NCBI GenBank assembly: GCA_016934825.1
Contig: JAFGSB010000103.1
Span: forward strand, 1-63,598
Length of the DNA stretch: 63,598 bases
Reading direction: 5' to 3'
Origin: Candidatus Zhuqueibacterota bacterium
GTDB lineage: Bacteria; Zhuqueibacterota; Zhuqueibacteria; Residuimicrobiales; Krinioviventaceae
Positions 1 through 63,598 of the stretch are shown here, piece after piece (the stretch's first letter is position 1; every line of letters starts with the position of its first letter). The notes under the pieces were generated by a model, which worked only from the letters and a program-made list of their open reading frames with translations, did not search any database and had not been told where the DNA came from. A program made the translations under genes and the position numbers.

Positions 1-625
1 AATGCCTTATCGCTATGCTTAAACCCAAATTATATACTGAGGAAATCGAGCAATTCTGTCTTTTCAAAACTTAACCGGACACTAATGAAATTAACCATAA
101 CTTTAAGGGGATTAGTAAAAAAATCTTCCCCTGCAAATCAAAACGGCGATTTTATCTTTTTTAAATATATTGGTGAATTGGATCAAAAGCAAGCAAAACA
201 TATTTTATTTTACGCTATCTGCATAAATAACAACATAGTCAGGCATATCCGTTCATGGAACGCTCAAATAACAATAAATCCTGAAAATTCTGTAAAAAAA
301 CAAATGTAAAATGACCGCGATGGTTCAAATCTTCAAACTGTCTGAGAAGTGAATAATATTTGTAATTCTCATAATAATTTTATACAATAATTTGACGAAA
401 AATATGTATCATATTTTTTTATTGATTTTGGTCTATCAAGTGTATTACTTTACAGGTACAGTTACAATCAATTACACAAAAAGGTGCAAAAAGCTCGAAC
501 ACACAAATCCGATATACTCTCGATACCCGAACTCTCAGAATCCGCCCGCGCAACTGCTTTTTAAAATGTGTGTCCGCCGCCAAAACTGGATAAATTACAG
601 AAAAATTAAACAGACTGGATCACGC
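1..625. other. A+T-rich window edge, no supported gene
   Basis: I see no convincing gene here. Two open frames exist: a 74-codon one at 85-309, and an N-terminal extension of the hypA frame from 392. Both have A+T-driven composition, no Shine-Dalgarno sequence and no recognisable motif. The upstream control of the hyp operon should lie in the last part of this stretch, but no clear promoter stands out. Confidence 0.5.
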
Positions 626-967
626 ATGCACGAAGTCGGAATTGCAAACGAGATCATCCGAATTATCAACGATATCATGGGGGAACATCCGGGCCAAAAA
701 GTGGACAAGGTTAAGGTGGTCATCGGCGAAATGATCGCGGTTGTGCCGGATTCCCTGACATTTGCGTACACAGCTCTGACGGAAAATACCCTGCTGCAAA
801 ATTCAAAGCTGGATATTGAAATTGTTCCCCTTACCGCCAGATGCAATGTTTGTTCACGAAAATTTAACATAAAAGAATTTGAAATGACCTGCCCCTATTG
901 TTTTTCCCAGGACATAGCCGTAAATAACGGAAACGAATTATATATAAAAGAATTAGAGGTCTCCTGA
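626..967 (+). CDS. hypA: HypA, hydrogenase nickel-insertion metallochaperone
   Basis: HypA delivers nickel, together with HypB, to the large subunit of [NiFe] hydrogenase in the cytoplasm. The 113-residue product has the family's usual length. It begins Met-His-Glu, and His2/Glu3 are the known nickel ligands. It carries the structural zinc site as two CxxC pairs at residues 73-76 and 89-92. The frame is open upstream to 392, but the extension would bury the N-terminal nickel site, so the ATG at 626 is chosen. The stop overlaps the start of hypB (TGATG), so the two are translationally coupled. It is the first gene of the hyp operon. Confidence 0.95.
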   Translation: MHEVGIANEIIRIINDIMGEHPGQKVDKVKVVIGEMIAVVPDSLTFAYTALTENTLLQNSKLDIEIVPLTARCNVCSRKFNIKEFEMTCPYCFSQDIAVNNGNELYIKELEVS

Positions 968-1608
968 TGCCTGTTATTACCGTAGAACGGAAAGTTTTGG
1001 AAAAAAATGACCAGATCGCCGCTGTGAACCGGAAACTGTTCGGTGAACGCAAAATTACAGCATTCAATTTGCTCAGTTCCCCGGGATCGGGTAAAACCAC
1101 CCTGCTGGAAAAACTGCTGCCGCAAATCAAGGATATCATGTGCGGCGTTATCGAAGGGGACGTGCAGTCGGACCGCGACGCACAACGCATAAACAGTCTC
1201 GGTATACCGGTTGTACAAATTGTCACCAACGGCGGCTGTCACCTGGACGCGGGCCTGGTAAAGGACGCGCTGGCCAACCTGGACCTGACGTCCATCCGGT
1301 TATTGTTTATCGAAAATGTGGGCAACCTGGTCTGCCCGGCGAATTATGACCTGGGCGAAAAAATGAAAATCGTCATGATGAGCACAACCGAAGGCGACGA
1401 TAAACCCCTCAAATATACGCCGATGTTCAGGACGGCCAATGTGTGTATTATAAACAAGATTGATCTGCTTCCGCATGTCGAATTCAATCCGGACACGGCG
1501 CGGGAAAACGCATTAAAAATCAATCCGGAACTCTCTTTTTTTAGCGTATCGGCAAAAACCGGGGAGGGTATGAATGAACTGGCCGACTGGATCAGGACGC
1601 AAGTTTAG
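967..1608 (+). CDS. hypB: HypB, hydrogenase nickel-incorporation GTPase
   Basis: HypB is the SIMIBI-class GTPase that works with HypA to insert nickel into [NiFe] hydrogenase. The P-loop PGSGKTT lies at residues 39-45, and the G4-type NKID motif is near residue 160. The metal-binding Cys-His pair of the G domain is at residues 91-92 (GGCHLD). The protein starts almost directly at the G domain. It lacks both the N-terminal CxxCGC high-affinity nickel site and the His-rich stretch found in some homologues, so it is a minimal, non-storage form. It overlaps hypA by one base and is followed by hypF after about 30 bases. Confidence 0.95.
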   Translation: MPVITVERKVLEKNDQIAAVNRKLFGERKITAFNLLSSPGSGKTTLLEKLLPQIKDIMCGVIEGDVQSDRDAQRINSLGIPVVQIVTNGGCHLDAGLVKDALANLDLTSIRLLFIENVGNLVCPANYDLGEKMKIVMMSTTEGDDKPLKYTPMFRTANVCIINKIDLLPHVEFNPDTARENALKINPELSFFSVSAKTGEGMNELADWIRTQV

Positions 1609-1638
1609 AACCGGAATATCTTTTTGTTGAGGACATAA

Positions 1639-3966
1639 GTGGCCAAAACAGAGTCAATACCGATTTTCGAAAACGTTAAAAAAAATATACGGGCGAGGAT
1701 ACTGATCCGGGGGGCCGTACAGGGTGTGGGTTTCCGGCCGTTTATTTATCGATTGGCAGGTTCTTTAAATCTGACCGGCTGGATCAATAATAACACCAGC
1801 GGGGTGGTGATCGAAGCCGAAGGTGACCGGGAATCATTGTCGGAATTTATTCAACGTATAAGGGAGGAAAAACCGGTCAGGGCAATTATTGATTCGTTGA
1901 CGACGGAATATGCTGAATGCGCAGGGTACCGCAACTTTGAAATCAAAAAAAGTGATTGGTCGGCGGACAAATCCGCCTGGATACTGCCGGATATCGGCAC
2001 CTGCAGTGAGTGCCGGGATGAGATTTTCGATCCGTCGGACAGGAGGTACCTGTATCCTTTCACCAATTGCACCAACTGCGGCCCGAGATATTCGATTATT
2101 CTGTCCCTGCCCTATGACCGTCCGAATACGACAATGCGGAATTTTACCATGTGTCCCGAATGCCGGCGGGAATATAACGATCCCGGAAACCGCCGCTTCC
2201 ACGCCCAGCCAAACGCCTGCCCGGTTTGCGGGCCCCGTATATGGTTGTCCGACAGATCGGGGCAGATAATTTATGAAAAAAATCAGGCGCTGTTTGAAAC
2301 CGTTGATCTATTAAAACAGGGCAGGATAATCGCCTTGAAAGGGATCGGCGGTTTTCAATTACTGGTCGACGCCGGAAAAGACGCCGCGGTTAAACGCCTT
2401 CGCCGGGCAAAAAGCCGCGATGAAAAACCGTTCGCGATGATGTTTCCGGATATGGAAACCGTAAAATATTACTGCGGCGTCTCCGCGCAGGAACAAAATT
2501 GTCTGGAATCGCCGGAAGCGCCGATCGTGTTGTTAAAAAGAAAATTGTCCGCAAGCTCCGGAATTATGGACATATCCGAACTGGTGGCCCCCGACAATCC
2601 GTATTGGGGTATTATGCTGCCCTATTCGCCGCTGCATTTGATCCTGATGTCTTTGTACAAAAAACCACTGATTGCCACCAGCGGCAATTTCACGGACGAA
2701 CCGATTTGTATAAATAACGATGAAGCGATACGGGAGCTGCATGGCATCGCGGATTATTTTTTAATGCACGATCGTCCCATCGCCCGGTACGTGGACGATT
2801 CCGTAGTCAGGACAATCGCGGACCACATAACCGTTTTGCGGCGTGCAAGGGGTTACGCGCCCCTGCCGGTGACGATAAAACAATCACTTCCCCCGGCGCT
2901 GGCCGTCGGCGGTCATTTAAAGAACACCATCGCGGTCGCGAACCGGAACAACATATTTATCAGCCACCATATCGGCGACCTGGAAACAAACAAGGCATAT
3001 AACGCATTTACACGGGCAGTTACAGATTTAAAACACATGTATAATGTCGTTCCGCAGATCGTCGTGTGCGACAAACACCCGGATTATTCCTCATCTCAAT
3101 TCGCCGCGAAATTCAAAGGAAAAATCATACGTGTTCAACACCATTATGCGCATATCCTGTCCTGTATGGCGGAAAACGGCGTCTCCCCACCCGTTCTGGG
3201 TTTTGCCTGGGACGGCACGGGATACGGCGACGACGGCACCGTCTGGGGCGGAGAGTGCCTGGCGGTCAATAATAAAGGGTACGAACGCGCCGCTTTCCTG
3301 CGCACTTTTCCACTGCCGGGCGGCGATAAAGCCGTCCGGGAACCCGGACGCGCCGCGTTCGGACTGTTATATCACATATTGGGGGACAGGATCAAGGATT
3401 ACCGCCACCTGCCTTCATTACAACAGTTCAATTCCGGTGAAATACGGGTCCTGAAACAGATGCTTGACAAAAAAATAAACTGTCCGAAAACCAGCAGTAT
3501 AGGGCGGTTGTTCGACGTTGTTTCCTCCCTGCTGGATGTGCAGCATATCAACACTTTCGAAGGGCAGGCGGCAATTAAACTGGAGAACCTGGCCTGGAGG
3601 GCGGAAAAGGAAACCGGCGCTTATCAATACGGAATTATTAACAACAACGGCCGTCGGATTATCGACTGGGAACCGCTCATTATGTCCATCCTTGCCGATA
3701 TAACTGCGGGAATGGTTCCCGAGGTCATCGCCGCGACTTTTCATAATACCCTTGCGGACATGATTTTCAAACTGGCGGGAGAAATCGGTATAAAAAAAAT
3801 TGTACTGAGCGGCGGTACGTTTCAAAACAAATTTCTGACGGAAAAAGTGATCGCCGGTCTGCAGAAGCAAAATTTTATCGTATACCGGCACAAAAACATC
3901 CCGCCAAATGACGGCGGTATAAGCGTCGGGCAGATTTTGGCAATTAATAATATGACAAATGAATAG
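1639..3966 (+). CDS. hypF: HypF, carbamoyltransferase for hydrogenase cyanide ligand synthesis
   Basis: HypF converts carbamoyl phosphate into carbamoyl-adenylate and loads the C-terminal cysteine of HypE, the source of the CN ligands of the [NiFe] site. All domains are visible in order. The acylphosphatase domain has the GAVQGVGFRP motif at residues 25-34. The double zinc finger uses Cys122/125/144/147 and Cys172/175/194/197. A YrdC-like domain follows from about 215 to 395, and then a Kae1-like domain with the HHYAH metal motif. At 775 residues it is full length. The start is a GTG, chosen because GAGGA sits five bases upstream and the acylphosphatase domain follows at once. Confidence 0.96.
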   Translation: MAKTESIPIFENVKKNIRARILIRGAVQGVGFRPFIYRLAGSLNLTGWINNNTSGVVIEAEGDRESLSEFIQRIREEKPVRAIIDSLTTEYAECAGYRNFEIKKSDWSADKSAWILPDIGTCSECRDEIFDPSDRRYLYPFTNCTNCGPRYSIILSLPYDRPNTTMRNFTMCPECRREYNDPGNRRFHAQPNACPVCGPRIWLSDRSGQIIYEKNQALFETVDLLKQGRIIALKGIGGFQLLVDAGKDAAVKRLRRAKSRDEKPFAMMFPDMETVKYYCGVSAQEQNCLESPEAPIVLLKRKLSASSGIMDISELVAPDNPYWGIMLPYSPLHLILMSLYKKPLIATSGNFTDEPICINNDEAIRELHGIADYFLMHDRPIARYVDDSVVRTIADHITVLRRARGYAPLPVTIKQSLPPALAVGGHLKNTIAVANRNNIFISHHIGDLETNKAYNAFTRAVTDLKHMYNVVPQIVVCDKHPDYSSSQFAAKFKGKIIRVQHHYAHILSCMAENGVSPPVLGFAWDGTGYGDDGTVWGGECLAVNNKGYERAAFLRTFPLPGGDKAVREPGRAAFGLLYHILGDRIKDYRHLPSLQQFNSGEIRVLKQMLDKKINCPKTSSIGRLFDVVSSLLDVQHINTFEGQAAIKLENLAWRAEKETGAYQYGIINNNGRRIIDWEPLIMSILADITAGMVPEVIAATFHNTLADMIFKLAGEIGIKKIVLSGGTFQNKFLTEKVIAGLQKQNFIVYRHKNIPPNDGGISVGQILAINNMTNE

Positions 3967-3997
3967 TTAACATGTGTCACAATACAGGAGTTGAATA

Positions 3998-4234
3998 ATG
4001 TGTCTGGCCGTACCCGGGAAAATTGAAGAGATAACCGGAACCGAACCGATCCTCAGGACCGGTAAAGTGAATTTTAACGGTATAGTCAAAACCATCCATT
4101 TAGGCTATGTACCGGAGGCAAAGGTCGGGGATTATGTCAATGTTCACGCCGGCTTTGCGATTGCCGTTTTGAATGAAGATGAAGCAACTGAAATATGGTC
4201 GATCCTGAACGAAATGAGTCAACAGAAAAAGTGA
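3998..4234 (+). CDS. hypC: HypC, hydrogenase assembly chaperone
   Basis: HypC is the small chaperone that binds HypD during Fe(CN)2CO assembly and then carries the iron unit to the hydrogenase large subunit. The 78-residue product begins with the diagnostic MCLAVPGKI. Cys2 there is the essential iron/HypD ligand after Met removal. A good AGGAG ribosome site lies just upstream. It sits between hypF and hypD, four bases before hypD. Confidence 0.96.
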
Positions 4235-4238
4235 TAAT

Positions 4239-5339
4239 ATGAAATTTATGTCGGAATACCGGGACGCCGAAAGCACCAAAAAATATATCCGGGAAATACA
4301 AGCCATCAGCACAAAAAAGTGCGTCATCATGGAGATATGCGGCGGCCAGACCCACGCCCTGCTAAAATACGGCATCGACGAACTTTTACAGGACAATATC
4401 ACACTGTTACACGGTCCAGGCTGTCCGGTATGCGTCACGCCCCTGGACAAGATCGACAAGGCGATTAAAATAGCCTCCATGCCGGACGTAATATTCTGCT
4501 CTTTCGGGGACATGCTGCGCGTGCCAGGCAGTTCGGAAGATCTGCTCTCCGCCAAGGCAAGGGGCAACGATATCAGGATCGTGTATTCGCCCATGGACGC
4601 TCTCGACATCGCCCGGCAGAATCCGGACAAAAATGTGGTATTCTTCGGCATCGGTTTCGAAACCACGGTGCCGGCGGTGGCAATGGCCGTGTACCGGGCG
4701 TTTGAATTGAATATTTCGAATTTTTCCGTTCTCGTCTCGCATGTACTGGTTCCCCCGGCCATCGAGGCGATTTTGTCTTCGCCACATGCCGCGGTGCAGG
4801 GATTTCTGGCGGCAGGGCATGTCTGTGCGGTTATGGGCTATCGTGAATATATCCCTATCGCGGAAAAGTATAAAATCCCGATTGTGGTGACCGGCTTTGA
4901 ACCGTTGGACCTGGTTCAGGGTATCTATATGTGCGTTAAACAATTAGAGGAAGGACGCGCGGTTGTCGAAAACCAGTACACCCGCTCGGTAAAAAAGGAG
5001 GGCAATATTCCAGCCCAGCAGTTAATGAAAAAACTATACAAAACGGTGAACCGGCAATGGCGTGGAATCGGCGAAATCGCGGACAGCGGTTTGCAGTTAA
5101 AGAAGGAATACGGCGCTTTCGACGCGGAAGTCAAATTCAACCTGCGGAATATTCTTGTCCGGGAACCGGACAATTGTATCAGCGGGATGGTGCTGCAGGG
5201 CATAAAAAAGCCCACCGAATGCGCCGCGTTCGGCACGGCATGTACACCGGAGCATCCGCTTGGCGCGACGATGGTCTCATCCGAAGGCGCCTGCGCCGCG
5301 TATTATTATTACCGGAAAAATAACGAACATTCAGCATAA
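4239..5339 (+). CDS. hypD: HypD, Fe-S scaffold for Fe(CN)2CO assembly
   Basis: HypD, with HypC, is the scaffold on which the iron receives CN and CO ligands. It carries a [4Fe-4S] cluster. Two signature motifs are visible: CGGQTH starting at Cys34, and GPGCPVC with Cys62 and Cys65. The cluster-binding cysteines are near the C-terminus, in the stretch around ISGMVLQG and Cxx[10 protein letters not shown]. The length of 366 residues is typical. It starts four bases after hypC, with an alternative in-frame Met at residue 4. Confidence 0.96.
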
Positions 5340-5380
5340 AAAACAATCATGAGGCTTGAAAACCCTACCGGAGACAGGAA

Positions 5381-6445
5381 ATGAAAGATAAAAAAAGTAT
5401 AGCGGACAATTTCGGCGCCTGCCCGATACCACTGGACAATTATCCCCACATCGTTATGGCGCACGGCGGCGGCGGACAAATGACGAATCAGTTGATCAAA
5501 GAGATGTTCAATCCGGTATTCAATAATCAGTTCCTTGCCGCCGAACATGACGGTGCCGTTTTTGATTCCGCCGGTAAAAAGGCCGCCTTTACCACGGATT
5601 CCTATGTGATTCAGCCGCTGTTTTTCCCGGGCGGCGACATCGGCAGTCTGGCCGTATACGGCACGGTGAACGACCTCTGCATGTGCGGCGCCGTACCGGC
5701 ATATATCAGCCTGTCGCTGATTATCGAAGAGGGTCTGCCCATGCAGAATTTGTGGCGCATTATCAACAGCATTCAAAAAGCCGCGGAACGGACCGGGGTA
5801 CAGATCGTTACCGGCGACACCAAAGTTATCGACAAAACCGGCGGCGGAGGTTTATATATCAACACATCGGGGATCGGATTTATCGAACACGATTTGAACA
5901 TCAATCCGGCCGCGATCCGCAACGGCGATCTGATTTTACTCAGCGGCGATATCGGCAGGCACGGTATCGCCGTCATGGCGACCCGGGAAGGCCTGGAATT
6001 TGAGACGGAATTGACCAGTGACTGCGCGCCGTTGAATGATATTGTGCAAAAAATATTAACGGCCGGAATACCGGTGCATTGTATGCGGGACCTGACCAGG
6101 GGCGGCCTGGCAAGCGCGCTGATCGAAATCGCGCACAGCGCCGGAAATACTTTAGAAATAAATGAAGAAACGGTGCCGGTGACGGATGCGGTCGGCGGCG
6201 CCTGTGAACTGCTGGGATTTGACCCGGTTTATGTCGCCAATGAGGGCAGGTTTGTTATGTTCGTACCGCAGGAACACGCCAGGCAATGCCTGAAAATCTG
6301 CAGGAACCATGCGGCAGGAGAAAGTGCCGCAGTGATCGGCCGGGTAACCGAAAAAAAACAAGGCACGGTTGTGATGAAAAACCGGATCGGGGGACAAAGA
6401 ATACTGCACATGTTCAGCGGAGAACAATTACCCAGAATTTGCTGA
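5381..6445 (+). CDS. hypE: HypE, carbamoyl dehydratase donating cyanide ligands
   Basis: HypE takes the carbamoyl group from HypF on its C-terminal cysteine and dehydrates it with ATP to thiocyanate. It is a PurM/AIR-synthase-fold protein. The N-terminal glycine-rich HGGGG lies at residues 28-32. The product ends exactly in PRIC, so the catalytic Cys354 is the last residue, as the family requires. It closes the hypABFCDE operon. A 226-base gap without an evident terminator follows. Confidence 0.96.
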   Translation: MKDKKSIADNFGACPIPLDNYPHIVMAHGGGGQMTNQLIKEMFNPVFNNQFLAAEHDGAVFDSAGKKAAFTTDSYVIQPLFFPGGDIGSLAVYGTVNDLCMCGAVPAYISLSLIIEEGLPMQNLWRIINSIQKAAERTGVQIVTGDTKVIDKTGGGGLYINTSGIGFIEHDLNINPAAIRNGDLILLSGDIGRHGIAVMATREGLEFETELTSDCAPLNDIVQKILTAGIPVHCMRDLTRGGLASALIEIAHSAGNTLEINEETVPVTDAVGGACELLGFDPVYVANEGRFVMFVPQEHARQCLKICRNHAAGESAAVIGRVTEKKQGTVVMKNRIGGQRILHMFSGEQLPRIC

Positions 6446-6671
6446 GTTTGGGAATATATTGTTATCGTATCGGGAATCAAAAATATATCGATAATGAATT
6501 GACATGGTACAAATATTTCACTACATTTATAAAAATTACATGCCCGTAATAAAACGAACATGATGCGGAAAATTTTTCCTCTAAATTCTTCGTTACATAA
6601 CTCACTGCCCGGCATACCTGGCAACCATCAATTTAATATCATCCAGAAAATAAGAAAAGAAAGGGTTCTCC

Positions 6672-7658
6672 TTGTCTGAACTTGATAACACTCCCGAATA
6701 CCTGTTCGGTGCAGGATTGACGTTCCGGCCCGAAATCAAAATTCTTGACTGTACTATCCGGGACGGCGGACTGATGAGTAACCATCATTTCGAAGATAAA
6801 GCGGTAAGGGCCGTTTATTTTGCCTGTGTTAAAGCCGGTCTGGATTACATGGAACTGGGTTATAAAGCGTCAAAAAAATTATTTACTCCGTCGTTATACG
6901 GCGCCTGGAAATACTGTGATGAGGAAAATATCAAACGAATAGTTGGTGAGAACCATACCGGCCTTAAACTGTCCGCTATGGCCGACGCGACCCGGACCGA
7001 TTATAAAACGGATATTTTACCCAAACAACAAAGCGTGCTGGACATGATCAGGGTGGCCTGTTATACGCACCAGTTGTCAACCGCCCTCGATATGGTAAAA
7101 GACGCCCGTGACAAGGGTTACGAAACAACCATCAACATCATAGCGATATCCACAGTCACGGAAGCGGAACTGGATAAATCCCTGGAACTGGCGGCGGAAT
7201 CCGGGGTCGATACCATATACCTTGTGGACAGTTTTGGTAATTTGTATAACAAGCAGATACAATATCTGATCAAAAAATATATAAAATATGACAGACAGGT
7301 GGGCATACACGCCCATAACAACCGGGAACTGGCTTTTGCCAACACCATTGAAGCCTGTGAACATGGCGCCAACATGCTGGACGGCAGTCTGGCCGGTCTC
7401 GGACGCGGCGCGGGCAACTGCCGGACTGAACTGATAGTGGGATTTCTGCGACATTCGAAATACAGACTCCGCCCTTTACTCGAATGTATTCAGGAACATA
7501 TTGAACCGCTGCGTAAACATCTGCTCTGGGGACCCGATATCCCCTATATGCTCACCGGTTTGTATAATCAGCATCCGCGTTCGGCCATTCAGTACAACGC
7601 CGGTGAAAACCGGGGTAACTATATAAAATTCTTTGACGACATAAAAGGCAAGAACTAA
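6672..7658 (+). CDS. DRE-TIM metallolyase / aldolase-type HMGL-like enzyme
   Basis: This is a TIM-barrel enzyme of the HMG-CoA lyase / 4-hydroxy-2-oxovalerate aldolase superfamily, which cleave or form C-C bonds beside a carbonyl using a divalent metal. The family motif DCTIRDGG is at residues 26-33 and supplies the catalytic Arg and a metal-binding Asp. The metal-ligand HxH (HAHNN) is at His213 and His215, and GLGRGAGN follows as in HOA-type aldolases. The start is TTG, preceded by an AAAGGG ribosome site. The 328 residues match a stand-alone catalytic domain with no regulatory tail. The substrate cannot be read from the sequence. It follows the hyp operon on the same strand but across a 226-base gap. 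Confidence 0.8.
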   Translation: MSELDNTPEYLFGAGLTFRPEIKILDCTIRDGGLMSNHHFEDKAVRAVYFACVKAGLDYMELGYKASKKLFTPSLYGAWKYCDEENIKRIVGENHTGLKLSAMADATRTDYKTDILPKQQSVLDMIRVACYTHQLSTALDMVKDARDKGYETTINIIAISTVTEAELDKSLELAAESGVDTIYLVDSFGNLYNKQIQYLIKKYIKYDRQVGIHAHNNRELAFANTIEACEHGANMLDGSLAGLGRGAGNCRTELIVGFLRHSKYRLRPLLECIQEHIEPLRKHLLWGPDIPYMLTGLYNQHPRSAIQYNAGENRGNYIKFFDDIKGKN

Positions 7659-7771
7659 AGTTCTATATTGAAAAGCTTTCACGGAAAAATAAACATGAAT
7701 ACCTGTTCCTTTAAAATAATGGCCTTGTACTTCAAATCAGGGATATAAAACTTAGACCTTTATAAAATAAA

Positions 7772-8020
7772 TCAGCCTGTTGGTTTATTTTTCCTGTATT
7801 TTACAATTCCTGTGATGTTAAAAACAACGGAAGCGCCCAGCAAAGCGCCGGAAAGCCCCGTGAAAAAACCACAAAAAAAATCGGGACGACTATTTTGAAA
7901 CACAGATTGAATAAACTGACCGTTTTGTAGAAACACCAACACAAAACCAAGCAGTCCCATAACCATCAGTATCTGCCCGGTCCCGGTCAAACTGCGGTAA
8001 TCCTTATTCTTATAATACAT
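7772..8020 (-). CDS. Small two-TM membrane protein, third gene of XRE operon
   Basis: An 82-residue protein with two predicted membrane helices, around residues 18-35 (MVMGLLGFVLVF) and 50-68. The frame is open a further 44 codons upstream, but the ATG at 8020 follows a strong GAAGGA ribosome site and leaves only a short gap after the preceding gene. I do not recognise a family. The context of an XRE regulator, then a small membrane protein, then another small membrane protein resembles small regulator/membrane-protein operons seen in Firmicutes and other bacteria. Confidence 0.65.
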   Translation of the reverse strand: MYYKNKDYRSLTGTGQILMVMGLLGFVLVFLQNGQFIQSVFQNSRPDFFCGFFTGLSGALLGASVVFNITGIVKYRKNKPTG

Positions 8021-8034
8021 TTTTTTTCCTTCAA

Positions 8035-8229
8035 TTAATTGGTTTTCCGGTAATAAAACATGGCGCCAAGTTTGGTAACCGCCATTAAACACATGATGAT
8101 AAACAAATCCCAGCGGTACACGGATTTGGCGTAAAACAGGTACAGGAACCATCCACCCAGGGCTACCGCCGTGACCATAGCGGCCAGACGGGTTGAATAT
8201 AACCTGTGAATTTTGTATCGTTCATCCAT
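8035..8229 (-). CDS. Small membrane protein, second gene of XRE operon
   Basis: A 64-residue protein with two hydrophobic segments, roughly residues 16-33 and 40-58, charged ends and no visible catalytic motif. Its start overlaps the end of the XRE regulator gene by eight bases, so it is probably translated by coupling. The function is unknown. It could be the target whose level the regulator controls. Confidence 0.65.
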   Translation of the reverse strand: MDERYKIHRLYSTRLAAMVTAVALGGWFLYLFYAKSVYRWDLFIIMCLMAVTKLGAMFYYRKTN

Positions 8230-8443
8230 GTTTATTTACTTCCTTTCTTTGAAATAAAACATCGGTGGAACAACCGAACAGCTCGGAAAATTTTAACGCC
8301 AGCGGCAGGCTGGGTATATATTTGCCTTTCTCTATGGACACAATACTCTGGCGGGAAACGCCGGCTTTTGCCGCCAGTTCCTCCTGCGTCCATCCGTTAT
8401 TATTGCGGTATTCTTTGATGTGATTGATAATATCTGATTTCAT
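8222..8443 (-). CDS. XRE-family helix-turn-helix transcriptional regulator
   Basis: A 73-residue stand-alone HTH_XRE (Cro/CI-like) DNA-binding protein. The helix-turn-helix spans about residues 17-41 (TQEELAAKAGVSRQSIVSIEKG), and the protein ends soon after the five-helix domain, so it has no ligand or peptidase domain. It resembles the short YgzD-type regulators found with small membrane proteins. An AGGA ribosome site precedes the ATG. Just upstream lies a promoter framed by perfect inverted repeats, which makes autoregulation likely. Confidence 0.88.
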   Translation of the reverse strand: MKSDIINHIKEYRNNNGWTQEELAAKAGVSRQSIVSIEKGKYIPSLPLALKFSELFGCSTDVLFQRKEVNKHG

Positions 8444-8453
8444 TGTGTCCTGA

Positions 8454-8513
8454 TGTAAAGTTTACTTGACATATTATACAAAATTTTATATCAAATGTCA
8501 AGTAAACTTTACA
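8454..8513 (-). promoter_or_regulatory. Near-consensus sigma-70 promoter inside a perfect 19-bp inverted repeat
   Basis: Left arm 8454-8472 and right arm 8495-8513 are exact reverse complements (19 bp each) with 22 bp between. Read on the minus strand, the region holds -35 TTGACA (8501-8496), a 17-base spacer and -10 TATAAT (8478-8473), a perfect sigma-70 consensus. The -35 lies in one arm, and the -10 abuts and slightly overlaps no more than the edge of the other. A dimeric or tetrameric XRE regulator binding both arms would block RNA polymerase. Transcription would start about 20 bases before the XRE gene. Confidence 0.85.
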
Positions 8514-8706
8514 TTTTTTTAAAAAAATCCATTTTTTCATCCGGAATACTATTCTGTCAGTACCGGGTGTCCGGAAAACATATTTTATCCATATTGAAAA
8601 AAAATGAGTGATTTTATATCAATTTTTATGATTTTTTGTAACATAACGCAAATCGTTACGTCTAATATAAACATATAATAATATTTAATTGAATTAGGAA
8701 AAGATT

Positions 8707-11352
8707 ATGAAGCCCGGATTAATCCCCTATTTATTATTATTTATAACGCCTGCTTTTGCTTCAGCATTACAATTTACAAATGAGAACAAACCGCCGATGC
8801 ACGCGGTCCGGTTGAACGAACCAATTCACCTCGACGGTGTACTCGATGAACCGGTCTGGGAAAACGAATTCGGGTATTCATACTTTAGCCAGTTAAATCC
8901 ACTTGAAGGTAAAGAAACCACGGAAAAAACGGTTGTCCGGATTGCCTATAACGACGAGGCCTTATATGTCGGGGCGCGTATGTACGATTCGGCCCCGGAT
9001 TCCATCATAGCAAGGTTGGCCCGGCGCGATCTGGACACCGACGCGGATGCTGTTTACATCGCTTTAGACCCATATTATGACCGCAGGAGCGGTTTTTATT
9101 TTGGTCTGAATGCCGCCGGGACATTATATGACGGTACGATATCTAACGACGAATGGACCGACGATTCATGGGACGGTGTTTGGGAAGGCAAAGTACAAAT
9201 TGACGATTTGGGATGGACCTGCGAAATGCGCATCCCCTTCTCACAATTGCGTTTTAAGGACAAAGATGAATACCTGTGGGCGGTTAATTTTTTAAGGGAA
9301 ATTGAACGCAAGAAAGAAGAAGATTATATTGTCTATACGCCGAAAAACGGCAGCGGGTTTGTGTCCCGTTTTGTGGATTTGATCGGAATAAAAAATATCC
9401 ATTCGTCCAGAAATCTGGAATTGCTGCCATACACTCGCGGCAAAGCGGCTTTTACGCACCCGGAGGCCGCCAATCCTTATGACGACGGTTCCCAATATAC
9501 GCCGGGAGCGGGGCTGGATGTCAAGTACGGTATCGGCAGTAATCTTACCCTGGATATGACGTTAAACCCGGATTTCGGCCAGGTGGAGGTCGATCCCGCG
9601 GTGGTAAACCTGACCGATTATGAAACATTCTACCAGGAAAAAAGGCCGTTCTTTATCGAAGGGGCATCGATCTTCAATTTTGGCCAGGGCGGTTCGAGAA
9701 GTAACTGGAGTTTTAACTGGGGCAGTCCCAATTTTTTTTACAGCCGGCGAATCGGCCGGCCGCCGCAGGGTGAACTGCCGGACAATGATTACGCGGATGT
9801 CCCGGAAAGCGCCAACATCATCGGCGCCGCCAAAATAACCGGCAAGGTCGGAAACAACTGGAACATTGGCGTCGTAAACGCGGTCACGTCCCGGGAACAT
9901 GCCGAGTATTCGCTTGACGGCAGGAATTACAAAACCGAAGTCGAGCCCGCAAGTTATTACAGTGTATTACGCGCTCAAAAAGAGATTAAAGACGGCAGGT
10001 ACGGTATCGGATTCCTATCCACATTGACAAACCATTTTTTTCAAAGAAATGATTTACAGGATGAATTGAATAAAAATGCTTACGGGTTCGGGATTGACGG
10101 CTGGATTTTTCCCGAATCATCCAAAACATGGGTAATTTCAAGCTGGATTGGCGGCACGCATTTACGCGCAAACCGGGAGCAAATGCTTAACGTCCAGCAA
10201 AGTTCCCGGCATTATTTTCAACGCCCGGACGCCAAACATGTCCACCTGGACAGCAGCGCAACAGGTATGACCGGCGCCGCCGGCAGGATCCTTATAAACA
10301 AACAAAAAGGGAACGTTATTTTTAATTCCGCTGTGGGATTTATCAGTCCCGGTTTCGATGTGAGCGATATGGGATATATGTGGAATACGGATGTCGTCAA
10401 CGTCCACATTGGCGGCGGATATAAATGGACCGAACCCGGGAAAATTATCAGAAATGCCGATTTGCTGGCAGCCGTTTTTCAAAACATGGATTTTGATCAA
10501 AATATCATCTGGAAAGGTGTGTGGCATCGCGGGGACTTTCAATTTGTAAATTATACTTCTTTTAACTATGCTCTGGCCTATATTCCCGAAACCGTAAGCA
10601 ACAGGCAAACCCGGGGAGGGCCGCTAATGCTGAATCCTCCCGGATGGGAAGCGGATTTTAGTATCGGCAGCGATAACCGCAAACCGTTTACTATCGAATT
10701 GGATGTGAACAGCTACAACCAGCTAAAGAATGACAGGTTTTTCAGTATTGGCGTGGAAATGGAATGGAAAGTCAAACCCAACCTGACCATCAGTTTCGAA
10801 CCGGACATGGATTGGGATGAGGAATATTCACAATGGGTGGATTTCTTTGACGACCCGACCGCCATAAATACATACGCCAAAAGATATGTGTTTGCTACCC
10901 TGAAACAAAACGAATTGAGCGCCGGTATCAGGATTAACTGGACTTTTACACCCAAACTCAGTTTTCAACTGTACGCCCAGCCGCTTATTTCGACAGGTGA
11001 TTATTCCGAATATAAAGAGCTGGCAAAGCCTAAAACTTTTGATTTTAATATTTACGACAGTCAAAATATTATTGAGAACATAGATGAATTACAGGTAGAC
11101 CCGGACGGTAGCGGTCCGGCCGAATCCTTTACTTTTGATAACCCGGATTTCGATTTCAAATCCTTACGCGGCAACGCCGTACTGCGATGGGAATATTCCC
11201 CCGGCTCCACGCTTTACTTTGTCTGGACACAGCACCGCAGCGATTCTGAATACCAGGGCGATTTCCGGTTCAACCGCTCTTTAAAAAAACTATGGACGAC
11301 CGAATCCGATAACATCTTTATGATCAAAATGACCTACTGGTGGAACATGTAA
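8707..11352 (+). CDS. DUF5916 outer-membrane protein with N-terminal CBM9-like domain
   Basis: An 881-residue exported protein. After a signal peptide (residues 1-20) comes a CBM9/DOMON-like carbohydrate-binding fold at about 35-210, with the typical LDGVLDEPVWE opening. The rest matches the DUF5916 beta-barrel architecture: alternating aromatic strands, the conserved NPDFGQVEVDPAVVNLTDYETFYQEKRPFF-type region near 290-320, and a C-terminal strand ending in W-N-M. The family occurs in Bacteroidota and other FCB bacteria and is uncharacterised. Roles in surface glycan binding or uptake are inferred only from the CBM9-like domain. The ribosome site is AGGAAAAG. No operon partner lies close. Confidence 0.85.
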   Translation: MKPGLIPYLLLFITPAFASALQFTNENKPPMHAVRLNEPIHLDGVLDEPVWENEFGYSYFSQLNPLEGKETTEKTVVRIAYNDEALYVGARMYDSAPDSIIARLARRDLDTDADAVYIALDPYYDRRSGFYFGLNAAGTLYDGTISNDEWTDDSWDGVWEGKVQIDDLGWTCEMRIPFSQLRFKDKDEYLWAVNFLREIERKKEEDYIVYTPKNGSGFVSRFVDLIGIKNIHSSRNLELLPYTRGKAAFTHPEAANPYDDGSQYTPGAGLDVKYGIGSNLTLDMTLNPDFGQVEVDPAVVNLTDYETFYQEKRPFFIEGASIFNFGQGGSRSNWSFNWGSPNFFYSRRIGRPPQGELPDNDYADVPESANIIGAAKITGKVGNNWNIGVVNAVTSREHAEYSLDGRNYKTEVEPASYYSVLRAQKEIKDGRYGIGFLSTLTNHFFQRNDLQDELNKNAYGFGIDGWIFPESSKTWVISSWIGGTHLRANREQMLNVQQSSRHYFQRPDAKHVHLDSSATGMTGAAGRILINKQKGNVIFNSAVGFISPGFDVSDMGYMWNTDVVNVHIGGGYKWTEPGKIIRNADLLAAVFQNMDFDQNIIWKGVWHRGDFQFVNYTSFNYALAYIPETVSNRQTRGGPLMLNPPGWEADFSIGSDNRKPFTIELDVNSYNQLKNDRFFSIGVEMEWKVKPNLTISFEPDMDWDEEYSQWVDFFDDPTAINTYAKRYVFATLKQNELSAGIRINWTFTPKLSFQLYAQPLISTGDYSEYKELAKPKTFDFNIYDSQNIIENIDELQVDPDGSGPAESFTFDNPDFDFKSLRGNAVLRWEYSPGSTLYFVWTQHRSDSEYQGDFRFNRSLKKLWTTESDNIFMIKMTYWWNM

Positions 11353-11365
11353 ATAATTTTAATTT

Positions 11366-11393
11366 ACAACAAGGAGTTGTTACCCCTTGTTGT
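11366..11393 (+). terminator. Stem-loop after DUF5916 gene
   Basis: A perfect 9-bp stem (ACAACAAGG with CCTTGTTGT) around a 10-base loop lies 14 bases after the DUF5916 stop. No U-run follows, so it may be a 3'-end stabilising hairpin or a weak terminator. Confidence 0.5.
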
Positions 11394-11573
11394 ATCAACG
11401 AAACGCATCAATTGATTTAAATCCCGTCGATTTTATTTACCAATTTTTGATAATTCACTCAACTATTCAGGATCGTTAAGCGATTTAAAAAACTTTATTT
11501 ATTGTTCCGGAAAATCCTTTGCAATAAACAGGTAAAACAATTATATTTTTCAAAAAACCAACGACGTGGAAAA

Positions 11574-13631
11574 ATGACGAATAAAATACCGGCAATCGTT
11601 ACTCTATTACTAATCCTTTTCATCCCGGTTTTTGCGGGGCCCCAAAAATCGAGAGTGGACATCAATTCCTGGCAGATGCGCTGGGGCGACTCACCGGTTG
11701 ACAGCGCCGGTGTACCGATATGGACCTACCGGGAATTATCCGATAGTAACTGGATCAATACGGAAACACCGTATTGTTTATCCGGGAAAAATAAAAATAA
11801 TTTTCTCTGGGTGCGAATTAAAAGTCCGGATATAAAATGGGTCAATCCTACCCTGTATCTAACCGGTATTATGTACGCCGCGGAAGTTTTTGTAGATACC
11901 AACAAAGTATACTCTGCAGGATTATTTAAACCGGATAAAAGTTCCCGTTTCAATTCCGCTCTATGGCACATGTGCCCCCTGGGCAGCAACTCGGCGGGTA
12001 AAACCGTTTTTTTACGCATCTATTCCGACAATCCCGCCGATGTCGGAATACCCGTTTTGGGAGATAATAAAGTTTTTATCGGCTCCCAGTGGAGTATCAT
12101 TAAATATATCATAAGCAACAGTATCGACCGTTTTGTGCTGGGCTGTTTGTTTATTCTTATCGGGATTTTGACGCTGGATTTATGTTTTCATCGCTGGTCG
12201 CAAAAGCCGTTTATGTATCTTTCTTTCAGTTTATTTTCATTCAGCGCCGGTCTCGCTTATTTTGCCAGCGGTGAATTTACCCAGTTGATCATTCCCAATC
12301 CGGCAATAAGGTTAATATTTACATATATCGGTCTCGCCTTTTACCCGGTCGGATTGTTTTCCTTTTACGAGCAGATCATTAACCCGGCGCGAAAAAAAAT
12401 TATCAGGGGAACGTGGATCGGTTTGCTTTTTTATGGTATAATCATATTATGTTTTGAAGCGACAGGAATCATCCAGGTAAAGATCATTTTTTATATTATA
12501 TGGGTTTTACTCATTTTTGCAGGATACCTGATCGCCCTGGCGCATGGGATCAAATACCCGACTCTGGGTAATATTGAAACCCAAATTTTCAATACGGGTT
12601 TTATTATAATGAGCCTGTTTGTGGTTCACGACCTGCTGTTCAATTTTGGTCTTATTCCATACTGGAGGTGGGTATCGCAATGGGGCGTACTGATCTTTAT
12701 TTTGTCATTATTACATTTAATAGAGATGAATAATACCAGGGACAATAAAAAACTTGCCAGATACTCAAAAAAACTGGAGGAATACGGCAAAACACTGGAA
12801 ACAAAAGTCAGTAAACGCACAAGCGACCTCTTTGAAAAAAATAAAAAGCTCGAGGAAACCATGCAGGAACTGCAAAACACCCAGCAGCAGCTCATCCTCA
12901 AGGAAAAAATGGCGTCGCTCGGACACCTGGTTGCCGGGGTGGCCCATGAACTGAACAATCCCATCAGCGCGATGAACAGCGCCTCGAATATTCAGGAACG
13001 ATGCCTGAATATTATCAAAGATATTCTTGAAAAATCAAACTCTATTGCGGAACTCCGGGACAACGAACAGTTTAACAAAACCCTGGCCTTACTGGAACAG
13101 AACAGCGGTATTATCAGCAACGGCAGTCAACGTGTATCTTTTATCGTTAAGAGTTTAAAGAACTTTGCCCGTCTCGATGAGGCCGTATTCCAGAAAGCCG
13201 ATATTCACGAAGGCCTGGACAGTACGATTGAACTTTTACACCATGAACTGAAAAACCGGGTAACCGTGATCAAAGAATACGGCAAAATCCCAAAAATAAA
13301 CTGTTATCCCAATGAGCTGAACCAGGTATTTGTCAATCTTGTTGCCAACGCGGCCCAGGCCATTGAGGGACAGGGAGAGATCAGGATCGTCACATCGGCG
13401 GATGATAAATATGTCGTGATTAAGGTCATCGATAACGGTCCCGGCATCAAACCCGAACACATCAACAGGGTGTTCGATCCGGGTTTCACAACCAAAGGCG
13501 TCGGCGTCGGCACCGGACTGGGCCTGTCCATCAGCTATACGATAATCAAAAAACACAACGGGGAGGTTACCGTCAAAAGTCAGGTCGGCAAGGGCACGAC
13601 GTTTGAAATAAAACTGCCCGTGAACAATTAA
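11574..13631 (+). CDS. 7TMR-DISM sensor histidine kinase
   Basis: A membrane-bound sensor kinase of 685 residues. Domains in order are a signal peptide, an extracellular 7TMR-DISMED2-like beta domain (about 25-190), seven hydrophobic helices (about 195-395), a coiled-coil linker (about 400-445), and a HisKA/HATPase_c core. The phospho-acceptor His458 lies in AHELNNPIS. The N box (NLVANAAQAI), G1 (DNGPGI) and G2 (GVGTGLGLSI) are intact. The frame is open from 11502, but the ATG at 11574 begins a clean signal peptide. No cognate response regulator is adjacent. The receiver protein at 17476-18393 is the nearest candidate. Confidence 0.9.
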   Translation: MTNKIPAIVTLLLILFIPVFAGPQKSRVDINSWQMRWGDSPVDSAGVPIWTYRELSDSNWINTETPYCLSGKNKNNFLWVRIKSPDIKWVNPTLYLTGIMYAAEVFVDTNKVYSAGLFKPDKSSRFNSALWHMCPLGSNSAGKTVFLRIYSDNPADVGIPVLGDNKVFIGSQWSIIKYIISNSIDRFVLGCLFILIGILTLDLCFHRWSQKPFMYLSFSLFSFSAGLAYFASGEFTQLIIPNPAIRLIFTYIGLAFYPVGLFSFYEQIINPARKKIIRGTWIGLLFYGIIILCFEATGIIQVKIIFYIIWVLLIFAGYLIALAHGIKYPTLGNIETQIFNTGFIIMSLFVVHDLLFNFGLIPYWRWVSQWGVLIFILSLLHLIEMNNTRDNKKLARYSKKLEEYGKTLETKVSKRTSDLFEKNKKLEETMQELQNTQQQLILKEKMASLGHLVAGVAHELNNPISAMNSASNIQERCLNIIKDILEKSNSIAELRDNEQFNKTLALLEQNSGIISNGSQRVSFIVKSLKNFARLDEAVFQKADIHEGLDSTIELLHHELKNRVTVIKEYGKIPKINCYPNELNQVFVNLVANAAQAIEGQGEIRIVTSADDKYVVIKVIDNGPGIKPEHINRVFDPGFTTKGVGVGTGLGLSISYTIIKKHNGEVTVKSQVGKGTTFEIKLPVNN

Positions 13632-13659
13632 TACTAATTATTATTCAGAAGGTAATTTT

Positions 13660-14820
13660 ATGGAATTTGAAAATTCTGATAATATCTTTGCTGAGATAAT
13701 TAAACAAAAAGAAGTAAATAAGATAAAACCTATTACAAACTTATTAAATATTACATTTTTTTTAGGAGCAGGATTCTCAAAATCATGGGAAAATAATTTT
13801 CCAAATAGTGAACAATTATTCTGTTTTGAAAATAAATATCTTCCTATGGATTTTGATTTATTAGATTATTTTGTTATTTCTCAAGGTTATGAAACTGAAA
13901 AAAAAATTAATTTTAAATTATTTAAAGAAATTGTATATAATTTAGTTATTCAAAACAAATATCCAGAATTAAGAACAAGATGTATGGATCAATTTAATGT
14001 TGAATTATTACAAAATGAACTAAAAGGGAAAATTTTACATAACTTTTTTCAATATTTACCTTCTAAATATAGGGAGAATAATAATTTATTACATTTACCT
14101 TCAAACTTATCTAAAAAACAAAAAACAATTATAGATTTTTTTAAAAATCTAAGAGATGATTGGAATTTTCATCCAACATTCCCTGAAAATATTAGATTTC
14201 ATTTCATCTCAACTAACTATGATTGGATAATCGAATTAATAATAAATAAAATCATTGATGATTTAAATCCTTTACATGATTATGTTTATAGGGGTTTTAC
14301 ACCTGCAAAATATAATAATTCTAACTATAATATTATTCACACTACTAGTAGTATTATTAATTTATTTAAACTAAATGGCGGTTTTGAAATTTTTCAAGAA
14401 GGGAATAATTATATTATTGATTATTCATACAGGACAATACATAAAACAAAAGAAAATCCACCTGTATTGGTTCTACCTAATAAGGAACAAAATTATGATG
14501 AACCTTATTTTAGATCAATAATCCCAAAAGCAATAAGACTTCTTCAAGAAAGTAATATATTAGTTTTGATTGGTTATAGTTTACCTGATGAAGATGCAAT
14601 TTTTCGCTTTTTAATTAGACAGTTTGCAGAACATGAAGGAGATCTTGATAAAAAATTATTATTTTATATTGATAAAATGAAAATTGAAAAACAAAAATCA
14701 AAATTAATATCAATCTTCCCATTCTTAAAAAAACATGAAATTGATTCAAGTAATGTATTTTGTTATTCTGGGGATTTTTCTGAATGGGCTAATAATATTA
14801 ATCAAAATTTAAATAAATGA
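13660..14820 (+). CDS. SIR2-like protein, probable antiphage or NAD-targeting effector
   Basis: A 386-residue soluble protein with SIR2/DHS-like Rossmann signatures. FFLGAGFSKSW lies at residues 33-43, STNYD at 184-188, and a distal IGYSLPDEDAIF at about 304-315, as in SIR2_2-type defence proteins. At the point where many family members read KLHG, this protein reads KLNG (237-240). No second enzymatic domain is visible. The DNA is far richer in A+T than both neighbours, with codons dominated by AAT, ATT and TTA, which points to recent transfer. It begins 28 bases after the kinase gene with an AGAAGG ribosome site. NAD cleavage is known for relatives but is inferred here. Confidence 0.75.
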   Translation: MEFENSDNIFAEIIKQKEVNKIKPITNLLNITFFLGAGFSKSWENNFPNSEQLFCFENKYLPMDFDLLDYFVISQGYETEKKINFKLFKEIVYNLVIQNKYPELRTRCMDQFNVELLQNELKGKILHNFFQYLPSKYRENNNLLHLPSNLSKKQKTIIDFFKNLRDDWNFHPTFPENIRFHFISTNYDWIIELIINKIIDDLNPLHDYVYRGFTPAKYNNSNYNIIHTTSSIINLFKLNGGFEIFQEGNNYIIDYSYRTIHKTKENPPVLVLPNKEQNYDEPYFRSIIPKAIRLLQESNILVLIGYSLPDEDAIFRFLIRQFAEHEGDLDKKLLFYIDKMKIEKQKSKLISIFPFLKKHEIDSSNVFCYSGDFSEWANNINQNLNK

Positions 14821-14847
14821 GACTTTTAATTTAAAATCAATTTAATT

Positions 14848-15048
14848 ATGTCAGAAACAACCATCACCGAAAAGGACAGAAAGCTGGCGCAGCAATGTGT
14901 TAACTGTCCGGTATGCACCCGGGCGCGTGACAGACAAAAGGGTTTTCTGTTCTGGTTCGTCAAACATATCGAGCACAGTATTTGTCCGGCCTGCCGGGCT
15001 TATGAAAAAGTATACGGCCGCAAGGCGCATGAACCCGTGCCGGATTAG
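14848..15048 (+). CDS. Small double-CxxC (zinc-ribbon-like) protein
   Basis: A 66-residue protein with two cysteine pairs, CPVC at residues 20-23 and CPAC near 47-50, separated by a hydrophobic FLFWFVKHIEHSI segment. The spacing suits a zinc ribbon or other metal site. Base composition returns to the mid-GC level of the chromosome here, in sharp contrast to the SIR2 gene 28 bases upstream. I do not recognise a characterised family. The ribosome site is weak. Confidence 0.6.
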   Translation: MSETTITEKDRKLAQQCVNCPVCTRARDRQKGFLFWFVKHIEHSICPACRAYEKVYGRKAHEPVPD

Positions 15049-15158
15049 AATTTTACGGTATTGATATTGAATCAGGATCAAGACTTGATGAAATCAACTC
15101 ATATTTTCGTTGTTTTCACCAAACCGGGTAAAAACGGTTATAGCGGGGAAAGAAATAT

Positions 15159-16217
15159 ATGATACCTGTCATCCTGTTCATCGCCGGTCTGGTTCTGCTG
15201 ATTAGCGGCGCCGAAATACTTGTCAGGGGATCGTCGCGGCTCGCATCGGCCCTGGGCGTATCAAAGCTGGTCATCGGGTTGACCGTGGTTGCCTTCGGCA
15301 CCAGCAGTCCGGAACTGGCCGTCAGCGTGCGATCAGGGTTGTCCGGGCTCGCCGATATTTCCGTCGGCAATGTTGTGGGCAGCAATTTGTTCAACATTTT
15401 ACTGATCCTTGGCATATCGGCCGTCATCACGCCGCTGGTCGTGTCACGGCAGCTTATCAGGCTGGATGTGCCGATCATGATCGGCTCGGCCCTGCTCATT
15501 ATGCTGTTCGCGCTTGACGGCACAATAAGTCGGGTCGACGGCGCCGTTTTATTTACCGGAATGATCGGTTACACGATCTTTCTGGTGCGGCAGAGTAAAA
15601 AAGAATTGTCACAAATCGAGGAAAAAACAGAACAACCCGCCGCCACGATCCGGTTCTGGAGTGTAAATATTTTTTATATTGTTCTGGGACTTTTTATGCT
15701 GATTACCGGTTCCGGCTGGCTGGTTAAAGGGGCTGTGTATTTCGCCGAAACGCTGGGTCTCAGCAGTCTGGTCATCGGACTGACCATAATCGCCGCGGGT
15801 ACGTCGCTTCCGGAAGTTGCCACCTCCATAGTCGCGTCCCTGCGCGGAGAACGGGACATTGCCATCGGCAACGTCGTCGGCAGTAATATTTTTAATATCC
15901 TTATGGTTTTGGGCCTGTCGTCCCTGGTCACCAGCGGCGGCATCCAGGTGTCCCCTTCGGCGCTGCGTTTTGATATCCCGGTGATGATCGCCGTGTCCGT
16001 TGCCTGTCTGCCTATCTTTTTTACCGGTTATAAAATTTCCCGATGGGAAGGTTTTTTGTTCCTGAGTTACTATATCGCCTATACGGCTTATATTATATTA
16101 CGGTCCTCTCATCATAAAGCCCTGCCGGAGTTCAGCGCCGTCATGACGATTTTTGTCATCCCGTTAACAGCGGTTACGTTGATTGTTGTTACTTACCGGG
16201 CATTCAAAAACAAGTGA
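15159..16217 (+). CDS. CaCA-family calcium/sodium antiporter (YrbG-like)
   Basis: An inner-membrane exchanger of 352 residues with about ten helices. The two inverted alpha-repeats of the Na+/Ca2+ exchanger family are plain. The first has GTSSPELAVS followed by GNVVGSNLFN, and the second GTSLPEVATS followed by GNVVGSNIFN. The acidic residues of these repeats bind the cation. It exports Ca2+, or possibly K+/Na+, using the ion gradient. The ATG is preceded by GGGGAAAG. It converges on the following barrel gene with only 33 bases between the stops. Confidence 0.92.
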   Translation: MIPVILFIAGLVLLISGAEILVRGSSRLASALGVSKLVIGLTVVAFGTSSPELAVSVRSGLSGLADISVGNVVGSNLFNILLILGISAVITPLVVSRQLIRLDVPIMIGSALLIMLFALDGTISRVDGAVLFTGMIGYTIFLVRQSKKELSQIEEKTEQPAATIRFWSVNIFYIVLGLFMLITGSGWLVKGAVYFAETLGLSSLVIGLTIIAAGTSLPEVATSIVASLRGERDIAIGNVVGSNIFNILMVLGLSSLVTSGGIQVSPSALRFDIPVMIAVSVACLPIFFTGYKISRWEGFLFLSYYIAYTAYIILRSSHHKALPEFSAVMTIFVIPLTAVTLIVVTYRAFKNK

Positions 16218-16250
16218 ATAATCGTACTACAGACAAAATTGTAGAAATAC

Positions 16251-17210
16251 TTAAAAAATGATCATAAAATCGACATACGGTACTCCGGGAAAAGGCAAAT
16301 CTGTTTTGAAAACATAAACAAATCCAAGATCAACACTAATATTTTGACCCATAAACCTCAGGCCATAAATACTCATAGGATGATCTACCTTTGGGATGAA
16401 CCAGTTTTCTGTAACCAGCGCGACCCTCCGGGAAACCCTTTTTTCCCCCCCGATTAATATGACTGGTCTGTCTGCGAACTCTTTATCGACAAAACCGAAT
16501 CCCATTCCGACGGTGACATTGGCGTCTTCCGTACCATACGTGGTCACACCGTATGCTATCCCGACGCTATTGACATCATCATCATTATCATCATCATCAT
16601 TATCATTATCATCATCATTATCATTATCTTCATCGTCATCGAAACCTGGTATTTTAATAAACAGCAAGCCCGCCGCTACACTAAAATCTTTGGACGCTTT
16701 TATACCCAGCTTGGGTGTGAGAAATATTAGCTGATCATTAAGAGATACTCCGGGGAATATGGAAATCCCGCCTCCAAAAGTGAAATGATCCGTCATTCCG
16801 TAGGATACGCTTGGGAAAAACACATAATAGTCCGCAAAATAACCTTCGCCCTTATTCAGCATCCGCGCCGTCGGCGCAAAGAACATCCTGGACTTGTTGG
16901 GATTCGGAAACCAGACTTTTCCTTGTTTAATTGCCTTTACCGGAATGAGTTCAATTTCCGTTATTTTTACGATTGGAATGGTCATGACGCCGAGTTCCGT
17001 TTCAAAACTGATGTCGTTTTCACGGATCTCGATGATCCTGCCAAGATTGGATGATCCGTCAGTTGTCGTAACCAACTGTTTATAAGTGGAATCAGGGATG
17101 GTTAAATTTATCTTTTTTTGTGATTGCTGGGCGCGGGCCGGATTTGATGTTAATAAAAATAAACCAACTAAAATTGTTAAAGCAAAAACAAGCTGTTTAA
17201 TTTTTTTCAT
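16251..17210 (-). CDS. Exported beta-barrel-type protein with Asp/Asn-rich insert
   Basis: A 319-residue secreted protein, probably in the outer membrane. The signal peptide covers about residues 1-28 (ending near ARAQQ). A short domain of about 60 residues follows, and then alternating beta-strand patterns rich in Gly/Phe/Val with a final aromatic residue (MIIF). An uninterrupted run of 22 Asp, Asn and Glu residues sits between two predicted strands (about residues 204-225), so it would form a surface or periplasmic loop able to bind Ca2+. The start at 17210 (after AGGGAT) is preferred to the open frame from 17249. The family is not recognised. Confidence 0.75.
   Translation of the reverse strand: MKKIKQLVFALTILVGLFLLTSNPARAQQSQKKINLTIPDSTYKQLVTTTDGSSNLGRIIEIRENDISFETELGVMTIPIVKITEIELIPVKAIKQGKVWFPNPNKSRMFFAPTARMLNKGEGYFADYYVFFPSVSYGMTDHFTFGGGISIFPGVSLNDQLIFLTPKLGIKASKDFSVAAGLLFIKIPGFDDDEDNDNDDDNDNDDDDNDDDVNSVGIAYGVTTYGTEDANVTVGMGFGFVDKEFADRPVILIGGEKRVSRRVALVTENWFIPKVDHPMSIYGLRFMGQNISVDLGFVYVFKTDLPFPGVPYVDFMIIF
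16575..16640 (-). repeat. Trinucleotide microsatellite coding Asp/Asn tract
   Basis: A 66-base stretch made almost wholly of ATC/ATT triplets on the plus strand (GAT/AAT on the coding strand). It encodes 22 acidic or amide residues within the barrel protein. Because the unit is three bases, slipped-strand changes alter loop length without breaking the frame. Confidence 0.85.
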
Positions 17211-17475
17211 GGGTATCCCTGCAGATATATGAAATATAATAAAATTCAAATTTAGAACATATTTATTGGGCGATTAATTCATTTTTTTTAAAATTATTTA
17301 CACAATTCCAATCACTATTGTCCGGTTAAAGCGGAGTGAATGGCGTTGTCCGTTACCCGGACACCAGTGCCGGGATAACATTTCGGTTGGTAATAAATAA
17401 ATGATACATATATAATAAAACATAGAACAGATAGGGTAAAAAATTTCTTACAGATACAAAAAAGACTGGTAACTT

Positions 17476-18393
17476 TTAAATACCCAACAAATCGGTTGTG
17501 TCAAAATCATAAATATCCGAAATATCGTTATCGGGTGATTCTTTATTTATTTTTAATTCCGATTCTTCTAATTGGTTTTTAATGATAGAACGGTTAAATA
17601 TGCTTTTTGTTCTTAATGTCCGGCTGTTGACTTTAAAAAGCTGAAGCAGATCATTTTTTTGCGCATGTAAAAACTTTATTAAATCGATTCCCGGGATAAC
17701 AATAAGTTGAAGAGGCGAAGCGGCCTGGATAGTGACGGTTGAATCCGGGTCAAAACTTTCGGTTATAAACTCATAACCGATAGATTCCTTTTCATTGAGC
17801 AGACCTAATTTTTTGTTTTTATAATAACAGATCGCCGACCCCCTGATAACCGTACCAATATACTCGGTGTAATTCATCACATGCTTGTCGTTCTGAGCCA
17901 ATTTATACAAAACACCGTGATTCATTATTTCCTGAACGATCGCTTCAGGGAACCCGTTAAAAATATCCGGGATATTGGTGGAATTTTCATCATCAGATTT
18001 GCCGGATTTTGTCACCACAAGGTCCGAAACCTTTTTATTGATGCGGGCCAGGTTGTTAACTGCCGACAATAATTCTTCAGGATTAAAGGGTTTTAATAAA
18101 AATAAATCGGCGCCCGCACGGGCCGACATTTTTTTATGCGTCAGGTTGCCGTATGACGAACAGGCAATAATTTTCGTTGCGGGAGAATGTTTTTTAATCT
18201 GACTGATTAATTTCACCCCGTTCAGCATTCCGGGAAGGACAAGATCGACAAGGGCTATTATATAATTGTTCTGTTTAACATAATTAATAGCCTGATAGGC
18301 ATCCGAAGTAATATCGATTTGAAAACGAGTCGATGCCAGTAATTTTGATACCACCCTTTGCGTAATTTGATCGTCTTCTACTACAAGTATCAA
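17476..18393 (-). CDS. Response regulator receiver with C-terminal cNMP-binding-like domain
   Basis: A 305-residue cytoplasmic protein. The receiver domain occupies residues 1-115, with acidic pocket residues at 6-8, phospho-acceptor Asp50 (VDLVLPG) and the conserved Lys in LLKPF. A linker follows, and then about residues 140-250 resemble a cyclic-nucleotide-binding beta-roll (a hydrophobic region with IGYEF and a C-terminal helix). There is no helix-turn-helix, so the output is probably protein interaction. The start is a TTG at 18393 after AGGGAA. The gene stands alone. It may partner the kinase at 11574-13631, which is inference. Confidence 0.75.
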   Translation of the reverse strand: MILVVEDDQITQRVVSKLLASTRFQIDITSDAYQAINYVKQNNYIIALVDLVLPGMLNGVKLISQIKKHSPATKIIACSSYGNLTHKKMSARAGADLFLLKPFNPEELLSAVNNLARINKKVSDLVVTKSGKSDDENSTNIPDIFNGFPEAIVQEIMNHGVLYKLAQNDKHVMNYTEYIGTVIRGSAICYYKNKKLGLLNEKESIGYEFITESFDPDSTVTIQAASPLQLIVIPGIDLIKFLHAQKNDLLQLFKVNSRTLRTKSIFNRSIIKNQLEESELKINKESPDNDISDIYDFDTTDLLGI

Positions 18394-18789
18394 TTTAATT
18401 CCCTAATTTTAATAAATTTATCAAGTTACACTATTTCAATAATTTAATAAATAACGATTAACATATAATTAATATGTGATCGAGAAATGAATGGAAAATA
18501 TAACATAATTTACCATATCTTTCCAAAATATTTTTTAACAAAAATTATGCCGGAACAATTAAATAAATCCGATCCCAAACTGTACAATAAATAATCATAC
18601 CCAACATAAATTGTTAACTTTTTAATTTTACCGGAAATGAGAATGAGGTATCATCGATACAAAGATTCTATCTTTTACATAAATATCTATATATTATAAG
18701 GTTAAAAAGTAGTGCAAATTTAATAAATAAAAGGAGATAATGTATTGTGATATGATTTAATGTGGGTAAAATTGAACTTTAAATTAATT
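18394..18789. other. 396-base A+T-rich intergenic stretch
   Basis: It separates the receiver gene start from the MBL gene stop. I see only A+T-rich sequence, with no coding frame, hairpin or recognisable motif. Confidence 0.5.
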
Positions 18790-19557
18790 TTACCATTCAA
18801 ATTCCATTCCGTCCCCTGCGATTACGGCATTTTTATATTTTTGACAATTTTCGGTTACAATTCCGGTAAAAAACGGATCAACATGAATAAAAATTACCCT
18901 TTTCACACCGGAAAACTCTGCCGTTTTTAAAACGGATTCACTGCTGACATGCGCCGCCTCGCAGATTAGAGTGGAGTCCGGCACAAGTTCTTTTTTAAAA
19001 CAATCCATGGAAGCCACATCACCGGTATAGACCAGTCTGCAGTCCTGAGATTCAACCGTATACCCGAACGCCGAACGCGCACCGGTTGTACCGGAACCGT
19101 CCTTGCTGAAATGGTCCGAAGCCCAGGCGCGGACGGAGAAATTGTCCTCCAGTAACAGGTTTGACGACCGAACTTCGCGATACCGGATGGTAAACCCGGT
19201 ACCTCTATTTTCGGTATCAAGATACATGGCGACCAGCATACGTTTTACGGCTTCAATGCCCTGTTCAGGCATATAAATAAAAAGCGGAGTGTTGCGTCCG
19301 GCCATTTTCATATTTTGAATCAGGACATAAAGTCCCGAAATATGGTCGGCATGCATATGGGTAATAAAAATATAACCGATGTGCCGGGTGAGATCGTAGT
19401 GATTCAGCCATCCCGCGGCCCCTTCTCCGCAATCGAGTAAAATGGCTGTTGTTCCGACCTGTACCAGGAAAGCCGATCCGCCTTTGCCGGGTTCGGCAAT
19501 ACCGGAGCCGGTGCCGATTGTGATAAGACGTCTTTCCAGTTTTAAATTATGATCCAT
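18790..19557 (-). CDS. Metallo-beta-lactamase-fold hydrolase, RNase Z-like
   Basis: A 255-residue MBL-fold protein. The metal motif THMHADH (HxHxDH) lies near residue 80, a LDCGEGAAG strand comes before it, YTGDVAS supplies the bridging Asp, and a late histidine (FIHVDP) completes the site. The overall layout is closest to RNase Z/ElaC-type and related esterase-like MBL enzymes, but RNase Z-specific elements are not obvious. It is the last gene of a TetR-DUF362-MBL operon, 10 bases after the DUF362 gene. The substrate is unknown. Confidence 0.82.
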   Translation of the reverse strand: MDHNLKLERRLITIGTGSGIAEPGKGGSAFLVQVGTTAILLDCGEGAAGWLNHYDLTRHIGYIFITHMHADHISGLYVLIQNMKMAGRNTPLFIYMPEQGIEAVKRMLVAMYLDTENRGTGFTIRYREVRSSNLLLEDNFSVRAWASDHFSKDGSGTTGARSAFGYTVESQDCRLVYTGDVASMDCFKKELVPDSTLICEAAHVSSESVLKTAEFSGVKRVIFIHVDPFFTGIVTENCQKYKNAVIAGDGMEFEW

Positions 19558-19567
19558 TTTTTATCTG

Positions 19568-20728
19568 TCACAATTCATGTGTCGTTTTATTAAACATCCG
19601 GTATATGGTACCTCCCTGCAGAGTAATCGCATCGTGCTGGCACATTTCATGGCAGCAGTAGCAGCGGATGCAGTTTTTATTATCGATTTTCGCGACTTTA
19701 TTTTCAATCGTAATCACATGTACAGGACAGGCATCACGGCAGGTGCCGCAGGCCGTGCATTTGTCCTCAATGATAACAGGGCGCATGGAAAAACTTTGTC
19801 GCATCAAGGGGGATACAATCGCCAATAATCTGTTGCCCGTCTCCCGTAGAACAGTGGACGGCAGTTTGAAATCCTGTACGCGTAAATCCGTTTTTTTCGC
19901 GCCTACCAGTTCGATATCTTCCAGCCTGTTCGGTATTATTCCCCTCTTTTCCGCCTCCATCAGCACCGGGTTGTTCTTCCTGTCCAAACCCATAATTTCA
20001 CCGGCGACAATATCCAGGGCCAGCGGATTTGCCGAGGCCAGCAGCCAGCCAAGATGCCTCGGATTTCCGGCATTGGGGCCCTCCCCTTCCATACCGATCA
20101 CCGCGTCCATAATGGATAACCGGGGTGAAACATAATACGCGAGATCCAGCAGCATTCCGGCAAACAGCGCTTTCTTTTGCAGTTTTGCATGATAACCCGG
20201 CTTGGTGAGTCCCGGGATGACGCCGAAGCAGTTTTTTATCGCTCCCGTCATGCTCATAAAGCCGTGCGTCTTTAGCTTGCACAGGTTAATGAGTCCGTCA
20301 GCATGATACACCGGCGATATAATTTCAAATCGTTTAATCAATTTACCCTGCGGATAGGAGACAACCTGGTAAGACGTATCATAACTGAGAGAAACGCCGG
20401 ACAAGGCGGCGGCATCCGCCATGCCGCATTTATTGTAAACACGTTCAAAAGTTTTTTTGTTGTGCGGGTACCCGGAACCGGCGCTGTCAATGATAACCGT
20501 TTTCGCGCCGATTCTTTTAACCAGCTTTCCGACAGCGGCAACAACCGCCGGATGAGTACTGACATGTTTCTCCGGCGCCGCCGCCATCAAAAGATTGGGT
20601 TTTAATACGATTTTTTCATCTTTATGCACAAACTGTTCCATTCCTCCCGCTAATTTTAACAGTTCGGTCATCTTTTCAATAACTTGCTCATAATTCGGAC
20701 AATGAACGATATATACTTTATTACGCAT
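19568..20728 (-). CDS. DUF362 protein with C-terminal 2[4Fe-4S] ferredoxin domain
   Basis: A 386-residue cytoplasmic protein. The DUF362 domain covers most of the sequence, with KPNLL, HPAVV and a central TGAIKNCFGVIPG motif. The C-terminus holds two [4Fe-4S] motifs, CTACGTCRDACP and CIRCYCCHEMCQ. Such proteins are annotated as iron-sulfur proteins of unknown redox role. The frame is open to a TTG at 20752, but the ATG at 20728 has AGGGA about 10 bases upstream and is preferred. It lies between a TetR regulator and an MBL hydrolase in one operon. Confidence 0.85.
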   Translation of the reverse strand: MRNKVYIVHCPNYEQVIEKMTELLKLAGGMEQFVHKDEKIVLKPNLLMAAAPEKHVSTHPAVVAAVGKLVKRIGAKTVIIDSAGSGYPHNKKTFERVYNKCGMADAAALSGVSLSYDTSYQVVSYPQGKLIKRFEIISPVYHADGLINLCKLKTHGFMSMTGAIKNCFGVIPGLTKPGYHAKLQKKALFAGMLLDLAYYVSPRLSIMDAVIGMEGEGPNAGNPRHLGWLLASANPLALDIVAGEIMGLDRKNNPVLMEAEKRGIIPNRLEDIELVGAKKTDLRVQDFKLPSTVLRETGNRLLAIVSPLMRQSFSMRPVIIEDKCTACGTCRDACPVHVITIENKVAKIDNKNCIRCYCCHEMCQHDAITLQGGTIYRMFNKTTHEL

Positions 20729-20761
20729 CCAGTATTTTTCCCTGTACTTCAATTCTTGCCA

Positions 20762-21379
20762 CTATTCTAATTTTTTTGGTGGTGCCTGCAGGCCGTCAAG
20801 GATCAATGAAACCGTAAATATTACTTCCTCTTCAATTTTTTTATAATCGATATGCGGCGGAAAACGAAAATTTTGTTCAAGAAGAGCCCCGAGTCGCAAG
20901 GCATCCAGTATATTCAGAATATTATAAGCGACTCTTTTTGTGTCGTATTCCCGGTTCATACAGTCCTTTTGACAATATATCAAAATTTCGTTTAAAAAGT
21001 TCACTTCCTTTTTCAGGACGCTTTTGAAAAGATCGACAAAAAAAGGCTGAACATGTGCTATAGTTTCGATTGACAAGTTATGCAAATAGAATAACTGCTG
21101 CATATAGAGAATCTTTTCCCTCAGGTAGATTAAAATTTTATCCCGGCAATTTGGTACTTTATCAATCCTTTTATGCAGATTGTTTAAAAACTCGTCCATT
21201 TCAAGATATATTACTTCGGTAAAGATCGACTCTTTATTTGCATAGTAATAATAAATTGACGTTTTGGTGAGCCCCACCTGCCTGCCGATTTCATCCAGTG
21301 TTGTTTTTTCATAGCCGTAACGGGAAAAACAATCCGCCGCCGCTTTTAAGATCATTTGCTTTTTATCGGATTTAGCCAT
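20762..21379 (-). CDS. TetR/AcrR-family transcriptional regulator
   Basis: A 205-residue repressor-type protein. The N-terminal TetR_N helix-turn-helix covers residues 8-55, with YGYEKTTLDEIGRQVG and the recognition helix LTKTSIYYYYANKE. The C-terminal half is a helical ligand-binding and dimer domain of unknown specificity. It is the first gene of the operon with the DUF362/ferredoxin and MBL genes. Its own promoter shares a spacer sequence with that of the GH172 gene, a candidate operator. Confidence 0.92.
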   Translation of the reverse strand: MAKSDKKQMILKAAADCFSRYGYEKTTLDEIGRQVGLTKTSIYYYYANKESIFTEVIYLEMDEFLNNLHKRIDKVPNCRDKILIYLREKILYMQQLFYLHNLSIETIAHVQPFFVDLFKSVLKKEVNFLNEILIYCQKDCMNREYDTKRVAYNILNILDALRLGALLEQNFRFPPHIDYKKIEEEVIFTVSLILDGLQAPPKKLE

Positions 21380-21405
21380 AATTGTCGCCTTTTAAAATTC
21401 AAACT

Positions 21406-21434
21406 AAAATACGATTTGTTCGAAAATTTATCAA
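21406..21434 (-). promoter_or_regulatory. tetR promoter with candidate TetR operator in spacer
   Basis: On the minus strand the order is -35 TTGATA (21434-21429), a 17-base spacer and -10 TATTTT (21411-21406), about 20 bases before the likely transcript start and 27 before the ATG. The spacer (AATTTTCGAACAAATCG) is almost identical to that of the GH172 promoter at 23826-23854. Confidence 0.65.
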
Positions 21435-21603
21435 GCACTATTTATTCAAAATTTTATATATCTATAAAAATTACCTAAAAAGTGCCGTAAATTAAGTTGA
21501 ATTCAATTTTGTATCGGGGAAATTACATCCTTTGTCGGAACAGTTAATAAAGTAGTGTGGTAAGTTACGTTTTTTTTAATTTAACTATTTATTCGTACTC
21601 CAC

Positions 21604-21649
21604 GTGTTATGCGGATCACTCCCAAATACGGAATGATTCCACATAACAC
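21604..21649. repeat. Long imperfect inverted repeat downstream of GH172 gene
   Basis: Arms 21604-21622 and 21630-21649 pair over about 19 bp with one bulged base and two positions that become G-U pairs in a minus-strand transcript; the loop is 7 bases. A further copy of the arm end (CACATAACACA) follows at 21659-21669. It lies about 30 bases past the GH172 stop, so it could end or protect that transcript, but no U-run follows on the minus strand. Confidence 0.65.
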
Positions 21650-21677
21650 ATTTTAATTCACATAACACAACAGGCCA

Positions 21678-23684
21678 TTATTTTACACGTTCGCAGACGA
21701 TATTTGTCAGATCGAAACCCAGTCCTCCCGATTTTTCGTTCATGCCGACCAGTTTAAACATCAGATTGTTCGCCCCCTGTTCCAGTTCCAGGGTGCCGGC
21801 AATCTCACCCAAAGAGGGCTGTCTGACCTCGCTGTACATGTCCACAACCGGACCTGCCGGGGCCTCATCCAAAAACAACTGAACCTGTGCCTGTTCCGGA
21901 CCTTTAACAATATCCAAACTTACTTTGTATAGGCCTTTTGCCGCAAGTTCACAGGTAAAACTGATAGAGTGCGGTCCGAATTCGGCGGTGTCTCTTGCTT
22001 TCATGGACAGAAACCGTACATTTTTAACGCCCGCCATATCTGCCCTGATCTTGGTCAATGTGACATTTCTCAGTGAAAACGAATAAATGGGCACATTCCA
22101 CCAGACTGCGAACACGATGCGGTTCGGGTCGACTACTTTTCTGTCCGCCGCCTCCGGGAGGTTGAAATCACAGGTCGGCCGCTCCATTGAATACAGATAT
22201 GTCACACCGACATAGTCGTTCAGCAGATCGTTGTTCGTCGGCGCGTGTTCGATGGTCTGTAAAAGATTTTGCCGATAAGCATAGGCGTCGCCCAAAAAAA
22301 GACGGTACGCTCCGGTGCGGCCCAGGTGTTTTTTGTATGCCAGGCAGCCGCTCAACACGAACGAGCGCCGCGTCTCCCAGCGACCCGGAACGTCATACCA
22401 GCCGCCGTTATAAAAATCTTCCGAACCGGTCCCGTGAATGACGAGCTCGCCGTCGATGGTTGTCTGGTCGTCGCCCTCGAAAAAATAGGTGTTGCCGGAT
22501 TCCGGGCCCTGCGATTGCTGCACCACTCCGACCAGATGTCCGCGTCCCCGGGTTTCGATAAAGGTAAACGGTTTGCCTTTTGTTGTCGGATTTTCCCGAC
22601 GCCACAGTGCATAGAATCTGCCTTCATCTTTTTCCCGGCCAACCGGTACAAACAAAACCTCCGCCTCAACCGGCAGGTCTTTGTCCGGTTCCTCTTCGGC
22701 GAATAATTCAATCCGCGCCGACTTTTCAAACGGCATCGGAAAATAGCAATAGTTAACGCCTTCCGCTGTACCTATGAGCAGGGATTTCGCCGCCGGTTCG
22801 CCCCAGGCGTAACCGAAAAAATCTCCCGCCGGGCAGTTGACGGCCGGCTGTGTATCGCCGTCCCAGTAAGCCCGGAGAACAATATCGCGCTTCTTACCGG
22901 TAAAAACTTCCGCGGGCGACAGCCGGATGCCGACGATCCGGCCCGGCTGATCCGTTTCAAAAATGGTCGCCGCTTTCCCGGCCTGTAATGACACTTTTGT
23001 TGTCTTTAATTCGATTTTTCCACCTTCCGGTACTATCCAGGAACTGATGTCCTGTCCGGCCGAACCGAACAGTTCTTTGGCTTTGTCGATATAATCTCTC
23101 TCCAACGGTCCCGGATTGGCGGTAAAGCTCCTGATCCCCATTGATTCGGGATAGGTCGCGTAATTGATCTGGTAAAACTGCATCCTTTCCGCGCGGATAA
23201 ATACTTTGCAGGACTTTTCATAGGGCAGCGGGACATAACTGTAAAATCCTCCTGCGCCGTAACCGACCAGCGGCCCTGGGAAATCGGGGTGCTTTCCCAG
23301 GAACAGATCGCGGAATTTGACCGTGATCCGCGGTTCGGTCTCGCCGTCAAAATAAAATTCCATCACATCGTCGGTTGGCGTCGGCGTCCAGATGCGGTAA
23401 ATCACGCCGGGGCCCTTTAAATCAGCCAGTACCAGGCCGTCCTTTTCTTTGCGGACAAAGGAATACTCGCCGCTAAATCCGTCGTTGTTGCCGCCGGTGC
23501 GGTCGTAACTGGATACCGAACCGACAAAAACGGAATTCTTCATAGCGGCAAGCCGGTCCAGCCGGTACAGTTGTTCGATGCCGGGTTTTACGGTCTCAGC
23601 CGCCTGGGCAAAAGTAACGGTAAACAGAATCAACAGAATTATAAAATATGTATATTTTGAATTAAATTGCTGTCGGGTTTTCAT
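21678..23684 (-). CDS. Glycoside hydrolase family 172 (DUF2961) protein
   Basis: A 668-residue secreted enzyme, with the signal peptide ending near residue 28. It shows two jelly-roll segments and the DUF2961 hallmarks. An early region has GPGVIYRIWTPTPTDD and YFDGE, and a central region has HGTGSEDFYNGGWYDVPGR, whose acidic residues lie in the active site of characterised GH172 members. These cleave alpha-D-fructofuranosidic and related bonds, but the substrate here is open. The C-terminus reads as an extra beta-sandwich. The ATG is preceded by a strong GGAAGGGAG. The transcript probably starts about 135 bases upstream. Confidence 0.87.
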   Translation of the reverse strand: MKTRQQFNSKYTYFIILLILFTVTFAQAAETVKPGIEQLYRLDRLAAMKNSVFVGSVSSYDRTGGNNDGFSGEYSFVRKEKDGLVLADLKGPGVIYRIWTPTPTDDVMEFYFDGETEPRITVKFRDLFLGKHPDFPGPLVGYGAGGFYSYVPLPYEKSCKVFIRAERMQFYQINYATYPESMGIRSFTANPGPLERDYIDKAKELFGSAGQDISSWIVPEGGKIELKTTKVSLQAGKAATIFETDQPGRIVGIRLSPAEVFTGKKRDIVLRAYWDGDTQPAVNCPAGDFFGYAWGEPAAKSLLIGTAEGVNYCYFPMPFEKSARIELFAEEEPDKDLPVEAEVLFVPVGREKDEGRFYALWRRENPTTKGKPFTFIETRGRGHLVGVVQQSQGPESGNTYFFEGDDQTTIDGELVIHGTGSEDFYNGGWYDVPGRWETRRSFVLSGCLAYKKHLGRTGAYRLFLGDAYAYRQNLLQTIEHAPTNNDLLNDYVGVTYLYSMERPTCDFNLPEAADRKVVDPNRIVFAVWWNVPIYSFSLRNVTLTKIRADMAGVKNVRFLSMKARDTAEFGPHSISFTCELAAKGLYKVSLDIVKGPEQAQVQLFLDEAPAGPVVDMYSEVRQPSLGEIAGTLELEQGANNLMFKLVGMNEKSGGLGFDLTNIVCERVK

Positions 23685-23825
23685 CCTATTCTCCCTTCCT
23701 GAGAGTTTATCGTTAAGCCGTTTTAAGCATGTATATTTATTGTCGGGCGCTATCTGAATTGCGCCTGTTTTTTTCCGTATTTACGGGTTGTTAAGGATCG
23801 CGGAGATAATAGAATTTTTCCAACT

Positions 23826-23854
23826 AAAATACGTTTTGTTCGATAATTATTCAA
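23826..23854 (-). promoter_or_regulatory. GH172 promoter sharing the tetR promoter spacer
   Basis: The minus strand reads -35 TTGAAT (23854-23849), a 17-base spacer AATTATCGAACAAAACG, and -10 TATTTT (23831-23826). It matches the tetR promoter in spacing and in 15 of 17 spacer bases. The roughly 135-base leader between here and the GH172 ATG can form small hairpins (CCGTA..TACGG and GGCGC..GCGCC). The remaining bases to 24015 show nothing else. Confidence 0.6.
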
Positions 23855-24015
23855 GTAAAATTTTTAAATATTAAAAACACTCTTATAAAAAGGAATTCTA
23901 ATCAAAAATTATCTTTTATAAATAAACACTCTTTCCAAATTATATTCCATCAATTCGGCATATTTCCCGGCTCCGATTTGTTTAAATAAAAGAAAAATTA
24001 ATCCGCTAAAAAAAT

Positions 24016-25551
24016 ATGCTGACTGTAATTCTGATTATACTATTATTCACAAACTCAGGCTACGTCTTTTCCTCTTTTAAGGAGATTGACCGGTCCGGTT
24101 TCATAAATAATCCGGAAAACGGAACGGACGTTATGTTTTGTGATAATAATGAAATCAACAATCAAACAGAGTTCGGTCCCGGCGGCAAAAAAACAAAATC
24201 AGCCGAAAATCCGGACAAACCGGGACGTCAAACCCGGGAAAACGAGATGAACTATGAAGAATGGGCGAAAATACTGGGCGATGTGACCCGGTTGATAAGC
24301 AGGGTCATCCTGCAAAACAGGGTAACGGCAGAATTATCCCGGAATAACGGCATAAAGGGTTATTCCTTTGCCGATTCAAACGCAAAAGTTTTGATTATCG
24401 ATATCTTTTCGGTAAGGGACAAAAAACTTTTACTTGAATACACCGTCGTGCCCCGGCAGAATTTTTCACGGGATGCCATAACCGGCCCGACATCGATCCC
24501 GGAAATGCCGGACCGGCTTTTTACGGTCACGGATTTCGCGGTAATTTTCACTTCCGGTTTCCCGGCGGGTTTGGACTCCGGGGAAAGACAGTATGCGGAA
24601 CAGTTCGATACGGCGTTCAAAAAAGTGGTCGACTATGATCTGGACCGGAGCGAAGTCGATGAAGAAACTCTGAATATACCCGATAATGTCCGGATCATCG
24701 AGGGGCATAACTACAAACATTACGTCGATCTGCAAATCGCCGTACCCGGCAGCAGTCTGCCTGATTTTGCAGGGTGGGCAAAGGTTACAGAAAATAAAAT
24801 GCTGTACCTGAGCCTGATTCCCGATATGGGACCGGTAAAAAACAGCTGGATTGTGCCGGAGACGTTGAAGATCAGTTCATATTACACATCCGTAGAGAAA
24901 GAATTGCTTGAATTATTTGCCGCCGCTGTCGATAAAAGTATAAAAAATCCGGACAATCGGAACCAAATATATACAACCACCAGGGACAGCATGAGAAGCC
25001 TGTTCAGCGCGGCGAACAGTTACGTCAACTTTTTGTTCCATGAATCTGACAGCAGGCTGGCCCGCTGGCTGCTGCTGTCCGAACAGGCCGCCGGACAACC
25101 GGAGCTTGAAAATATGTTCCCCGATTATGTACCGAAAACCACTCCGGATACAGCGATCGATTTTATGCCCGAACTGTCCGCGCAAATGAATCAAATCCCG
25201 GCCGCCAAGCCGGAAAATCTTGTCCGCCTGATCAATTTACTGAAGCATTACCAGGACCGCGCCAAAAAGAATCCTGGGCAGTGGGTGGACGGCAATGTGA
25301 TACTGGGCGCAAATCCGCGGGAATACCGGCCTTCCCCCGACGAACTTCTGGCATCGGAAACCGGCAATCGCCTGCGAACGGCGCTGCGGACAACGCCGAA
25401 TGAACTGGTCCGAAAGCTGATGCGGGAAGAAAAGATCAAACCGGAAAAACTGCAATACACTACATTCACGTTTACACATGTTGATGTGATGGGGTCGGGG
25501 CGTTTCTTTTATGTCGACACGATTGAAAAGGTAAACCTTGAACTAAAGTAA
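24016..25551 (+). CDS. Exported protein of unknown function
   Basis: A 511-residue protein with an N-terminal hydrophobic segment (residues 1-20, signal or anchor). A low-complexity charged linker follows to about residue 75, and then a mixed alpha/beta body with amphipathic helices in the second half (about 290-500). I do not recognise a family and see no catalytic motif, lipobox or repeat. The ATG lacks a good ribosome site. It is followed after nine bases by a small membrane protein and then a 92-residue protein, so the three are probably one operon. Confidence 0.7.
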   Translation: MLTVILIILLFTNSGYVFSSFKEIDRSGFINNPENGTDVMFCDNNEINNQTEFGPGGKKTKSAENPDKPGRQTRENEMNYEEWAKILGDVTRLISRVILQNRVTAELSRNNGIKGYSFADSNAKVLIIDIFSVRDKKLLLEYTVVPRQNFSRDAITGPTSIPEMPDRLFTVTDFAVIFTSGFPAGLDSGERQYAEQFDTAFKKVVDYDLDRSEVDEETLNIPDNVRIIEGHNYKHYVDLQIAVPGSSLPDFAGWAKVTENKMLYLSLIPDMGPVKNSWIVPETLKISSYYTSVEKELLELFAAAVDKSIKNPDNRNQIYTTTRDSMRSLFSAANSYVNFLFHESDSRLARWLLLSEQAAGQPELENMFPDYVPKTTPDTAIDFMPELSAQMNQIPAAKPENLVRLINLLKHYQDRAKKNPGQWVDGNVILGANPREYRPSPDELLASETGNRLRTALRTTPNELVRKLMREEKIKPEKLQYTTFTFTHVDVMGSGRFFYVDTIEKVNLELK

Positions 25552-25560
25552 ATAATCGAT

Positions 25561-25785
25561 ATGAATTATAGCTTGCGAATAATGATCTACCTGGTGCTCC
25601 AGTTGATGTTATTTTTAACACTGTTATTGATATTGTTCTTTATCGTCATGCTTTTTCTGCACGGCGACCAATCTCTCAAATGGCTCGACCGGACTTTGAC
25701 GGGTATAATATGCTATTTTATCTTTATGATTTTAAATATATTTCGAAAAAAAAAGTGGCCCGTGCCGGGAATCGATTATTTTTAA
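25561..25785 (+). CDS. Small two-TM membrane protein
   Basis: A 74-residue protein with two strongly hydrophobic helices (about residues 7-32 and 47-62) and a basic C-terminal tail (RKKKW). The family is unknown. It is sandwiched between the exported 511-residue protein and the 92-residue protein with gaps below 10 bases, which supports a shared transcript. Confidence 0.6.
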   Translation: MNYSLRIMIYLVLQLMLFLTLLLILFFIVMLFLHGDQSLKWLDRTLTGIICYFIFMILNIFRKKKWPVPGIDYF

Positions 25786-25791
25786 GGCAAT

Positions 25792-26070
25792 ATGTATACG
25801 GATAAAGAAATATTAGAGATCATCGACCAAAAAATCACCGCAGATGAAAAGTTGGGTGAACAGGCCGGCGGCAGCGGGCATTTGGGATTTGTCAGTTATC
25901 AAATCAATTATTTTAAAACCCGGCAAATTTCACCGCAGCGGTTAGAGATTGCCTATTCTTACACCGTTTATGTGGAGAGCGAATTTACATATTATCCCGA
26001 CAACCCGCCGAAGCCATACACACATGATAAAAAAATCATGGTCAACCGTGATAAGGTGATTGTAGGCTAA
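25792..26070 (+). CDS. Small soluble protein of unknown function
   Basis: A 92-residue protein, mixed helix (about 5-25) then beta-rich, with several Tyr residues and no cysteine motif. It starts six bases after the membrane protein stop, behind AAGGC. It is not recognised. It is probably the third member of the 24-26 kb operon. Confidence 0.6.
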   Translation: MYTDKEILEIIDQKITADEKLGEQAGGSGHLGFVSYQINYFKTRQISPQRLEIAYSYTVYVESEFTYYPDNPPKPYTHDKKIMVNRDKVIVG

Positions 26071-26273
26071 TAAAGGGGCTTGTTTTTTCCAATAACCTTA
26101 TATATATTTTCGATAAAATAAAATTCTATTGTATAATGTTTACCTGGATCTTTTAGGATTTATATCTATAATTAAAGCTTGCATCGATGACCGGTTATTA
26201 CAAAATTTCTAATCTAAACAATAGATTATAATTCAACAGCGAAAATAATTCATATTCAAACAAAGGAAAGATT

Positions 26274-26843
26274 ATGCGATTAAAACACTATTACATTTTG
26301 TTTTTTTCCGTGGTTGCTTTATTTGTATATTTTTTTCTTATATGGTATATTGATTTTACACACGTGAAAAAGCTCACCCAGGAATTTGAAACAACAAAAA
26401 TACATATCAGTAAAATGGAAATGCTGATTAATAATTTGAGTAATACAGACTTGAATAATCAATCAGAAAATGAAAAGTCCGCATTTCTGATTCCCGGGAC
26501 CAGGGATTATACCACAATAAAATTCGATTTGGGTATATTAACAGTCTCGATTTTGAATATTTTACCTTATGAAAATGGTGTAAAGGTAACACTGCAATTT
26601 GGAAATCCCCTTTCAGTATCAATTGACGGGCTCAAGGCAACCATTGAATTTGGCAGTCTGGATGAAAAAGGACACCCTGTAATCAACGAACTCATATTAA
26701 AAGAAGTCACCTTTAACCAATTACTGAATCCGGGCGCGATGACAGATATCAGTTTTATTTTAAATGACATCCCTTATGAGCAATTCGATTTTTTGAGGAT
26801 CAGCAATCTTTCGCATAATTCAATAAGATTATATAAACAGTGA
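26274..26843 (+). CDS. Membrane-anchored DUF3251 (YajI-like) protein
   Basis: A 189-residue protein with an uncleaved-looking N-terminal membrane helix (residues 6-27), a short coiled coil (about 33-55), and a beta-sandwich domain. The domain resembles DUF3251, the periplasmic part of E. coli lipoprotein YajI. Key stretches are LQFGNPLSVSIDGLKATIEFG and KEVTFNQLLNPGAMTDISF. Unlike YajI there is no lipobox, so a transmembrane anchor replaces the lipid. A good AAAGGAAAG ribosome site precedes it. The function of the family is unknown. Confidence 0.7.
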   Translation: MRLKHYYILFFSVVALFVYFFLIWYIDFTHVKKLTQEFETTKIHISKMEMLINNLSNTDLNNQSENEKSAFLIPGTRDYTTIKFDLGILTVSILNILPYENGVKVTLQFGNPLSVSIDGLKATIEFGSLDEKGHPVINELILKEVTFNQLLNPGAMTDISFILNDIPYEQFDFLRISNLSHNSIRLYKQ

Positions 26844-27060
26844 GTGATAATTTATAATATGATCATAAATTATTTGTATTTTAAACATTTTGGAATAATA
26901 CATTATTAAGGATACATTTACACCCGCCAGAATCGTACCGTGAACCTCATACTCCGTTTGTTCCCGCTCATGAGGTCTATTTTCAATATTTTACTGTTTA
27001 CTAAATTACTACTCTCGCAGCAGGCTTTTGGGAAGTAAATCCAACGAGACAAAAACGATA

Positions 27061-27870
27061 TTAGAAACCGGATAATAAATCCAGCATGTTTTCCCGGGTC
27101 AACAGTGTTATTTCTCTTTCATCTTCAAGAAAAGGCCGGACATCGGTAATGACTTTTGACCACTGCAAATCTGATATTTTACGCCGTAACTCTCCACGCC
27201 AGTTCTTCTCCGTTAAAAACAAACCATTCGACTTTTTCTGACTGAGGGCATTGTTTAACAATTCTAAATTAGGTTCCGGCCAGGACCGGTCACTCAGGTA
27301 CCAGATAAGATCATACAGGTCCCTTCCTTTCGTGTATTCCCGGGTCAGGATTGCATTCAGTTTGCCTGCCAGCATCGAGGCCTTGTCATGATGCTGTAAC
27401 TGAACAGGCATATAGCGCCGGACGATCGTTGTTTTCAGAAGACAACCTTGAGGTGGTTTTGTATCGATTTCCAGTTTAATCGACAACTTTTCATTTCTGT
27501 GAGGAGAAAGGCCGCTATCGTACAGTATATTTTCAAACTGTACAAAACTCGAATGAACTGTCTTTTGGGTATTCAATTTTAGAGAAACAGTATACCCCTC
27601 GGATGTCAGTTCATTACGAATACGGCTTAAATATTTTCGTATATCATACCGGGTTTCCTGATGCTCAAGAGTAAAATCAAGGTCTTCGGAAAATCTTGGT
27701 AAATTATAAAGTAATCTTAAAGCTGTTCCGCCATGTAACGCAAGCAGGATCATTGCACCGGCGCGTTGAAGGGCGCTCAGTATTCTGACCTGCAGGTATT
27801 CACGCATTTTGTTTTTGGCCTGAACCGGATTCTTCTCTTCATTGACCAATTGAAAAAGATAATCTTTCAT
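27061..27870 (-). CDS. abiEii: AbiEii/AbiGii-family nucleotidyltransferase toxin
   Basis: A 269-residue toxin of the type IV AbiE system. Members are nucleotidyltransferases that modify tRNA or use GTP and arrest growth, giving abortive phage infection. The motif HGGTALRLLYNLPRFSEDLDF-like (residues 45-65) holds the GG..AL and D-x-D signature of the fold. A later KLEIDTKPP and DLYDLIWYL fit the family. Its ATG overlaps the antitoxin stop by four bases (ATGA), so the pair is translationally coupled. The length is typical. Confidence 0.88.
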   Translation of the reverse strand: MKDYLFQLVNEEKNPVQAKNKMREYLQVRILSALQRAGAMILLALHGGTALRLLYNLPRFSEDLDFTLEHQETRYDIRKYLSRIRNELTSEGYTVSLKLNTQKTVHSSFVQFENILYDSGLSPHRNEKLSIKLEIDTKPPQGCLLKTTIVRRYMPVQLQHHDKASMLAGKLNAILTREYTKGRDLYDLIWYLSDRSWPEPNLELLNNALSQKKSNGLFLTEKNWRGELRRKISDLQWSKVITDVRPFLEDEREITLLTRENMLDLLSGF

Positions 27871-28508
27871 AACGATTCATACTCCTTTTTCTCCTGTTCA
27901 AATAACTTTTTAATTAACCGGCCCGCCTGAGTTAATTTGGATGAATCTGATTTTTCCGTAATCTCCAAAAACTGATCAAGTTGAAATTTATCTGAAAAAT
28001 GTAACCGGAGTTCCTGCAAGTACGCCATTGTATGACTTCCCGGAACCAGGTAAAGCAGATCGAACAGAGCTTTTTCGGGTGATGCAATAAAAAAATGTTG
28101 ATCCGATCCGCTCCCGGTTAAATAATAATAATTAAAGAATTGCATTTTTACATGTTTGTATTCAAACCTCCCCAGGATTGTCTCTTTCATACCGGGCCGT
28201 CCGGTTGTTACACTGGTCACAGCGGCGGTAAATTCAGGAATCATATTATAGTAACTCAATGCGGAATGCAGACTTATATATGATCCGTGTACAAGAAGAT
28301 TTGCTACCCGGAAAGGATGCGGTTCTCTCTTTCGATAAGGGCTGGCCAGAATATACAATCCCCGTCGAAGCTGATTGATCCGGCCCGCTTTTGTCCACCG
28401 GGAGAGCTGCCGTCTGATCTCTTTCGGATTCACATCTCCGGCAAACAGCAGGCTGCTCTCAAACAATTCGTCATTTTCAATAATATGTAATAATTCTGTA
28501 AATTTCAT
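27867..28508 (-). CDS. abiEi: AbiEi-type antitoxin / transcriptional regulator
   Basis: A 213-residue partner of the AbiEii toxin, with an N-terminal winged helix (about residues 1-70: IRRQLSRWTKAGRINQLRRGLYIL) and the C-terminal AbiEi antitoxin domain containing SPEKALFDLLYL. AbiEi proteins usually repress their own operon by binding inverted repeats. The frame extends 13 codons upstream to 28547, but the ATG at 28508 starts the conserved helix. Neither start has a Shine-Dalgarno sequence. The -10 of the visible promoter lies only seven bases before this ATG, so the mRNA may be leaderless. Confidence 0.85.
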   Translation of the reverse strand: MKFTELLHIIENDELFESSLLFAGDVNPKEIRRQLSRWTKAGRINQLRRGLYILASPYRKREPHPFRVANLLVHGSYISLHSALSYYNMIPEFTAAVTSVTTGRPGMKETILGRFEYKHVKMQFFNYYYLTGSGSDQHFFIASPEKALFDLLYLVPGSHTMAYLQELRLHFSDKFQLDQFLEITEKSDSSKLTQAGRLIKKLFEQEKKEYESL

Positions 28509-28544
28509 TGCATTAATATACCAAATAAGGCAACTAAATGCAAT
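28507..28544 (-). promoter_or_regulatory. abiE promoter between inverted repeats
   Basis: The minus strand reads -35 TTGCAT, a 17-base spacer and -10 TATATT (28520-28515). The -35 lies in the right arm (28537-28544, AATGCAAT) of an 8-bp inverted repeat whose left arm (28507-28514, ATTGCATT) covers the transcript start and the ATG. It is a natural site for AbiEi autorepression. Confidence 0.6.
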
Positions 28545-28757
28545 CATTTTTTGTCATTTTTAAATTCAGATTATTAATCCAATCAACATAAAAATGAAAA
28601 TACAAAACTCTGTTCATTTATTCATTATAAATCCTGACTGTTATTCAAATCAGTAAAATATTGAGCCCTGAGTAATTTGTAAAAACCACTGTATATAATG
28701 CGAATTACAAGTGTATTATTATATAGTAAATGAATAAACGAGCTTCAGCCGCGAAAA

Positions 28758-29531
28758 TCAATGCGGGATGTCAATCCCTTTCACTAAACGTACCGACAAG
28801 CCGTGGCGCTTATGGCTGTGGCTGCGGTTTATATATGCATTATAATAGCCCAGTAAGCGAAACCATGCGCGAACATCCTGGACCTCCGTAGCAGACCAAA
28901 AGAGTGTGCTGTTGCCCATATCGTTAAAAACATGATTGTTACTGTTGAGATACCCGGCCGGCAGGGCGGTGAAACCGCTTTCGTTGGTAGCGCCTTCATT
29001 AAGACTGTTCCAATGAGTTGTTCCCGTTTCTTTCATTTTACCGCCTTCATTTGTACCCCGCCATCCCGTACTATCAGCTACTATCGGACTCATACCCAAA
29101 AAAATCTCCAATTGTTTCCAATCCTCATCCCTGGGCACATTCCAGCCTACCGGGACTATGTTGCGGCTGTCGTTTATGACATACCAGTTATACAGCGCCC
29201 CATATACTGCGGCTTTATTACTGTCGTTATCATAATAGCAAAAGGCCCCGGTTGTCAGATTGATCCATTCGGTACTATCGGTTACTTTAGGTATGGCATC
29301 GCCATTACGATAATGTGTTACTTTTAGATTTTCCGCCGTCCACCACTGTTCACCGATTCTTACGGTTTTATAGACATTGCCGTCAATGTCTGTTAGCGTA
29401 CCTGTTTCGGCTTTCGGATTTGTATTGTCTGTTTCCTTTTCCGGTTCGTCCGGATTTTTTCCGCAGGTCAGGAGGATAGATAAAAGAAAAAATATGAAAA
29501 ATACTTTATCAATAAATGCATACTTTTCCAT
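28758..29531 (-). CDS. FISUMP-domain lipoprotein
   Basis: A 257-residue surface lipoprotein. The lipobox LLTC puts the lipid on about Cys23, and an acidic/Pro linker follows. From about residue 45 comes a Fibrobacter succinogenes major paralogous (FISUMP) domain: DIDGNVYKTVRIGEQWWTAENL-type opening, YRNGDAIP, GALYNWY, VGWNVPRDEDW, NESGFTALPAGY and FWSATE. The role is unknown; it is found in surface proteins of fibre-degrading and FCB bacteria. A second member lies at 40931-41647. The ATG follows GAGGC. It is alone on its strand. Confidence 0.88.
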   Translation of the reverse strand: MEKYAFIDKVFFIFFLLSILLTCGKNPDEPEKETDNTNPKAETGTLTDIDGNVYKTVRIGEQWWTAENLKVTHYRNGDAIPKVTDSTEWINLTTGAFCYYDNDSNKAAVYGALYNWYVINDSRNIVPVGWNVPRDEDWKQLEIFLGMSPIVADSTGWRGTNEGGKMKETGTTHWNSLNEGATNESGFTALPAGYLNSNNHVFNDMGNSTLFWSATEVQDVRAWFRLLGYYNAYINRSHSHKRHGLSVRLVKGIDIPH

Positions 29532-29905
29532 AATACAGCCTCACAGATGGTTCAGGGATTAACAATCTTTATGGAAGCCTAAATTTAGTATATATTAAAT
29601 ATTTGATTTTATCAACACCCAAAGAAAATTTCTTCACTTTTTAAATTATCCATGCTGTATAATGCAATTCTATTAACCATACATAATTGGTATAAAAATT
29701 TATTGCACGAAAAATGGATCATCAAAAAGATGCAGATATTCAGTTTTTACATGATCCATTACTACCGAATCAAGTCAACAACATATAATTACTTTACTTT
29801 TAGTTGTTGATTTACTGTTAATAACATCACTAAAAAATCGGGGATATGCCCGGATAGACGCGTCGATGAGGGTGTTGTGAGATTACCGACTTGAAGCCGT
29901 GCAGG

Positions 29906-29952
29906 AAAAAAATAGCGCCGGTGTGTTGGGTTTCGCAGAGACCGGCGCTATT
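29906..29952 (-). terminator. Intrinsic terminator of the Gfo/Idh operon
   Basis: A perfect 12-bp stem (29911-29922 with 29941-29952, AATAGCGCCGGT and its complement) and an 18-base loop. On the minus strand it is followed by seven T residues (29912-29906). It ends the leftward transcript about 80 bases past the 30034 stop. The rest of the 29532-30033 gap is A+T-rich with no gene. Confidence 0.85.
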
Positions 29953-30033
29953 AAGATCAGCTTTACTTATATCTGTTCGCTTTTAAAATGATAAATATAT
30001 AATTCTTAAAATATTTCCTTCTTTTAATATATC

Positions 30034-31359
30034 TCACACAAATTCAAGAGGTTTTCTGGTTTCCCACTTGCCTTTTGTAAAATCCGGGAAATCAACTGCC
30101 TGACTCTTGTTCGCGCATGACATTTCAGAAATCGGAGAAATAGCGCTGCTGGTAACGGAATCATAAACATCCCAGTCCGGTATTTTATTTTCGGCAAGCG
30201 CCATAATCAGTCTATGCCACATGATGGGAGTTCTTGTATCACTGCTTCCATGCCCGCGAATTGCCTTCCTTTCCGGCGGATTATAATTTTTAAGAACCGA
30301 GGGTTCATATTCCTGCAAATATTTATCGGCCGGTTCCCACTGGTGTGCTGCGGGACTTTGCCCTTCTATATATATTTTGTCACCGCCCAATCCTCGTCCG
30401 CTAAAGAAAACACCTTTGGTTCCCTGGAGTCGGTAAAAGCCCCGCGGATGCGGCGTATTTGTATCAAAATTTAAGGTAATCATTTTACCCTGGACCGTAC
30501 GTATCAGGGAGGCATTATAATCACCCTGAGCCATCTTTTGAGTGGCATAGGGATGGGATTTGCCATACACAGAAGCGGCATATTCATTCAGCATGGTAGA
30601 ATTTGAGCTCATGGATACCAGGTAATCAATTCTGTCTCCGTGATTTATATCCAGGTGAGGCATTATTCTGCTCATGGGATGATCCGGGTACAGGTTGCCA
30701 TTACGGTCAATTGAATGCTGCAGACGCCATGGTTCCCGCTCCGGATCGTATTTAACAAGTCTGAGATCATGAATATAGCCGCCTTCTGCATGGATAATAT
30801 TACCGAGCACTTTTTTTTGCACCAGATTTAATAATGCGAGGTCGCCAAAACCTTCCAGCGCCAGGGCCGCCCACTTTCCTGTGCTCTCGTAAGTTTCCAC
30901 CAGTTCCCAGCCTTCGTCAATTGTCTGAATAATTGGGACTTCGCTCACAGCGTGCTTGTTATTTTTCATAGCGGCAATACATACCGGAGTGTGCCATTTC
31001 CAGGATGTACAACAAATAACGGCGTCCAGGTCCTCCTCTTCACACAACCGTTTAAAATCGGTCTCACTTTTGTTATAAAGACGCGGCGTCGGCTGCCCCG
31101 ATTCCTCCACCCAGCGTTTTGCACGGTACAGGTAAGTATCATTAATATCGCATAGTGCGGGAACCTCCACACCTTCAATACCAAGTGCAACGTCGAGATG
31201 GTATGACCCACGGTCCCCTACACCGACAAATCCGAGGCGTATAGGTTTTTTAGCTGCCGGTTCCTGTGCGCCGGCATTTTTGGAATTCAGTCCTGCTAAA
31301 GCGATACTGCTCGCGGCGGATAATTTTATGAAATCTCGGCGATTAAATTTACTGGCCAT
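30034..31359 (-). CDS. Tat-exported Gfo/Idh/MocA-family oxidoreductase
   Basis: A 441-residue NAD(P)-dependent sugar or polyol dehydrogenase-like protein. It begins with a twin-arginine signal (NRRDFIKLSAASSIALAG), so it is folded with its cofactor before export. The Rossmann motif GFVGVGDRGSYH is at about residues 43-54. The EVP-type catalytic Lys region of the family reads HAVSEVP, so the usual lysine before the Pro is replaced. The C-terminal alpha/beta domain is complete. The ATG follows AAGGAGT. It is co-transcribed with the amidohydrolase 63 bases upstream and ended by the terminator at 29906. Confidence 0.87.
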   Translation of the reverse strand: MASKFNRRDFIKLSAASSIALAGLNSKNAGAQEPAAKKPIRLGFVGVGDRGSYHLDVALGIEGVEVPALCDINDTYLYRAKRWVEESGQPTPRLYNKSETDFKRLCEEEDLDAVICCTSWKWHTPVCIAAMKNNKHAVSEVPIIQTIDEGWELVETYESTGKWAALALEGFGDLALLNLVQKKVLGNIIHAEGGYIHDLRLVKYDPEREPWRLQHSIDRNGNLYPDHPMSRIMPHLDINHGDRIDYLVSMSSNSTMLNEYAASVYGKSHPYATQKMAQGDYNASLIRTVQGKMITLNFDTNTPHPRGFYRLQGTKGVFFSGRGLGGDKIYIEGQSPAAHQWEPADKYLQEYEPSVLKNYNPPERKAIRGHGSSDTRTPIMWHRLIMALAENKIPDWDVYDSVTSSAISPISEMSCANKSQAVDFPDFTKGKWETRKPLEFV

Positions 31360-31422
31360 GATTGGACTCCTTCATAATAAAAACAAATATTGTTTGAATA
31401 AAAAATCGTTTTATAAGATAAA

Positions 31423-32520
31423 TTATTTTTGTTTTTTAGCTTTGTCAAGAATTAAAAGTGCGTTTTTATAGTAAATTTTTTCCAGCACATCATCCGGAAG
31501 ATGGACGCCGTAAATCATCCAGCGTCCCTGAAGATGATGGCCGCCGGTCGGATCGAAATATTCATCATCTGTTTCAAGGAACCGGTAATAAACCTGGTAT
31601 GCCTCGGCGTCGGGGGGTGTATCAGTACCAAAAAGTATCCGGTCCTGATATTTTATCAGAAATCTACGGGCGGTATATGGCTGACGGCCAAGTTCACTGA
31701 TACGGGCGTCTATTGTAACATAAAAATTAGGGTAACATTCCATCCACATGCCTACCCTATGCAGCTCTTCCGGCAGCGTGCCAACATGCGCGCCAACAAA
31801 TATCGTGTTCGGATGTTTGGCAAAAACACGGTTTCTCGCCGCAAGTATTTCCTCTTTTGACGGATATTCATCACCGTAAAACGACCAGCCCGGATGATCA
31901 ATCAACTCGTCATAGCGTTCATTATACTGATCGACAGGCGTAAAAAATGCTTTGGGATCAGAGACGTGAATCACGACTGGTATTCCCAGTTCGCCGCATT
32001 TTGCCCAAATAGGATCAATACGGGGATCATCTACCGTGACCAGTTTTCCGCTTTTGTCTTTAATGGACAGACCCAGAACTTTGGAAATTTTCAATCCCTT
32101 TGCGCCCATTGCCACCGCCTTTTCAAGTTTTTTGGCTTCATTCTCGCCAAAGTTCGGTTCGTTTATTTTACTGAAATCCGGCCTGAAAAACAGCAGAAAC
32201 CGGTCTTTGGATACTTTTTGGGAAACGCGGAGATGTTCCAGGTAAAAATCATCCGCCGAATTGGCATCCAGGCTGACGCATTGCCACACGCCCGCATTGT
32301 CCATTTCTTCCAGGTATTTTTCAGTATCTTCCAGTCTTCGAAGATGATTATGAAAATCAATGACCGGAAATTTGGGTTGGAGAATTCTGGTTTCTTTTAC
32401 CACTAATTGACTTTTCGGTTTCCAGTCCAACAGTTTAAGATCATTGGTTTGAGCATATAAAGTGAGTGGAACGAAAAGAAAAATGACTGCATTTACGAAA
32501 GATTTCCAAAAACTTAACAT
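31423..32520 (-). CDS. Secreted amidohydrolase-family (TIM-barrel) metal hydrolase
   Basis: A 365-residue protein with a signal peptide (about 1-23, ending LYAQ) and an amidohydrolase_2-type TIM barrel. Metal ligands are visible as IDFHNH (residues 54-59), the mid-barrel histidines in VVIHVSD and VGAHVG, and a final Asp in LFGTDTPPD. Family members decarboxylate or hydrolyse cyclic acids and lactones. The start follows TAAGGAGA. First gene of a pair with the Gfo/Idh oxidoreductase, it suggests extracytoplasmic processing of a sugar- or aromatic-derived acid. The substrate is unknown. Confidence 0.85.
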   Translation of the reverse strand: MLSFWKSFVNAVIFLFVPLTLYAQTNDLKLLDWKPKSQLVVKETRILQPKFPVIDFHNHLRRLEDTEKYLEEMDNAGVWQCVSLDANSADDFYLEHLRVSQKVSKDRFLLFFRPDFSKINEPNFGENEAKKLEKAVAMGAKGLKISKVLGLSIKDKSGKLVTVDDPRIDPIWAKCGELGIPVVIHVSDPKAFFTPVDQYNERYDELIDHPGWSFYGDEYPSKEEILAARNRVFAKHPNTIFVGAHVGTLPEELHRVGMWMECYPNFYVTIDARISELGRQPYTARRFLIKYQDRILFGTDTPPDAEAYQVYYRFLETDDEYFDPTGGHHLQGRWMIYGVHLPDDVLEKIYYKNALLILDKAKKQK

Positions 32521-32941
32521 ATAAAGTCTCCTTATTTCAGCGGTTATAGTTTGATTGTTTATTAAAAGTATAAACTATATTTAATCTTACACTTTCATGA
32601 ATGTAATGTTAAAATGTTTATACTTTGTCTGAAATCATTCAACTCCTGCAGATGGTTAGATGTAATTGAGTGAATTGAATATTATAATTTTATAATATGA
32701 TAAAAATATAATTTTGTCAACCCCTAAAATTTATTTATGCTATACGATCGGAAAATTTTAGAAAACTCCCTTCGTGGAATGATTATATACTGCATGGCAA
32801 TTTTTTAATAAAAATAATATTAAAAAATCACACCAATTTGCCCCCGATTTATATTATTTTACCCTTTCGGACCCCTATTCTACAACGAAAAACCGACGAA
32901 AATTATGGATTTTTCTATTGTTTATATTGTATTTGTTGTTG
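32521..32941. other. 421-base A+T-rich intergenic stretch
   Basis: It holds the upstream control region of the amidohydrolase operon and the 3' flank of tRNA-Arg. No coding frame, repeat or clear promoter is recognised. The open frame that runs through the tRNA is an artefact. Confidence 0.5.
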
Positions 32942-33015
32942 TACGCCAGCCGGGATTCGAACCCGGAACCTCTGGCTCCGGAGGCCAACGCTCTATCCAA
33001 TTGAGCTACTGGCGC
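32942..33015 (-). tRNA. tRNA-Arg (anticodon CCG)
   Basis: A cloverleaf folds on the minus strand. The 7-bp acceptor is GCGCCAG with CTGGCGT (first pair G-U), the D stem is GCTC/GAGC, and the anticodon loop CTCCGGA gives CCG, which reads codon CGG. The T arm has GGTTCGAATCC. The discriminator is A, and CCA is not encoded. A single gene, not in an array. Confidence 0.95.
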
Positions 33016-33070
33016 GTTTTCGTTATTATTAATCTAATTATTATTTGTTAAAAATGCAAGCAGAATACTT

Positions 33071-33676
33071 TTAATGTCCTTCATCCTCCTCTGTATTCAT
33101 GGTTTTCCACTCTTCCCCGCTCCGGACCCGCGCGTGCCCGTCCCTGAAATCTTTTACCTCGTCATATTGTAAAGGAACAATGATTTGTCCGCTTTTATTA
33201 ACAAAACCCCATTTACCGCCGTACCGGTAAGTATGCTCTCCCTCCTGCCTGTTTTCACCGCCCTCACAGACTGCCGCCAGTCCATTGGAGAACGGCCGCG
33301 CGAAATCGAACCGCGGCGGAATGACAATTTTCCCATAGATATTAAAATAACCGAACTTGTTATTGACCGTAAACCGCGCCAGTCCCTCGCAAAAGTAATC
33401 GGGTCCGTTGTCAAAAACAAACGGCCGAATAATTTGCTTTCCTTTTCTATCAATATACATCCAGCCGGAATCGTCGACCACGGCGGCAATACCCGTTATT
33501 AAAAAATTCTGCGCAAGCATAAAACGCGGCGGAATGACCCATGTCCCTTTTTCGTCCATATAACCCCATTTATTGTTTTCTTCAACAGGGACCAATTGCG
33601 GCGGATTGCCGCAGTATATCCCGGTTAGAGTTATAAAAAATTGGATCAACAATATACGAAAAATACTTTTCGTCAC
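33071..33676 (-). CDS. WG-repeat lipoprotein
   Basis: A 201-residue protein with a signal and lipobox (GIYC, lipid on about Cys22). It has four WG/KWG beta repeats, each reading about K-W/F-G-Y/F-(x)5-G-x-(I/V)-IP, starting near residues 36, 70, 106 and 157. Such repeats build small surface beta folds of unknown binding partner. The start is a GTG at 33676, chosen because GAGGAT lies just upstream. The C-terminus is hydrophilic and acidic. Confidence 0.8.
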   Translation of the reverse strand: MTKSIFRILLIQFFITLTGIYCGNPPQLVPVEENNKWGYMDEKGTWVIPPRFMLAQNFLITGIAAVVDDSGWMYIDRKGKQIIRPFVFDNGPDYFCEGLARFTVNNKFGYFNIYGKIVIPPRFDFARPFSNGLAAVCEGGENRQEGEHTYRYGGKWGFVNKSGQIIVPLQYDEVKDFRDGHARVRSGEEWKTMNTEEDEGH

Positions 33677-33779
33677 AGGGATATCCTCAAATTGAATAAA
33701 TTATTAAATAAACCGGCATATCTTTATATTAAGGAAATAATTTTACAAATCAAGTAAATTCCCAAAATCATGGATTTTA

Positions 33780-34170
33780 ATTGCGGTATTGGCCAACTTT
33801 TCAGCAAAATGTCGGGATAAATTCCATTTTACTAACAAAGTCTGTCGGGCCGCGCCGGCAAGGTCTATCCTTTCGGTTCCGCGGAGGCTCCCGCCTTCGC
33901 GTTGATAAACTGTCTTTTACCCGATATAATCAGGTTCTAAAAGGTGAACTGCACTTGAAACAATTGCAGGACAGGATGTCCTGCCTTATTTTCCGCCCTG
34001 GACAGGGAAGTCCTGTGCGAGCAGTACTTGATCTGTGGATTTTTAGCGGATTGGTTTATATAAAAGAAAAAATTCCTCAAAAATAACCTGTTCAATTCTC
34101 CCTTTAAGGGGAGAATAAAAGAGGGGTGTTTGTTAACAAGGCAACTGGTTTTGATAATTAAGGAGCCAAT
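33780..34170. repeat. Mosaic repeat cluster 1
   Basis: A non-coding patchwork of units that recur elsewhere in the window. 33872-33906 is the GCGGAGGCTCCCGCC unit. 33915-34023 is a roughly 110-base unit repeated at 36973-37083, including the palindromic AGGACAGGATGTCCTG. 34094-34131 is the CTCCCCTT-GAGGGGAGAA type hairpin unit followed by AGAGGGGTGT. The final part (34140-34210) matches 37880-37945. The remaining bases to 34376 are plain A+T-rich sequence. Confidence 0.8.
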
Positions 34171-34376
34171 TCATTATGTTTCTGTAATTTTAAAAATGAC
34201 TTGCGAATGATGACCTTTTTTATTACCATGGGCATAATATTAACCGACAATCCTGACCAACAAAGGTTATAAATATATCATAAAAAGATACATAGTTACT
34301 AATCACAAAATAAATTTGTTCGATTTACAAATCAAATAAAATCAATATTTTTTTGTTGAAACTGATTGAAAACAAT

Positions 34377-35372
34377 ATGAAAAAAAATGTATTTCAGACA
34401 CCTGATTTAATTAATTATTTGACTGCCGCAATGAATCGTGCAGTCTTGTTGTTATCAATAATCAGTTTACTAATTTTTGTATCCGTTAATATTGCTGTTG
34501 GACAAAACAAACCGAAAGTAACATTAAAAGTTGCAACGTGCCAGTTCCCGGTATCAGGAAATATTAAAAGCAATTCATCATATATAAAAAAGTTCATCAA
34601 AGAAGCGGCGCTCAACAAAGCCGATATTGTCCATTTTTCGGAAGCGGCCCTTTGCGGATACCCGCCGAAAGACGTACCTTCATTTGAAAATTTCAATTGG
34701 GACGAATTAAGGGCGGAAACATTCAGTATTATTTCTTTGGCTGAAAAATATAATATCTGGGTTATTTTAGGTTCAGCCCATTATATCAGTGAAAACGAAA
34801 AACCGTTAAACTGTTTGTATATCATTTCAAACGAAGGAAAAATTGTAGACCGTTATGACAAATCAATGTTAACAACCGGTGATTTAAAATATTATACTCC
34901 GGGCGATCACATCGTTACTATTGAATTAAAAGGGTTCAAATTCGGTTTTTTAATTTGTTACGACTCCTGTTTTCCGGAAATGTACAATATTTACAGGCAT
35001 CAACAAGTTCAAATCATGTTCCATTCCTTTTATAACGCACACCACAAAGACAAAACGATTCTGGACGAAATCATTCCAGCGGAAATTCGAGTGAGAGCAT
35101 CGGATAATTTAATGTGGGTCATTGCCAATAATTCAACAGGACATTATTCATCGTGGCCCGCCTGTATCGCGCGGCCGGATGGATCGCTGGAATCTCTTGA
35201 AAGGGAAGTACCGGGAATTCTGTATCGTGAATTCCCGGATGCTAAAATAACTGAAAAATTCCCCAGTTGGACCCACAATAACAAAATGATGAAGTTACCG
35301 GATCTCGAAATATATCATAACGGAATACCTTCCAAACATCCAAGAGCCGTTGACACCAAATCAATGCCTTAG
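34377..35372 (+). CDS. Exported carbon-nitrogen hydrolase (nitrilase superfamily)
   Basis: A 331-residue amidase/nitrilase-fold enzyme. The catalytic triad is visible: Glu in HFSEAALCGYP, Lys in YDKSML, and Cys in LICYDSCFPE. An N-terminal hydrophobic signal (about residues 20-42, ending AVGQ) suggests export. Members hydrolyse amide C-N bonds, and the substrate is unknown. Start choice is uncertain: TTG at 34353, ATG at 34377 or ATG at 34431 (just before the signal core). None has a strong ribosome site. The gene is flanked on both sides by mosaic repeat clusters. Confidence 0.85.
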   Translation: MKKNVFQTPDLINYLTAAMNRAVLLLSIISLLIFVSVNIAVGQNKPKVTLKVATCQFPVSGNIKSNSSYIKKFIKEAALNKADIVHFSEAALCGYPPKDVPSFENFNWDELRAETFSIISLAEKYNIWVILGSAHYISENEKPLNCLYIISNEGKIVDRYDKSMLTTGDLKYYTPGDHIVTIELKGFKFGFLICYDSCFPEMYNIYRHQQVQIMFHSFYNAHHKDKTILDEIIPAEIRVRASDNLMWVIANNSTGHYSSWPACIARPDGSLESLEREVPGILYREFPDAKITEKFPSWTHNNKMMKLPDLEIYHNGIPSKHPRAVDTKSMP

Positions 35373-35700
35373 AGACACACTCAGGTAATACGGGAATCCC
35401 GGCAAAACATAACGGGTTTTCCTTTCGGTTCCGCGGAGGCTCCGGCCACCGCGTTGATGCACGCTGTACGCCGACACCCGCAGGGTCGGGACAGCTTTTG
35501 AGCAGCGGTTCAACCCGAAAAAAAACATCCCCTGTATCCCCCTTCAAAGTGGGACTGGTTTTGGGAGGTTTAGAGGATTTGGTTAACCAAAAAGAAAAAA
35601 TTCCTCAAAAATAACATGTTCAATTCTCCCCTTGAGGGGAGAATAAAAGAGGGGTGTTTTTTAAAGGGTAACCGGTTTTGATAATTAAACCAGTTCGTCC
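35373..35700. repeat. Mosaic repeat cluster 2
   Basis: It contains the GCGGAGGCTCC unit (35423-35458), the CGCAGGGTCGGG/AGCAGCGGTTCAACCCG unit shared with 37355-37400, the CCCCTTCAAAG(G/T)GGGACTGG unit (35526-35565) and the hairpin unit CTCCCCTTGAGGGGAG plus AGAGGGGTGT (35622-35658). Order and spacing follow the 37303-37520 copy closely. It ends against the ribosome site of the DUF998 gene. Confidence 0.8.
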
Positions 35701-35758
35701 TAGAAATTTCAGGTTGTCTGGGGCGAGCAGGCATTTTAATACAAATTTCGAGGGAAAA

Positions 35759-36841
35759 ATGAAACCGATAAAAATTGAACACGATAAAAAAGAATTACAA
35801 GACCGGAAAAATATTAACCGGCAAAAATGGTTGCGGATTGTCTTGCTGGTTATTCTTGGTTACGAGGCGGCGGGTGCGTTATCAGGCGGAATCCTTCTCA
35901 TCGCAGCTCCGGACGGCCGGATCATGGACATGCCGATTGACATCATGCACGGCGTCTTCCGTGATTTCCTGGTCCCCGGTATCATCCTTTTTGGTTTGGG
36001 TATTCTGAACACAGCCGCCTTTGTCGCGGTTATTCGTAAGAGCCGTGCTGACTGGATTATGGCAGGATTAGCTTTGGGCGGGATGATTGTCTGGTTCAGC
36101 GTCGAAATTGCTATTTTACAAGAAATTCACTGGTTGCATATCGTATGGGGCATGCCCGTCTACCTGGGCGGTCTGGTTGCGTTGATACTGTTTTCTTCAC
36201 AATGTGCAGTGACGCAAAAAGCGCTGCTTGTTTGCGGTATACTCTCATCACTGCTTTATGTTGTTTTGAATGTTTTTATTCCAATGTTATGGCCTGCTAA
36301 TAACTGCGCCTCGCAGACTGTAAGCGAGCTTTCGGCGATCGGCGCGCCAACGAGGCCTATATGGCTATGGTTGTGTTTTCTTTACACTTTGCTTATGATT
36401 GTTTTTGCATGGGGTGTTTGGAAATCGGCAGCTAAAAATCACTCACTTCGAATTGCAGGCGCCCTGTTAATTGCCTACGCCGCCCTTGGCGTAATCTGGC
36501 CTTTTGCTCCAATGCATCTTCGTGAAGTACTGGCGGCAGGCGGGGGTACAATCAGTGATAAGATGCACATCGCTTTAGCCGTTGTGACCGAGATCCTCTT
36601 TCTACTTGCCCTGGGTTTTACGGCGGCAGCATTGGGAAAGCGATTCCGCTTCTATTCCATCGCAACTTTCGTTATCCTCCTGTTCTTCGGCGTCCTGACC
36701 TTTTTGGATGCTCCGGGCGTTGGCGCAAATCAGCCTACGCCATTTATCGGAGTTTGGGAACGGATCAACATCGGTGTTTTCTTGCTCTGGATCGTAGTGC
36801 TTGCCATTGTTCTTTTAAGGGCAGATAAAAAATCAGCATAA
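35759..36841 (+). CDS. Multi-pass membrane protein: DUF998 domain fused to a second membrane module
   Basis: A 360-residue integral membrane protein with about ten helices. The N-terminal half (residues 20-150) resembles a stand-alone small membrane protein family (GYEAAGALSGGILLIAAP and DIMHGVF). The C-terminal half matches DUF998, with SQTVSELSAIGAPTRP at about 210-225 and a long run of helices. The role of either module is unknown. The frame is open from 35678 through repeat DNA, but the ATG at 35759 has a GAGGG ribosome site and is preferred. Confidence 0.8.
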   Translation: MKPIKIEHDKKELQDRKNINRQKWLRIVLLVILGYEAAGALSGGILLIAAPDGRIMDMPIDIMHGVFRDFLVPGIILFGLGILNTAAFVAVIRKSRADWIMAGLALGGMIVWFSVEIAILQEIHWLHIVWGMPVYLGGLVALILFSSQCAVTQKALLVCGILSSLLYVVLNVFIPMLWPANNCASQTVSELSAIGAPTRPIWLWLCFLYTLLMIVFAWGVWKSAAKNHSLRIAGALLIAYAALGVIWPFAPMHLREVLAAGGGTISDKMHIALAVVTEILFLLALGFTAAALGKRFRFYSIATFVILLFFGVLTFLDAPGVGANQPTPFIGVWERINIGVFLLWIVVLAIVLLRADKKSA

Positions 36842-36863
36842 TAAATGGCAATACACCTAACTT

Positions 36864-36908
36864 GCCCTGGATCGTAGATCCGCCTCAGGCGGAAATTTTT
36901 TCCAGGGC
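36864..36908 (+). terminator. Nested stem-loop after DUF998 gene
   Basis: The outer 8-bp stem GCCCTGGA/TCCAGGGC encloses an inner TCCGCCT/AGGCGGA hairpin followed by a T run (36896-36901). It lies 23 bases after the stop and could terminate the transcript. The outer stem sequence also occurs in the neighbouring repeats (CCGCCCTGGACAGGG), so it may be a repeat unit itself. Confidence 0.5.
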
Positions 36909-36972
36909 GGACAAAAATCCGGGGTATCTGCCACGATTAATCCTGTTAGCTGCACAGTGCGGATTTTTGTTT

Positions 36973-37945
36973 TTTTACCCGATATAATCAGGTTCTAAAA
37001 GGTGAACCGCACTTGAAACGGCTGTGCAGGACAGGATGTCCCGCCTTATTTTCCGCCATGACAGGAAAGTCCGGTTCGAGCGGAAGCAACGAAAAAAACG
37101 GGCGTTGGGTAGTCCCGTATCGCCAGGCGGTACGGGACGCACCGGGACTTTTTTCATAGGCAAAAAATCCGGTTCCGCGGAGGCGCCCGCCTCCGCGTTG
37201 ATATGTGCGGTACGACAATAACCGCAGGAGCAGGAGCTCCTGCGGAATTATTTAGGGGGTTTTGATAAAAAACAAACCGGTTTTGTTATTTAACCTGCCA
37301 ATTCAGTTCCGCGAAGGCTCCCGCCTTCGCGTTGATGCGCGCAGTACGTCAATCCCCGCGGGGTCGGGATGGCTTTTAAGCAGCGGTTCAACCCGGAAAA
37401 GACATCCCCCTGTTTCCCCCTTCAAAGGGGGACTGGTTTTGGGATCTTGAGGGGATTTGGTTCACCAAAAAGAAAAAATTCCTCAAAAAGAACATGTTCA
37501 ATTCTCCCCTTGAGGGGACTTGTAGGTCGGGCGTGTCGCCCGACAATTATTATTCATCCATTCAAATCTTTCAAATTTACTATTATTAACCGGCTACTCC
37601 ACAGCCAAGTCTCCCCTTGAGGGGAGAATCAAAGAGGGGTGTCCGTTTTTTCAGCAAAAGGTCGACCGGTTGTTCCGGCCACCCGGTCGTCGAGTAACGA
37701 GTCCCGTACTCCCGCTTTTCAGGAGACCGGGACGAGTGTATCGAGACGCCCTTCGGTACGCTAATATTCGCATTTCAGTTTCGCGAAAGCTCCCGCCTTC
37801 GCGTTGATACATGCAATACGACAATAACCGCAGGAGCAGGAGCTCCTGCGGAACTATTTAGGGGTGTTTGACAAAAAGCAAACCGGTTTTGATAATTATA
37901 CAGCCAATTTATTATTTTTCCGTAATTTTAAAAAAGACTTGCGAG
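36973..37945. repeat. Mosaic repeat cluster 3 (largest)
   Basis: Almost 1 kb of recurring units with no credible gene. It holds the 110-base unit (36973-37083, copy of 33915-34023) and three GCGGAGGC/GCGAAGGC units (37169-37202, 37303-37336, 37775-37808). It also has two copies of ACGACAATAACCGCAGGAGC plus GCTCCTGCGG hairpin (37210-37249, 37817-37855), the CTTCAAAGGGGGACTGG unit (37404-37443), and two CTCCCCTTGAGGGG hairpins (37500-37518, 37608-37642). Short open frames here are repeat artefacts. Confidence 0.85.
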
Positions 37946-38242
37946 TTATGAATAAATTTCTTACAATTTAGTAGCAACAGGAGAACGGGGCCCGCCACAG
38001 TTTTACACGATATTGATGATAGAAGGCGCAATAAAGTTATGGGATGGATAGCTGTATTGGGTATTTTGGGGGTTTATTAAATATCAGATAATGATTATGG
38101 ACCAGGCTCTCTGAATTCTGCATAATGGAAGCAATTTACTACGAACAAAAGGAATTTTCTAAATTAGAATTATAATAATGCGTTTTCAAGCTAATTATGC
38201 TATAAAAAATTATATTGGGGGTTAAAACTTAGTGAGGTTAAT
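37946..38242. other. Leader region of the SIR2/P-loop gene
   Basis: A+T-rich sequence between the repeat cluster and the SIR2 gene. One stretch (37975-38080) has a short open frame ending in a hydrophobic GWIAVLGILGVY and may be a gene remnant, but it has no start signal. A GAGGT ribosome site lies just before 38243. Confidence 0.4.
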
Positions 38243-40672
38243 ATGGAAATAGAAGAAGCAATAAAGTTAGCACTTGGAGGAGATTCTATCTTATTTGTAG
38301 GAGCTGGATATTCTTCAGAAGCCTTGAATATTAAAAAAAATAATCTTAAAAATTCTTTACAATTAAGTGAACATTTTGCAAAATTAGCAGGTATTTCAGA
38401 ATCTTTAACATTGGAAGATGCCGCTGAAATTTACCTCGAAAAATACGGTATAGATGAATTAATTAGGGAAATCAAAAATGAATTTACAATATTTAATGTT
38501 CAGCAGTATCATAATGATATAGCATGTATACCTTGGAAAAGAATTTATACAACAAACTATGATAATGTTATGGAAAAATCATACAACAATGTTGGAAAAA
38601 AAATTACTCCAATTACTATTAAAAATGATATAAGTAAAGAACCAAAAAATTTTCCAATGTGTATTCATTTGAATGGATACGTTGAAAGCCTCAATCGTGA
38701 TAGTCTGTTTTCAGAATTAAAACTAACTGAATCAAGTTATATTACCGCATCGTTAATAAATTCTCCGTGGGCCACACTATTCCGTCAAGATATAAGATTA
38801 GCACGTTCAATTTTCTTCATTGGTTATTCTGGTTATGATTTGGATATAAAAAGAATTCTTGCTCAATCAGAAATGATTAAGAGGAAGACATTCTTCTTTG
38901 TTGGGCTTGATTCAAGTCCTACAATTACTAGAAGGTGTAAACTATTTGGAGATGTTTTTAAAGAAACAGCATCTCAATTTACAAAAAAAGTTAATAGTAT
39001 TAAAAAGGAATATAAACCACCTGTTGATAGTGAGTTTTCCCCTCTTTCTTTAAAAGAGTACAAACCTATTCAATTGATGAAAAAAATAACAGATCGTGAT
39101 TTTATTGATTTACTAATGTTTGGAAAGCGTAAAGAAGATTTAATTTATGAATCTTTGTCTACTGAAAAAAAATATTATCTGGAACGAACTAAAATAAATG
39201 ATGTTTTTCAATATATTGAAAAAGATTTTAAAATAATTGTCATTTGTTCAGATTTAGGTAACGGAAAAAGCTTATTTCTTGATGGAATGCGGTTGCGTGC
39301 ACTTGAAAAAGGATTTCGTGTTTTCGAACCATTAGAGCAGAATGATCTTGTTTATTCAGAAATAGAAAAAATTACCAGTATGGATATGCCTATATTTTTA
39401 ACTATTGAAAACTATCAAAACTGGTTTGATGAAATTCTATTATATTTAAATAACTGTAATAGTGAGTCAGTTTTAATTCTTACAGCAAGAAATGCTATAA
39501 ACGATGTTTTTATTGACGAATTGACTAATAAAGCGAATATTGATTTCATTCCTGAAATACAAATTGATACTCTTGATGAGAAAGAAATAAATTGGTTTCT
39601 TGCTACACTTGATGAATATGGTTTATGGGGTGAAGATGCTGGTAAAAGTATGTCTCAAAAACAAAATTTACTGGTAGATAAATATAAAGGGCAAATACAT
39701 GCAATTCTTTTAAGTTTATTAGATTCGCCTGACATTTCATCAAGATTGAAAACTCTCACGGATAATTTAAAAGATGATGGTGATCTTTTCAAGGTCACAA
39801 TAAGTTTATTTATATTAACAATTTTAAATTTTAGAACAACACTTGATGATTTAGCAGATTTATGGGATTCTGAAATAATAAATAATGGTCATTTTCGAAG
39901 GAATCAAACAATAAATGAATTAATTGAATTTTCAACAAGCAATCTTTCAATAAGGTCTCCAATTTTAGCTGAATATTTCCTTCGGCATTTAACTGATTCG
40001 GGCTATATTATTAACACATTGATAACTATGGCAGAAAGAGTAGATCGTGCTGCTAAATATTCTAAAAAATATAGATCTCTTTTCCCGGATCTTATAAGAT
40101 TTCATAGTTTACAATTAATTTTACCAATTGAGGGAAAAAAAGCTGCTGTAATAAAATATTATGAATCAATTAAAAATTTATATGGATGCAAGGATCATCC
40201 CTTGTTTTGGCTTCAATATGCAATTGCTTCATTAGTTATTGATGATCTTTTCCGTGCAAAAAAATATTTCGATACTGCTTATTCTTTAGCCGAAAAAAAG
40301 GATTGGGATACATATCAAATTGACAATCATTTTGCTAGATTTTTACTTGTTGAATCAATCAAACTACCCCCAGAAAAATGTATGGATAATTTTAGATCGG
40401 CACGAAGAATTATTAATCGTCAAATTAGAAAAGAACGCAGACATTATCCTTACAGGATTGCGATTGGCTACCAAGATTTTATAGATAAATTTGGAATTTC
40501 TTTGAAAACTGATGAACTTAAAGAAGTAAAGTTTGCTGCCAGAGATGTACTTCAAAGAATTCAAGAACTACCAGACAATCGGAGAACACATAGATATGTT
40601 AAAAAATGTTTTGAAATTATGACTTATGTAATTGAGAAGACAGACGCAATCATTGCAAAAAATGATGAATAA
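38243..40672 (+). CDS. SIR2-like plus P-loop NTPase protein, probable antiphage defence
   Basis: An 809-residue protein in the style of SIR2-STAND/Avs5- or DSR-like defence proteins. The N-terminal SIR2 fold shows FVGAGYS (18-24), TTNYD (103-107), HLNG (142-145) and FIGYSGYDLDI (192-202). A P-loop NTPase follows, with Walker A DLGNGKS (337-343) and a likely Walker B hydrophobic strand ending TIENY near 390. The last 400 residues are helical, perhaps TPR-like, and would sense the trigger. The gene is A+T-rich against its surroundings and sits right after a mosaic repeat cluster. NAD depletion on phage sensing is known for relatives and inferred here. No partner gene is adjacent. Confidence 0.8.
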   Translation: MEIEEAIKLALGGDSILFVGAGYSSEALNIKKNNLKNSLQLSEHFAKLAGISESLTLEDAAEIYLEKYGIDELIREIKNEFTIFNVQQYHNDIACIPWKRIYTTNYDNVMEKSYNNVGKKITPITIKNDISKEPKNFPMCIHLNGYVESLNRDSLFSELKLTESSYITASLINSPWATLFRQDIRLARSIFFIGYSGYDLDIKRILAQSEMIKRKTFFFVGLDSSPTITRRCKLFGDVFKETASQFTKKVNSIKKEYKPPVDSEFSPLSLKEYKPIQLMKKITDRDFIDLLMFGKRKEDLIYESLSTEKKYYLERTKINDVFQYIEKDFKIIVICSDLGNGKSLFLDGMRLRALEKGFRVFEPLEQNDLVYSEIEKITSMDMPIFLTIENYQNWFDEILLYLNNCNSESVLILTARNAINDVFIDELTNKANIDFIPEIQIDTLDEKEINWFLATLDEYGLWGEDAGKSMSQKQNLLVDKYKGQIHAILLSLLDSPDISSRLKTLTDNLKDDGDLFKVTISLFILTILNFRTTLDDLADLWDSEIINNGHFRRNQTINELIEFSTSNLSIRSPILAEYFLRHLTDSGYIINTLITMAERVDRAAKYSKKYRSLFPDLIRFHSLQLILPIEGKKAAVIKYYESIKNLYGCKDHPLFWLQYAIASLVIDDLFRAKKYFDTAYSLAEKKDWDTYQIDNHFARFLLVESIKLPPEKCMDNFRSARRIINRQIRKERRHYPYRIAIGYQDFIDKFGISLKTDELKEVKFAARDVLQRIQELPDNRRTHRYVKKCFEIMTYVIEKTDAIIAKNDE

Positions 40673-40930
40673 AACAAAAATTGCATAACAAATAAATTTA
40701 AAAGACACGAGAACAATTTTTAAAACAATTTACATCTAATGCGCCGTCTGAAACATATTTTAGTTGTATGATTGGACTTGTCCAACTAAAATTGTATATA
40801 TATAATTGTAAAATTCTGTACACCTGAATTTCTCAAGGAGCGTGAAAAACAAACCTGGGTTTCCAAACCTGTAATTTTGGAGCAGAATCTGGTACATTCA
40901 AGATATAAAACAAAAAAGTTAAAAATTCCA

Positions 40931-41647
40931 ATGAATACTTTAGTTAAAAAGATATATTTTGATATAATATTATTTCTGATTATTGTTATTCTGTTCTCCT
41001 CCTGCACCCAGGACAAAACCGGGCTAATTGAACCAATTGCCGATAATTCAAACACGGTCACGGACATCGACAGCAATATCTATCAAACCGTAACAATCGG
41101 CGGGCAGGTGTGGATGGCCGAGAACCTGAAAGTCACCCGCTACCGTAACGGCGAGGCCATTCCCCATGTAACGGATGATTCGACATGGGTCAGGCTCCGC
41201 TCAGGGGCTTTTTGCAGTTATAATAACGATAACAGTCACGCCGGGCTTTACGGTAACCTGTACAACTGGTACGCCGTCAACGATGAGCGCAATATCGCGC
41301 CGGAGGGTTGGCATGTGCCCACCGACGCCGAGTGGCAAATCCTGGTGGACTATCTGGGCGGCAAAGACATCGCCGGGGGCAAAATGAAACAAACCGGGGC
41401 GGCGTTGTGGCAGGAACCCAATACCGGCGCGAGCAACGAAAGCGGGTTTTGTGGTTTGCCCGGCGGCTATCGCAACTACCGCAACGGACAATTCAACTAT
41501 ATGAGAGTCTATGCCCTGTTCTGGTCCTCAACCCAGGGCACGGACTGGTACGCGTTTTACCGCGAATTAACCCACAGTTACGCTTCGGTGAACCGCAACT
41601 ATGGCGACAAACCCAACGGATTTTCGGTGCGCTGCATCCGGGATTAA
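40931..41647 (+). CDS. FISUMP-domain lipoprotein
   Basis: A 238-residue surface lipoprotein with lipobox LFSSC (Cys about 24). The FISUMP domain follows: DIDSNIYQTVTIGGQVWMAE-type opening, YRNGEAIPHVT, GNLYNWY, EGWHVPTDAEW, SNESGFCGLPGGYR and LFWSSTQ. It is a paralogue of the protein at 28758-29531, about 11 kb away. The open frame extends to 40877, but the ATG at 40931 begins the signal peptide. Mid-GC composition resumes here after the A+T-rich SIR2 gene. Confidence 0.88.
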   Translation: MNTLVKKIYFDIILFLIIVILFSSCTQDKTGLIEPIADNSNTVTDIDSNIYQTVTIGGQVWMAENLKVTRYRNGEAIPHVTDDSTWVRLRSGAFCSYNNDNSHAGLYGNLYNWYAVNDERNIAPEGWHVPTDAEWQILVDYLGGKDIAGGKMKQTGAALWQEPNTGASNESGFCGLPGGYRNYRNGQFNYMRVYALFWSSTQGTDWYAFYRELTHSYASVNRNYGDKPNGFSVRCIRD

Positions 41648-41851
41648 CGACTCCATCGGACTTGGAGGAAAAATACGGTAAATCCGGTGCGTCCATTTTT
41701 TAGAGAATATATCGTCGCTGACGGGACTTTGTCGGTTTGAATTAATTACCCGGCGCGAACTGTAACAAAAACAAAAAAAATAATTGTTTTTTATTTTAAA
41801 AATTCTAAGTTGGAATATTAAAGTAATTCGAATAAAGACCGGGGAATAATC

Positions 41852-42100
41852 ATGAAAGACGAGCAGCTTTTGAAACGTATAACAATTGATCATAAAATAA
41901 TGGTTGGAAAGCCAATCATCAGAGGAACACGATTAACCGTAGAGTATATACTGAACCTGTTAGCGCATGGATCTACGTATACAGAAATAATTGAAGAATA
42001 TAAAGATCTAACCATACATGATATTCAGGCATGTATTTTATTTGCAACAAAAAATCTGGAAAGCACCGCATTTATGCCATTATCCGTCGAGGTTGCCTGA
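41852..42100 (+). CDS. DUF433 antitoxin-like protein
   Basis: An 82-residue DUF433 protein, a winged-helix-like fold usually acting as antitoxin beside a DUF5615 PIN-like toxin. The motif HKIMVGKPIIRGTRLTVEYIL (residues 15-35) is diagnostic, and the rest (HGSTYTEIIEEYKDLT) matches the family. A good GGGGAAT ribosome site precedes it. No PIN/DUF5615 gene is found on either side, so it appears to be an orphan. Confidence 0.85.
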   Translation: MKDEQLLKRITIDHKIMVGKPIIRGTRLTVEYILNLLAHGSTYTEIIEEYKDLTIHDIQACILFATKNLESTAFMPLSVEVA

Positions 42101-42270
42101 GTTTCAGTGTGGGACTCGTTACGCTAAAGTTAAACAAACATCAATAACAATAAATCTATCAATAAAAAAACATACCTGAAAATCAACATTACGGAAAAAA
42201 TAGCGGGACAAATCCCGCCCCACGAATCAATCAAAAAAACGGGGAATACTTTTAAAAGGGAGAAATGGAA

Positions 42271-43281
42271 ATGAATCGCAGACAATTTATGGTCACATCG
42301 ATGACCGCCGCAGCAGGGCTGGCGGCAGGCACCAATTGCATTTCTCAGAATGGTCAAAAGTCGAATATAAAGGTCGGTTTGTACAGCATCACATTTCTTG
42401 GGGTTTGGTATCGTGGAGTAGCCCCTGGATTGGAAGAGTTGATCCAAAGAGCTAAAGAATATGGTTACGACGGCATCGAAATCGACGGCAAACGTCCGCA
42501 CGGCAATCCGCTTGACTGGCCGACAAAACGTTGCCGGGAACTTGTATCTGTCGCAGACGGGGAAGGGATTGAAATCTATGGAGTCGCGGCAAACAATGAT
42601 TTCAGCAGTCCGGTCCCGGAGTACCGGGAGTGTCAGATCGCTTACGTTAAGGAACTCATTCGGATGACGTCCGATCTGGGTGCAAAAACCTTACGCATGT
42701 TTCTGGCCTGGCCGGGCGTGACGAAACATCCGCAAATAGCGCAATACGCAATAGCGAGGGATATTTGGAAATACACCCACGAAAAATTTACAGATGAAGA
42801 GATATGGGGCTGGTGCCGGGAAGGGATGATAGAGTGCTCCCGGTACGCGGAAGATGCCGGCGTTATTTTGGCCTTACAGAATCACGCCCCGGTTATTCGG
42901 GATTACCGGGACGTGTTGAAAATGGTGCAGGAGGTCAATTCTCCCAACCTGAAAGTCTCCCTGGACGTCCCGATTATGGCAGATAAAAGTCCGGAAAATA
43001 TCCAAAAGGCGGCGAAAGCCGTGGGAGATTTGCAGGTACTGTCTCATTTCGGCGGTGAATATGAAAGAGATGCGGACGGCAAGGTAACGGGCGAAAATTT
43101 CTATGCCCCATTCATTCAGGCAATGTTTGATATCGGTTATACGGGTTACATGAGCTACGAATTGTGTCATACGCTGCCGGTTGTAAACGGCCAAACGGTG
43201 GGGATCGAATATGCTGAAAAAAATGCGAAACTGGCGGCGGAATTTATGCGGGGGCTCATTACCGAAGTTACAAATGGATAA
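42271..43281 (+). CDS. Tat-exported sugar phosphate isomerase/epimerase-like TIM barrel
   Basis: A 336-residue xylose-isomerase-like (AP endonuclease 2) TIM-barrel protein with a twin-arginine signal (NRRQFMVTSM). The barrel shows GYDGIEID, metal-type acidic and His residues in LALQNHAP and VSLDVPIMAD, and a final YMSYELCH. Such proteins act on keto-sugars or inositols, and the substrate is unknown. Two ATGs lie six bases apart. The second (42271) is eight bases from GGGAG and is chosen over 42265. It opens the rightward glycan-related group. Confidence 0.83.
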   Translation: MNRRQFMVTSMTAAAGLAAGTNCISQNGQKSNIKVGLYSITFLGVWYRGVAPGLEELIQRAKEYGYDGIEIDGKRPHGNPLDWPTKRCRELVSVADGEGIEIYGVAANNDFSSPVPEYRECQIAYVKELIRMTSDLGAKTLRMFLAWPGVTKHPQIAQYAIARDIWKYTHEKFTDEEIWGWCREGMIECSRYAEDAGVILALQNHAPVIRDYRDVLKMVQEVNSPNLKVSLDVPIMADKSPENIQKAAKAVGDLQVLSHFGGEYERDADGKVTGENFYAPFIQAMFDIGYTGYMSYELCHTLPVVNGQTVGIEYAEKNAKLAAEFMRGLITEVTNG

Positions 43282-43560
43282 AAATTAAAAGAAAATACCT
43301 GTGAGGCAGTTCTCCCGAACCAAAACATGCTGCATTTTCGATGATTTCGAAAGTCGGATTTAAATCAAATAATTAATATTGCAATCCGGGAGTACCGCCC
43401 GGCATTAATCCGATCCGTAAGGCAGGCACACCTGCGGATCGAAAAGCAGGAATCCCCGGTACGAAGAAAATAAAAAAATTTCCTCTTTGATCTGAACAAA
43501 GTAATTGGTATAATAATAATTATAACTCCGGCATTCATCAAGTAAAAAAAGAGGTACGGT

Positions 43561-45657
43561 ATGAAGATTAAAGTGTTGTGTTGGTTTCTGATCTTTATGT
43601 TTTTACATTCAATTGTACCGGCAATGGAAACAGACAGCGCCAAAATTAACGGCGCATTCAAGATATCCGTTCGCACCAGCGATGAGTGGAAACAAGTGGG
43701 TCAGCTCAGTTACGGGCAGGATTTTGAAACCCGATCTCTTAACCTGGGAGCGATCAATCTTTCGGGGCCTGTGGAAATAAAAATAGAGCACCAAAATGAG
43801 CAGGCAGCCCAGATTGACGCCCTATTTCTCAACAATCAGTCGGTTCTGGCGGTGAACGGTAAATCAGATATAACACTGTTGAAAAAATTACAAAACAGTG
43901 ATTATGATGTCATCGATGCCGGCCAGAGAGAAACAATTTTTACCTTTCAAAAAAATGAAAATAAAGCTGTTCTGCGCATGCGGGCCCGGATAGAACCGGA
44001 AAATCTCTCGACAAATGCCTTTTTCTTTCCGCAGGAAAATGTATACAAAATGACGGGAGAACATTCAACCTTTTATGCTTATAAACTCGGTTCCCGGGAA
44101 GGCGCTCTGGCAATCGACGGCGATCTGCAGAATGAGTCCCTTGGAATCCCTCTCTTTAAAACCTTTGCCAGGTGCGGCAGCGGCCACCCGGCCAATGATG
44201 TTTACGGCTGGGTCTGCAATGATTCCGAAAACCTTTATGTCGCCCTGGATTTCCTGAATGATAATACATACGACGGCGACAAGGATTACGGAAAGGTATT
44301 TATCAAATCGGGTAAAGAGATACGGGAGTACAAAGTCTCTGTTCCCGAACAGAAATGGGGCAGTCCGGGATATGTCTACACGGCCCGGGCTCCTTACCAG
44401 CACAAGGTATATGAATTCATGATCCCGTTTGATGAAGCCGGAATTAAGAGTGATGAGATTGTCAATCTGGCTTTTGCTCTTTACGGAACAGCATCCTTTC
44501 CGATACCAAATACCATTGATAATTTCAACGCTTCCGATGGTTCTGCTTATTTTATTTACCAAAACACAAGCGCCGGTAACAGTTATGCCGATACGGATAT
44601 ATTATGGGGGGAGCGTGACTTTTACGGTACGCAAACCGGTGCGGGTACTTCTAACATTGCTGTGAATTACTCATCAAGCGGCAAATTTGTCCTAACCGTG
44701 GCCGCGGGTGTTAATTTCACGGGTAATGTGACCTGGGATGGAATCGACGATGACTATGAAGCTCTTAATGTGGGTAGCAATTGGATAGATCTTCATAATT
44801 ATGACCGGTTTGTTCTTTACGGTGTGCAGAATTCGGGAGCGTCTCCCATCACATTGACGCTGAAAGCTTATGGAGGTACGGCAGGTAATTACTTTTCGAA
44901 ATCAACCGTCATTGCCGCATCAAGCGGACCTGCCAATATCGAATTGCCGTATTCAGGTTTTTCTCAAACCGGAACACCAAAGTGGGATGCTATCAGTACT
45001 ATAAGAATAGAATTTTCAAACGGAGACGGAGCGGTCCTTTCCATTAATGAGGCGGGAGTGCTTGATCAGCCACTGCCGGTGGATCTTGTTCATTTTGCCG
45101 CCGATGTCAGGAAAGAGGGAGTTCTTCTGAACTGGATTAGCGCTACTGAAGTCGATAACCTGGGTTACCATGTTTACCGTGCGTCCGGAAGTGATGAGGA
45201 TTTTATCAGGATTTCCGGTCTTATTCCGGGGGCGGGTTCCAGCAGTGAAGAGCGACGCTATTCATTTCTGGATGAACGGGTTGAAACAAACAGTGTCTAC
45301 CGATATAAAATCAGTTGCATCAGTTCGGCAACCGGAGAAGAGTCTTTTAAAAGTGAAATCCTGGTCAGTACGTCAGATATGGATCAAAAGATAACGGGAT
45401 TTGCTTTAATGAATAACTATCCCAATCCGTTTAATCCGCAGACGACAATTAAGTTCACTCTGAAAGAGAGCCGGAAAGTGAATTTATCAGTTTTTAATAT
45501 GAAAGGTCAACTGGTCACGACATTGATCGACAAGGAACTGGATGCCGGATTATTCAAGGCAGTCTGGGATGCCGGTGACCAGCCGGCGGGAACATATATC
45601 TACCGGATCACGGCCGGGGATTTTACCGATATGAAAAAGATGGTTTTGATTAAATAA
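43561..45657 (+). CDS. Type IX-secreted protein with CBM9-like region
   Basis: A 698-residue secreted protein. The signal peptide covers residues 1-21. An N-terminal beta domain follows (to about 160), then a CBM9/DOMON-like region (about 175-320: LAIDGDLQNES, VAL-DFLNDNTYDGD). A beta-sandwich (about 350-500) and a fibronectin-like segment (about 505-600) come next. The C-terminal FlgD-Ig/type IX sorting domain holds NNYPNPFNPQTTIKF and ends KKMVLIK. It is therefore exported by a Por-type system and anchored or released at the surface. Carbohydrate binding is inferred. A clear terminator follows. Confidence 0.82.
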   Translation: MKIKVLCWFLIFMFLHSIVPAMETDSAKINGAFKISVRTSDEWKQVGQLSYGQDFETRSLNLGAINLSGPVEIKIEHQNEQAAQIDALFLNNQSVLAVNGKSDITLLKKLQNSDYDVIDAGQRETIFTFQKNENKAVLRMRARIEPENLSTNAFFFPQENVYKMTGEHSTFYAYKLGSREGALAIDGDLQNESLGIPLFKTFARCGSGHPANDVYGWVCNDSENLYVALDFLNDNTYDGDKDYGKVFIKSGKEIREYKVSVPEQKWGSPGYVYTARAPYQHKVYEFMIPFDEAGIKSDEIVNLAFALYGTASFPIPNTIDNFNASDGSAYFIYQNTSAGNSYADTDILWGERDFYGTQTGAGTSNIAVNYSSSGKFVLTVAAGVNFTGNVTWDGIDDDYEALNVGSNWIDLHNYDRFVLYGVQNSGASPITLTLKAYGGTAGNYFSKSTVIAASSGPANIELPYSGFSQTGTPKWDAISTIRIEFSNGDGAVLSINEAGVLDQPLPVDLVHFAADVRKEGVLLNWISATEVDNLGYHVYRASGSDEDFIRISGLIPGAGSSSEERRYSFLDERVETNSVYRYKISCISSATGEESFKSEILVSTSDMDQKITGFALMNNYPNPFNPQTTIKFTLKESRKVNLSVFNMKGQLVTTLIDKELDAGLFKAVWDAGDQPAGTYIYRITAGDFTDMKKMVLIK

Positions 45658-45703
45658 AGACCTGTAAACTCTGGATGGATAGCCGGAGTGTTCAAAAACT
45701 TGT

Positions 45704-45738
45704 GCAGCCTATCAATTAGATGGGCTGCTTTTTATTTT
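45704..45738 (+). terminator. Intrinsic terminator of type IX protein gene
   Basis: A stem GCAGCC (45704-45709) with GGCTGC (45723-45728), extended by ATC/GAT inside, is followed directly by TTTTTATTTT. It lies 46 bases past the 45657 stop. Confidence 0.85.
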
Positions 45739-45907
45739 CGGACTTTTAATCGCACGGGGATATAAATCCCGGTGTGCATTATAAACCGGGATTCTTATCC
45801 CGGCCCCGTTCGGATTGTCTCCGGACGCTGAGTTCTCCCGGCTTTACCTATCAGGTCGCAAATTCAACAGTAGTTTGCCAAAATTAAATAATTTACTAAT
45901 TTTTTAA

Positions 45908-46093
45908 AATCCTGGGTTATTTGTCGAAAGAGTCATTCCTGTCGACAATTCATCTGTATATGAGAAGAGTATTACTATAATTGACCGTGTATTTGCCATC
46001 GGCGCAGTGATTACAGGTTGGCGTATTCCGCCTGAAACTGAAAGCAAATTGCACGACATGTTATCGTTAATAGCGGGTTCACTGGAATGTTAA
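45908..46093 (+). pseudogene. Possible gene remnant 1
   Basis: A 61-codon open stretch without a start codon, ending in a stop at 46091-46093, with protein-like composition (IIDRVFAIGAVITGWRIPPE and HDMLSLIAGSLEC). It has no ribosome site and sits in an otherwise A+T-rich 830-base gap. The family is not recognised. It looks like the 3' end of a decayed gene. Confidence 0.4.
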
Positions 46094-46280
46094 GTTAATA
46101 TAACCAATAACATGTTGATTCAATTTTATTTTCAAATATCAGATAATTTGACTTGCAATTTAAAAGATATTTTATTATAATTTTAAAAACGAAAAGTTGC
46201 CGATAAAATACTGTTGAAAACAATTTTATTTTAAAAAAACGGGTATATTGTGATTATCCGTTAAATTTCTAAAAAAAAAA

Positions 46281-46424
46281 AATAAAATCAACGTAATATG
46301 GAAATATTATCACGGTATTGATATTGACGGCTCGCTTACAATCGCTGGTCCGGCAAGCGAAACTGACCGGATTCTACGGTTTGAACAGCTCCCGGCGGAT
46401 AAAGGGGAATCTCTCCGGCGGTAA
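46281..46424 (+). pseudogene. Possible gene remnant 2
   Basis: Another start-less coding-like tail in a different frame, reading WKYYHGIDIDGSLTIAGPAS then DRILRFEQLPADKGESLRR before a stop. The mid-GC codon-like composition stands out from the poly-A-rich flank. It may come from the same lost gene as the stretch at 45908-46093. The rest of the 45739-46487 gap shows only A+T-rich sequence and a GGGAT/ATCCC-type short repeat. Confidence 0.4.
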
Positions 46425-46487
46425 ACACTCATAAAGCATAAATCCATTTTAAAATTTTAACATACATTAAAATTATTGGATAGTTGA

Positions 46488-47981
46488 ATGAGCACATTAA
46501 ATTCTACAAATCTCCCGCGGCGGAAATTTTTACTCTCGATGGGCCTCGCAGCAGCTTCATTGGCTGGCCCGCTGTTTCTGCCTGGTTGTTCAAAAAAGAA
46601 AAAATTGAATTTTGTTTTTTCCCTGATCGACGACCTCGGCTGGCGGGATCTGGGCTGTTACGGAAGTAAATTTTATGAAACACCAAACATCGACCGGCTG
46701 GCCGCGGAAGGGATGCGTTTTACCGACGCGTACGCCGCTTGCCCGGTTTGCAGTCCGACGCGCGCAAGCATATTAAGCGGGAAATATCCCGCCAGAATGC
46801 ACACCACGGACTGGTTTGGAGCGCCCCAGCCCGATACCGTTGAAAAGCACTGGACCCGAAGCAAACCGTTGTTGCCGGCACAGTATGTGGATCGCCTTCC
46901 TCTCGAAGAGATAACAATAGCCGAGGCGCTGGAAAGACATGGGTACGCGACCTTTTTCGCCGGCAAATGGCACCTGGGAAGGGAAGGCTATTTCCCGGAA
47001 GACCAGGGTTTCGAAATCAACAAGGGCGGATACCATGTCGGATCGCCGCGCGGGGGCTATTTTTCTCCTTATAACAATCCAAAGCTGGCGGACGGCCCGG
47101 TGGGAGAGCACTTGCCGGACAGACTGGCAAACGAGTCGGTCCGGTTCCTGGAACAGGCAGGGGCAAAGCCGTTCCTGCTTTATTTGTCCTTCTATTCCGT
47201 ACACAACCCGCAGCAGGCTCGTGAAGATTTGAAACACAAATACGAGGATAAAGCACACAATATAAACTATGAAGGCGAGGAGTTTCTGCCGGAGGGAGAA
47301 CGGATGTCCCGCCAGGTCCAGAACCAGCCCGTTTACGCCGGGATGGTGGAAGCAGTGGACCAGGCTGTAGGAAAAGTTTTAACCGCTTTGGATCAGCTTG
47401 GCCTGGCTGAGGACACCGCAATCATTTTCATGTCCGATAACGGCGGATTGTCAACCTCCGAGGGCTCGCCGACCAGCAACGTCCCTTTACGGGCAGGGAA
47501 AGGCTGGTTGTATGAAGGCGGAATTCGCGTCCCCATGATCGTGAAATGGCCGGGAATGGTAAAGCCGGGCAGTATTGTCTCCGAACCGGTTGTCAGCACG
47601 GATTTTTATCCCACCATGTTAGAAATGGCAGGATTGCCTCTGCTGGACTCGCAGCACGTCGACGGACGCAGTTTGGCCGCCGTTTTGAGAGGAAATGACA
47701 AAATTGATCGTGAGGCGATCTTCTGGCACTATCCTCATTACGGCAACCAGGGCGGCAGTCCAAGTTCGGCGATCCGGGCGGGAAATTACAAACTAATTCA
47801 ATTTTATGAAGACAATAGAATTGAATTATACGACCTCGCACACGACATCGGAGAAACGCGAAACCTCACCGAAAAGATGCCGGAAAAAGCGGCTGAATTG
47901 AATGCCAAACTGCAAGACTGGCTCCATTCGGTAAATGCCGCCATGCCGACTAAAAATCCCAATGCAAAAACAGAAGAGTAA
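46488..47981 (+). CDS. Exported sulfatase (arylsulfatase A-like)
   Basis: A 497-residue type I sulfatase. The catalytic formylglycine precursor is Cys88 in CSPTR, which needs a maturase (anSME or FGE) not seen in the window. Metal-binding Asp48/Asp49 lie in LIDDLGW, and MSDNGGLS gives the later Asp-Asn pair. The N-terminus has both RR and a lipobox (LPGC, Cys34), so it is a Tat-type signal with a lipid anchor on the cell surface. It removes sulfate esters from carbohydrates. It is directly upstream of the GH2 gene (30 bases), suggesting one operon. Confidence 0.9.
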   Translation: MSTLNSTNLPRRKFLLSMGLAAASLAGPLFLPGCSKKKKLNFVFSLIDDLGWRDLGCYGSKFYETPNIDRLAAEGMRFTDAYAACPVCSPTRASILSGKYPARMHTTDWFGAPQPDTVEKHWTRSKPLLPAQYVDRLPLEEITIAEALERHGYATFFAGKWHLGREGYFPEDQGFEINKGGYHVGSPRGGYFSPYNNPKLADGPVGEHLPDRLANESVRFLEQAGAKPFLLYLSFYSVHNPQQAREDLKHKYEDKAHNINYEGEEFLPEGERMSRQVQNQPVYAGMVEAVDQAVGKVLTALDQLGLAEDTAIIFMSDNGGLSTSEGSPTSNVPLRAGKGWLYEGGIRVPMIVKWPGMVKPGSIVSEPVVSTDFYPTMLEMAGLPLLDSQHVDGRSLAAVLRGNDKIDREAIFWHYPHYGNQGGSPSSAIRAGNYKLIQFYEDNRIELYDLAHDIGETRNLTEKMPEKAAELNAKLQDWLHSVNAAMPTKNPNAKTEE

Positions 47982-48011
47982 ACACTTAAATTTTCACAAG
48001 GTACGGACCAA

Positions 48012-51000
48012 ATGAAAAAAACAATCCTTCTCTTCAGGGCCTCTGCATGGCCTTTTTTCTTTTTGCTGATTCTTCTCCATTTTACGCCAAATTATTCCAG
48101 GGCAGACATACCAATTCAGGAAATCACACAAGCAAGCCGGCTGCTTTACCTGTGGACTCCCGTTCACGAATCAACGGTGGAGCGCGCTTTAGAGGCGGCT
48201 TCGACAATTAATCTCGAGGGAAACTGGAAATTTTTGCCCGACCCGGATTCTACAAAAATAAGCGGGCTCGTAACCGGTCATTTCCCGCTTGAAAATTCTG
48301 CGTCAATTCATATACCAGCCGCTTGTATTGGCTGGGGTTTTCAGGCGGAAAAGTCCGCCGCCTTTATCAGAACTTTTGATCTGGCCGATTCGTGGAGTTC
48401 AAGGAACATTCTATTAAAGAGCGAGGGAATGTTTGAAAGGGCGCAAATTTTTATTAACGGTCATATCATAACGGAGCACATTGGCTGGACCCCGTTTGAA
48501 AGGGACATCACGAACTTGGTTCATCCCGGCCAAAATCAAATTATCGTTTTGATTACGATGCAAGGTTACGCCCCGGCAAACCGGCTGCGCATTCGCAAGG
48601 GGGGGTATCCCGACACCGGTGGAATTTTGCGTCCGCTTTTGATCTGTTCGGTCCCGAAAACGCACGTCAGGGACCTGTTTCTGATTCCAAAACAGTCAAA
48701 GTCCGGGAATTGGAGTTTGGAGGCGCAAATTGTGCTGGCAAATACATCAAATCAAACGAGCCAAATTCATCTGCGGGGCTCCCTGCGCACCGCGGAGGGC
48801 GGTTTGACCGATTTGCCCGAAATGGATAAAACCATCACAGTTCCGCCTCAAAGCCAGGTCCGGTGTCTGCTTTCGGACGATGTCAAAGACATCGGGGCCT
48901 GGAGCGCCGAGTCCCCCAATCTCTACTATTTTATTCTATCGATAAATGATGGAAAAAACCAAACATTCTCAGCCGAAAGATTCGGTTTTCGCACTGCTGA
49001 AATTCGCGGCGAGCAGTATTTGCTGAACGGGAAACCGATTTTTTTGCGCGGGATCGGCTATAAGGGCGGCCATGCGGATTACGGCAATGCTTCACCCCGT
49101 CCTGTCCTTGAACAGGAAATGGAATTAATGAAACAGGCGAACGTCAATACCGTGCGGCTCGGCTGGGCCTTCAAGAGTCCTGATCTCCATCGCGTATGTG
49201 ATGAAAAGGGAATATATGTAATAAGCGGTATTGGCGGCGATCAATACTACCTGAATGACGACCTGCACCTCCAGCAATATTTTGAGGCTTTCAATTGCCT
49301 GAAAAATTGCCCCTCCGTCTTGATTTGGGAGCTCATGAACGAGAATCCGAGAGTACCCACACCAGCCATAAAAAAAATTATCGAGGTCGGTAAACAGATC
49401 GATCCGTATCGTAAATTCTGCCACCCGGGGGCGTCGTACAAGGAACTGGATTTCATCTGTCCTCACTACCAGCCGGGATTGTTTGCGGCGGACAGACGGG
49501 ACGGCCGTCCTTTTCTGCCGACCGAATATGCTCACACGCCTGCTTATGAACTGGACAAGTTAAAACTGGATCCCGGTATTCACGATTTATGGGGCTATTC
49601 GATCAAAAGAGGCTGGGATATCGTCCGGCAATCCCCCTGGGTAATTGGAATAATAACCTTTGCCTGGCGTGATCCCTGTATACGCAATGCGGAAGGCGAG
49701 ATTATCCCGGCGCTGCACAATGAAGCAAAGTGGGGCATTGTGAATGAATTGTTTCATAAAAAACCGGAGTACGATCACCTGTTTAAGGTTTACTCTCCCG
49801 TTCAGGTTTTGGAAAAATCCCTGACGGTGAAAGCCGGCGAAACCCCGGAGCTTACATTGGAAAACGGGTATGATTTTACAAATTTAAAACAACTAAATAT
49901 TACCTGGCGTCTGCTGGATTCCGGGAAATTGCTGCAGCAAGGCAACTGGGAGCCTGACCTGCCTCCTCACAAAACAGGGCAATTCAAGACGCCGGCGATG
50001 CCTGATAAACCGCGTTCCACAATTTTACAGCTCATTTTTAAAGACAAGGACAGGCTGGTTCAGCGCGTCGAAATTCCTTTTCGATGGCCGGACATGCCAA
50101 TTAAAAAAGAAACTCCTGCGGCGCAGGGGAAAACAGTCCTGGTTCAGGACAGCGCGGAGGTGGAAATAAAATGGGACCACGGCAGTTATTTTTTTGACAG
50201 GGAGAGCGGTACGCTCTGCCGCGTCAGAGTCGGGGACGAAGAACTTATGCTGCGAGGATTAGACCTGAACCAGCGGATCGCTCTTCCGGCGCAGGGACGC
50301 TGGTTTGACTGGAAAAACGGGAACTCTACAGCTACCACAAACTGGACACAGCGGGTCTTTTCGCTGGGTTTGAAAAATATGCAAATCATCCAATCCGGGG
50401 ATAGCTCAACCGTCGTCCTGTCTATAACCCATCGCTATTCAAACGGCGACCTCGAAACGCGGTGGGCGATTTTCCCGGACGGCCGGATAAAAATTACCGC
50501 GACTCTCCCGCCCCAGGGATATGGACTTTCCCTGCGGTTTCCTGTATTTTGCCGGACAGTCACAGAAGAGATGAAATCCAGAAATCTTTACAAACGGTTC
50601 GCCGAGCGGCTCGCATGGTGTAAAAACAGTTTGTGGTCATGGCTTCCGGAGGATCATTTGGGCAGAAATATCGGCATTGCCAGTTTATTGAATCCGCACG
50701 ATCCGCAAAACAATGCCATGAAAATCAATACTGCATACTTTGCTGTGGGCCCTGATGATAAAAGTATAAACCTGATTATTAGCGATCCGCAGGCCCGAAT
50801 CCACACACGATGTCATTCTTACTATAATGAATTCGAGCTGTTCATACAGGGACGCCTGGAAGATGATTACGATTATTTCGACCGTACCAATCCTCTCAGA
50901 GCCATGCCCCAGGCGCTGGACGAACAACGAACCTATTCATTTTTCATCCGCTTCGTTGACAAAAACTCGCTGGAACAGATTGAAAAAGTCGAACTGGACC

Positions 51001-51116
51001 CTTATTACACCCTGGTTTCCAGAGCGGAATTTTGGGATAATTTCCATGATGACCTGTCCGTTGGAAATAAAACGGGATCCACCGTCAAGGGTTTGACGCC
51101 ATTTTATAAGGAATGA
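48012..51116 (+). CDS. Glycoside hydrolase family 2 enzyme
   Basis: A 1034-residue secreted GH2 protein with a signal peptide (about 1-31). The sugar-binding N domain comes first (about 65-230: LEGNWKFLPDP, GWTPFERDI), then the Ig-like domain (about 230-340), then the TIM barrel (about 340-590). The probable acid/base Glu444 lies in WELMNENP, and a nucleophile candidate is Glu505 in PTEYAHT. A further C-terminal beta region of about 350 residues is not assigned. GH2 covers beta-galactosidase, mannosidase, glucuronidase and others, and the activity is not decidable here. It follows the sulfatase, so it may act on desulfated glycan. Confidence 0.87.
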   Translation: MKKTILLFRASAWPFFFLLILLHFTPNYSRADIPIQEITQASRLLYLWTPVHESTVERALEAASTINLEGNWKFLPDPDSTKISGLVTGHFPLENSASIHIPAACIGWGFQAEKSAAFIRTFDLADSWSSRNILLKSEGMFERAQIFINGHIITEHIGWTPFERDITNLVHPGQNQIIVLITMQGYAPANRLRIRKGGYPDTGGILRPLLICSVPKTHVRDLFLIPKQSKSGNWSLEAQIVLANTSNQTSQIHLRGSLRTAEGGLTDLPEMDKTITVPPQSQVRCLLSDDVKDIGAWSAESPNLYYFILSINDGKNQTFSAERFGFRTAEIRGEQYLLNGKPIFLRGIGYKGGHADYGNASPRPVLEQEMELMKQANVNTVRLGWAFKSPDLHRVCDEKGIYVISGIGGDQYYLNDDLHLQQYFEAFNCLKNCPSVLIWELMNENPRVPTPAIKKIIEVGKQIDPYRKFCHPGASYKELDFICPHYQPGLFAADRRDGRPFLPTEYAHTPAYELDKLKLDPGIHDLWGYSIKRGWDIVRQSPWVIGIITFAWRDPCIRNAEGEIIPALHNEAKWGIVNELFHKKPEYDHLFKVYSPVQVLEKSLTVKAGETPELTLENGYDFTNLKQLNITWRLLDSGKLLQQGNWEPDLPPHKTGQFKTPAMPDKPRSTILQLIFKDKDRLVQRVEIPFRWPDMPIKKETPAAQGKTVLVQDSAEVEIKWDHGSYFFDRESGTLCRVRVGDEELMLRGLDLNQRIALPAQGRWFDWKNGNSTATTNWTQRVFSLGLKNMQIIQSGDSSTVVLSITHRYSNGDLETRWAIFPDGRIKITATLPPQGYGLSLRFPVFCRTVTEEMKSRNLYKRFAERLAWCKNSLWSWLPEDHLGRNIGIASLLNPHDPQNNAMKINTAYFAVGPDDKSINLIISDPQARIHTRCHSYYNEFELFIQGRLEDDYDYFDRTNPLRAMPQALDEQRTYSFFIRFVDKNSLEQIEKVELDPYYTLVSRAEFWDNFHDDLSVGNKTGSTVKGLTPFYKE

Positions 51117-51150
51117 GAATGAAACAGATATAACGAAATTGTCATGCTTT

Positions 51151-51280
51151 AGTTTCGCGGAGGCTCCGGCTTCCGGGTAGATATGAATGTATAACGACAA
51201 TAACCGCAGGTGCGGGAGCTCCTGTGGAACGAAATATCCGCATTTCAGTTTCGCGGAGGCTCAGGCCTCCGCGTTGACAA
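51151..51280. repeat. Mosaic repeat units at convergent gene ends
   Basis: Two copies of the GCGGAGGCTC unit (51151-51182 and 51244-51279) flank one ACGACAATAACCGCAGG...GCTCCTG hairpin unit (51192-51228). It lies exactly between the GH2 stop and the oppositely oriented type IX protein stop. Confidence 0.75.
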
Positions 51281-51282
51281 AT

Positions 51283-52914
51283 TTATTTCAGCAGCAGCAT
51301 TTTCCCCTTTTTCACTCTGTTTTCTCCCAGCCGCAGGTTACAGAAATATATACCGCTTGGCAGGCCGTCCGATTCGAAATTATACGAGAACGGGCCCGCT
51401 TCATGATACTCCCGCAAAGTCCGGATTTTTCTGCCGCACAGATCATAAATACCCAGATTGACCAGCCCGGATTGCGGGATGGAGCAGACTATTTTTGTCG
51501 TTGCGTTAAATGGATTTGGATAGCTGCGGAATTCAAGATCGTATTGCATGTCCTGTGGTTCACGAATGCCCACGGAAACGGTATCACGGGTGAAAACCAT
51601 CCTAACCAACCCGCTTTCCTTGAATCCGTCGCGGTAAGCCCTTGCCCTGATCGTCGCGCTGTAATCGAGCTTGATCGGTCCGGTATAAAGCGTCGAATTC
51701 CGCGCCGGCACGCTGCCGTCCGTTGTATAGCAGATTTTGGCTTCAGGGGTGGGCGTTGACATGGTAACGGTAACCGAATCTGTAAATTTCCCGCCCAGGG
51801 GAAGAATAAGCGGCGTGACAACGGTCGTCTGTTTTCCCCCGGTTACAGGTTCTCCCGTATACACGACCCGGAATTTATTTGTGGGTATTTTTCTTACCGT
51901 TACATAAAATCCGGGGAAAAGCGAATCCCATTTTGCCCTGTTACCCTCGGTGGTTTTATCCAAAAGCTGGGGATGCAGGGCAATCGCGCCGCCGTTATCG
52001 CAATTGAACATGCCGTACTTTTGCAGCGCCCGGGCAAGAATTTTACCTTCCCGGGTAAGACCCCATTGATCAAAATCCTGGTCCGTCAACGACGTGTCCA
52101 ACTGCAGACGCATACCCTCTGCCGGATACTGCGAACCGCTGTACCTTGCGTCGCTCCGGCAGCCGGGCGGCAGGATGTAATTTTCCCTGTTCATTGAAAA
52201 AGTAAAGGCCATGGCGTGCCGTATCTCCCCGGCGGCCAGTTCTTCGGGGCGGATCTGGCCGGCGAGCACCGGAAAACCCGAGCCCCTTCCGCCGCGGGCC
52301 TTCCAGCGCCGGCCCTCGTTCGGATCCCCTACGCCGGTGTCCGTCAAATCCCATATATTGAATGTCGAACAATCGATAACGCCGTTTTTTATACCTTTGA
52401 AACGCGACATTTCCCAGGCCAGCATTTTGAACGGATCGATAATACAGATATGACCGTCCTCGGTTTGTTCTCCCCAAATCGAGGAATCAATCGGCACGCC
52501 GGCTTCGGTCTTGCCGTCATAATTCTGGTCCCATGTATCGAACGGGTACGGGGAATCGGCAAAATGGTAAGGTAAATTATCGGAATTGACGATCCATAAC
52601 GGAAGATTATAAGTGTTCGCGAAACGAATGTTCACGGCCTCTTTCACCATCGTTGCGATAATTTCTTTGGAATCGGGATGGGTTGCCGCATCTTCCGGAA
52701 TCGGTGTGTTCCAGGGCGAGTCGTCGGAAAACGGCCGCCAGGTTCCGGGCATACTGTGGCCGATTATACCGATATCCGAATAATCCCCGGGATAAAAATC
52801 ACAGTTGCCGGGTGTTTGGGCATTAACGCCTGATATGATGTAAAGTTCGAACAACAACAAAGCCAGCACATGCGGTAAAATAACAAATTTTTGTTGTAAC
52901 AAATAATTTTTCAT
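51283..52914 (-). CDS. Type IX-secreted protein with unrecognised N-terminal domain and chitobiase-C-like domain
   Basis: A 543-residue secreted protein with a signal peptide (about 1-32, ending GVNAQ). The main domain (about 40-355: PFSDDSPWNTPIPEDA, WGLTREGKILARALQKYG, MFNCDNGG) is not one I can name; it may be an enzyme or lectin. A CHB_HEX_C_1-like domain follows (about 375-450: ICYTTDGSVPARNSTLYTGP), as in glycan-active enzymes. It ends in the type IX sorting domain (SYPNPFNATTKIV ... GKMLLLK). The ATG is preceded by AAAGGAA. Confidence 0.78.
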   Translation of the reverse strand: MKNYLLQQKFVILPHVLALLLFELYIISGVNAQTPGNCDFYPGDYSDIGIIGHSMPGTWRPFSDDSPWNTPIPEDAATHPDSKEIIATMVKEAVNIRFANTYNLPLWIVNSDNLPYHFADSPYPFDTWDQNYDGKTEAGVPIDSSIWGEQTEDGHICIIDPFKMLAWEMSRFKGIKNGVIDCSTFNIWDLTDTGVGDPNEGRRWKARGGRGSGFPVLAGQIRPEELAAGEIRHAMAFTFSMNRENYILPPGCRSDARYSGSQYPAEGMRLQLDTSLTDQDFDQWGLTREGKILARALQKYGMFNCDNGGAIALHPQLLDKTTEGNRAKWDSLFPGFYVTVRKIPTNKFRVVYTGEPVTGGKQTTVVTPLILPLGGKFTDSVTVTMSTPTPEAKICYTTDGSVPARNSTLYTGPIKLDYSATIRARAYRDGFKESGLVRMVFTRDTVSVGIREPQDMQYDLEFRSYPNPFNATTKIVCSIPQSGLVNLGIYDLCGRKIRTLREYHEAGPFSYNFESDGLPSGIYFCNLRLGENRVKKGKMLLLK

Positions 52915-53040
52915 CTTTGATTGTTCCTTTTTTCCGCTTTAACAGTAGATGTAGAGTAAATGGATTTTGCTAATATAGTGAAACAATTCCTGCTTTGCAA
53001 TTTGTAAATAACTTGTCCGAATCCAACTGCCCCGGATAAA

Positions 53041-53125
53041 AACCGGAACGTTCCGGTTGCACCTGCCTTTTCGATACTCGCCACACTATAATAAATCCCA
53101 CAGGGGCTAGCGGCCCTGCGGGATT
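53041..53125. promoter_or_regulatory. 18-bp perfect palindrome and adjacent stem-loop
   Basis: 53041-53058 is AACCGGAACGTTCCGGTT, a perfect palindrome. 53094-53125 is a 12-bp stem (one G-U in RNA) around an 8-base loop, reading AATCCC(A/G)CAGGG. Both lie in the 279-base gap past the GH42 stop and upstream of the type IX gene. The stem-loop may end the GH42 transcript, and the palindrome could be an operator or a second hairpin. Confidence 0.55.
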
Positions 53126-53193
53126 TTGCCGTGAAAACATTTCGATACTGTAAAAATCGCTTCCCGGTTCGGAATTCGGGCCCGGACAGGTTT

Positions 53194-55281
53194 TTATTTT
53201 TGCCGTATGATCACCACATCCCACGGCTTCAGCGACACCGTCTGGTCATTTTTAATTTCCGCCCGGCTGAGCAGGTCCCGGCCGTCGGGATAGGGATAAG
53301 TGAACGCCGTTTCCCGGTCCGAAAAATTAAAATAGTACCTCAGTGTCCTGCCCTTTTTATTGACGCCGGTTTTCATCCTGACCGCTTCCGGTAGCTGCCG
53401 GTCGGGCCCGTCAAGTCCTGCGGTGGTTAATATCTCCCGCATAACTTCCCGCTGCAATTCATCGGACAGTTTCGTGCCCTGGTAAAAAACCGTCCCTTTG
53501 CCGAATTTGTTTCGGGTGATCGCCGGGAATTTACCGAAAAACGGATGATCGTAAAAGGCCAGCGGTTGGGCGGTTTCCGGGATCAAAAACTCCGCCCATA
53601 CCGACACCCGGTTTTTATCGCCCAACCTGTACGGATCATCTTTCAGGGCAAAAGGTTCTTTCAGGGTCGAAAATTCCTGATAATAGACTCCTGCCGCTTT
53701 CCGCAGCGGTCCCGGCGCCGGTTCCCAGCGCACGGTGGAATATTCATTGCAGAATCCGCTTTTGAAAGAAAGCAGCAAGGTCCCGCCGCCCTCCGCGTAA
53801 GCGGACAATTTATTCAGCGTTTCATCTGAGGCGATATACAGCGGCGGCACAACAATCAGATCATAATCGGCATAATTGCCGCTTTGCGGATAAACAAAAT
53901 CCACCTCGACATTAAGATCGTAAAGGGTATGGTAAAACTGCCGGATCATGGTCATATAGTTCACCTGGTCGTCGAACGGCATGTAACTGATGCCATGGTA
54001 CGAATCCAGGGAGAACAGCACCGCCGCGCGGTTGGTCTTTTTCAGATCGATCAGCTCCGGGCCGAGCCGTTTCAACTCTTGCGCGGTGCGGGTCATTTCC
54101 TTATAGATCCGGTTCGGCTGCAAATCATGCGACAGTACGCCTTTCCAGTAGGTCTCCTGGCCGTAGTGCAGGGAATGCCAGTGCCAGTAGGCGACGGAAT
54201 TGGCGCCGCTCGCCAGGTGGGCGTAGACATTAAGGCGCAGTTGTCCGTCGTATGGCGGGAACTGTCCGGCCGAATTCCAGCCGGTGGTCTGGGCGTTGGT
54301 CTCGGTGACCAGGTAATTGTCCCGTTTCAACGAGCGATTCACGTCGCCGGACCAGGCGATGTCCTCGCCAGTCAGTCCGTCCTGGATCGCGGTGTAAGGA
54401 TTTACGGCGACAATGTCCAGCGCCCGCGCGATATCATATTGATTGATATTGATGCGGAGACCGCCGACAAAATTGTGACAGATAAACTGGTCCGGCCGCT
54501 TGTATTCGTTGACGATATCCGCCTGCCAGGACAGAAAATCCGTGGTAATTTTATGCTGGAACCGTTCCCACTCCAGTTTGTAGCCGGGATTGACCATGCC
54601 GTCCCGCGGGGCCAGTTCGTCAAAATCGTTGATGGTCTGGCCCCAGTAATTAAAACCCCACATTTTATTAATGGGTTCCGGGGTTTTGTATTTCCTTTTC
54701 AATTCGTCGATAAAACTTAAATAGTCCTCGCGGGCAAAAAAGCCGCTGCCGGTTTCATTGTCCACCTGGTAGCCGATAATCGCGGGATGGTCCTTGTAAT
54801 GGTCCACCACCGCGCGGATGACTCGTTCGCAGTAATACCTGTAAGCGGGATTGCTCAGATCGGCCTGCTGGCGCATTCCGTAAGGAACAGAAAAACCGTC
54901 AACCGACATTTTACGGTGGATCTCGGGGTGTTTGCGGTACAGCCAGGGCGGTATGGAATAGGTCGGCGTGCCCAGCAGTACTTTGATTCCGGCTTTATGC
55001 AGCCGGTCGATAACCCGGTCCATCCATGCAAACTCGAATTGACCTTCTTTCGGTTCCCACAAACTCCATGTGGATTCTCCGAGGCGGACAAAATTGATCC
55101 CGGCCTGTTCCATGAGCTGCACAACTTTTTCCAGGCGTTCATAGGGCATATATTCATGGTAATAGGATACGCCGTATAAAACCGTGTTGAATTGGGGCCG
55201 CTGCGAAAACACGACCTCAAGCAGTCCGAATGTCAAAAATAAAAACAGGACTTTAGTTATTACAGCACGATTTAATAACAT
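53194..55281 (-). CDS. Glycoside hydrolase family 42 beta-galactosidase-like enzyme
   Basis: A 695-residue secreted GH42 protein with a signal peptide (about 1-27). The TIM barrel covers about 35-390, the trimerisation domain about 395-600 (LYIASDETLNKL) and a small C-terminal beta domain follows. The acid/base Glu is in YQVDNETGSG (about 176), and the nucleophile Glu is in LVTETNAQ (about 327). Family members release beta-galactose from oligosaccharides or galactans. GTG at 55284 and ATG at 55281 are adjacent, and the ATG fits the GGAG spacing. It is part of the leftward glycoside hydrolase series. Confidence 0.9.
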   Translation of the reverse strand: MLLNRAVITKVLFLFLTFGLLEVVFSQRPQFNTVLYGVSYYHEYMPYERLEKVVQLMEQAGINFVRLGESTWSLWEPKEGQFEFAWMDRVIDRLHKAGIKVLLGTPTYSIPPWLYRKHPEIHRKMSVDGFSVPYGMRQQADLSNPAYRYYCERVIRAVVDHYKDHPAIIGYQVDNETGSGFFAREDYLSFIDELKRKYKTPEPINKMWGFNYWGQTINDFDELAPRDGMVNPGYKLEWERFQHKITTDFLSWQADIVNEYKRPDQFICHNFVGGLRININQYDIARALDIVAVNPYTAIQDGLTGEDIAWSGDVNRSLKRDNYLVTETNAQTTGWNSAGQFPPYDGQLRLNVYAHLASGANSVAYWHWHSLHYGQETYWKGVLSHDLQPNRIYKEMTRTAQELKRLGPELIDLKKTNRAAVLFSLDSYHGISYMPFDDQVNYMTMIRQFYHTLYDLNVEVDFVYPQSGNYADYDLIVVPPLYIASDETLNKLSAYAEGGGTLLLSFKSGFCNEYSTVRWEPAPGPLRKAAGVYYQEFSTLKEPFALKDDPYRLGDKNRVSVWAEFLIPETAQPLAFYDHPFFGKFPAITRNKFGKGTVFYQGTKLSDELQREVMREILTTAGLDGPDRQLPEAVRMKTGVNKKGRTLRYYFNFSDRETAFTYPYPDGRDLLSRAEIKNDQTVSLKPWDVVIIRQK

Positions 55282-55369
55282 CACATTAACTCCATCGAAT
55301 AAAATTATGTGTTATGCAGAGTTATATTCCTCAGCATTTATAACATATTAAAACAGTATCTATCCACAG

Positions 55370-55745
55370 GAGGCCCTGCGGAACAAAAATACCACTCGAT
55401 ACGAGACACCTCGTTTCGCCCGGTTTCTCTGTTCGGGGGCCGACTTTCTAAAATCCCAATTCAGTTCTCCCCTTGAGGGGAGAATTTAAGAGGGGTGTCC
55501 AATTTTTCAGCAAAACGGCAACCCGGCGTTCCGGCAAAAAACATCCCCCTGTATCCCCTTCAAAGGGGGACTTGATCTGCGGGTTTTGAGAGATTTGGAA
55601 TCGAAAATAGTAAAAATCCTCATAGCCATCAAATTCGGTCTCCCCTTGAGGGGAGAATTAAAGAGGGGTGTTTCTTTTCACCTCAATCCGGCCGTCTAAC
55701 AGGTCCGGCGTCCCGCAGGAGTATAAACCCCTGCAGAACGAATTT
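55370..55745. repeat. Mosaic repeat cluster 4
   Basis: In the gap between the GH97 stop and the GH42 start: a CCACAGGAGGCCCTGCGGAA unit (55365-55385), two CTCCCCTTGAGGGGAG plus AGAGGGGTGT units (55461-55499, 55640-55672) and the ATCCCC(C)TTCAAAGGGGGACT unit (55549-55590). These are the same families as at 33.8-38 kb, about 18 kb away. Confidence 0.8.
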
Positions 55746-55762
55746 TTACGAACAGAGAACAT

Positions 55763-57787
55763 TCATTTCACCGGTTTTAAACACATCACAAACCCACCGC
55801 CGGAAGCCAGGTTGGCGGTAATAATGTCCTTTGCCGTTACGGTCTGCTCCCGTTTTTGTAACCGGTCGGGATAATCGTCCGCTTCCGGAGGGTCCTGGTA
55901 TATGATAGCGGTGAATTTACCGGGACCGAGGAACGCCAGCGGTATCTGCAATGTCCGCGCGGAGGAATCGGTCATACTGCCGACGAACCAATCTCTGCCG
56001 GACCTTCTGGCAATGGTGATATAATCGCCGACCTCGCCGTTAATGACTTTTGTCTCGTCCCATGTTGTCGGTACAATTTTCAGAAAATCGAGACCCGCCG
56101 GACTGACGCGGTAATTATAGGGCGAGTCGCACAGCACCTGTAACTGGCTTTCGTACACAACCATCATCGCCAGTTGACGAGTTCTTGTTCCCATGACAAA
56201 GGGACCGGGGGCGTCGCCGCCGACGGCGCGAAATGTTTCGGCGGTCTTGTTGCGAAATCCGCCCGGCGTGAAATCCATCGGCCCCGCCAGCATTCGCGTG
56301 AACGGCAGGATTACGGTATGTTCAAGGGTTATGCGGTCGCTCCATTTATTGTATTCATTGCCGAGCACGCCTTCACGGGTGAGCAGGTTTGGCCAGGTGC
56401 GGCGCATTCCGGTCGGTTTATAGGCGCCGTGAAAATCTACCGTCAAATGATACTGCGCTGCTTTTTCGGTCAGTCGGTGATAAAAATTCACCATTTCCTG
56501 GTCGTCGCGGGCCATAAAATCGACCTTAACGCCGGCCACACCCCATTTTTCATACAGCGGGAAGGCTTCGTCCATTTGCGCGTTGGCATGGCTCCACTCC
56601 AGCCACAGCAGAATTTTTACATTCTTTTTTTTGCCATATTGGACCAGTTCCGGGATGTCTATTTCCGGGAGGGATTTGGTAATATCGCCTACCGGATTGG
56701 ACCAATAATCATCCAAAAACGGATCACCGTACCAGAACCAGTCCACCAGTTGATATTCCCAGCCCATTTCAGCCGCGAAATCGATAAAATATTTCATGGA
56801 CGGATTATCCACTTTGAGTTCGCCGTCATAATCCGGCGCGTAACTGCCGCACCACCAGCGGTCCCAGGCCGACCGTCCCGGAACGATCCACGAAGTGTCC
56901 TCGATCTTGCAGGGCTCGCTTAAATTCAGGATGATATCGGACTCGATCAGGTCGCCCGGTTTGTCACCGATCATAATTGTCCGCCACGGCGAAAACCGGG
57001 GCGTTTTGGATATGACCAGCACATCCGGCTCATCGATCCTCGGCGACAGCGTGCTGACCACGGCGTTGGGGTAATAACCGGTTCCGGTAAAATACAATCC
57101 CGCCCAGTCATACAGGTTGGCTTCCGTCAACGCGGCCCAGGTGTTTTCATTTACCCGGACCAGCAGCGGACAGCCGATAATATCGCCCGGCTTGATCCCG
57201 CTTACTTTTCCCCGCGGGAATTCCGTTTCCTGATGGGTGGCGTAACTGCCGTAATTCGCCGCCCAGACGTCGCAATCACCGGCAAAGTGAAATTCGGTCC
57301 GTTCCGAGGTTAGTTTAAAATCCTGAAAAGCGGCCTGCTCAGGCAACTGGTAACGAAACGCGGCGCCGTCGTTATAAGCGCGAAAGACAAGATTGAGCAG
57401 CCGTTGAGGTGGTTTGGTTTCCTGCAGGAATAACACGAGTTCGTTACATCGGTCAACAACCGCCCTGCTTTTACCGACGACCGTTTCCCATGTCAAATCG
57501 GTTGAACTGAATTTTTTGTCTTTAACAACCAGGTCCCGGGCGATCGGCGGCATATTTTTGAAATCGAGACCGAACGGCGAATCGGTTATAACCGGTTGTC
57601 CTTTATATAAAACCGAAAAATAAATCCGGTTTCCCACCGGGTAGGGCTCCAATTTTGGTTTGATCTCAACGTTTATAATAATGTTGCTGTCGGGCGAGGC
57701 AAGCGAAATAATTTCCCCCGCGCATAATGGCCATGAGACAATAAAAAAAATACAAAACAGGCTTTTAAACAGTTTCGGCTTTTTCAT
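55763..57787 (-). CDS. Glycoside hydrolase family 97 enzyme, retaining alpha-galactosidase type likely
   Basis: A 674-residue secreted GH97 enzyme with a signal peptide (about 1-23). The N-terminal beta-super-sandwich covers about 25-300, the TIM barrel about 305-570, and a C-terminal beta domain (to 674) closes it. The barrel has VKVDFM with Asp423, the position of the nucleophile in retaining GH97 members, and LTREG with Glu472 as a candidate acid. An Asp there rather than the paired Glu of inverting SusB-type enzymes favours alpha-galactosidase. The start follows AAGGAACC. It lies 64 bases after the GH27 gene, also an alpha-galactosidase family. Confidence 0.88.
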   Translation of the reverse strand: MKKPKLFKSLFCIFFIVSWPLCAGEIISLASPDSNIIINVEIKPKLEPYPVGNRIYFSVLYKGQPVITDSPFGLDFKNMPPIARDLVVKDKKFSSTDLTWETVVGKSRAVVDRCNELVLFLQETKPPQRLLNLVFRAYNDGAAFRYQLPEQAAFQDFKLTSERTEFHFAGDCDVWAANYGSYATHQETEFPRGKVSGIKPGDIIGCPLLVRVNENTWAALTEANLYDWAGLYFTGTGYYPNAVVSTLSPRIDEPDVLVISKTPRFSPWRTIMIGDKPGDLIESDIILNLSEPCKIEDTSWIVPGRSAWDRWWCGSYAPDYDGELKVDNPSMKYFIDFAAEMGWEYQLVDWFWYGDPFLDDYWSNPVGDITKSLPEIDIPELVQYGKKKNVKILLWLEWSHANAQMDEAFPLYEKWGVAGVKVDFMARDDQEMVNFYHRLTEKAAQYHLTVDFHGAYKPTGMRRTWPNLLTREGVLGNEYNKWSDRITLEHTVILPFTRMLAGPMDFTPGGFRNKTAETFRAVGGDAPGPFVMGTRTRQLAMMVVYESQLQVLCDSPYNYRVSPAGLDFLKIVPTTWDETKVINGEVGDYITIARRSGRDWFVGSMTDSSARTLQIPLAFLGPGKFTAIIYQDPPEADDYPDRLQKREQTVTAKDIITANLASGGGFVMCLKPVK

Positions 57788-57851
57788 GCGTCGGTTCCTT
57801 AAAATTTATTGTTAAATATTTATGGCGAATAATAACGACACAGGATACGGA

Positions 57852-59228
57852 TCAATGTGTTATAATTCGGTATAAACCCGAACCGTGCGCCGGCAAGACA
57901 ACGGAAAATTCCTGATCGAATTGTCCTTCAGGGGTTTTGTTCCACAGATTTCTCACTGTGTACGGGGCAGCTACGCCAAGTTCCTGCAGCGTGACGGACA
58001 CTTGCACATTATTTTGATCGGAAATATTGAACAACGCCAGGTATTTGTCTTTTGATCCCGGTACGGAGGCGATCCAGGCGACCTTGTCGTCTCGGCGGAA
58101 CAACTGACGATTTTCCGCACTGTTCTGGTTCACCGCCAACGCCTCATGATTCGTGATAAGTGAAAATGTCACCTCATCATTCTCCGGCAGGTATCCGCCC
58201 AGCATAAGCGGAGAACGGGCGATACACCACAGGGTCATCATGGTCTTTTTTTCCTCATCGGTAAAACGGGAATATTCGTCGGTCACTTCTTCCTCGGTCA
58301 GGTTCATTTCATCCACGACCGTATTATCCGGGCCGTGTTTACGCAGTTTACCCATAGGCAGCATGTCCGCATCCGGCCAATGCCCGGGTGTGACGAAATT
58401 CTGCCACAGGGCGCACAGATCGAACTGCCGGTACAGAAACGGCCAGTCGTCCCAGAAATCCGTGGAAATCCGCCACATATTGGCGTATTTCAGGAGATGT
58501 TCGGCCCGTTCAATGGGCACCGCGCCGGGAGACAGGCTCAGTACCATCGGCCGGCCGACGGTTTTGATGGCGTTATATAATGCTTCAATATCTTTGGCGT
58601 GGTATGGGTAGGAGATATCATCCACTTTGATATAATCCACACCCCACTCGGCGTAAAGCTTGATGATTGAATAATAATAAACATTGCCGCCGGGATGGTC
58701 CATGTCGATACCGTACATACCGTCGTACCAGTCACAGGTATCTTTATAAGCGACAATGTCCCGTGCGCGATATTCGGTATCGAGTATCGGCGTGTCTTTT
58801 TCCACGGCCTGCTTGGGAATTCCGCGCATAACGTGAATACCAAATTTAAGTCCCTTGCTGTGAATATAATCAGCGACCGCCTTAAAACTGCCGTCGACCG
58901 CGGACGGATACCTGTTTACAGCCGGAATCAGCCTGCCGTATTCATCGATCCGCTGGTCAGGATTTTCAGCCCAATAGTTATAAATTGTCATATCCGGGCC
59001 GCCGTACCACAGGATATCGGTAACCACATATTCCCAGCCGTAAGGTTTCAGTTTTTCCGACATATAATCGGCGATCGTTTTGAGATCGGCTTCACTGGCA
59101 TCCACGCCCAGGCAGTCCCAACTGTTCCATCCCATAGGCGGCGTCTGCGCCACCGGTGCAGGTGACTGTTGACATGAAATAAACAGTACGATAAAAACAA
59201 AGCCTGAAAACAAGACAAAATTTTTCAT
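57852..59228 (-). CDS. Glycoside hydrolase family 27 alpha-galactosidase-like lipoprotein
   Basis: A 458-residue GH27 enzyme on the cell surface. A lipobox (LFISC, Cys19) follows the signal. The barrel opens with PPMGWNSWDCLG. Nucleophile Asp203 lies in YIKVDD and acid/base Asp257 in RISTDFWDDW, both at the expected spacing. A C-terminal beta-sandwich domain is complete. It hydrolyses terminal alpha-galactosides (possibly other GH27 substrates). The ATG is preceded by GAGGT. It is the first of a leftward pair with GH97. Confidence 0.92.
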   Translation of the reverse strand: MKNFVLFSGFVFIVLFISCQQSPAPVAQTPPMGWNSWDCLGVDASEADLKTIADYMSEKLKPYGWEYVVTDILWYGGPDMTIYNYWAENPDQRIDEYGRLIPAVNRYPSAVDGSFKAVADYIHSKGLKFGIHVMRGIPKQAVEKDTPILDTEYRARDIVAYKDTCDWYDGMYGIDMDHPGGNVYYYSIIKLYAEWGVDYIKVDDISYPYHAKDIEALYNAIKTVGRPMVLSLSPGAVPIERAEHLLKYANMWRISTDFWDDWPFLYRQFDLCALWQNFVTPGHWPDADMLPMGKLRKHGPDNTVVDEMNLTEEEVTDEYSRFTDEEKKTMMTLWCIARSPLMLGGYLPENDEVTFSLITNHEALAVNQNSAENRQLFRRDDKVAWIASVPGSKDKYLALFNISDQNNVQVSVTLQELGVAAPYTVRNLWNKTPEGQFDQEFSVVLPAHGSGLYRIITH

Positions 59229-59252
59229 TTTTTTACCTCGGATTCATTATAA

Positions 59253-59287
59253 CCTCCGGGAGGCGGTTAGTCACCTCACGGGGGTGA
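59253..59287 (-). terminator. Stem-loop after the PKD protein gene, related to 63413-63442
   Basis: The palindrome CCTCCGGGAGG (59253-59263) and a TCACC/GGTGA hairpin (59271-59287) lie directly past the stop of the PKD protein. The segment aligns with the hairpin at 63413-63442, also just past a type IX protein stop. Confidence 0.6.
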
Positions 59288-59293
59288 TGAATA

Positions 59294-62170
59294 TTATCGT
59301 AATAATATCATTTTTTTTACATCACTAAAATTCCCGGCCTGCAGTCGGTAATAATAAACACCGCTCGAAAGTTTATCCGCGTTCCAGTTGATACTGTACT
59401 CTCCCGCTTCTTTTTTTTCATCCAGCAAAACTCCCTCCATTTTACCCAGGGTGTTGTATATTTTTATTTGAACGTGCGTTGCTCGCGGAACAGAAAAGCT
59501 TATCTTTGTCACTGGATTAAAAGGATTGGGATAATTTTGATACAAAACAAAAAAAGTGGGAATTTCTTTTTCCTTTTCAATAGCGGACGGTTCTTTAACA
59601 ATGATATAATTTACCCGTGTAAACGCATCAATTCCACCTGGCCCGCTAACGATCAAAGATACCGTGAAGCTGTCGGCACTTTGAAAGGTATGTTCCGGAT
59701 TTCGCTCGTTACTTTTTGTACCATCCCCAAAATTCCACTTACAACTATCCATTATTCCGGTGGACAGATTTGTAAATTGAACGGTTAACGGCCTTTCCCC
59801 CTGTAGAGGTGACGCCTCGAAATTCGCGACCGGTATATTTTCCTGTACATTGATATAATCCGCACGGGTTAATGTATCTGCACCGGTCTGCCCGTTCACG
59901 ATTAATGTTACAGAGTAAACACCGGTATTTGTATAAACATGTTGCGGGTTTCGAATCTGAGCAGTCTGTCCGTCACCAAAATCCCACAGGTAAGAGTCGA
60001 TGATCCCGCTACTTTGATCCGTAAAATTTACGGTTAACGGTTTGAAACCGCTCAAAGTATCGGCAGTGAAAGCGGCATGGATTTCATCATCTATAAAATT
60101 CAGAATCGGCATGGCGCCGAATAACTGGGCCAGGGCGTCCCATACATCCAGATCGCCTCCGGTCGTATTCATATGATGCCTGGTTGATGCCCCGTCATTG
60201 TCGTCGATATCATTAAAACTGAAAATAAAACGGTATAACGAATCAGACGGCGGTTTATGTTTAATTGTCAGGGCCGCTTCACCCTGCCAGTTAGTACCGT
60301 TTTGAATGATTTTGGTTTCACATATCGGCGGCACCTTGGGTGAGCGGTCTCCATCAGGAGCCAGTAACGGATTGAGCGAGCCCCATTTTATCCAGGAATG
60401 AGCGTGAATGTTATTGCTTTGATATAACGTTCGTTCCGTTTCATCTGGTGCGAAAACTGCCTTAAAAGCTTCAAAATAACTACCACCGGCATCTTTCGCG
60501 AATATCGCCTCAATACAATCATTGATATAATACCTTGAAATACCGAATTTCCCGTTTGGATCATCGGCAAAACTGGAAAACGGTGAATTTTTTCCAATAA
60601 AGTTATCGGAAACGCTAAAACCAATATACCATTTATCCACGCCGTTCCAGGCCATCATTGCTTCCCCAAGCAAATCGGACTCGGGATAAAGATTTTCGGG
60701 ATTATCACTGGGTGACAAAATTTCCAACCCGGACCAGTCACTCAAATTGCCATCAATTGCTATTTTTGCCGGGAGCACATCGTAAGTTTCGGTTCCTCCA
60801 GGTGAAACCAGAATATAATTATTTCTGGTTTTAGAATATGATTTACTGCCGTCGGACACTGTCAACGTAACATGATAGGAACCGGGATCGCGATATATAT
60901 GAAAGGGATTCCGATCGCTGCTGACTTCGCCGTCACCAAAGTCCCATTTGTATTTTAATACACTGCCCACGGTTAGGTCTGTAAACTGAACAGTAAAAGG
61001 TGCAGACCCGGATCGAGGGTATGCGGAAAAATCAACCGACTCGATTAAATATTCGCGAATTTTAACCAGCCTGGGATTACTGCCATAATCATCTTCATAA
61101 TAACCGTAATCCCTACCGCAAAACACATAAGTATTGGAATTAATTGGAACAATATAACTGGGAACACTATCATTTCCTTTACCTTTTATTTGTTTGCGCC
61201 ATAATTCAACTCCATCTGCATTGGTACGGATGATCGTGGAAATTAAAAGCGCATATTGCGCAAGCGTCCATTTGCCACAGATGATAAAACCACCGTCTTC
61301 AGTTTTTGCCATATGATATGCTGTTAAACTGTTAATCCCCTCCGCCAGATATTCTGTCGTTAAAACAATATTACCGTTCACATCGGTTTTCGCCAAAACA
61401 AAATAACCCTGTTCATACGCCGGTTTAATGTCATTATAACAGAAAGTAAAAGTGTGATTTTCGTTTTCATACACTCCCACTACCCTTAAATCAGGAACAA
61501 TAAAAGGAGCTGTTAAAGTTGCTGAAGCTGTCCAGTTAAGAGAACCATTATTTGTTAGTTTGAAAATAGCGGGAATATTATTCAATGAACCACCGGCAAT
61601 ATATCCTCCGTCACTTGTGGATGAAATACATCGCGCCTCTGAAGCGTAAGTGACGTTATATGATTGGCTCCATAAAACCGTTCCGGCATCGTTTACTTTG
61701 CCCCAGAAAGCTTTACCTGTTGTGGTTTTGCCGCAAAGTAAATAACCACCGTTCGGGGCGTGCTGCATGTTATAAACTTCATAAGCTTGAATAAGTGTAG
61801 TTAAATTTTTGCTCCAGATCTGGTTGTATGATGAAGTTAATTTTACCAAATAAGCATTGTTATTCACTCTTTGAGTCAATAGATAACTGCCATCACCCGT
61901 TTGCAGAATACATGACGCTTTCAGATCATGTATAGACGTACTATTACCATCCGAATCGGTTTTGATCAATTTTGAGCCGCATAAAATATAACCTTTATCA
62001 TTTGTCGGTTGAACCATACTGGCATAATGATATGGTGCTCCGTAATAAAAATTACCATATGATTGGGACCAGATTACTGAAACAGTCTGGGCATTTACTA
62101 TGTGTTCGAAAGCAAGTAAAAAGATTGATAAATATATAACCATGTAACGGATACAGATTTGTTTAATCAT
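59294..62170 (-). CDS. Large type IX-secreted protein: propeller-like N-terminus, three PKD domains, CBM9-like domain
   Basis: A 958-residue secreted protein with a signal peptide (about 1-28). The N-terminal repeats (about 30-370) with recurring GGY(I/L)LCGK-type blades resemble a beta-propeller. PKD 1 lies at about 380-455, a CBM9-like domain at about 460-690 (AIDGNLSDWSG), PKD 2 at about 697-775 and PKD 3 at about 778-855; each PKD has W-(D/N)-FGDG. The type IX sorting domain (NYPNPFNPVTKISF ... KKMILLR) ends it. It probably binds extracellular polysaccharide; catalysis is not evident. The ATG at 62170 follows AAAGGAG and is preferred to 62194. Confidence 0.85.
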   Translation of the reverse strand: MIKQICIRYMVIYLSIFLLAFEHIVNAQTVSVIWSQSYGNFYYGAPYHYASMVQPTNDKGYILCGSKLIKTDSDGNSTSIHDLKASCILQTGDGSYLLTQRVNNNAYLVKLTSSYNQIWSKNLTTLIQAYEVYNMQHAPNGGYLLCGKTTTGKAFWGKVNDAGTVLWSQSYNVTYASEARCISSTSDGGYIAGGSLNNIPAIFKLTNNGSLNWTASATLTAPFIVPDLRVVGVYENENHTFTFCYNDIKPAYEQGYFVLAKTDVNGNIVLTTEYLAEGINSLTAYHMAKTEDGGFIICGKWTLAQYALLISTIIRTNADGVELWRKQIKGKGNDSVPSYIVPINSNTYVFCGRDYGYYEDDYGSNPRLVKIREYLIESVDFSAYPRSGSAPFTVQFTDLTVGSVLKYKWDFGDGEVSSDRNPFHIYRDPGSYHVTLTVSDGSKSYSKTRNNYILVSPGGTETYDVLPAKIAIDGNLSDWSGLEILSPSDNPENLYPESDLLGEAMMAWNGVDKWYIGFSVSDNFIGKNSPFSSFADDPNGKFGISRYYINDCIEAIFAKDAGGSYFEAFKAVFAPDETERTLYQSNNIHAHSWIKWGSLNPLLAPDGDRSPKVPPICETKIIQNGTNWQGEAALTIKHKPPSDSLYRFIFSFNDIDDNDGASTRHHMNTTGGDLDVWDALAQLFGAMPILNFIDDEIHAAFTADTLSGFKPLTVNFTDQSSGIIDSYLWDFGDGQTAQIRNPQHVYTNTGVYSVTLIVNGQTGADTLTRADYINVQENIPVANFEASPLQGERPLTVQFTNLSTGIMDSCKWNFGDGTKSNERNPEHTFQSADSFTVSLIVSGPGGIDAFTRVNYIIVKEPSAIEKEKEIPTFFVLYQNYPNPFNPVTKISFSVPRATHVQIKIYNTLGKMEGVLLDEKKEAGEYSINWNADKLSSGVYYYRLQAGNFSDVKKMILLR

Positions 62171-62208
62171 TATACTGCTCCTTTGAATAAACACATTCTG
62201 TTAACCTT

Positions 62209-62232
62209 CGGGATGCGGAAATCCGCATCCCG
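62209..62232 (-). terminator. Hairpin after DUF362 gene
   Basis: CGGGATGCGGA pairs with TCCGCATCCCG (11 bp) around two A bases, 13 bases past the DUF362 stop on the minus strand. No U-run follows, so it may stabilise rather than terminate. Confidence 0.55.
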
Positions 62233-62244
62233 GATACACATAAA

Positions 62245-63258
62245 TTACCCTAACCCGATCTCCACAATATCTATCTTTTCAAGATCACCTTCCCCCAGCC
62301 CTAGATCCGCGGCCAATTTTACATGTTTTGATTGCGGCGCTATCGGCGGAAGCTGTTCTGTTTTTCGTAAACCGTCAATAATTTCCAGCAGCACGCGGTC
62401 CATGGCAACGGGATCGGTAGCAATGAGGATGGAATTGTAAGGCCGGATAAATTCATTGCTCCAGGTCGGACCGCCGTTAATAACGGTAAAAAGGGCGTCC
62501 ATTATGATGAGCCGGGTCTTCTGTTTGATGGGTTCCAGGTTGTTTAGTTCAGCTATGCCGGGATTACAGCAGTTGTTAGCGTGGAAATCATTGGGATTAT
62601 CCAGCGAACCGTAATGGTTTTTTAACGCCCCGGTAATTCCTGCCATGCGGTGGGTTTTGGCAAGCGGAATATTGACCAGCGCCGATATTTTCCGGGTCAG
62701 CACTTTATAAAGATAAGCCGGTTTATCGCCGGCCATGTGCGGTTCTTCCTCACTGCCATCCTCCCGGGCGCAGATACATTGAATTTTCGTATCCCCGATT
62801 GTTCCCGGGGTAAATCCACCGTCCCGCATATTTTCAAGTTTCTGGTCCCAGACAATGATATTTTCTTCGGGGCACCCCGCCTGAACAAGACCATCCGAGA
62901 TGGCTTTATTGACAACATGAAAATGGTCTATATAATTCGTTTTTGCGACATAGCGCAGTCCCAGCGTATTGATCTTTAAACCCACAATATCTTCCGGGCT
63001 GATATATTTCGTCCACGCTTTGGTGACATCCTGCTCACCGGAAAATTCGCACAACGCCCGGTCCAATATGATTTTCACAATTTCAGGATTTACTTTACCG
63101 TCAGCCAAAACCGCGCCGGGATGTGTCACCTTGATAACCTTTGCATTTGGTTTTGGAGAGTTTTGGGAAAAGACGGATTTTGCGGCCAGACTTGTACCGA
63201 TACCGGCGGCAACACTCTGTCCGATAAATTCCCGCCTGTTTATTCGATTCTTGTTCAT
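62245..63258 (-). CDS. Tat-exported DUF362 protein
   Basis: A 337-residue DUF362 protein with a twin-arginine signal (NRREFIGQSVAAGIG, residues 6-20). Motifs VTHPGAV, LKINTLG and a central TGALKNHYGSLDNP match the family. It lacks the C-terminal ferredoxin domain present in the other DUF362 protein here. The ATG at 63258 has a strong GGAGGT site and is chosen over the longer frame from 63369. Export via Tat implies folding with a cofactor in the cytoplasm. The function is unknown. Confidence 0.85.
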   Translation of the reverse strand: MNKNRINRREFIGQSVAAGIGTSLAAKSVFSQNSPKPNAKVIKVTHPGAVLADGKVNPEIVKIILDRALCEFSGEQDVTKAWTKYISPEDIVGLKINTLGLRYVAKTNYIDHFHVVNKAISDGLVQAGCPEENIIVWDQKLENMRDGGFTPGTIGDTKIQCICAREDGSEEEPHMAGDKPAYLYKVLTRKISALVNIPLAKTHRMAGITGALKNHYGSLDNPNDFHANNCCNPGIAELNNLEPIKQKTRLIIMDALFTVINGGPTWSNEFIRPYNSILIATDPVAMDRVLLEIIDGLRKTEQLPPIAPQSKHVKLAADLGLGEGDLEKIDIVEIGLG

Positions 63259-63412
63259 GTTACCTCCAAACATTCTTAAACGTCCTGTTTTGATTGCGTA
63301 AAGGAAAATAGTAAATTGTTTGATATGAAAAAAGGTTTTTTTACAAAAAATAGGCAGGCAACAAGTCACTTTCGCATTAAAATTATTGGGTAAATTTGAA
63401 AGGTCTAAACAT

Positions 63413-63442
63413 CTCCGGGAGGTGGCGGACCACCTCCCGGAG
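63413..63442 (-). terminator. 13-bp hairpin after partial type IX gene
   Basis: CTCCGGGAGGTGG pairs perfectly with CCACCTCCCGGAG around loop CGGA, nine bases past the 63452 stop. No long U-run follows. Confidence 0.7.
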
Positions 63443-63451
63443 GTGATTTAT

Positions 63452-63598
63452 TTATCGAATCAATAACATCTTTTTCATATCAACAAAATCGCCGGCGACG
63501 ATCTTGTAGAGATAAACTCCGGAAGCAACCTGGCCTCCGTGCAGGTTAGTGCCGTCCCAGGTGACCTGGTAGGAACCGGCGTTCTGGTCCAGATCGAC
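63452..63598 (-). CDS. C-terminus of a type IX-secreted protein (partial)
   Basis: The last 48 residues of a gene that enters from the right edge. They read as the end of a FlgD-Ig/type IX sorting domain (GGQVASGVYLYKI, then DFVDMKKMLLIR), very close to the ends of the proteins at 43561 and 59294. The stop is at 63454-63452. Everything upstream is outside the window. Confidence 0.9.
   Translation of the reverse strand, partial: VDLDQNAGSYQVTWDGTNLHGGQVASGVYLYKIVAGDFVDMKKMLLIR

Follow-up and report, generated by a model that had tools for sequence, protein, structure and literature searches.

The 63,598-nucleotide stretch of contig JAFGSB010000103.1 analysed in this study (the window), from a Candidatus Zhuqueibacterota bacterium, carries a gene that very probably serves in single-protein antiphage defence and belongs to the Avs5 (AVAST type 5) family, EfAvs5 type. 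The closest full-length solved structure to the encoded 809-residue protein is, by both sequence and fold, that of EfAvs5, and the protein is therefore assigned as an Avs5 homologue of this type. The assignment draws directly on the architecture of the protein, on its full-length kinship with EfAvs5 in sequence and fold, on its intact active-site and nucleotide-binding motifs and on the patchy distribution of the gene. The family already has a solved structure and published biology and is not a new system. An earlier interpretation of the same DNA, made from the letters alone (the sequence-only reading), had compared the gene product to SIR2-STAND and DSR-type defence proteins; the SIR2-STAND plan is borne out by EfAvs5 (SIR2-STAND) being the nearest full-length structure, whereas membership of the DSR type is not, as sequence similarity to DSR2 is confined to the SIR2 domain.

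Overall architecture and kinship with EfAvs5

The gene is a single intact open reading frame with an ATG start (Table 1), and its product has every testable architectural feature of Avs5: an N-terminal SIR2-like effector domain (PF13289), a central STAND P-loop NTPase with a Walker A motif, a C-terminal helical repeat sensor (residues 478–809 alone lead to PDB entries 9jap and 9nc9) and homology over the full length to EfAvs5, an Avs5 that has been tested by experiment. In Pfam, SIR2_2 (PF13289) is matched at residues 100–209 with an E value of 5e-15, above the gathering score, and nSTAND_NTPase5 at residues 318–416 with an E value of 4e-4, below the gathering score; among the family members scanned (n = 57), 54 match nSTAND5 and 29 match nSTAND3. 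The order of SIR2-like fold, Walker A motif and helical C-terminus given in the sequence-only reading agrees with PF13289, with SDLGNGKS at residues 336–343 and with the helices of the AlphaFold2 model. The check that it had proposed, whether an NAD-binding pocket and an NTPase fold would be predicted, was run, and both a SIR2 fold with NAD motifs and an NTPase fold are present.

Table 1. Features of the avs5-like gene and its product, with positions in the window
Feature	Position	Strand	Basis
GAGG, likely ribosome-binding site	38234..38237	+	Sequence, 5 nt before ATG
avs5-like gene (EfAvs5 type), single gene, 809 aa	38243..40672	+	Full-length match to PDB 9jap
SIR2-like NADase domain (predicted), residues 1–258	38243..39016	+	PF13289, E 5e-15; fold match
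Asn105 of TTNYD, expected catalytic residue, 80/80	38555..38557	+	Counterpart of PaAvs5-1 N110 (PMC12931631)
H142-L-N144-G145, NG replacing sirtuin HG	38666..38677	+	Counts over 80 sequences; KomC alignment
STAND-type P-loop NTPase (NOD) core, residues 301–445	39143..39577	+	nSTAND_NTPase5 match
Walker A SDLGNGKS, residues 336–343	39248..39271	+	G341 and K342 invariant, 80/80
Walker B-like FLTIE, E389 (D or E in 78/80)	39395..39409	+	Counterpart of PaAvs5-1 IIFIE
Arg416 of LTAR, 77/80	39488..39490	+	Likely counterpart of PaAvs5-1 R438
Helical and winged-helix-like arm region, residues 446–585	39578..39997	+	Boundary inferred from model
C-terminal TPR-like helical sensor (predicted), residues 586–809	39998..40669	+	Model of residues 478–809; fold of 9jap
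Sensor motif PLFWLQYAIA, residues 653–662; W656 80/80, Q658 79/80	40199..40228	+	Conservation over 80 sequences

A phmmer search of the PDB returned 9jap, entitled "Helical structure of EfAvs5(SIR2-STAND)", over residues 8–751 with an E value of 3.4e-84, far above the next matches, which were limited to the SIR2 domain of KomC, and a profile of 57 relatives matched 9jap with 820 bits over residues 3–809. The protein also aligns end to end with WP_206343558.1, a protein of an E. coli conjugative plasmid whose sequence is near-identical to that of 9jap across 849 residues. EfAvs5 and the 809-residue protein share their length class, domain order, the folds of their parts, the HxNG active site and the Walker A motif SDLGNGKS, whereas their identity is only about 27% and they lie on different branches of the family tree.

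The AlphaFold2 model, computed with 80 aligned sequences, has a mean pLDDT of 92.1 for the whole protein, and 9jap is the structure that it matches best (Z 30.5, 779 residues aligned), followed by the AVAST5 filament 9nc9. The overall rmsd between the whole model and 9jap is large, at 24 Å, which we read as the arrangement of the domains probably differing between the monomer model and the solved filament. The SIR2 domain matches the SIR2 domains of KomC, ThsA and DSR2 in fold, with Z of 20–22.6 and an rmsd of about 3 Å.

The PADLOC Avs5 model PDLC02170, which is a detection model and not a defining trait, did not match the 809-residue protein. It matches only five of the 57 family members, and weakly, and gives no match on the plasmid that encodes the near-identical copy of EfAvs5, so that its failure here may say more about the model, which seems to cover only part of the Avs5 family. 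When the same model was used to look for further Avs5 clades in 391 genomes, one weak, partial match was obtained. A search of NCBIfam with the protein did not find a family for it.

Active-site and nucleotide-binding motifs

The SIR2 motifs of the protein are GAGYS, TTNYD and GYSGYD. Across 80 sequences, which were gathered with EfAvs5-like seeds so that the ratios describe this branch and not all Avs5, N105, D107, G145, D199, G341 and K342 are invariant. In PaAvs5-1, immunity was lost when N110, D112, N153, G362, K363 or E410 was replaced by alanine, and was lost in part with R438A (PMC12931631). Judged by the order of the motifs, the first six of these residues would correspond to N105, D107, N144, G341, K342 and E389 of the present protein, and R438 probably to R416; all seven pairings rest on motif order and not on an alignment with PaAvs5.

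The sirtuin HG motif is occupied by NG in 70 of the 80 sequences, by HG in nine and by YG in one, so that position 144 is Asn or His in 79/80, and a parsimony count on the tree gives two changes. KomC aligns without gaps across the HxNG stretch, with KomC H146 opposite N144. In about half of the Avs5 homologues, NG has been reported at the site of the sirtuin HG, a motif supposed to be invariant, and in PaAvs5-1 NG is functional, with Asn performing better than His (PMC12931631). The histidine two residues before NG, H142, is kept in 78/80 sequences. With Asn at the HG position in 70 of the 80 and H142 retained in nearly all, H142 could take over the role of the histidine, and EfAvs5-type proteins may thus have moved the sirtuin catalytic histidine, with H142 taking its part in NAD+ cleavage. 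We regard this as an unlikely, tentative proposal: H142 is also kept in eight of the nine HG members, which argues against a simple replacement of a lost histidine, and H142 may simply be structural.

C-terminal sensor

Modelled alone, residues 478–809 reached a pLDDT of 96.0, and the C-terminal half is nearly all helical. The first structural match of this segment is again 9jap (Z 23.0, 327 of 332 residues, 3.6 Å), then 9nc9 (Z 16.3) and, after these, SAMD9 and TPR proteins. The sequence-only reading had seen no named repeat in the sensor half; in keeping with this, no Pfam repeat model fires on it, but its fold is that of the EfAvs5 sensor and is TPR-like. A new trigger for the protein, as that reading had suggested, is possible but not supported by these results. 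Calcineurin matches at residues 604–658 were set aside as chance, being weak except for one and absent from the profile search.

The linker and the final 109 residues have the lowest mean pairwise identity (0.17–0.18) and the SIR2 domain the highest (0.32), and the low C-terminal conservation fits, though modestly, a diversifying sensor. The conservation of W656 and Q658 across eleven phyla is unusual for a part that is thought to diversify.

Distribution of relatives

Full-length matches were found in none of the 81 other genomes of the phylum, leaving the source genome alone among 82, and the sole other match in these genomes was to part of a SIR2 domain. The gene is thus not a core gene of the phylum; core status was what the sequence-only reading had named as counting against a defence role. 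From a single scan of genome contigs, 80 of the 122 relatives obtained were retained. A further 12 relatives are on virus-classed contigs, and matches are present in 97 plasmid records, some of them conjugative; a search of phage records with the protein gave no match. The relatives are scattered over eleven phyla. Absence from the rest of the phylum, together with scattered relatives, plasmids and virus-classed contigs, is as expected of a mobile defence gene.

In the tree, the protein forms a pair with a Bacteroidales protein to which it is 47% identical, and the pair is nested in a set of seven rows that has full support and includes members of Bacteroidota, Myxococcota, Verrucomicrobiota, Chloroflexota, Acidobacteriota and Thermodesulfobacteriota. 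Many relatives in this set are metagenome bins, which makes single placements uncertain, and the mixture of phyla as a whole fits horizontal transfer. An uncontrolled tally of defence-family matches beside the relatives contains R-M, BREX BrxP, GajB, Dpd, AbiE, SIR2-HerA and Mokosh. An obligate operon partner was considered and rejected, with only 15 same-strand neighbours at less than 80 nt around 85 relatives; most relatives appear to be single genes.

Genomic context

The G+C content of the avs5-like gene is 28–29%, against 43–50% in its flanks. The nearest open reading frames with a family match are DUF998 upstream (ending at 36841) and Fib_succ_major downstream (starting at 40877), so that the gene stands alone, with no plausible operon partner among its neighbours. 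Both the A+T-richness and the solitary position had been pointed out in the sequence-only reading, which did not mention a second A+T-rich SIR2 gene in the window, at 13660–14820 on the plus strand (386 aa, about 27% G+C). The product of this second gene is a SIR2_2 protein of a different build (Pfam E 1.7e-7; PADLOC SIR2 E 1.5e-10) with the motifs GAGFS, STNYD, LNGG (also NG, not HG) and GYSLPDED; it is present only in its own genome, one of the 82 of the phylum, and a sequence search gave no solved homologue. Fib_succ_major is followed by a DUF433 (antitoxin-like) protein at 41852–42100 (plus strand) and then by a TIM-barrel isomerase-like protein, which leaves DUF433 without a following toxin partner. 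An AbiEi/AbiEii toxin–antitoxin pair lies at 27061–28547 on the minus strand, about 10 kb from the avs5-like gene (PADLOC E values 1.7e-49 and 3.8e-67). In an empty-site comparison with one congener, the flanking genes were without clear full-length orthologues there, and an insertion boundary could therefore not be drawn.

Upstream of the gene, a repeat mosaic at 33868–37967 holds nine families of direct repeats within 33.9–38.0 kb, with intergenic copies of 32–217 nt, for which no Rfam match was found. The last copies lie near 37967, about 275 bp before the start of the gene, close to the distance of about 300 bases noted earlier. A link between the cluster and the gene was rejected: a 747-base piece of the cluster has 46 matches across many contigs of the same genome, and copies also lie beside genes other than this one, at 34 and 35.4 kb. 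The cluster is therefore not tied to the avs5-like gene, and its position is incidental.

Comparison with known systems and alternative explanations

PaAvs5 and other AVAST5 proteins (PMC12931631; PDB 9nc9) share the SIR2 effector, the STAND NTPase and the helical repeat sensor, and PaAvs5-1 also shares the NG motif and a Walker B motif with a single acidic residue; however, 9nc9 has only 11–16% identity to the 809-residue protein in structure alignments, and PaAvs5 has been described with nSTAND3, whereas the EfAvs5-type family matches nSTAND5 more often. Thoeris ThsA (SIR2 and SLOG) has a SIR2-like NADase domain as well, but the ThsA model matches residues 16–210 only, the rest of the protein being NTPase and TPR-like helices; membership of ThsA was rejected, as sequence similarity stops at the SIR2 domain. 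The distant overall likeness to human SAMD9, which extends over about 650 residues (Z 16) and has likewise been reported for PaAvs5, is to an animal antiviral protein with 12% identity.

The build of a SIR2-like NADase domain joined to a helical body is also that of DSR2, and a DSR1/DSR2-type defence sirtuin, with a long helical body and without an NTPase switch, would account for the SIR2 domain, which matches that of DSR2 with a profile E value of 1.6e-15 and Z of about 21. This explanation is highly improbable, as homology to DSR2 is absent beyond residues 4–233 of the profile match, a conserved Walker A motif and NTPase core are present and the Dsr models do not match the protein at E values up to 10. 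The substitution in the sirtuin HG motif could also mark an inactive remnant, N144 being aligned with the histidine that is changed in the H146N mutant structure of KomC. We give this idea almost no weight, since NG is the majority form in the family and works in PaAvs5-1, and the gene has an unbroken reading frame and retains the other motifs. A STAND protein with the same parts that is not triggered by phage, and acts instead in regulation, plasmid exclusion or mobile-element conflict, would suit the relatives on plasmids and virus-classed contigs, and tests so far extend to only a few Avs5 proteins; as broad protection against phages is reported for EfAvs5, the closest tested relative (PMC12931631), such a role is considered very unlikely.

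Proposed mechanism

As an antiphage protein of the EfAvs5 type, the 809-residue protein would, by extension from its relatives, depend on nucleotide, form filaments, hydrolyse NAD+ and defend against phage. In the most likely mechanism, the resting protein would be held closed by the NTPase module and the C-terminal TPR-like domain. A phage component would bind the C-terminal domain, the nucleotide-bound NTPase module would then rearrange and dimers would stack into a helical filament, after which the SIR2 domains would hydrolyse NAD+, yielding nicotinamide and ADP-ribose, and phage growth would be halted at a cost to the cell. Avs5 is known to assemble into filaments of homodimers, with filament formation an apparent prerequisite for activity (PMC12700824), and both NAD+ loss on infection and dependence on the Walker motifs have been reported for Avs5, for which JADA is a known activator (PMC12931631). 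The host of the present gene belongs to an uncultured lineage.

Conclusions

In conclusion, the analysis extends Avs5 with divergent homologues whose bacterial hosts lie far outside the Proteobacteria that have been tested. The results suggest that the 2023 PADLOC Avs5 model misses the EfAvs5 branch, and surveys that rely on this model may therefore undercount Avs5. With the HxNG pattern, a non-canonical sirtuin active site becomes open to direct testing, and the divergent homologues help to separate the parts of Avs5 that are fixed, namely the active site, the Walker A motif and the Trp-x-Gln of the sensor, from those that may set phage specificity.
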